A DNA stretch of 21,436 bases from Clostridium sp. CAG:1219 (lineage in GTDB: Bacteria; Bacillota; Clostridia; TANB77; CAG-465): NCBI GenBank assembly GCA_000433335.1, contig HF996763.1, forward strand, positions 4,292 through 25,727, read 5' to 3'. The notes under the pieces are model-generated. The model did not search any database. It had not been told where the DNA came from and saw only the letters and a program-made list of their open reading frames with translations. Positions 1-21,436 of this stretch are shown here, piece by piece. How positions within the stretch are numbered: the stretch's first letter is position 1; each line of letters begins with the position of its first letter. The position numbers and the translations under genes are program-made.

Positions 1-28
1 ATACTCCAAAGTAATAGGGGGAATTGAT

Positions 29-844
29 ATGACTATTGAAGAAATATATGATGCTATAAAAAGTGAAACATGTATAAAATCATACAAAATAAATAAGGAA
101 AAAGTGGATAATTTAACTATATTTGATAGTAAATTTGGAGGAATTCCATATTGGGATTTTTCAAAAGAATACCCAACAGATAGTAAAGAAGAAAAATTAA
201 AATTATTAGCACAAATAAATTTTGAAAAAGAAAATTTTAACGACTTCAGATTGCCAAAAAAAGGAATCTTGCAATTTTTCATATCATCAAATGATGATGT
301 GTACGGAATGAATTTTGATGAACAAGATAAGCAAACTAATTGGAGAGTAATTTATCATGAAAATGTAAATTATGATGTAACAGAAGAAGAGATAAAAAAT
401 AAAGATGTAAAAACTTTAAAAGATGTAACACCCAATTATGTTCCTTTTACTGATACATATAAAATTAATTTTGAAGTATGTGAGGAAGTAATGAACTGTA
501 ATGAAAATGGATTTAGAGCTTTAGTAGCAAGAATATTAAAGGATAAATTTAATGTTATAGTTGAAGAAAAGAAAGTAGAAGAGTATTTAGAACAAATAGA
601 CGAGAAATTTTATAAAAGGTTTGAAAATTGGGGACACAAATTATTAGGTTATCCAGCTTTTACTCAATCAGATCCAAGAGATTATAAAGTTAAATATGGA
701 AAGTATGATACTTTGCTTTTACAAATAGATTCAGAGGACGATATTATGTGGGGAGATTGTGGAGTAGCTAACTTCTTTATTAATAAAGATGATTTATTAA
801 ATAAGAAATTTGATAATATTTTATATAATTGGGATTGCTGTTAG
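29..844 (+). CDS. YwqG/DUF1963 family protein
   Basis: This 271-residue protein belongs to the YwqG (DUF1963) family of small cytosolic proteins of unknown biochemical role. Family landmarks are visible in order: KFGGIPYW near residue 36, LLAQINF near 59, KGILQFFIS near 78 followed by DDVYG, then HKLLGYPAF, LLLQIDS, the WGDCGVANFFI block near 240, and the closing LYNWDCC. The length is normal for the family and the protein looks intact, with no signal peptide or membrane helix. The ATG follows a G-rich ribosome site (AGGGGGA, about 16-22). A strong terminator lies 100 bases downstream, so the gene ends its transcription unit. The upstream context is outside the window. Family assignment is secure from conserved motifs recalled from family members; the function is not known. 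Confidence 0.88.
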   Translation: MTIEEIYDAIKSETCIKSYKINKEKVDNLTIFDSKFGGIPYWDFSKEYPTDSKEEKLKLLAQINFEKENFNDFRLPKKGILQFFISSNDDVYGMNFDEQDKQTNWRVIYHENVNYDVTEEEIKNKDVKTLKDVTPNYVPFTDTYKINFEVCEEVMNCNENGFRALVARILKDKFNVIVEEKKVEEYLEQIDEKFYKRFENWGHKLLGYPAFTQSDPRDYKVKYGKYDTLLLQIDSEDDIMWGDCGVANFFINKDDLLNKKFDNILYNWDCC

Positions 845-943
845 TTGTTAGTATTAGGTAAATGTAATAGTAAGCACGTTATACAATAAATTGTACTAAA
901 TTTTAAAAATCGGACATTTTTTATTAAGGGCTAGTAAATTTGA
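845..943. other. Intergenic spacer, nothing recognised
   Basis: About 100 bases lie between the YwqG-type gene and its terminator. I see no open frame with a ribosome site, no clear promoter and no repeat here. Confidence 0.5.
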
Positions 944-983
944 GAATGAATCTTGGTTGTACAAGATTCATTTCTTTTTTTTT
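944..983 (+). terminator. Rho-independent terminator after the YwqG-type gene
   Basis: TGAATCTTG (947-955) pairs perfectly with CAAGATTCA (962-970) around the loop GTTGTA, with two further A-T pairs at the base. It is followed by TTTC and a run of nine T. This is a strong plus-strand intrinsic terminator, and it insulates the next gene from upstream transcription. Confidence 0.85.
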
Positions 984-1038
984 ATATTAAAGAAAACTAC
1001 AGCTTGTATATGATGATTTTATAATAAGCTACATAATA

Positions 1039-1067
1039 TTGACATATGAACGAAAAAATGTTATAAT
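1039..1067 (+). promoter_or_regulatory. Perfect-consensus sigma-A promoter for the Clp/M41 gene
   Basis: TTGACA (1039-1044) and TATAAT (1062-1067) are both exact consensus hexamers, separated by exactly 17 bases. This is the strongest-looking vegetative promoter in the window. Transcription would begin near 1074, giving a leader of about 68 nucleotides before the ATG at 1142. Confidence 0.85.
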
Positions 1068-1093
1068 CTTTAGCGTAAGAAAGTAACAACAAA

Positions 1094-1119
1094 GCCATAA
1101 TTATAGCTTTGATTATGGT
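1094..1119 (+). promoter_or_regulatory. Leader hairpin just upstream of the Shine-Dalgarno
   Basis: GCCATAAT (1094-1101) can pair with ATTATGGT (1112-1119; one G-U pair) around a 10-base loop. The stem ends 8 bases before the AAGGAGG ribosome site (1127-1133). It could influence translation initiation of the Clp/M41 gene. It matches no riboswitch class I know, and a stem this short and AT-rich could be chance. Confidence 0.3.
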
Positions 1120-1141
1120 CAGCCACAAGGAGGTAGTAACA

Positions 1142-3109
1142 ATGAATAATAGAGATAACATTTCTGTGGATCTTGCCGAGTATTTTATACGGGCAAGAAA
1201 TCTTGCAACAGAGATAAAGGATCTTTTAGCACCAGTAAATACAATTGACTTTTTGCTTGCGCAGCTTATGGACATTGACAGTCTTCTTTCTATTTATGAT
1301 GAAGAAAATGTCAGTGAAAATAACTTTAAAGTGAAGGTAAAAACAGATTTCTTAACCGTATATGCTGGACTGCATAGTCATTCTAAAATGTTCACAGAAG
1401 CGTATGGTTGCTCTTACGATAAAATGAAAAAAATGCTTGACTTGGCAAAAAACACAATGTCAGATGTATATGATGAGGAATGTATAGTTACAAGTGCAAC
1501 CACATCCCACTTCGATGACGATTTATCAGATGTTATAAATAAATCGTTGCAGCTCTGTGAGATAAATGGAAAGTGTTCAGTTACAACGGCGACATTCCTT
1601 CATACAATTTTTTCTGATGAGAATTCAAGAGCTGTTAAGTTCATTCAGAAATACTTTAAGTATGACTTAAAAGACCTTAGGGAATATCTTGTGGAAAGTG
1701 GTGCTGTAATTGAAAATACTAGTAGTTATTCTGGAGTCCCTTCAAATATTTCGAGCTTTTCAAGATGTTTGAATGACACAATAACCCCAGGTGAACCTTG
1801 CAGTATTTTATGCAGGGATAAAGAAATACAAGCAGTCTGGAATATTCTTGGTAAGAAAACCAAGAAAAATGCTATGCTGGTTGGTGAAGCGGGTGTAGGT
1901 AAGTCGGCAATAGTAGAGGCCATCGTACACAGGATAATAAATAAAACCTGTCCAGAGAAATTTTATGGCTTTAATGTTATAGAGGTGTCTGTAAATTCGA
2001 TGATATCTGGCACTAAATATCGTGGTGAATTTGAAAAAAAGGCAGACGATTTAATCCAGTACATTGAGAGTCATGATAAATTAATAATCTTCATTGACGA
2101 AATACATCAAATATTTGGAGCAGGTAGTTGTGAAGACTCAGGTGTGGATCTTAGCGGTGCTTTAAAATCACTTCTTGCAAGAGACAAGGCCATATTTATT
2201 GGCGCTACAACTGTAGATGATTATCAAAGATCGTTTTCACGTGACTCTGCAATGAAGCGTAGATTCCAGCCTGTTTATGTAAGAGAACCTTCAATACAGG
2301 ACGTGTCTAAAATGATTATGTCGAAGCTTGAAGAACTTATGAAATTTCATAAAATAACCGTAAGTTCAGATGTACTCAAGTACACAACTATCGTAGCTAA
2401 AGCCATGAATTCTAATGCTAAAAACCCAGATTTGACACTTGATGTGCTTGATAGAGCAATGACAATTGCTGAGATGCGTGGATGTAAAAGACTCTCAAAA
2501 GAGCACGTAAAGATGGTTTTTGCAGAAAACTATAAAATGTTAAATACCATGGATGAGGAGGAAAAGAAGGTTGTAGCTTGGCACGAGGCGGGACATTTTG
2601 TAGCAATGTTACTTAGCAGTCACATTGTGGATCAAAAATTAATATTGGCCTCAATATTCCCTACAGGAGATGCAAATGGCATAACGTTATTCGAAGCAAC
2701 GGACAAAATAGCTTCTTACGATGATGCCTATATCGAAGAAAGTGTAGGAAGACTTCTTGCTGGAAGAATATCGCAGGGATTTATAAGGACAGGTTACGAT
2801 GCTGGTGCAATATCAGATCTTGAAGTTGCAACCAAATGGCTCACAGACAGAATAATGAAGTATGGTATGGATGAAGAGTTCATGAATATTTCTTTGTTTG
2901 CTGTTTGTGATGATCAGAATAAGTTAATCCTTACAGAGAGTGACAAGCAGAAAATTATGTCGATAGCAAAAAGAAAAGTAGATGAAATCTACAAAAAGAC
3001 AGAAAAATTACTTCTTGAAAACAAGGACATAATCGAACTTGTAGCAGGTGTGCTTCTTAAAGAAGGTGTTGTTACAGCAAGTCAGATCAAGGAAAAATTA
3101 AAGAAATAA
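1142..3109 (+). CDS. Soluble Clp N-domain / ClpA-D1 AAA+ / FtsH-type M41 peptidase chimera
   Basis: This 655-residue protein combines parts of two protease families. Residues about 110-175 resemble a Clp_N repeat (DDDLSDVINKSL, then an LHTIF... helix pattern). Residues about 220-430 form a ClpA/ClpC-type first AAA+ module: Walker A GEAGVGKS (248-255), Walker B FIDE (D319-E320), sensor-type GATT near 354, and arginine-finger region KRRF (R373, R374). There is no second AAA+ module. Instead residues about 470-655 form a peptidase M41 domain with HEAGH (481-485) and a candidate third zinc ligand, D559, in GAISDLEVAT. That lies 78 residues on, close to the 81 in E. coli FtsH. The two N-terminal membrane helices of FtsH are absent, so the protein should be cytosolic. 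By family knowledge it should unfold and degrade proteins in an ATP- and zinc-dependent way without ClpP. I chose the ATG at 1142 because AAGGAGG (1127-1133) sits 8 bases upstream; a TTG at 1109 has no such site. Codon use is richer in CGT, CTT, TCG and GCG than in neighbouring genes, which suggests acquisition. Confidence 0.85.
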   Translation: MNNRDNISVDLAEYFIRARNLATEIKDLLAPVNTIDFLLAQLMDIDSLLSIYDEENVSENNFKVKVKTDFLTVYAGLHSHSKMFTEAYGCSYDKMKKMLDLAKNTMSDVYDEECIVTSATTSHFDDDLSDVINKSLQLCEINGKCSVTTATFLHTIFSDENSRAVKFIQKYFKYDLKDLREYLVESGAVIENTSSYSGVPSNISSFSRCLNDTITPGEPCSILCRDKEIQAVWNILGKKTKKNAMLVGEAGVGKSAIVEAIVHRIINKTCPEKFYGFNVIEVSVNSMISGTKYRGEFEKKADDLIQYIESHDKLIIFIDEIHQIFGAGSCEDSGVDLSGALKSLLARDKAIFIGATTVDDYQRSFSRDSAMKRRFQPVYVREPSIQDVSKMIMSKLEELMKFHKITVSSDVLKYTTIVAKAMNSNAKNPDLTLDVLDRAMTIAEMRGCKRLSKEHVKMVFAENYKMLNTMDEEEKKVVAWHEAGHFVAMLLSSHIVDQKLILASIFPTGDANGITLFEATDKIASYDDAYIEESVGRLLAGRISQGFIRTGYDAGAISDLEVATKWLTDRIMKYGMDEEFMNISLFAVCDDQNKLILTESDKQKIMSIAKRKVDEIYKKTEKLLLENKDIIELVAGVLLKEGVVTASQIKEKLKK

Positions 3110-3118
3110 ATTCATTTT

Positions 3119-3150
3119 ACAGGCGAGTAAATTTTACTCGCCTGTTCATT
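3119..3150 (+). terminator. Terminator of the Clp/M41 gene
   Basis: A perfect inverted repeat with 13-base arms (ACAGGCGAGTAAA / TTTACTCGCCTGT, 3119-3145) starts 10 bases after the stop codon, followed by TCATTTTTA. The stem is GC-rich for this genome. Together with the terminator at 944-983 it brackets the gene as an independent unit. Confidence 0.8.
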
Positions 3151-3155
3151 TTTAC

Positions 3156-3184
3156 TGGACTTTTTTTACATAATATATTATAAT
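3156..3184 (+). promoter_or_regulatory. Sigma-A type promoter of obg
   Basis: TGGACT (3156-3161) and an exact TATAAT (3179-3184) are separated by 17 bases. The predicted start near 3191 leaves about 36 bases of leader before the obg ATG, which includes an AAAAGGAG ribosome site. Confidence 0.65.
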
Positions 3185-3202
3185 GTAATGTATATTGAAT
3201 AA

Positions 3203-4500
<1,298 letters not shown>

Positions 4501-4501
<1 letters not shown>

Positions 4502-4528
4502 AAAAGAGGATTTTTCCTCTTTTTTTTC
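4501..4528 (+). terminator. Terminator of obg
   Basis: AAAAAGAGGA (4501-4510) pairs with TCCTCTTTTT (4515-4524) around a TTTT loop, with the T-run continuing to 4527. The hairpin begins on the last base of the obg stop codon. Confidence 0.82.
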
Positions 4529-4557
4529 TTGAATTATAAAATAAAAATTGTTAAAAT
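4529..4557 (+). promoter_or_regulatory. Candidate promoter of comEC
   Basis: TTGAAT (4529-4534) and TAAAAT (4552-4557) are 17 bases apart, directly after the obg terminator. The predicted start near 4564 would exclude the upstream TTG as a translation start and leave a short leader carrying the AGGAGGG site at 4573-4579. Confidence 0.5.
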
Positions 4558-4572
4558 TTCTCTTAAAATGTT

Positions 4573-4588
4573 AGGAGGGATTTTTATT
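4573..4588 (+). promoter_or_regulatory. Strong ribosome site followed by an ATT codon (comEC start)
   Basis: AGGAGGG (4573-4579) is a near-perfect Shine-Dalgarno. The in-frame codon at ideal distance is ATT (4586-4588), with 6 bases between. An ATG at 4568 lies in front of the site, not behind it. This supports rare AUU initiation for comEC. Confidence 0.5.
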
Positions 4589-6835
4589 TTAGATAATATA
4601 TTAAAAATTATAAAAAAACACAATAAAATATTTATTTTAGTATTAATATTAATTTTAGTCTGTAGGGTAGTATATAGCATTTATTTATATGAGGCAAAAT
4701 ATAAAAATTCTAACGAAAATGAGAAATTTGAGGTAAAAATAATCTCACTAAAAAGTTATTCTAAAGATAAAGTGTCTTATATTGTAAAATATGATAAAAA
4801 TAAATTTTTACTTAATATATTTAAAAATGATGAAGATAAAAACATTGAAAAATCTGAAAAAGATGTATTAAAGTATGGTGATATACTAGTTGTAAGAGGA
4901 AAGATATCCATACCAGAATTACTAGGGAATCCTTATGAAGTTAACTATAAAAAAAATCTTAATTCAAATGGAATATGTGGAATAATTAATACTTATAAAA
5001 TTCTTAATGTGGAAGAAAATAAAAAAAATGATATATTATCATTAATTTTTTCTTATAGAGCAAGGTATGAAGAAAAAGTAGTAGAAAACTTACCAGTAAA
5101 CGAAGGCGAACTGCTAAAATCAATCTTATATTCAAGTAAAATTATGTTAGATGAAAATATTAAAAACAATATAAGTAATATAGGAATTTCACATATTCTT
5201 GTTGCATCCTCTGGAAGTTTTATAATGGTACTTAAGTTAGTAGAAAAATTAAGAAAATTTTATAGCAAATATTTCATAAAACTTTTACAGATATTTTTCT
5301 GTATAGTTTTGTTTATATTCTCAGAGTCGCAACTTTCGACATTTAGAGCATTAATTATAGTTATAATATCTATATTGTCTCAAGATAAAATCTCAAAAAT
5401 AAATAAAATATTTATTTCAATTTATATTCTTTTGCTGTATAATCCGTACAATATTTTTAATATTAGTGTTATATTTTCTTATCTTGCAATACTTGGGGTA
5501 ACATTTTTATATGACGAGATAAGAGCATTTAATAATTTTAAAACAGAGAGGTTGCTCTTTAGGCTAGGGATAAATAACAAATACATGAAAAAAATTTTTA
5601 TATTTATTAGCCAAAGTTTTAGTCTAACACTATCAATTTTATTATTTTCTCTTCCAGTTCAAATATGTTTATTCAATTCGTTTAATATTATGATATTTTT
5701 ATCAAATATAGTTGTTGTTCCACTTGTTTTTATAGTACGTTTTTTAGGGTACATATCAATTTTTTTTGTATATATTTTTAATATTTCAGATATTTTAATA
5801 AACTCACTTTATATTCCATTAAGGGTATTAATTTCTATATGTGAGGTATTATCTTCTAAAAATATTCAAATTAGCATTGCATCATTTAGTGTATTTTCTA
5901 TTATTTTATATTACTCAACGCTTACACTATTTATAATTAAAGTAAGATATATAAAAATATTAACAATTTTTAATAAGAAAAGAAGGAAAAAAATTAAAAA
6001 TACGTTTATAGTAATTCTGATTTTTTGCATTTTATTTATTGTAGGTGAGCAGGTATATATTAATATATTGCAAGAGTATGTGTATTTTTTTAATGTTAAG
6101 CAAGGAAATATGGCATTAATAAAAAAGGGAAGACAAGTAATTGTAATAGATTGTGGCTCAACAACAAAAGGTTTAGCCAAAAATATTTTAAATAAATTTT
6201 TAAGAGCAAAAAATATAAAAAATATAGATTTAATTTTAATAACTCATATGCACGAGGATCATATAAATGGAATTTTAGAAATAAACAATGAGAATATTAA
6301 AATAAAAAATGTAGCATACGGAAAAATTTGGCATAATATAAATGAGGAATATATTAAAATATCAGATTATTTAAAAAATAAAAATATAGAAAGTATGGTT
6401 TTATGTGGGGGAGATAACTTTAATTTGGATAAAATTTTAATAAAATGTTTGTCTCCTTGTTCGGATAAAAAAATAGAATCATCAGATGAAATAAACAGTA
6501 ATAGCGCAGTATATAAAATAGAAATAAACAGTAATATTAAAAGTAAAAAAACACTTTTATTTATGGGGGATGCTACTGTTGAGTCTGAAAGAATAATATT
6601 ACAAAAATATAGAGGGGAACTTTTAGGTGTAGATGTTTTGCAAGTTGGACATCATGGTTCTAAGACTTCAAGTTGTGATGAGTTTATAAAAGTAGTTTTG
6701 CCAAAGATTTCTGTTATTTCATCTTATAAAAAAGTTTACAATCATCCGTCAGAGGAAGTTGTAAATACACTTGCTAAATATAATTTGAACTTCCATATAA
6801 CTGAAAATAAAAAAAGTTTAAAAATTGATTTATAA
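4586..6835 (+). CDS. comEC: ComEC/Rec2-type DNA uptake channel with metallo-beta-lactamase-fold domain
   Basis: ComEC forms the inner-membrane channel that brings single-stranded DNA into the cell during transformation; the C-terminal domain is thought to degrade the other strand. The order of parts fits the family: an N-terminal helix (HNKIFILVLILILVCRVVY), an extracytoplasmic beta-rich segment of the DUF4131 type with LLGNPYEVNY, a multi-helix Competence domain with ILVASSGSFIMVL and STFRALI, and a C-terminal metallo-hydrolase domain. The latter keeps LILITHMHEDH (T553-H559), the MGDAT block and VGHHGSKTS. Length from the chosen start is 749 residues, within the family range. The frame is open back to a TTG at 4529, but that codon lies in the putative -35 and has no ribosome site. 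The only Shine-Dalgarno (AGGAGGG, 4573-4579) points to the ATT at 4586, 6 bases on. No ATG, GTG or TTG follows it at a usable distance. Product call is secure; the start is an inference. Confidence 0.9.
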   Translation: MLDNILKIIKKHNKIFILVLILILVCRVVYSIYLYEAKYKNSNENEKFEVKIISLKSYSKDKVSYIVKYDKNKFLLNIFKNDEDKNIEKSEKDVLKYGDILVVRGKISIPELLGNPYEVNYKKNLNSNGICGIINTYKILNVEENKKNDILSLIFSYRARYEEKVVENLPVNEGELLKSILYSSKIMLDENIKNNISNIGISHILVASSGSFIMVLKLVEKLRKFYSKYFIKLLQIFFCIVLFIFSESQLSTFRALIIVIISILSQDKISKINKIFISIYILLLYNPYNIFNISVIFSYLAILGVTFLYDEIRAFNNFKTERLLFRLGINNKYMKKIFIFISQSFSLTLSILLFSLPVQICLFNSFNIMIFLSNIVVVPLVFIVRFLGYISIFFVYIFNISDILINSLYIPLRVLISICEVLSSKNIQISIASFSVFSIILYYSTLTLFIIKVRYIKILTIFNKKRRKKIKNTFIVILIFCILFIVGEQVYINILQEYVYFFNVKQGNMALIKKGRQVIVIDCGSTTKGLAKNILNKFLRAKNIKNIDLILITHMHEDHINGILEINNENIKIKNVAYGKIWHNINEEYIKISDYLKNKNIESMVLCGGDNFNLDKILIKCLSPCSDKKIESSDEINSNSAVYKIEINSNIKSKKTLLFMGDATVESERIILQKYRGELLGVDVLQVGHHGSKTSSCDEFIKVVLPKISVISSYKKVYNHPSEEVVNTLAKYNLNFHITENKKSLKIDL

Positions 6836-6883
6836 ATGTATATAAAACTGAAAAATGAAAAAAATAAATTTAGGTGGTAAAAT

Positions 6884-7495
6884 ATGGTAAAAGTATATGC
6901 GTACAGAATTTTTTTAGTATCACTTGTAATTGTACTAACAATTGTAGGAATTTTTGTTGGATTGCAAATTTCTAAAAACAAGTCTATAAATGAAGCTGTT
7001 GATGTAGTAAACAATCAAGATGATGCTACAGAAGTAAAGGAAAATGATGACAAAGTTAATATATATGAACCGGTTATAGCAAAAACTTATGATATAGAGC
7101 TGGTATATGAAGATTATTATACACTTTGTAGAGAATCCGTAATTAATAAAAATGTTGTTTATGGTGTAACTCTTTCTGATTTAAAGGAAAGAGAAAAGGA
7201 AAAACAAGAAAGGTTGAAAGAAAAATATGAGATAGTAGAGGAGAATAATTCAAAATTAGTATATAAAAGAAAAATTGATAAATATTGTCCTAACCATTTT
7301 GATATTGTTTTAAATGAAAGTGAAGACAAAGTAGTAATTTATTCATTAGAGGACAAAAACACTAAAACTTTATATCAAGAAATGGAAATATATAAAAACA
7401 CTTTAAGAAATGAACTAATAGAAAAGTTAAGAGATGGAATAAAAGTAGATTCCAAAAAAGAATTAAATTTAATAATTGAAGATATAGAAATATAA
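6884..7495 (+). CDS. Membrane-anchored protein with BofC-like C-terminal region
   Basis: This 203-residue protein starts with a signal-anchor helix (residues about 8-28, FLVSLVIVLTIVGIFVGLQI). A polar, acidic linker follows, and the remainder should lie outside the membrane. The C-terminal half reads like the BofC C-terminal domain of spore formers: a cysteine-containing turn (KYCPNHFDIV), a short strand pair (EDKVVIYSLEDK), and the ending LRDGIKVDSKKELNLIIEDIE. In Bacillus, BofC sits in the space between forespore and mother cell and restrains the SpoIVB protease that leads to sigma-K activation. The ATG follows AGGTGG (6872-6877) by 6 bases. The gene lies 48 bases after comEC with no terminator seen between, so the two are probably co-transcribed. 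The BofC assignment comes from pattern memory, not from a search. An uncharacterised anchored protein is the alternative. Confidence 0.5.
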   Translation: MVKVYAYRIFLVSLVIVLTIVGIFVGLQISKNKSINEAVDVVNNQDDATEVKENDDKVNIYEPVIAKTYDIELVYEDYYTLCRESVINKNVVYGVTLSDLKEREKEKQERLKEKYEIVEENNSKLVYKRKIDKYCPNHFDIVLNESEDKVVIYSLEDKNTKTLYQEMEIYKNTLRNELIEKLRDGIKVDSKKELNLIIEDIEI

Positions 7496-7514
7496 AGTTA
7501 GGATTAAATATAAA

Positions 7515-7554
7515 AACCAAATAAGAAAGGAGAAGTATCCTTTCTTATTTGGTT
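7515..7554 (-). terminator. Terminator of the ClpE-like gene, overlapping its last codons
   Basis: A perfect hairpin with 17-bp arms (7515-7531 with 7538-7554) and a 6-base loop lies between two convergent genes. On the minus strand it is followed by a T-rich tail, so it terminates the ClpE-like gene. Its right arm contains that gene's stop codon (7545-7547) and the last codons. On the plus strand only a weak T-tract follows, but it may also stop transcription from the BofC-like gene. Confidence 0.82.
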
Positions 7555-9902
7555 ATAACTATCGAATTATTATCAACGTCTAGCGTAAATAAAGTATTTT
7601 CTTTAATATTGCCTTTAATAAATTCTGTTGCAAGTAAATCTTCTATATGTTTTTGAATGGCACGTCTTAGTGGTCTTGCACCAAATTTGTCGTTATATCC
7701 ATTTTTCACAATAAAGTCAACTACATTTTCTGTGTAGTTAAATAGTATATTTTTTTGTTTAGTTTGCTCCTGAAGTTCTTTAATCATAAGGGATGCAATT
7801 TTACAGATATCATCATAAGATAATTTATTAAATATTATTATATCGTCAATTCTATTTAAGAATTCAGGCGAGAAGTACTCTTTTAATGATTCAGCCACTT
7901 TGTTTTGAAGCATATTTTGTTTTGCTTCACTAATTGATGCAAAACCATAACCTTCACTTTTAAAATTTGTTCCAAGGTTTGATGTCAATATTATAATTGT
8001 GTGTTTAAATGAAACACTTCTTCCTTGAGAATCTGTAAGTTTTCCCTCATCAAGTATTTGGAGTAGCATGTTAGAAACACTAGGATGGGCTTTCTCTATC
8101 TCATCAAATAAAACTATACTATAAGGATTTCTACGAACCTTTTCTGTAAGTTGCCCTGCATCATCATATCCTACATATCCAGGAGGAGAGCCAATAAGTT
8201 TTGATACGCTATGTGATTCCATATACTCTGACATATCGAGTCTTATTACACTATCTTCTGTATCAAAAAGTTCATATGCAAGTCTTTTAACAAGAGCAGT
8301 TTTACCAACACCAGTTGGTCCGACAAATATGAAAGATGGTGGTTTTACATCATCTAATATTCCTGATCTTTTTCTTAAAATTGCATTTGAAACAGCTTTA
8401 GTGGCTTTTGTTTGGCCTATTATTGCTTTATCCAAATTTGCATTTAAGTTCAAAAGCTTTTTGCTTTCTTCTTCTCTTATTTTAGATACTGGTATTTTTG
8501 TCCAAAGTTCTATTACTCTTGCTAGGTGATCTAAAGTTACCTCAGACGTTACATTTTCTTTGTTTAAACTATCAATTTCTGTTTGAATTTTACATTTATT
8601 TTCTTTCAATTTTGCAGCAATTTCATAATTTTCAGTACTCATATTAGTATCGGATTTAATTTCATCTTTTGATTGTTCTTCAATACTTTGTTCTAGTTCT
8701 TGTTCCTCATCTGCAATTTCGTCCAGTTTAGCTTTTAATTTTTCTATTTTAGCTAAAACAACATTTTCAAGATTTACTCTTGCACAGGCCTCATCAATAA
8801 GATCTATTGCTTTATCGGGTAAAAATCTATCGTGTATATATTTATCTGAAAGATAAACTGCTTGGCTAATTAATTCGTCAGAAATTTTAACTTTATGGTA
8901 GTCTTCGTAGTAACCCTTTATACCTTTTAATATTTCTATACAATCCTTTTTTGTTGGTTCATCAACAAGTACTGGTTGAAATCTACGTTCAAGAGCGCTA
9001 TCTTTTTCAATATATTGTCTATATTCTTTAAGTGTAGTAGCTCCAATAAGTTGAACAGAACCATTAGCAAGAGCAGGTTTTAACATATTAGCAGCATTCA
9101 TTGAATTATCGTGCTCAAGACCACCAACTATGTTGTGAACTTCATCTATTGCAAGAATTATATTTCCATATGATTTGCACTCATCAATTAATCCTTTTAC
9201 TCTAGCTTCAAACTGTCCTCTAAATTGTGTGCCTGCAACTAAAGAGGTCATATCAATTAGATAAACTTCTTTATTTATAAGTTTGCCAGGAACATTGCCA
9301 GATGCTATAGCTTGGGCAAGAGCATTTACTATAGCGGTTTTGCCAACGCCAGGCTCACCAATTAAAGCAGGATTATTCTTTGATCTTCTGTTTAATATTT
9401 GGATAAGTCTTTCAAGTTCTTTGTGCCTTCCAATTACTTTGTCAAGTTTTCCCTCACGTGCTTTTTTTGTTAAGTTTTCACCAAAAGTGTCTAAATATTT
9501 TGTCTTCATATTCTTTTTAGATTTTTTTTCTGATTTGTTTTTATCGTCCTTTGAATCTTTATTAGAATCTTTAGTTACATTTTTATTAAAGCCAAAAAGT
9601 TTAGAAAAACTTAGGGGAGTCTTTGAAGCGTCGCCATTATCACTGTCTGTATCTTGTGATAGGTTATCCATATCTAAAGCTCCCATATCTCCTAGCATAC
9701 TCTCAAATTGTTCACTCATATTATTTAAATCTTCATCAGATAAGTTTCCCATTTGATTCATTATATTTGCAAGTGGGTCAATTCCTTGTTTTTTTGCACA
9801 TTCTATACAAAGACCAGTTGGATTTTTATCTGGTTTTCCGTCTTTATCAAGTTTATTTATAAAAATAACTGCCATATTTTTTTTACATACTGAACATAAC
9901 AT
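7545..9902 (-). CDS. clpE: ClpE-like ATPase with N-terminal zinc finger (ClpP partner)
   Basis: This 785-residue Hsp100 unfoldase has two AAA+ modules. By family knowledge it feeds proteins into ClpP and helps dissolve aggregates. The N-terminus is a four-cysteine zinc finger (C3, C6, C32, C35), as in ClpE and McsA, rather than a Clp_N repeat. A lysine- and serine-rich linker follows (about 105-135). D1 has Walker A GEPGVGKT (182-189), Walker B IDE (D253-E254) and RRFQPV. A charged middle region (about 390-450) includes a UVR-like stretch (YEIAAKLKENKCKIQ). D2 has GPTGVGKT (528-535), FDEIEKAHP (D600-E601) and TSNLG. YGF (652-654) stands where ClpC carries its ClpP-binding VGF loop. It is longer than B. 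subtilis ClpE (699), mainly through the linker and middle region. The start ATG follows GGAGATGA. No ctsR or mcsAB genes are adjacent. Two-module ClpC with a ClpE-type finger would be an equivalent name. Confidence 0.88.
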   Translation of the reverse strand: MLCSVCKKNMAVIFINKLDKDGKPDKNPTGLCIECAKKQGIDPLANIMNQMGNLSDEDLNNMSEQFESMLGDMGALDMDNLSQDTDSDNGDASKTPLSFSKLFGFNKNVTKDSNKDSKDDKNKSEKKSKKNMKTKYLDTFGENLTKKAREGKLDKVIGRHKELERLIQILNRRSKNNPALIGEPGVGKTAIVNALAQAIASGNVPGKLINKEVYLIDMTSLVAGTQFRGQFEARVKGLIDECKSYGNIILAIDEVHNIVGGLEHDNSMNAANMLKPALANGSVQLIGATTLKEYRQYIEKDSALERRFQPVLVDEPTKKDCIEILKGIKGYYEDYHKVKISDELISQAVYLSDKYIHDRFLPDKAIDLIDEACARVNLENVVLAKIEKLKAKLDEIADEEQELEQSIEEQSKDEIKSDTNMSTENYEIAAKLKENKCKIQTEIDSLNKENVTSEVTLDHLARVIELWTKIPVSKIREEESKKLLNLNANLDKAIIGQTKATKAVSNAILRKRSGILDDVKPPSFIFVGPTGVGKTALVKRLAYELFDTEDSVIRLDMSEYMESHSVSKLIGSPPGYVGYDDAGQLTEKVRRNPYSIVLFDEIEKAHPSVSNMLLQILDEGKLTDSQGRSVSFKHTIIILTSNLGTNFKSEGYGFASISEAKQNMLQNKVAESLKEYFSPEFLNRIDDIIIFNKLSYDDICKIASLMIKELQEQTKQKNILFNYTENVVDFIVKNGYNDKFGARPLRRAIQKHIEDLLATEFIKGNIKENTLFTLDVDNNSIVITK

Positions 9903-9950
9903 TAGTAAAAATCATCTCCATTATATATAGTTTTAAAAACTAGTTACATT

Positions 9951-9979
9951 AGTATAACATATATAAAAAAAAAAGGCAA
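9951..9979 (-). promoter_or_regulatory. Promoter of the ClpE-like gene
   Basis: Read on the minus strand, TTGCCT (9979-9974) and TATACT (9956-9951) are separated by 17 bases that include a T-run. The predicted start near 9944 gives a leader of about 40 bases. I do not see a CtsR direct repeat (GGTCAAA-type) nearby. Confidence 0.55.
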
Positions 9980-10010
9980 GAAAAACGAGCACTTAAATTG
10001 CAGTGCTCGC
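9980..10010 (-). terminator. Terminator of the 60-residue orphan gene
   Basis: CGAGCACT (9986-9993) pairs perfectly with AGTGCTCG (10002-10009). On the minus strand the hairpin is followed by TTTTTCTTGCC, which makes it an intrinsic terminator 11 bases after the stop of the small minus-strand gene. It is also strong evidence for the orientation of that gene. Confidence 0.78.
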
Positions 10011-10020
10011 TAATAAAATT

Positions 10021-10203
10021 TTATGTTTTATGCTTCGGTGGAAAATATGGTTCAGTTCTTTTTTGCTGTGGAATAGGAACCCATTTTCCTATACATTTGC
10101 AGTCTTTTATCAAGAAGTCTGGCATATCCTTTCTGGTAGTAGGAACTGTTGGGGTTCCACCCAAAGATTCAAAAGATTTTCCATAATAAACATAAAATAT
10201 CAT
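10021..10203 (-). CDS. Small orphan protein, 60 residues, unrecognised
   Basis: I do not recognise this protein. It is compact and rich in proline, aromatic and basic residues, opening with an aromatic stretch (MIFYVYYG). It has SLGGTPTVPTTRK in the middle, a paired cysteine motif (DCKCIGKW) and a basic, proline-containing tail (PYFPPKHKT). There is no signal peptide or membrane helix. It is judged real because an excellent ribosome site (AAAGGAGAG, 10210-10218) lies 6 bases before its ATG, an intrinsic terminator lies 11 bases after its stop, and it stands alone between divergent and same-strand genes. Overlapping plus-strand frames have no ribosome site. Two cysteines are too few for a classical zinc ribbon in one chain. 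Function unknown. Confidence 0.7.
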   Translation of the reverse strand: MIFYVYYGKSFESLGGTPTVPTTRKDMPDFLIKDCKCIGKWVPIPQQKRTEPYFPPKHKT

Positions 10204-10307
10204 GTTTTTCTCTCCTTTAATTAATTAATTAAAATTTTGTGGCTATTTGCAACTAATTAGATGTTAACATAATATTATGTAAAAATCAAGTGTTATTTAA
10301 AATAAAG

Positions 10308-10336
10308 TTGAAAAAAATTAAAATTTAATATATAAT
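10308..10336 (+). promoter_or_regulatory. Promoter of scpB-addB
   Basis: TTGAAA (10308-10313) and an exact TATAAT (10331-10336) are separated by 17 bases. Transcription would start near 10343, which rules out the GTG at 10337 as the scpB start and leaves a 27-base leader before the ATG at 10370. Confidence 0.7.
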
Positions 10337-10369
10337 GTGAAAAATGTAAGTGAAAATGTGAGGAAATAT

Positions 10370-10954
10370 ATGGAAGAAAAAGAATTAGTAAATAAAATTG
10401 AAGCAATATTATTTGCACTTGGAAGAGAAATTACAATAGAGGAACTTTCTTCAAATTTAAAAGAAGGAGCAGAAAAGATAGAATCTGCAATTTTTGAACT
10501 TTCAAAGAAATATGGAGAAGACTCTGGTGTGAAGTTAATAGAGGTAAAAGGGGCATATCAACTTGTAACTGCAAAAAAATACTATGATAGTGTAAAAATT
10601 TTTGTTGAGAGTACTAAAAAACAAAATTTATCTACATCAGCCCTAGAAACCTTAACAATAATAGCCTATAATCCAAAGATAACCAAATCTGAAATAGAAA
10701 AAATTAGGGGAGTAAATAGTGATTTTGCTGTATCTAGGCTTCAAGAATGTGGACTTGTAGAAGAGGTTGCAAGACTTCAACTTCCTGGAAGACCTGCAGC
10801 ATATAGCGTGACAAATGAATTTTTAAGGTCATGTGGAATAAAAAATATTAAAGAGCTTCCCGATTTTGAAAATATAAGAATAAAAGATGAGCAAATGTTA
10901 GTATCAGATTATGGTGAGAATAAAGAGGAAAAAGAGAAGACAAACAATAATTGA
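10370..10954 (+). CDS. scpB: Segregation and condensation protein ScpB
   Basis: ScpB is the winged-helix kleisin partner that, with ScpA and SMC, forms the bacterial condensin acting on the nucleoid. From the chosen ATG the protein has 194 residues, normal for the family. The N-terminal winged helix (KIEAILFALGREITIEELSSNL) and the second domain with ALETLTIIAYNPKITKSEIEKIRGVNSD, ECGLVEEVARLQLPGRPAAYSVTNEFLRSCGI and the ELPDF ending are all typical. A GAGG site at 10360-10363 sits 6 bases before this ATG. An earlier in-frame GTG (10337) overlaps the -10 box and was set aside. scpA, usually just upstream, is not in the window: the preceding gene is the unrelated minus-strand orphan. addB follows after 18 bases, so the two form an operon. 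Confidence 0.93.
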   Translation: MEEKELVNKIEAILFALGREITIEELSSNLKEGAEKIESAIFELSKKYGEDSGVKLIEVKGAYQLVTAKKYYDSVKIFVESTKKQNLSTSALETLTIIAYNPKITKSEIEKIRGVNSDFAVSRLQECGLVEEVARLQLPGRPAAYSVTNEFLRSCGIKNIKELPDFENIRIKDEQMLVSDYGENKEEKEKTNNN

Positions 10955-10972
10955 AGTTAAAGGATTGATATT

Positions 10973-13900
10973 ATGGGATTAAGAATAATATTAGGACCAA
11001 AAAGTGATAAAAAAAGTGAGTATTTATATAAAAGTATTGAGCAAGATGTAAAAGAATATGATGATGTCTTGCTCTTTGTTCCGTCTCAAAAAAGAGTAGT
11101 TGAAGAGAATGAATATATGGAAACTCTTGGAGTAGATGGAATAATAAACTTAAAAATAACTACTATTAGTGAATACGTCAAGAAAATTATAAAGCTTGTA
11201 AATTTACACTCAGATGAAAAATATTTGACTAGCATAGATAAAAGTATAATGATGTGTAAGATACTTTCAGATAATAAAGAGATGATAAGAAAGTATGAAA
11301 AAGTAAGAGATAAAGAAGGTTTTGTGAGGGAAATAATAAACTATATTGATATCTTTAGAGGTTTTAATTTAAAAAATATTGAAGATATAGAAAAAATAGC
11401 ATCATTAGCTATACAAGATAAAAATATAAACCAGAAATTAAAAGAGATTATGAGTATATACAGTTTATATTTGGAAAGTATTGAAAAGAATAATTTCCTT
11501 GACGATACAAGTTATATTAATATGTATCTAAACTCTAATAATAATTGTAGTAAAGTTTATTTTGATGGATATAATAATTTTAAAAAAATAGAACTAGAAG
11601 TAATAGAAAAGTACTTAAAAAATGGTAGTGATGTGGTAATTTCTATAACTACAGATGCTTGTAATATATCAGATATTGCAAATTATAATACTGCTGATAT
11701 TTTTGAAATACCGAATGAAACTTATAAAATGTTAGTAAATATGTGTGCGAAAAATGGTTTTGATATAGAAGAGGAATTTATAAATTATGATGAACAAAAA
11801 CCATTAGATTTAAAAGAACTCTCATATGGGGTATTTTTAGATGACAAAAAAGAAGTAATAGAATCAAAAAATATAAATCTTTCTTTAGTGAGTAATGAGA
11901 AAAAAGAGGTAGAAGAGGTTGCAAACCAAATATTAGATAGTATAAAAATAGGAGAAAAGTTTTCAGATAATGCTATATATATAACTGATGTTGAAAGCTA
12001 TAGTAATATTATAAAACAAGTATTTTATGAATATAAAATTCCATTCCATATTGATGAGGATTATAATGTTTCAAATAATATATTGTTTAAGTATGTATCT
12101 AATATTTTAAATTTAGCAGTAAAAAAAGATGACGCAAAACAAATGATTAAGACTCTAAAATTAGGTCTTGCAAATATTGATCAAAATGAATTAAGAAAAT
12201 TAGAAAACTATATAATAGAATTTAATGTTTATAGTTTGTATAAGGCGTTAAATTATACTTCAAGTTATGGATATGATATTTCAGATCTTAATAATTTAAG
12301 AATTAAGATATTAGAGAGTTTTGATTTAGATATAGATGTAAATCAAAAAGAAACAGTAAAATATTTTGTAGAAAAGCTATATAAAAATTTAGAAAAAAAT
12401 GAAATTTTAGAAAACTTTCTTTGCAAGTTAAGAGAAGAAAAGAATATAAAAAAGCAAGAAGTAATGGCTCAAATTATTCCTAAATTGAATGAAATATTTG
12501 ATAGTATATATAAAATATATGGTGACGAAAAAATAGAATTTAAAGAGTTTTTAAATATATTTGAAATATCAGTAGGACAACAGTGTATTAAAACTATACC
12601 AGAAGAGCAAAACCAAGTAATGGTTCTTGATATAAATAAATCAAAAACTGGAAAAAAGAGAAATATCTATATATTAGGTGCAAATGAGGGAGAACTTCCG
12701 AAAAATCCAAGTGAAGATATAATTTTTAGCGATATTGAACTTGAAGAGTTAGAAAACGTTGGATTAAAATTAAAAGAAAAATCTGATACGAAATACAATA
12801 TGGGACTGTTTAATGTTTATGAAGCGTTTAATACTGCAAGTAACCATATGTATATTTATATAAAATCTTCAAACATGAGTGGTAAATCGCTTATTAAGAG
12901 CAGAATTATAGACAAAATTCAAGAGTCAATTAATGTTAAAATAGATGAAAAAGTAATACAGGAAACTAAGAAAAAAGAAAACTTAACTAAAGCAAATATG
13001 TTAGAAAATCTTAGCCTTGACTCAAAAGATATAAGTAAAGAGGAGATTTTAGGAATATGGGAGTATTTAAAAAATGATCCATTTTTCTTAAATGTAATTG
13101 AATGGAAAAAGGTAGCAGACAAGCTCTCATCTTATACTACAGATTTAATATATTCTACGAGCGGTAAGGTGAGATTTAGTATAACAAGGCTTGAAACTTT
13201 TAAAAAGTGCCCATTTTCATATTATCTAAAATATATTTTAAATATAAAAAAAAGGGAAGAATTTGAAGTTACAAGTTTGGATCTAGGATCATTTATGCAT
13301 GGAGTAATTGAGGAGTTTTCGAAGTATTTATTTGAGAATAATATTTCATGGAGAAATTTAAATGATGCTAGTGAATTTGAAAAAATAGAATTTAAAATAG
13401 ATGATATAATAAATAAAAAACTAGGCCAAATACTAAGTAAGCAAAAGGAAAGTATAAGGTATAAAGTACTTAAGGAAAAACTAATTATAACATTAAAGCA
13501 GGTAATAAAAATTATATCAAAAAGTTTTTCACAAAGTGAATTTCTACCTCTTGGATACGAAATGGAATTTAGTGATAGTGGTGTATTTGCTCCAATAGTT
13601 TTAAGACTTTCAGACGGAAGAAAAATAGAACTTATAGGAAAAATAGATAGGGTAGATACAATGAAGTTAGATGATAGATTATATGTGAGAGTAATTGACT
13701 ATAAATCCTCAAACAGAGATATTACCCTAGAAGATATAAAGGACGGTATTTCACTTCAATTATTAACATATCTTTCTGCTATAATACAAAATATGAAGGA
13801 AAAAGGTGAGAAATACGTTATTCCAGCAGCTATGAATTATTTTACTTTATCTGAAAAAATGTTACATCTTGATAAATCTTTTGGCGAAGATGAAATAAAA

Positions 13901-14212
13901 AATAAAATTATAGAAAAATATAGATTAAAAGGAATATTTTTAAAAGATATAGAAGTATTAAATAAAATGGACAATAGGTTTGATACAAATGAAAGATTAA
14001 TTGATGTATCAAAAATGTCATATAGCAGAAATAGTAAAAAATTACTTGAAGAAAAAGAATATGAAGAAATGTGCATTAAAATAAGAGATATTTTAAAATC
14101 TATATCAGAGGAAATAATAAATGGGGTAGTAAGCATTTCTCCAAATAAAAAATGTGATAGCTGCAAATATTGTGATTTTTCTACTATTTGTAGAAAAGAT
14201 ATAAAAGTATAA
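10973..14212 (+). CDS. addB: AddB subunit of the AddAB helicase-nuclease
   Basis: AddB works with AddA to resect double-strand DNA ends for RecA-dependent repair. At 1079 residues it has family length. The C-terminal RecB-type nuclease is intact: GKIDRVD (D892), VIDYKS (D909 to K911) and QLLTYL (Q929, Y933). The iron-sulfur cluster that locks this domain is represented by C746 in KKCPFSYYLKYIL and the cluster CDSCKYCDFSTIC (C1061, C1064, C1067, C1073); C1061 looks extra to the usual four. The N-terminal P-loop that many AddB proteins keep is degenerate: GPKSDKKS (8-15), with Lys where the Gly before the Walker lysine should be. This is tolerable because AddB has no active motor. The ATG follows AAAGGA by 8 bases. 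addA, normally adjacent, is absent: a convergent minus-strand gene follows instead. Confidence 0.92.
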   Translation: MGLRIILGPKSDKKSEYLYKSIEQDVKEYDDVLLFVPSQKRVVEENEYMETLGVDGIINLKITTISEYVKKIIKLVNLHSDEKYLTSIDKSIMMCKILSDNKEMIRKYEKVRDKEGFVREIINYIDIFRGFNLKNIEDIEKIASLAIQDKNINQKLKEIMSIYSLYLESIEKNNFLDDTSYINMYLNSNNNCSKVYFDGYNNFKKIELEVIEKYLKNGSDVVISITTDACNISDIANYNTADIFEIPNETYKMLVNMCAKNGFDIEEEFINYDEQKPLDLKELSYGVFLDDKKEVIESKNINLSLVSNEKKEVEEVANQILDSIKIGEKFSDNAIYITDVESYSNIIKQVFYEYKIPFHIDEDYNVSNNILFKYVSNILNLAVKKDDAKQMIKTLKLGLANIDQNELRKLENYIIEFNVYSLYKALNYTSSYGYDISDLNNLRIKILESFDLDIDVNQKETVKYFVEKLYKNLEKNEILENFLCKLREEKNIKKQEVMAQIIPKLNEIFDSIYKIYGDEKIEFKEFLNIFEISVGQQCIKTIPEEQNQVMVLDINKSKTGKKRNIYILGANEGELPKNPSEDIIFSDIELEELENVGLKLKEKSDTKYNMGLFNVYEAFNTASNHMYIYIKSSNMSGKSLIKSRIIDKIQESINVKIDEKVIQETKKKENLTKANMLENLSLDSKDISKEEILGIWEYLKNDPFFLNVIEWKKVADKLSSYTTDLIYSTSGKVRFSITRLETFKKCPFSYYLKYILNIKKREEFEVTSLDLGSFMHGVIEEFSKYLFENNISWRNLNDASEFEKIEFKIDDIINKKLGQILSKQKESIRYKVLKEKLIITLKQVIKIISKSFSQSEFLPLGYEMEFSDSGVFAPIVLRLSDGRKIELIGKIDRVDTMKLDDRLYVRVIDYKSSNRDITLEDIKDGISLQLLTYLSAIIQNMKEKGEKYVIPAAMNYFTLSEKMLHLDKSFGEDEIKNKIIEKYRLKGIFLKDIEVLNKMDNRFDTNERLIDVSKMSYSRNSKKLLEEKEYEEMCIKIRDILKSISEEIINGVVSISPNKKCDSCKYCDFSTICRKDIKV

Positions 14213-14220
14213 TAAATTAA

Positions 14221-14262
14221 TAAAAAAAGGGGAGAATATCAAAAAATATGATATCTCCCTTG
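14221..14262 (-). terminator. Terminator between addB and the zinc-ribbon gene
   Basis: An imperfect hairpin (arms 14227-14241 and 14249-14261, with two single-base bulges) lies between convergent genes. On the minus strand it ends in seven T, so it mainly serves the zinc-ribbon gene. On the plus strand no T-run follows, though the stem may also stop addB transcripts. Confidence 0.65.
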
Positions 14263-14281
14263 ATTGCATTATATTGCATTG

Positions 14282-14455
14282 TTATGATGAAAAAGTTCTC
14301 ATTTTCTTACAATATGGACAGTAGACCTTTTTAGTTAAAGGAATTTTACCTCTCCAACTGCTAGTAGCTCTTACAAACACGTAATTTCCACAAACATTAC
14401 ATTTGTAAGAGAATTTAGCCGAATCAACATCGTTCCTTTTATTTCTGCGTGGCAT
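14282..14455 (-). CDS. Small zinc-ribbon protein with L33-like cysteine spacing
   Basis: This 57-residue gene begins MPRRNKRNDVDSAK and carries two CxxC pairs: KCNVCGNY (C19, C22) and YCPYCKK (C46, C49). The 23 residues between the pairs equal the spacing in zinc-type ribosomal protein L33, and KKVYCPYCKKMRTF resembles the L33 ending (KKYC..C..HT). The rest is only loosely similar, and its basic N-terminal extension is not typical of L33. It could be an L33 paralogue or a separate zinc-ribbon RNA-binding protein. The gene has a perfect AAGGAGGT ribosome site (14462-14469) 6 bases before the ATG, its own promoter-like hexamers, and a terminator after the stop. It is short and easily missed by length cut-offs. 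The existence of the gene is well supported; the identity is tentative. Confidence 0.78.
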   Translation of the reverse strand: MPRRNKRNDVDSAKFSYKCNVCGNYVFVRATSSWRGKIPLTKKVYCPYCKKMRTFSS

Positions 14456-14503
14456 AGATATACCTCCTTATTAAATTTAATATAGATTCAAAAATATACG
14501 TTT

Positions 14504-14531
14504 GTTATATAATATAACATAAGTGTTTCAA
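14504..14531 (-). promoter_or_regulatory. Candidate promoter of the zinc-ribbon gene
   Basis: On the minus strand TTGAAA (14531-14526) is followed after 16 bases by TATAAC (14509-14504). The predicted start leaves about 40 bases of leader. The spacing is one base short of ideal. Confidence 0.45.
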
Positions 14532-14588
14532 AAATGCAACGTGAATGTAATATTTGTCTTTTTTTTCCATAAAAAAACAAATAAACTA

Positions 14589-14616
14589 TTGCAATTATTT
14601 CAAAAACATATATAAT
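14589..14616 (+). promoter_or_regulatory. Candidate promoter of the 437-residue protein gene
   Basis: TTGCAA (14589-14594) and an exact TATAAT (14611-14616) are 16 bases apart. It is divergent from the zinc-ribbon promoter. The stretch 14470-14686 holds these two promoters and I see nothing else in it. Confidence 0.55.
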
Positions 14617-14686
14617 ATAGTTAGACTAAATCGTACTCACAAAAGAAGAAATTTAAATGTAGTAAAAGGAGAGGATTGAGCAATAT

Positions 14687-16000
14687 ATGGCGGATATAGT
14701 TTTAAGTTCAAAAAAGAAAATTAACATCTTTGATAGAGTAATACAAAGTGTTGTAATATTGGTTAATATGAATAAAATGAATAGGGCTATTGATGAACAT
14801 CTAAGCCTTATTAAAGATACTGAAAGGGAAGATCAAAAGCAAGCTCAAGAAAACATTTTAAGGGAAATCGTTTTTGTAAAATATCAGTATGACATTATGC
14901 AAAGAGAAACTTATGAATTAAAAATTAATTACCCAGATGATATAGTTTCTAAAATTAATTCTACAGATAAAATAGAAAGACTTGAACTTCAACTTGCATT
15001 TTTAGAGATGGAGTATGATAGAATAACAAAAAGCAAGTTTAGATCAAGGGAAGACGTAAAGTATGGATTGCTTGCAATTTCATCTGCAATAGATTCAGTA
15101 AAACAAAATATTAAAGATGAAGCAAAAGCTACTAAGTATAATAATTTAATAAGAATTGCAGAAGAAATAGATAGTAAAATTCAAACAGAAGAATATACAG
15201 ATGAAATGTATAAAGAGCTATTCTCAGCAGTAGATGAATATGTAGGATTTATAAATGATAATTATGATATATCTAAGTTGCCATCAGATGAGAGAGAACT
15301 TATAGAATTTGTAATTGAAACTATGTTAAAGGGAATAGAGTCTGATATAGACAGACACATGTATGAATATAACTTGATAATAAATATATGTAAAAATTCT
15401 TATAGATACTTTAAAATAATAGATAAAATCTTCGATAAATTACAAAAAATATATGATGAAAGTGTAGAACATGAGATAATGACACTTAAAGATTATATAA
15501 AGGTATATAAAGAAATATATGATATGAAGATTAAAACTATGGTAAATGATGTACATAGAACAATAAAAACAGAAGATGAGTACTTAGAATATTCTAAACT
15601 TGTTGCAGATTTTGAATTTGAAAAGTTAGACGAGTTTATCATGTCAAGAGCACTTGAGAGTACTAAATCAGAAAAAATGCAAAAAATACTTTCTGAAGCT
15701 TTATGTATTTCAGAAGATCCAAAAGAAGAAAGCAATGATGACAATGAAAATGAAAAAAATAAAAAAGAAGAAGTAAAAGAAGAAATTATTGAAGATAAAG
15801 AAAAACCAGATACTGATGAAAGTGAAGAAAAACTAGAAAAAGTGGAATCAAAAGAAGAGATAGATTCTGATGATGAACTTTTTAAGAAAGTAGAGGAAAA
15901 GCCTAAAAAGAATAGAACTGCTAAACCAAAAGTTGAAATGGTAGTAGAATTAGAAAACGAAGAAAAGAAGACAAGAAAACGTAGAAAAGTTAATATATAG
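14687..16000 (+). CDS. Unrecognised helical protein with charged C-terminal tail
   Basis: I do not recognise this 437-residue protein. Residues 1 to about 345 look almost wholly alpha-helical and soluble, with heptad-like charged and hydrophobic spacing (for example KIERLELQLAFLEMEYDRI and YRYFKIIDKIFDKLQKIYDE), so coiled-coil or helical-bundle structure is likely. From about 345 the sequence turns into a low-complexity acidic and lysine-rich region (KEESNDDNEN onward), ending in a basic cluster (KKTRKRRKVNI) that could bind nucleic acid or membrane lipid. There is no signal peptide or membrane helix; one modest hydrophobic stretch occurs near residue 20 (VIQSVVILVNM). A ribosome site (AAAAGGAGAGG) lies unusually far, about 12 bases, from the ATG. 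It has its own promoter and terminator and sits upstream of spoIIE, so a sporulation or cell-envelope role is conceivable but unproven. Confidence 0.75.
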   Translation: MADIVLSSKKKINIFDRVIQSVVILVNMNKMNRAIDEHLSLIKDTEREDQKQAQENILREIVFVKYQYDIMQRETYELKINYPDDIVSKINSTDKIERLELQLAFLEMEYDRITKSKFRSREDVKYGLLAISSAIDSVKQNIKDEAKATKYNNLIRIAEEIDSKIQTEEYTDEMYKELFSAVDEYVGFINDNYDISKLPSDERELIEFVIETMLKGIESDIDRHMYEYNLIINICKNSYRYFKIIDKIFDKLQKIYDESVEHEIMTLKDYIKVYKEIYDMKIKTMVNDVHRTIKTEDEYLEYSKLVADFEFEKLDEFIMSRALESTKSEKMQKILSEALCISEDPKEESNDDNENEKNKKEEVKEEIIEDKEKPDTDESEEKLEKVESKEEIDSDDELFKKVEEKPKKNRTAKPKVEMVVELENEEKKTRKRRKVNI

Positions 16001-16011
16001 ATAGTATTTAT

Positions 16012-16048
16012 ACATCAAAGTAGAAATTTTCTGCTTTGGTGTATTCTA
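16012..16048 (+). terminator. Terminator after the 437-residue protein gene
   Basis: ACATCAAAGTAGAAA (16012-16026) pairs with TTTCTGCTTTGGTGT (16028-16042), including two G-U pairs, followed by ATTCTATT. The long stem and U-rich tail make an intrinsic terminator likely, although the T-tract is interrupted. Confidence 0.65.
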
Positions 16049-16071
16049 TTAAAATATAAATGTAAATTAAA

Positions 16072-16106
16072 ATATGACAAAAATCTAGTAATTAAGGTTG
16101 TATAAT
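16072..16106 (+). promoter_or_regulatory. spoIIE promoter with candidate Spo0A box and 21-bp spacer
   Basis: An exact -10 TATAAT (16101-16106) is preceded by ATGACA (16074-16079) at a spacing of 21 bases, too long for ordinary sigma-A promoters. The complement of 16072-16081 reads TTTGTCATAT, matching the Spo0A box consensus TTTGTCRAAA at 8 of 10 positions and overlapping the -35. The B. subtilis spoIIE and spoIIG promoters are known Spo0A-activated sigma-A promoters with similarly long spacers, so this arrangement fits. Confidence 0.6.
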
Positions 16107-16132
16107 ATGAAGTAATAAAGGGGTAGATTTTG

Positions 16133-18481
16133 ATGGTTTATAGTAAGTATTTTGATACAGATAGTAAGTTATCTATAATAATTAACGCAGTAATAAAATT
16201 TTTTAATATTAAAAATATTGTTTTTATCTTTTTTTCTTTAATATTATCTAGTCAGATTTTTATAGGAAATTATTCTTTATTTACTGTCATACTTTTTGGG
16301 GTAGCAAGTGCACTTTCAGTTCCTCTTCTAGTAGTTGCAGTTCCATCAGTAATTGGAATGACTATTTGTGGGATGAATTCTACTGGTATTTGCGAAATTT
16401 TAGGGATATTTGTGATTTTTACAATAATTACGGCAATAATAAATATACAAGGTATAAGTAAAAAATATGAAGTATTACTAAAGTTGCTTATATCATTTAC
16501 CGTTACAGAATTATTAATAAATTTTATAAATTCTACATTAATACTAAATGCCATAACACTAATAGAAAGCTTTTTTATGATAATCATCTTTTACATGTTA
16601 TTTGTAAATGGAATAAATGGGATAATTAATTTTAAAAATGGATATGTTTATTCAAGTGAAGAAAAAGTGGCTATGATTGTTACTTTTGCAATGACACTTA
16701 GTATATTAAATGGTGTTAGCATTTTTAATGTTTCATTAATGAATATTTTACTTTTTATATTAGTTTTAGTTTATGGATGGAAATCAGGAGTCTTAACTGG
16801 CCTTTTAGCTGGATTTGCTACAGGATTTCTTATGACATTTGTAACTGATATTGATATTATTACTATAATAATGCTTGGATTTAGTGGGGCTATTTCTGGG
16901 GTTTTAAGTAAATTTGGAAAAATTGCTGTTCTTATAGGATTTGCTATTGGAAATTTATATATTGTATTTTATGCAAGTGGAATATCTGATATAACTGTAA
17001 GAATTACAGAATTGTTAATTTCATCAACATTTTTATTACTCATCCCAAAAAGGCTTGAGACAAAACTTGATAGTATATTTAATAAAAATAATACCCTAGA
17101 TGAACCTTATCAAAATGTTTTAGATGTTGCAAGTGATACAAAAGAAAAGATAAATGCCATATCTGAAATTTTTGACGAGCTTTCAAAAGTGGACGTTTTG
17201 GAAGACGAAGACGAGAAAAAAGAACTAAAAAAGATAATTAAGAGATATATATTAGAAACTATAGATATTGATTGTATTGATTGTGAAGAAAAGAAAAAAT
17301 GTAAAAATATAGAAAGAATTAATTTAATTGTTGACCACATAATTACTAAATATGAGCAAAATGATAGTATTGATGAGGGGATATTTGATGATTTAAATTG
17401 TTCTAAAAAGTCAGAGCTAATAAAAGGAATAGGCGAAATATATAATAATGTAAAAATTGTTAAGGTTCTTAAATTAAAAGAGGCCGAAAATTCCAAGAAA
17501 ATGTCAAAAAAATATAAAGAAATTTCTAGCATATTAAAGACAATGTCTAAAAATATAAAGGCAGCTATGTCTATAAAGGATGAGAGGCAAACAAAAATAA
17601 GAAATGAATTAAAGCTGGCAGGGTATAATGTATATGAAGATGAGTACAAAAATAAAGATGGAAATTTAGAATATACTTTTATAACTGATATCTTAACAGG
17701 TATAGACAAGCAGAAAAAGGAAATAATACATGCAATAGAACAGGTAACACAGACAAAAGTGTTAGTAAAATTGATTTTAAATAGCAGTAAAACTGAAAAA
17801 TCAAGAATAAAAGTTGTCTCTATACCAGAATACGAAGTTAAAAATTGGATAATTAGCAATACAAAAAAAGACGAGGATATATGTGGAGATTCTTACATGT
17901 CATGTGAGCTTGTAGATAAAAAACATATTGTAGTTTTAAGTGATGGGGCAGGATGTGGAATTGAAGCTGCAAATAGTTCAAAAATGGTAATATCTACTTT
18001 AGAGAAACTATTTAAGAATGGATTTGAAGTATCTAAGACTTTTGATATATTAAATAGTGTTATAAAATTAAGAATAAATGATAGTGAGTATGCAACGGTT
18101 GACGCATGCATTGTAGATTTAAATACAGGAAAGTTAAATTTAATTAAACTTGGCGCGGCACCTACATATATACTAGATAAAAACAAGAATGTTACAAAAA
18201 TTACATCTATGAATCTTCCTAGTGGAATTATAGATGAAAAAGAGTATTTTCCAATAACGTACAATGCATCTGATGGTGCTATAGTAGTTCAAATAACAGA
18301 CGGGGTTATATTAGATGATGAGAAGAACACAACAATAATAAATTATCTAAAGAATGTTGACTATAGAAAAAATATAAAGGTAATAGCAGATGAAATAACT
18401 AAAATTGCATTTGCAAATAATGATGGCACTCTAAAAGATGATATTACTGTTAGTGTAACAAAGGTATTTAAAAATACATAA
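16133..18481 (+). CDS. spoIIE: Stage II sporulation protein E, PP2C-type phosphatase
   Basis: SpoIIE is the membrane phosphatase at the asymmetric septum that dephosphorylates SpoIIAA and thereby releases sigma-F in the forespore. It also interacts with FtsZ in Bacillus. The protein has 782 residues against 827 in B. subtilis. Residues 1 to about 310 form a polytopic membrane region of about ten helices. A cytosolic regulatory region spans about 310-570, with a CxxCxxxxxC motif (DCIDCEEKKKCKN) that could bind a metal. The PP2C domain follows with GDS (585-587), SDGAGCG (D604-G605), TDG (D723-G724) and KDDITV (D769-D770), so the metal-binding aspartates are present. The ATG at 16133 lies 9 bases after AAAGGGG (16117-16123). 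A TTG codon directly before it is less likely. It is monocistronic between a promoter of Spo0A type and a strong terminator. The gene shows that the organism has the genetic basis for sporulation. Confidence 0.95.
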   Translation: MVYSKYFDTDSKLSIIINAVIKFFNIKNIVFIFFSLILSSQIFIGNYSLFTVILFGVASALSVPLLVVAVPSVIGMTICGMNSTGICEILGIFVIFTIITAIINIQGISKKYEVLLKLLISFTVTELLINFINSTLILNAITLIESFFMIIIFYMLFVNGINGIINFKNGYVYSSEEKVAMIVTFAMTLSILNGVSIFNVSLMNILLFILVLVYGWKSGVLTGLLAGFATGFLMTFVTDIDIITIIMLGFSGAISGVLSKFGKIAVLIGFAIGNLYIVFYASGISDITVRITELLISSTFLLLIPKRLETKLDSIFNKNNTLDEPYQNVLDVASDTKEKINAISEIFDELSKVDVLEDEDEKKELKKIIKRYILETIDIDCIDCEEKKKCKNIERINLIVDHIITKYEQNDSIDEGIFDDLNCSKKSELIKGIGEIYNNVKIVKVLKLKEAENSKKMSKKYKEISSILKTMSKNIKAAMSIKDERQTKIRNELKLAGYNVYEDEYKNKDGNLEYTFITDILTGIDKQKKEIIHAIEQVTQTKVLVKLILNSSKTEKSRIKVVSIPEYEVKNWIISNTKKDEDICGDSYMSCELVDKKHIVVLSDGAGCGIEAANSSKMVISTLEKLFKNGFEVSKTFDILNSVIKLRINDSEYATVDACIVDLNTGKLNLIKLGAAPTYILDKNKNVTKITSMNLPSGIIDEKEYFPITYNASDGAIVVQITDGVILDDEKNTTIINYLKNVDYRKNIKVIADEITKIAFANNDGTLKDDITVSVTKVFKNT

Positions 18482-18488
18482 ATTACTT

Positions 18489-18518
18489 GAGATGAATGTA
18501 AAAATTCATCTCTTTTTT
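18489..18518 (+). terminator. Terminator of spoIIE
   Basis: GAGATGAAT (18489-18497) pairs perfectly with ATTCATCTC (18504-18512), followed by six T. It lies 8 bases after the spoIIE stop. Confidence 0.88.
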
Positions 18519-18528
18519 AGTGAAAAAA

Positions 18529-18575
18529 TGCAAAAAGTGGCATTTTTTACTTTAAAAAGTGTGCAAAAAGTGGCA
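18529..18575 (+). repeat. 14-bp direct repeat, operator-like, upstream of the DUF4143 gene
   Basis: TGCAAAAAGTGGCA occurs exactly at 18529-18542 and again at 18562-18575, offset by 33 bases, close to three helical turns. Both copies precede the -35 box of the next gene. The position and phasing suggest a regulator-binding pair; no regulator gene is adjacent. Confidence 0.6.
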
Positions 18576-18581
18576 AAAATA

Positions 18582-18610
18582 TTGGCAATATAGACTTAAT
18601 TTGATATATT
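18582..18610 (+). promoter_or_regulatory. Promoter of the DUF4143 ATPase pseudogene
   Basis: TTGGCA (18582-18587) and TATATT (18605-18610) are 17 bases apart, each one base from consensus. It is directly preceded by the direct repeats and followed by a GGAGGT ribosome site (18617-18622). Confidence 0.6.
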
Positions 18611-18629
18611 AAATATGGAGGTAATGAGC

Positions 18630-19932
18630 ATGGATAGGTTATTTGAAAGAAATTTGATAGAGTGGAAAAATACTGGTATGAAAAAGCCACTAATGGTAAT
18701 TCGGAGTTCCTCAGATTGGAAAAACTTATACAATAGAGAAATTTGCAAAAGAAAATTTTGAAAATTATATATATTTCAATCTTGAAAAACAGAGTGAAAT
18801 AAGGGAAATATTTGAGGATACTATTGATGATGATAAAATAATTGAAAAAATTGAATTATATTTAGAAAGAAAAATAGATTTTGAAAATACTATAATTTTC
18901 TTTGACGAGGTACAAGTAAGTGAAAATTTTATAGTATCACTAAAATATTTTAGTGAATCATTAAAACCTTATAAAATAATATGCGCCGGAAGTTTATTAG
19001 GGGTTAAAATTAATAGATTTAATAGTTCTTTCCCTGTTGGAAAGATAGTGATGGAATATATGTATCCTATGAATTTTGAGGAATTCTTAATGGCTACTAA
19101 TAATCATCTTTTAATTGAAAATATTAAGAAATGTTATAAAAATATGGAACCTATGCCGGAATTTGCTCATGAACAAGCACTAAAACTATATAGAGAGCAT
19201 TTGTGTATAGGTGGAATGCCAGAATCAATTAATAATTTTGTTGAAAGTAATATGGAAATTTTAAAGTATGATTCTAATATTTTATCAAATATAGTTGAGA
19301 TGTATATTGCTGATATGAAAAAATATGTAAAGAATAATGTTGAAAGTGTAAAAATAGAAAAAATATATAAAAATATTCCAATGCAGCTTTCAAAAGAAAA
19401 GAAAAATTTCCAATATAATCTAATCGAAGAAGATGGGAGAAAAAGAAAATATGAAGCACCAATAGAATGGCTAATATCTTCAGGAATGATACTTATTAGT
19501 TCTAAAGTAAAAAAAGCAGAAGTTCCTCTTAAGGTTTATGTAGATGACATGGGATTTAAACTTTATTTAAGTGATGTAGGATTATTAACTACTATGGCTG
19601 AAATTAATTTTTCTGACATTATGCTTGATAAAGGATTTGAATATAAAGGAGCAATAGCAGAAAATTATATAGCACAAGAATTAAAATCTCATGGCAAATC
19701 TCTATATTATTGGACATATGGTAGAAATGCCAAAATGGATTTTTTACTTTACAATGATGATGGTATAATACCACTTGAGGTTAAAAGTAGTGGTAATGTG
19801 AAGTCAGCTAGTTTAAATACTTATATGAAAGTAAACAAGCCACAATATGCGCTAAGGGTATCTACTAGGAATTTTGGATATGAAAATGGAATAAAATCAA
19901 TACCACTTTATGCTGCCTTTTGTATTGTTTAA
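18630..19932 (+). pseudogene. AAA+ ATPase with DUF4143 domain, frameshifted before the P-loop
   Basis: Two frames together encode a protein of about 433 residues, normal for this family of AAA+ ATPases of unknown role that are common in accessory DNA. The first frame (18630-18701) gives MDRLFERNLIEWKNTGMKK and PLMVI, then runs into a stop at 18759. The rest continues one base out of phase from 18703: GVPQIGKT (Walker A), then IIFFDEVQ (Walker B), ICAGSLLGV (sensor 1), the FPVGKI and MYPMNFEEFL blocks, LCIGGMPESI, and the DUF4143 domain with WLISSGMIL, LSDVGLLTTM and a nuclease-like DFLLYNDDGIIPLEVKSSG. An extra C at 18702 explains the break (a two-base loss would also). The local sequence ATTCGGA is not a slippery run. 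The ribosome site GGAGGT and a good promoter are still intact, suggesting a recent lesion or a sequencing error. A downstream ATG at 19048 could give a fragment lacking the whole ATP site. Confidence 0.87.
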
Positions 19933-19990
19933 TATAAAAAACAATCATAGCTTTTTTTAATTCACATATTTTTTAATAGGTGATAATAAT

Positions 19991-21313
19991 TTGAAAGAAG
20001 TGCTTATACAAATTGAGAGATTTATATGGAGTGTACCGCAAATTGCACTTTTAATGATCTCTCATATTTTTTTTACAATAAAACTAAGATTTCCTCAATT
20101 TAAAATTTTTTCCGTAGTGGGAGAAATAATCAAAAAAAGAAAAGAGGAGAATAAGGGTGAAATATCTTCATATAAAACCTTAATGGCTACTCTTGCAGGA
20201 ACTCTTGGTACAGGAAATATAGTTGGTGTAGCAACAGCAATATGTATTGGTGGGATTGGAAGTATATTTTGGATCTTTGTATCGGGATTTTTAGCAATAG
20301 CTACGAAATATGCTGAAACATATATTGTATTAAAGTATAGAAAAAAAGATAAAACAGGATACGTTGGAGGAGCAATGTATGTACTAAGAGATGTACTAGG
20401 AAATAATTTAATGGCAGTTTTATTTTCTATATTTATTATTATAGCGTCGTTTGGAATAGGAGCTATGATTCAGTCAAGTAGTGCAACTCAAAGTCTTAGT
20501 AGTACTTTTTCATTAAATGAAAAAATATGTGGAATTGTCATTACGGCTTTTTGCGCGTATATATTGATTGGAAATGCAAAGAAAATAACCAATGTAAGTA
20601 GTATATTAGTTCCATTTGTAAGTATTACATATATTCTTATGTGTGCTTTTATAATTTTCATATATAGAGGAAATATAATTACAGTTATATTTGAAATAAT
20701 AAACGATGCTTTTAACGTAAAAGCTGCGTTTAGTGGAAGTATGTATGTGTATGTATTAAATAAGATAAGTTCTGGACTTTCAAATGGGCTATTTTCAAAT
20801 GAAGCAGGGATGGGAAGCTCACCGATGTTTGATGTGCTTGCAAATGAAAAAGATATTGAAAAACAATCTTTAATTTCTAGTTTTGCTGTATTTTGTGATA
20901 CTGTTTTAATTTGCACTTTGACAGGTATTACCATTTGTTCTACTTTTTCTTATATAGGTATATCCGATCCTATCGCTCTTATAGGTGCTACATTTTCTAA
21001 AATACCCTTTGGTAATATTTTAATTTCTATTTCACTTATTATTTTTTCTGTTACGACAATACCTTGCTGGAATTATTACGGAACAGTTGCAATAAACTTT
21101 TTATTTAGAAATAAAAAAATATATGTAATATTATATAAATTGGTGTATATTGCGGCTATATATGTTGGAGCGATATCTGATTTAGAGGTAATATTTTTAC
21201 TCTCAGGTATTGCAAATGCACTAATGTGTATTCCTAATATATATATGATATTTATGCTTAATAAGAAAATTACTATTAAAAGTTCACATAAAATATTTAC
21301 AAAAATGAAATAA
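19991..21313 (+). CDS. Sodium:alanine/glycine symporter, AGCS family
   Basis: This 440-residue polytopic membrane protein belongs to the alanine or glycine:cation symporter family, which imports small neutral amino acids with sodium. Family blocks are clear: TLAGTLGTGNIVGVATAI near residue 65, IGGIGSIFWI, ATKYAETYIVLKYR, GYVGGAMYVL near 122, and the hallmark GLFSNEAGMGSSP near 270. The sequence shows about ten or eleven membrane helices. It is a little short for the family, mostly at the ends. Initiation is at TTG (19991), with AGGTGAT (19978-19984) 6 bases before it; there is no ATG nearby in frame. It starts 58 bases after the DUF4143 pseudogene. I see no convincing terminator or promoter in that gap, so it may be read from the upstream promoter. 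Substrate cannot be told from the sequence. Confidence 0.9.
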   Translation: MKEVLIQIERFIWSVPQIALLMISHIFFTIKLRFPQFKIFSVVGEIIKKRKEENKGEISSYKTLMATLAGTLGTGNIVGVATAICIGGIGSIFWIFVSGFLAIATKYAETYIVLKYRKKDKTGYVGGAMYVLRDVLGNNLMAVLFSIFIIIASFGIGAMIQSSSATQSLSSTFSLNEKICGIVITAFCAYILIGNAKKITNVSSILVPFVSITYILMCAFIIFIYRGNIITVIFEIINDAFNVKAAFSGSMYVYVLNKISSGLSNGLFSNEAGMGSSPMFDVLANEKDIEKQSLISSFAVFCDTVLICTLTGITICSTFSYIGISDPIALIGATFSKIPFGNILISISLIIFSVTTIPCWNYYGTVAINFLFRNKKIYVILYKLVYIAAIYVGAISDLEVIFLLSGIANALMCIPNIYMIFMLNKKITIKSSHKIFTKMK

Positions 21314-21324
21314 TATGCTATAAT
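21296..21324 (+). promoter_or_regulatory. Promoter overlapping the 3' end of the symporter gene
   Basis: TTTACA (21296-21301) and an exact TATAAT (21319-21324) are 17 bases apart. The -35 lies inside the last codons of the symporter gene. It would drive the gene starting at 21397 with a leader of about 65 bases. Confidence 0.6.
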
Positions 21325-21396
21325 TAATTTGTATTAGTAATTTTTTTCGTGTCGGTACATAAGAATAATAATATAATATCCAAAGGAGGAACAATA

Positions 21397-21436
21397 ATGG
21401 AAAACTATAATGAAAATAATACAATAGAATTAGGAG
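21397..21436 (+). CDS. Start of an unidentified gene, truncated by the window end
   Basis: Thirteen codons (MENYNENNTIELG) follow an AAAGGAGG ribosome site (21382-21389) at 7 bases, with a good promoter upstream. The asparagine-rich start gives no basis for naming it. The gene continues beyond the window. Confidence 0.7.
   Translation, partial: MENYNENNTIELG

Follow-up and report, generated by a model that had tools for sequence, protein, structure and literature searches.

The window, by which is meant the whole stretch of 21,436 nucleotides analysed from Clostridium sp. CAG:1219, carries between the genes for a DUF1963 protein and an Obg GTPase a reading frame that is open from the ATG at 1142 to the stop codon at 3107-3109 and encodes a protein of 655 aa (Table 1). 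Three parts can be distinguished in the protein, a double-repeat Clp N-domain (about residues 6-186), a AAA+ module (205-446) and an M41 peptidase domain (466-655). The frame and the motifs GEAGVGKS (248-255), FIDE (317-320), KRRF (372-375) and HEAGH (481-485), together with D559, are all as given in an earlier sequence-only reading of the same DNA. The arginine pair within KRRF (R373 R374) presumably provides arginine fingers, as in the D1 ring of ClpB. A second Clp gene in the window, of the ordinary two-ring kind and used for comparison only, reads as ClpE by virtue of a putative N-terminal zinc finger.

Table 1. Positions of the hybrid gene, its parts and its expression signals in the window, and of other genes referred to in the text (prefixed by locus where they lie outside the window).
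Feature	Position	Strand	Evidence or remark
Terminator-like hairpin between DUF1963 gene and hybrid gene	944..973	+	pattern scan
Sigma-70-type promoter-like site TTGACA-17-TATAAT, 12/12 matches, TG before second hexamer	1039..1067	+	pattern scan
Ribosome binding site AAGGAGG, 8 bases before ATG	1127..1133	+	sequence reading
Clp-D1/M41 hybrid protease gene	1142..3109	+	ORF reading, profile and homologue searches
Clp N-domain, two helical repeats (6-186)	1157..1699	+	profile comparison; helices of AlphaFold model
Single AAA+ module, ClpA/B/C D1 type (205-446)	1754..2479	+	profile/structure matches, AAA tree
Walker A GEAGVGKS (248-255)	1883..1906	+	lysine in 116/116 aligned members
Clp D1 pore loop GTKYRG (290-295)	2009..2026	+	tyrosine in 111/116
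Walker B FIDE (317-320)	2090..2101	+	D and E in 116/116
Arginine pair R373 R374, putative arginine fingers	2258..2263	+	116/116
Clp-type AAA lid, AAA_lid_9 (386-453)	2297..2500	+	Pfam; 40/40 members
M41 zinc peptidase domain (466-655)	2537..3106	+	
Zinc site HEAGH (481-485)	2582..2596	+	HExxH in 115/116 aligned, 126/127 proteins
D559, probable third zinc ligand	2816..2818	+	116/116
Terminator-like hairpin after hybrid gene	3119..3145	+	pattern scan
Ordinary two-ring Clp gene, comparison only	7545..9902	-	AAA, AAA_lid_9, AAA_2, ClpB_D2-small found
Short AAA-M41 protein	L162:3054-4517	+	
Short AAA-M41 protein	L163:3286-4686	-	
Short AAA-M41 protein	L166:2987-4411	+	
Short AAA-M41 protein	L171:2697-4100	+	
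Giant AAA-M41 frame (1609 aa)	L164:3-4832		5' end cut off by stretch
Giant AAA-M41 frame (1587 aa)	L165:2-4765		5' end cut off by stretch

Expression signals and gene neighbourhood

With a promoter-like site upstream and terminator-like hairpins on both flanks, the hybrid (fusion) gene is probably its own transcription unit. The scan for terminator-like patterns returned three between 840 and 3300, the mean for shuffles being 1.0 (sd 1.2). The best promoter-like site upstream had 11-12 matches for 18 of 22 fusion genes, whereas this was so for 39 of the 239 other genes that these loci contain, a contrast that is overstated because the control takes in operon-internal genes, and the loci include the near copies L149/L150 and L152/L153. 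No neighbouring gene family recurred in more than five of 21 loci (the window and 20 others, several of which end at contig ends), and neither an operon nor a conserved partner was found across them. The lack of recurring neighbours, taken together with the strong promoter-like sites, points to a stand-alone gene that is probably well and constitutively expressed. No convincing heat-shock box was seen in 22 upstream stretches, the closest candidates lying six and four mismatches from the CIRCE and CtsR motifs respectively.

An imperfect palindrome, CAAAGCCATAATTATAGCTTTG, is found at 1090-1111, between the promoter and the ribosome binding site, and scored as terminator-like on the - strand; it is a possible operator, and no palindrome resembling it was seen in the other fusion-gene promoter stretches compared. 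Two related genomes (L148 and L155) have in common the entire gene block in which the fusion lies (families c15-c29), one of its proteins being a PP2C phosphatase by reading, and this block was unseen in the other loci.

Domain make-up of the hybrid protein

The Pfam model Peptidase_M41 matches residues 469-651 (E=1e-22; 81.4 bits, cut-off 29.9), which agrees with the M41 peptidase proposed from sequence alone to follow residue 470. AAA matches at 245-375 (E=2e-15) and AAA_lid_9 at 386-453 (23.8 bits, cut-off 22.8), and Pfam finds neither a D2 AAA+ module nor a D2-small domain in the hybrid. Among NCBIfam models ClpA ranks top (E=4.6e-62 over 84-464) and the FtsH model matches at 456-649 (E=8.1e-23; 81 bits against a curated cut-off of 600), but both matches fall far under the curated cut-offs and no curated NCBIfam model names the protein. 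A sequence search of solved structures gave ClpC as closest, over 200-468, with weaker matches to FtsH-type proteases, most of them over about 233-652. The AlphaFold model is confident and forms the first 186 residues into two sets of helices, although with a pTM of 0.65 the placement of the domains relative to one another is uncertain. A Clp/FtsH-hybrid domain make-up is indicated alike by sequence profiles, by the AlphaFold model, by matches to structures and by trees built separately for each half.

The N-terminal part requires separate consideration. A Clp_N-like repeat had been proposed for it, yet Pfam does not report Clp_N in the window's protein; the domain was found at E<=0.01 in just 2 of 40 diverse relatives, and among 120 listed homologues the precomputed Pfam assignments include it for 26. 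As these two counts differ, the assignment rests on profile-profile comparison, in which the repeat was recovered. When a profile of the N-regions of 40 hybrid members was compared with one of 60 canonical Clp N-regions, hhalign gave a probability of 98.4 and an E of 6.4e-15 (a value that applies to one single comparison), and both repeats were covered. Run over 2976 ORFs, the hybrid N-region profile also matched 51 of the 81 ordinary Clp ORFs, in every case ahead of D1, and only one further ORF, weakly. It matched 28 of 34 fusion rows (33, including the duplicate L081, plus the diverged relative L168), the N-part of the remaining six being unrecognised by this profile.

The hybrid is probably soluble, as had also been suggested from the sequence, and would be located in the cytosol. 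By Kyte-Doolittle hydropathy, the only test for a membrane helix that was applied, none is present in the window's protein (P0001), whose highest 19-residue value is 1.37. Among 121 family proteins, six had a value above 1.6, and then only just above, as did five of the 33 fusion rows taken from DNA; the same level was exceeded by 36 of 38 FtsH rows from the same order (median 2.8) and by all 28 from other bacteria (median 2.6).

Conservation and descent

The layout is not rare. At least 126 relatives (protein clusters) carry AAA and M41 together by precomputed Pfam among the matches listed, and at least 159 clusters were matched at E<=1e-95, a lower bound obtained with 7997 candidates scored and 120 listed. 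A survey of homologues, which had been suggested at the outset, therefore yielded the same order of domains many times over but no conserved genomic neighbours. M41, AAA and AAA_lid_9 all match at E<=0.01 in 40 of 40 diverse relatives, and the Walker A lysine, the Walker B D/E, R373-R374 and D559 are invariant in 116 aligned members, the single exception to HExxH being P0088, a family member without the zinc site. In two close pairs of hybrids dS/dN values of 0.245/0.023 and 0.210/0.010 were obtained, so that both pairs computed are under strong purifying selection; a further pair (L139/L140) was left out on account of unequal lengths.

In a carefully built tree of 94 M41 domains, 32 fusion rows form one clade (support 98/86), which is joined by the diverged relative L168 at 100/99. 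A tree of 110 AAA+ domains, made by a quick method without bootstraps from an input to which 78 two-ring Clp ORFs contributed 42 D1 and 12 D2 modules and FtsH contributed 19 rows, places the fusion and Clp D1 modules together (SH-aLRT 94) and FtsH apart (95), with support of only 73 for the fusion clade and 54 for the Clp D1 clade. The single AAA+ module is thus of the ClpA/C D1 type, as first proposed. The M41 clade and the AAA+ grouping, the latter from a tree of the quick kind, make both halves compatible with one joining event. Since an M41 match does follow residue 470 and the AAA+ module does not cluster with FtsH, the original interpretation of the protein as a hybrid largely holds.

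Some members have diverged or are interrupted. L168 (3463-5076, - strand) encodes a diverged Clp-M41 relative whose N-part is short and whose HETGH is intact; by reading, its Walker B glutamate is missing, and it is perhaps an ATPase-dead member. One in-frame stop codon lies inside 5 of 33 order-wide matches (G024, G135, G112, G247 and one of two G204 copies). The two copies in G204 (locus L161, contig C1) are about 3 kb apart, at 63108-64709 and 67931-69916, and one has the stop inside the match.

Distribution and genome company

The window's Obg protein is 67-75% identical to Obg of 26 genomes, all in the family of genome G001, whereas the closest full-length match outside that family (G113) reaches 61%, and these identities place the window in or near this family. 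When every candidate was scored, the fusion was found in 16 of the family's 36 genomes. It occurred in 32 of 287 genomes sampled from the order, in 4 of 391 from the class, all four in G001's family, and in 1 of 398 from the phylum, namely G001 itself. The thresholds were 1e-110 for family, order and class and 1e-100 for the phylum, and in the order, class and phylum searches up to four, three and two candidates per genome were scored, which makes absences there weak. The fusion is patchy and, among the genomes sampled, restricted to a single order of Clostridia with small genomes. A scan of contigs mostly matched ordinary Clp proteins, and L001, which lies in G001, alone of the 80 loci listed matched via its M41 half (199-649).

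Fusion-bearing genomes generally have the canonical proteases as well. Of the 16, 13 have M41 matches of FtsH strength (E<=4e-69), a partial one lies in a stop-containing frame in G034, and ClpP is present in all 36 genomes of the family. G001 and G011 each gave a single weaker M41 match (2.8e-34, at the fusion, and 8.5e-24 respectively); a loss of canonical FtsH is not claimed for these two genomes, the completeness of which is not given.

Proposed mechanism and alternatives

The hybrid is most likely a soluble, self-compartmentalised AAA+ protease made from one gene. Six copies would assemble into a D1 ring of Clp type whose KYRG pore loops use ATP to pull the chain inward, after substrates have been captured or received by the Clp N-domains. 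The M41 ring, lying below D1 in place of the D2 ring and ClpP of ClpAP and ClpCP, would then cut the chain with zinc. The analysis shows which domains are present, that each half is homologous to its counterpart, that the catalytic residues are intact and the M41 halves one clade, and that neither a predicted membrane anchor nor a second ring is present; we infer the hexamer, the coupling of the rings, proteolysis and the nature of the substrates. The hybrid would likewise bypass ClpP, given that the D2 ring, which carries the docking loop, is missing.

The zinc ligands of YME1L are two histidines and one aspartate (PMC12994072), and all three have counterparts in the hybrid. Assembly is a point against the proposed protease, as in YME1L hexamer formation is driven by the membrane span, and mitochondrial AAA+ proteases stripped of the span did not assemble into hexamers unless a hexameric coiled coil took its place (PMC5095350); assembly of the hybrid would accordingly have to come from its Clp part. 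With both the span and the FtsH motor absent, a hexamer would probably be formed through the Clp D1 ring, perhaps with a contribution from the N-domain. A second point against it concerns the motor. KYR is the D1 pore-1 loop of ClpA, and D1 serves in substrate recognition, as an aid to processivity and as a weaker back-up or auxiliary motor, D2 being the principal one (PMC9663308). A D1-only hybrid may therefore be weak, and since the auxiliary part usually falls to D1, such a protease is unexpected and would surprise a specialist.

The same division of labour between D1 and D2 in ClpA (PMC9663308) favours another possibility, decidedly less probable but a real one, that the hybrid is mainly a chaperone or remodeller with a D1 ring too weak to unfold stable proteins, and that the M41 ring does no more than trim peptides and unfolded chains or cleave a single dedicated partner. 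The gene is patchy, being present in under half of the family's genomes, and keeps company with M41 proteins of FtsH strength and with ClpP, which together suggest that it is not a general housekeeping protease. FtsH itself, however, works with a single AAA+ ring, and the conservation of both the ATPase and the zinc site in the hybrid suggests a use for threading as well as for cleavage. The remodeller and the self-compartmentalised protease overlap and are not mutually exclusive.

That the hybrid might be a stress or defence cargo gene had also been suggested, and a role as stress or anti-phage cargo now appears improbable. The patchy distribution would fit it, as would the finding that two of four members tested (P0105 and P0114) weakly match IetA, a defence ATPase, but P0001 is not among the two and no family of the PADLOC defence models matched it at E<=0.001. 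Nowhere in the 158 phage and 2365 plasmid records with a match did coverage of the query reach 80%. Over 159 loci (80 viral loci listed and 79 bacterial) the family M41 profile gave no viral match, and it matched two bacterial ORFs (L022 and L055), both separate from the local Clp ORFs. The lack of conserved neighbours and the distance of the nearest heat-shock-like sites also argue against cargo.

Two further explanations can be discarded. An ordinary membrane FtsH, mis-described, would account for the M41 domain and the NCBIfam FtsH match, but is refuted by the AAA+ tree and the lid, and is at odds with the lack of a hydropathy helix, the Clp N-domain and the separate FtsH-strength matches in most fusion-bearing genomes. 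A chance fusion through frameshift, assembly error or the decay of a dying gene, to which the decayed ATPase of L168 and the interrupted matches might be thought to point, is refuted for the hybrid family by its many listed clusters, single clade, intact sites and low dN/dS.

Relation to known AAA+ proteases

To our knowledge, the known AAA+ proteases comprise a handful of fixed motor-peptidase pairings. The hybrid is a AAA+ protease in kind, but its architecture lacks defining features of both FtsH (motor and anchor) and ClpA/C (D2). With FtsH, YME1L and AFG3L2 it has in common the M41 zinc peptidase with HEXXH and an aspartate ligand, whereas its motor is a Clp D1 with a Clp lid rather than an FtsH AAA module, and a Clp N-domain stands in place of the membrane helices, so that it is probably soluble. 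With ClpA, ClpC and ClpE it shares the Clp N-domain, the D1 module with its KYRG pore loop, the Walker sites and the arginine pair, but it lacks D2, and with it the D2-borne contact to ClpP, and has a metallopeptidase of its own; the window's ClpE-type protein does possess the D2 module. Compared with ClpB and Hsp104 it is again without D2, no lid insertion is seen, and a peptidase is present instead. A further parallel is the engineered hexYME1L (PMC5095350), likewise an M41 AAA+ protease rendered soluble by replacement of its membrane part; there an artificial coiled coil is placed on the native AAA module, whereas in the hybrid the motor and N-part are wholly Clp-derived.

No description of this layout was found in the open-licence literature, as judged by titles and the openings of abstracts, which is not proof of absence. 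On balance we favour the view that the hybrid represents an undescribed, self-contained type of AAA+ protease, soluble and ClpP-free, in which D1 alone unfolds substrates and feeds a fused M41 domain, as part of a wider habit of plugging M41 into different motors. Clp and FtsH, thought of as separate pairings, have been recombined by nature and the product kept by selection. The hybrid makes it possible to test whether a Clp D1 ring, usually auxiliary, can unfold and translocate alone, and it might serve as a scaffold on which motors and peptidases could be exchanged. It also offers what is probably a naturally soluble M41 protease, the membrane part having hampered solution work on mitochondrial relatives (PMC5095350).

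Other motor-M41 pairings

The wider habit just referred to would extend in this Clostridia order to M41 carried on FtsH-type motors, Clp D1, short motors with a decayed ATPase and giant triple-AAA motors. In related genomes, four short AAA-M41 proteins of about 470 residues retain HExxH and by reading have KN, KD, KE or EN instead of DE at Walker B. The two that were scanned (L162 and L166) match AAA, M41 and AAA_lid_3, and hydropathy is <=1.6 in two of the four. The AAA part of these proteins matches FtsH weakly, and the four rows fall outside FtsH in the quick AAA+ tree. The giant that was scanned, L164, has three AAA stretches and one AAA_lid_6 (CbxX-like), followed by M41 with HETGH, and is another motor-M41 pairing. 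In the M41 tree the domains of the short and giant proteins branch apart from those of the Clp hybrids.
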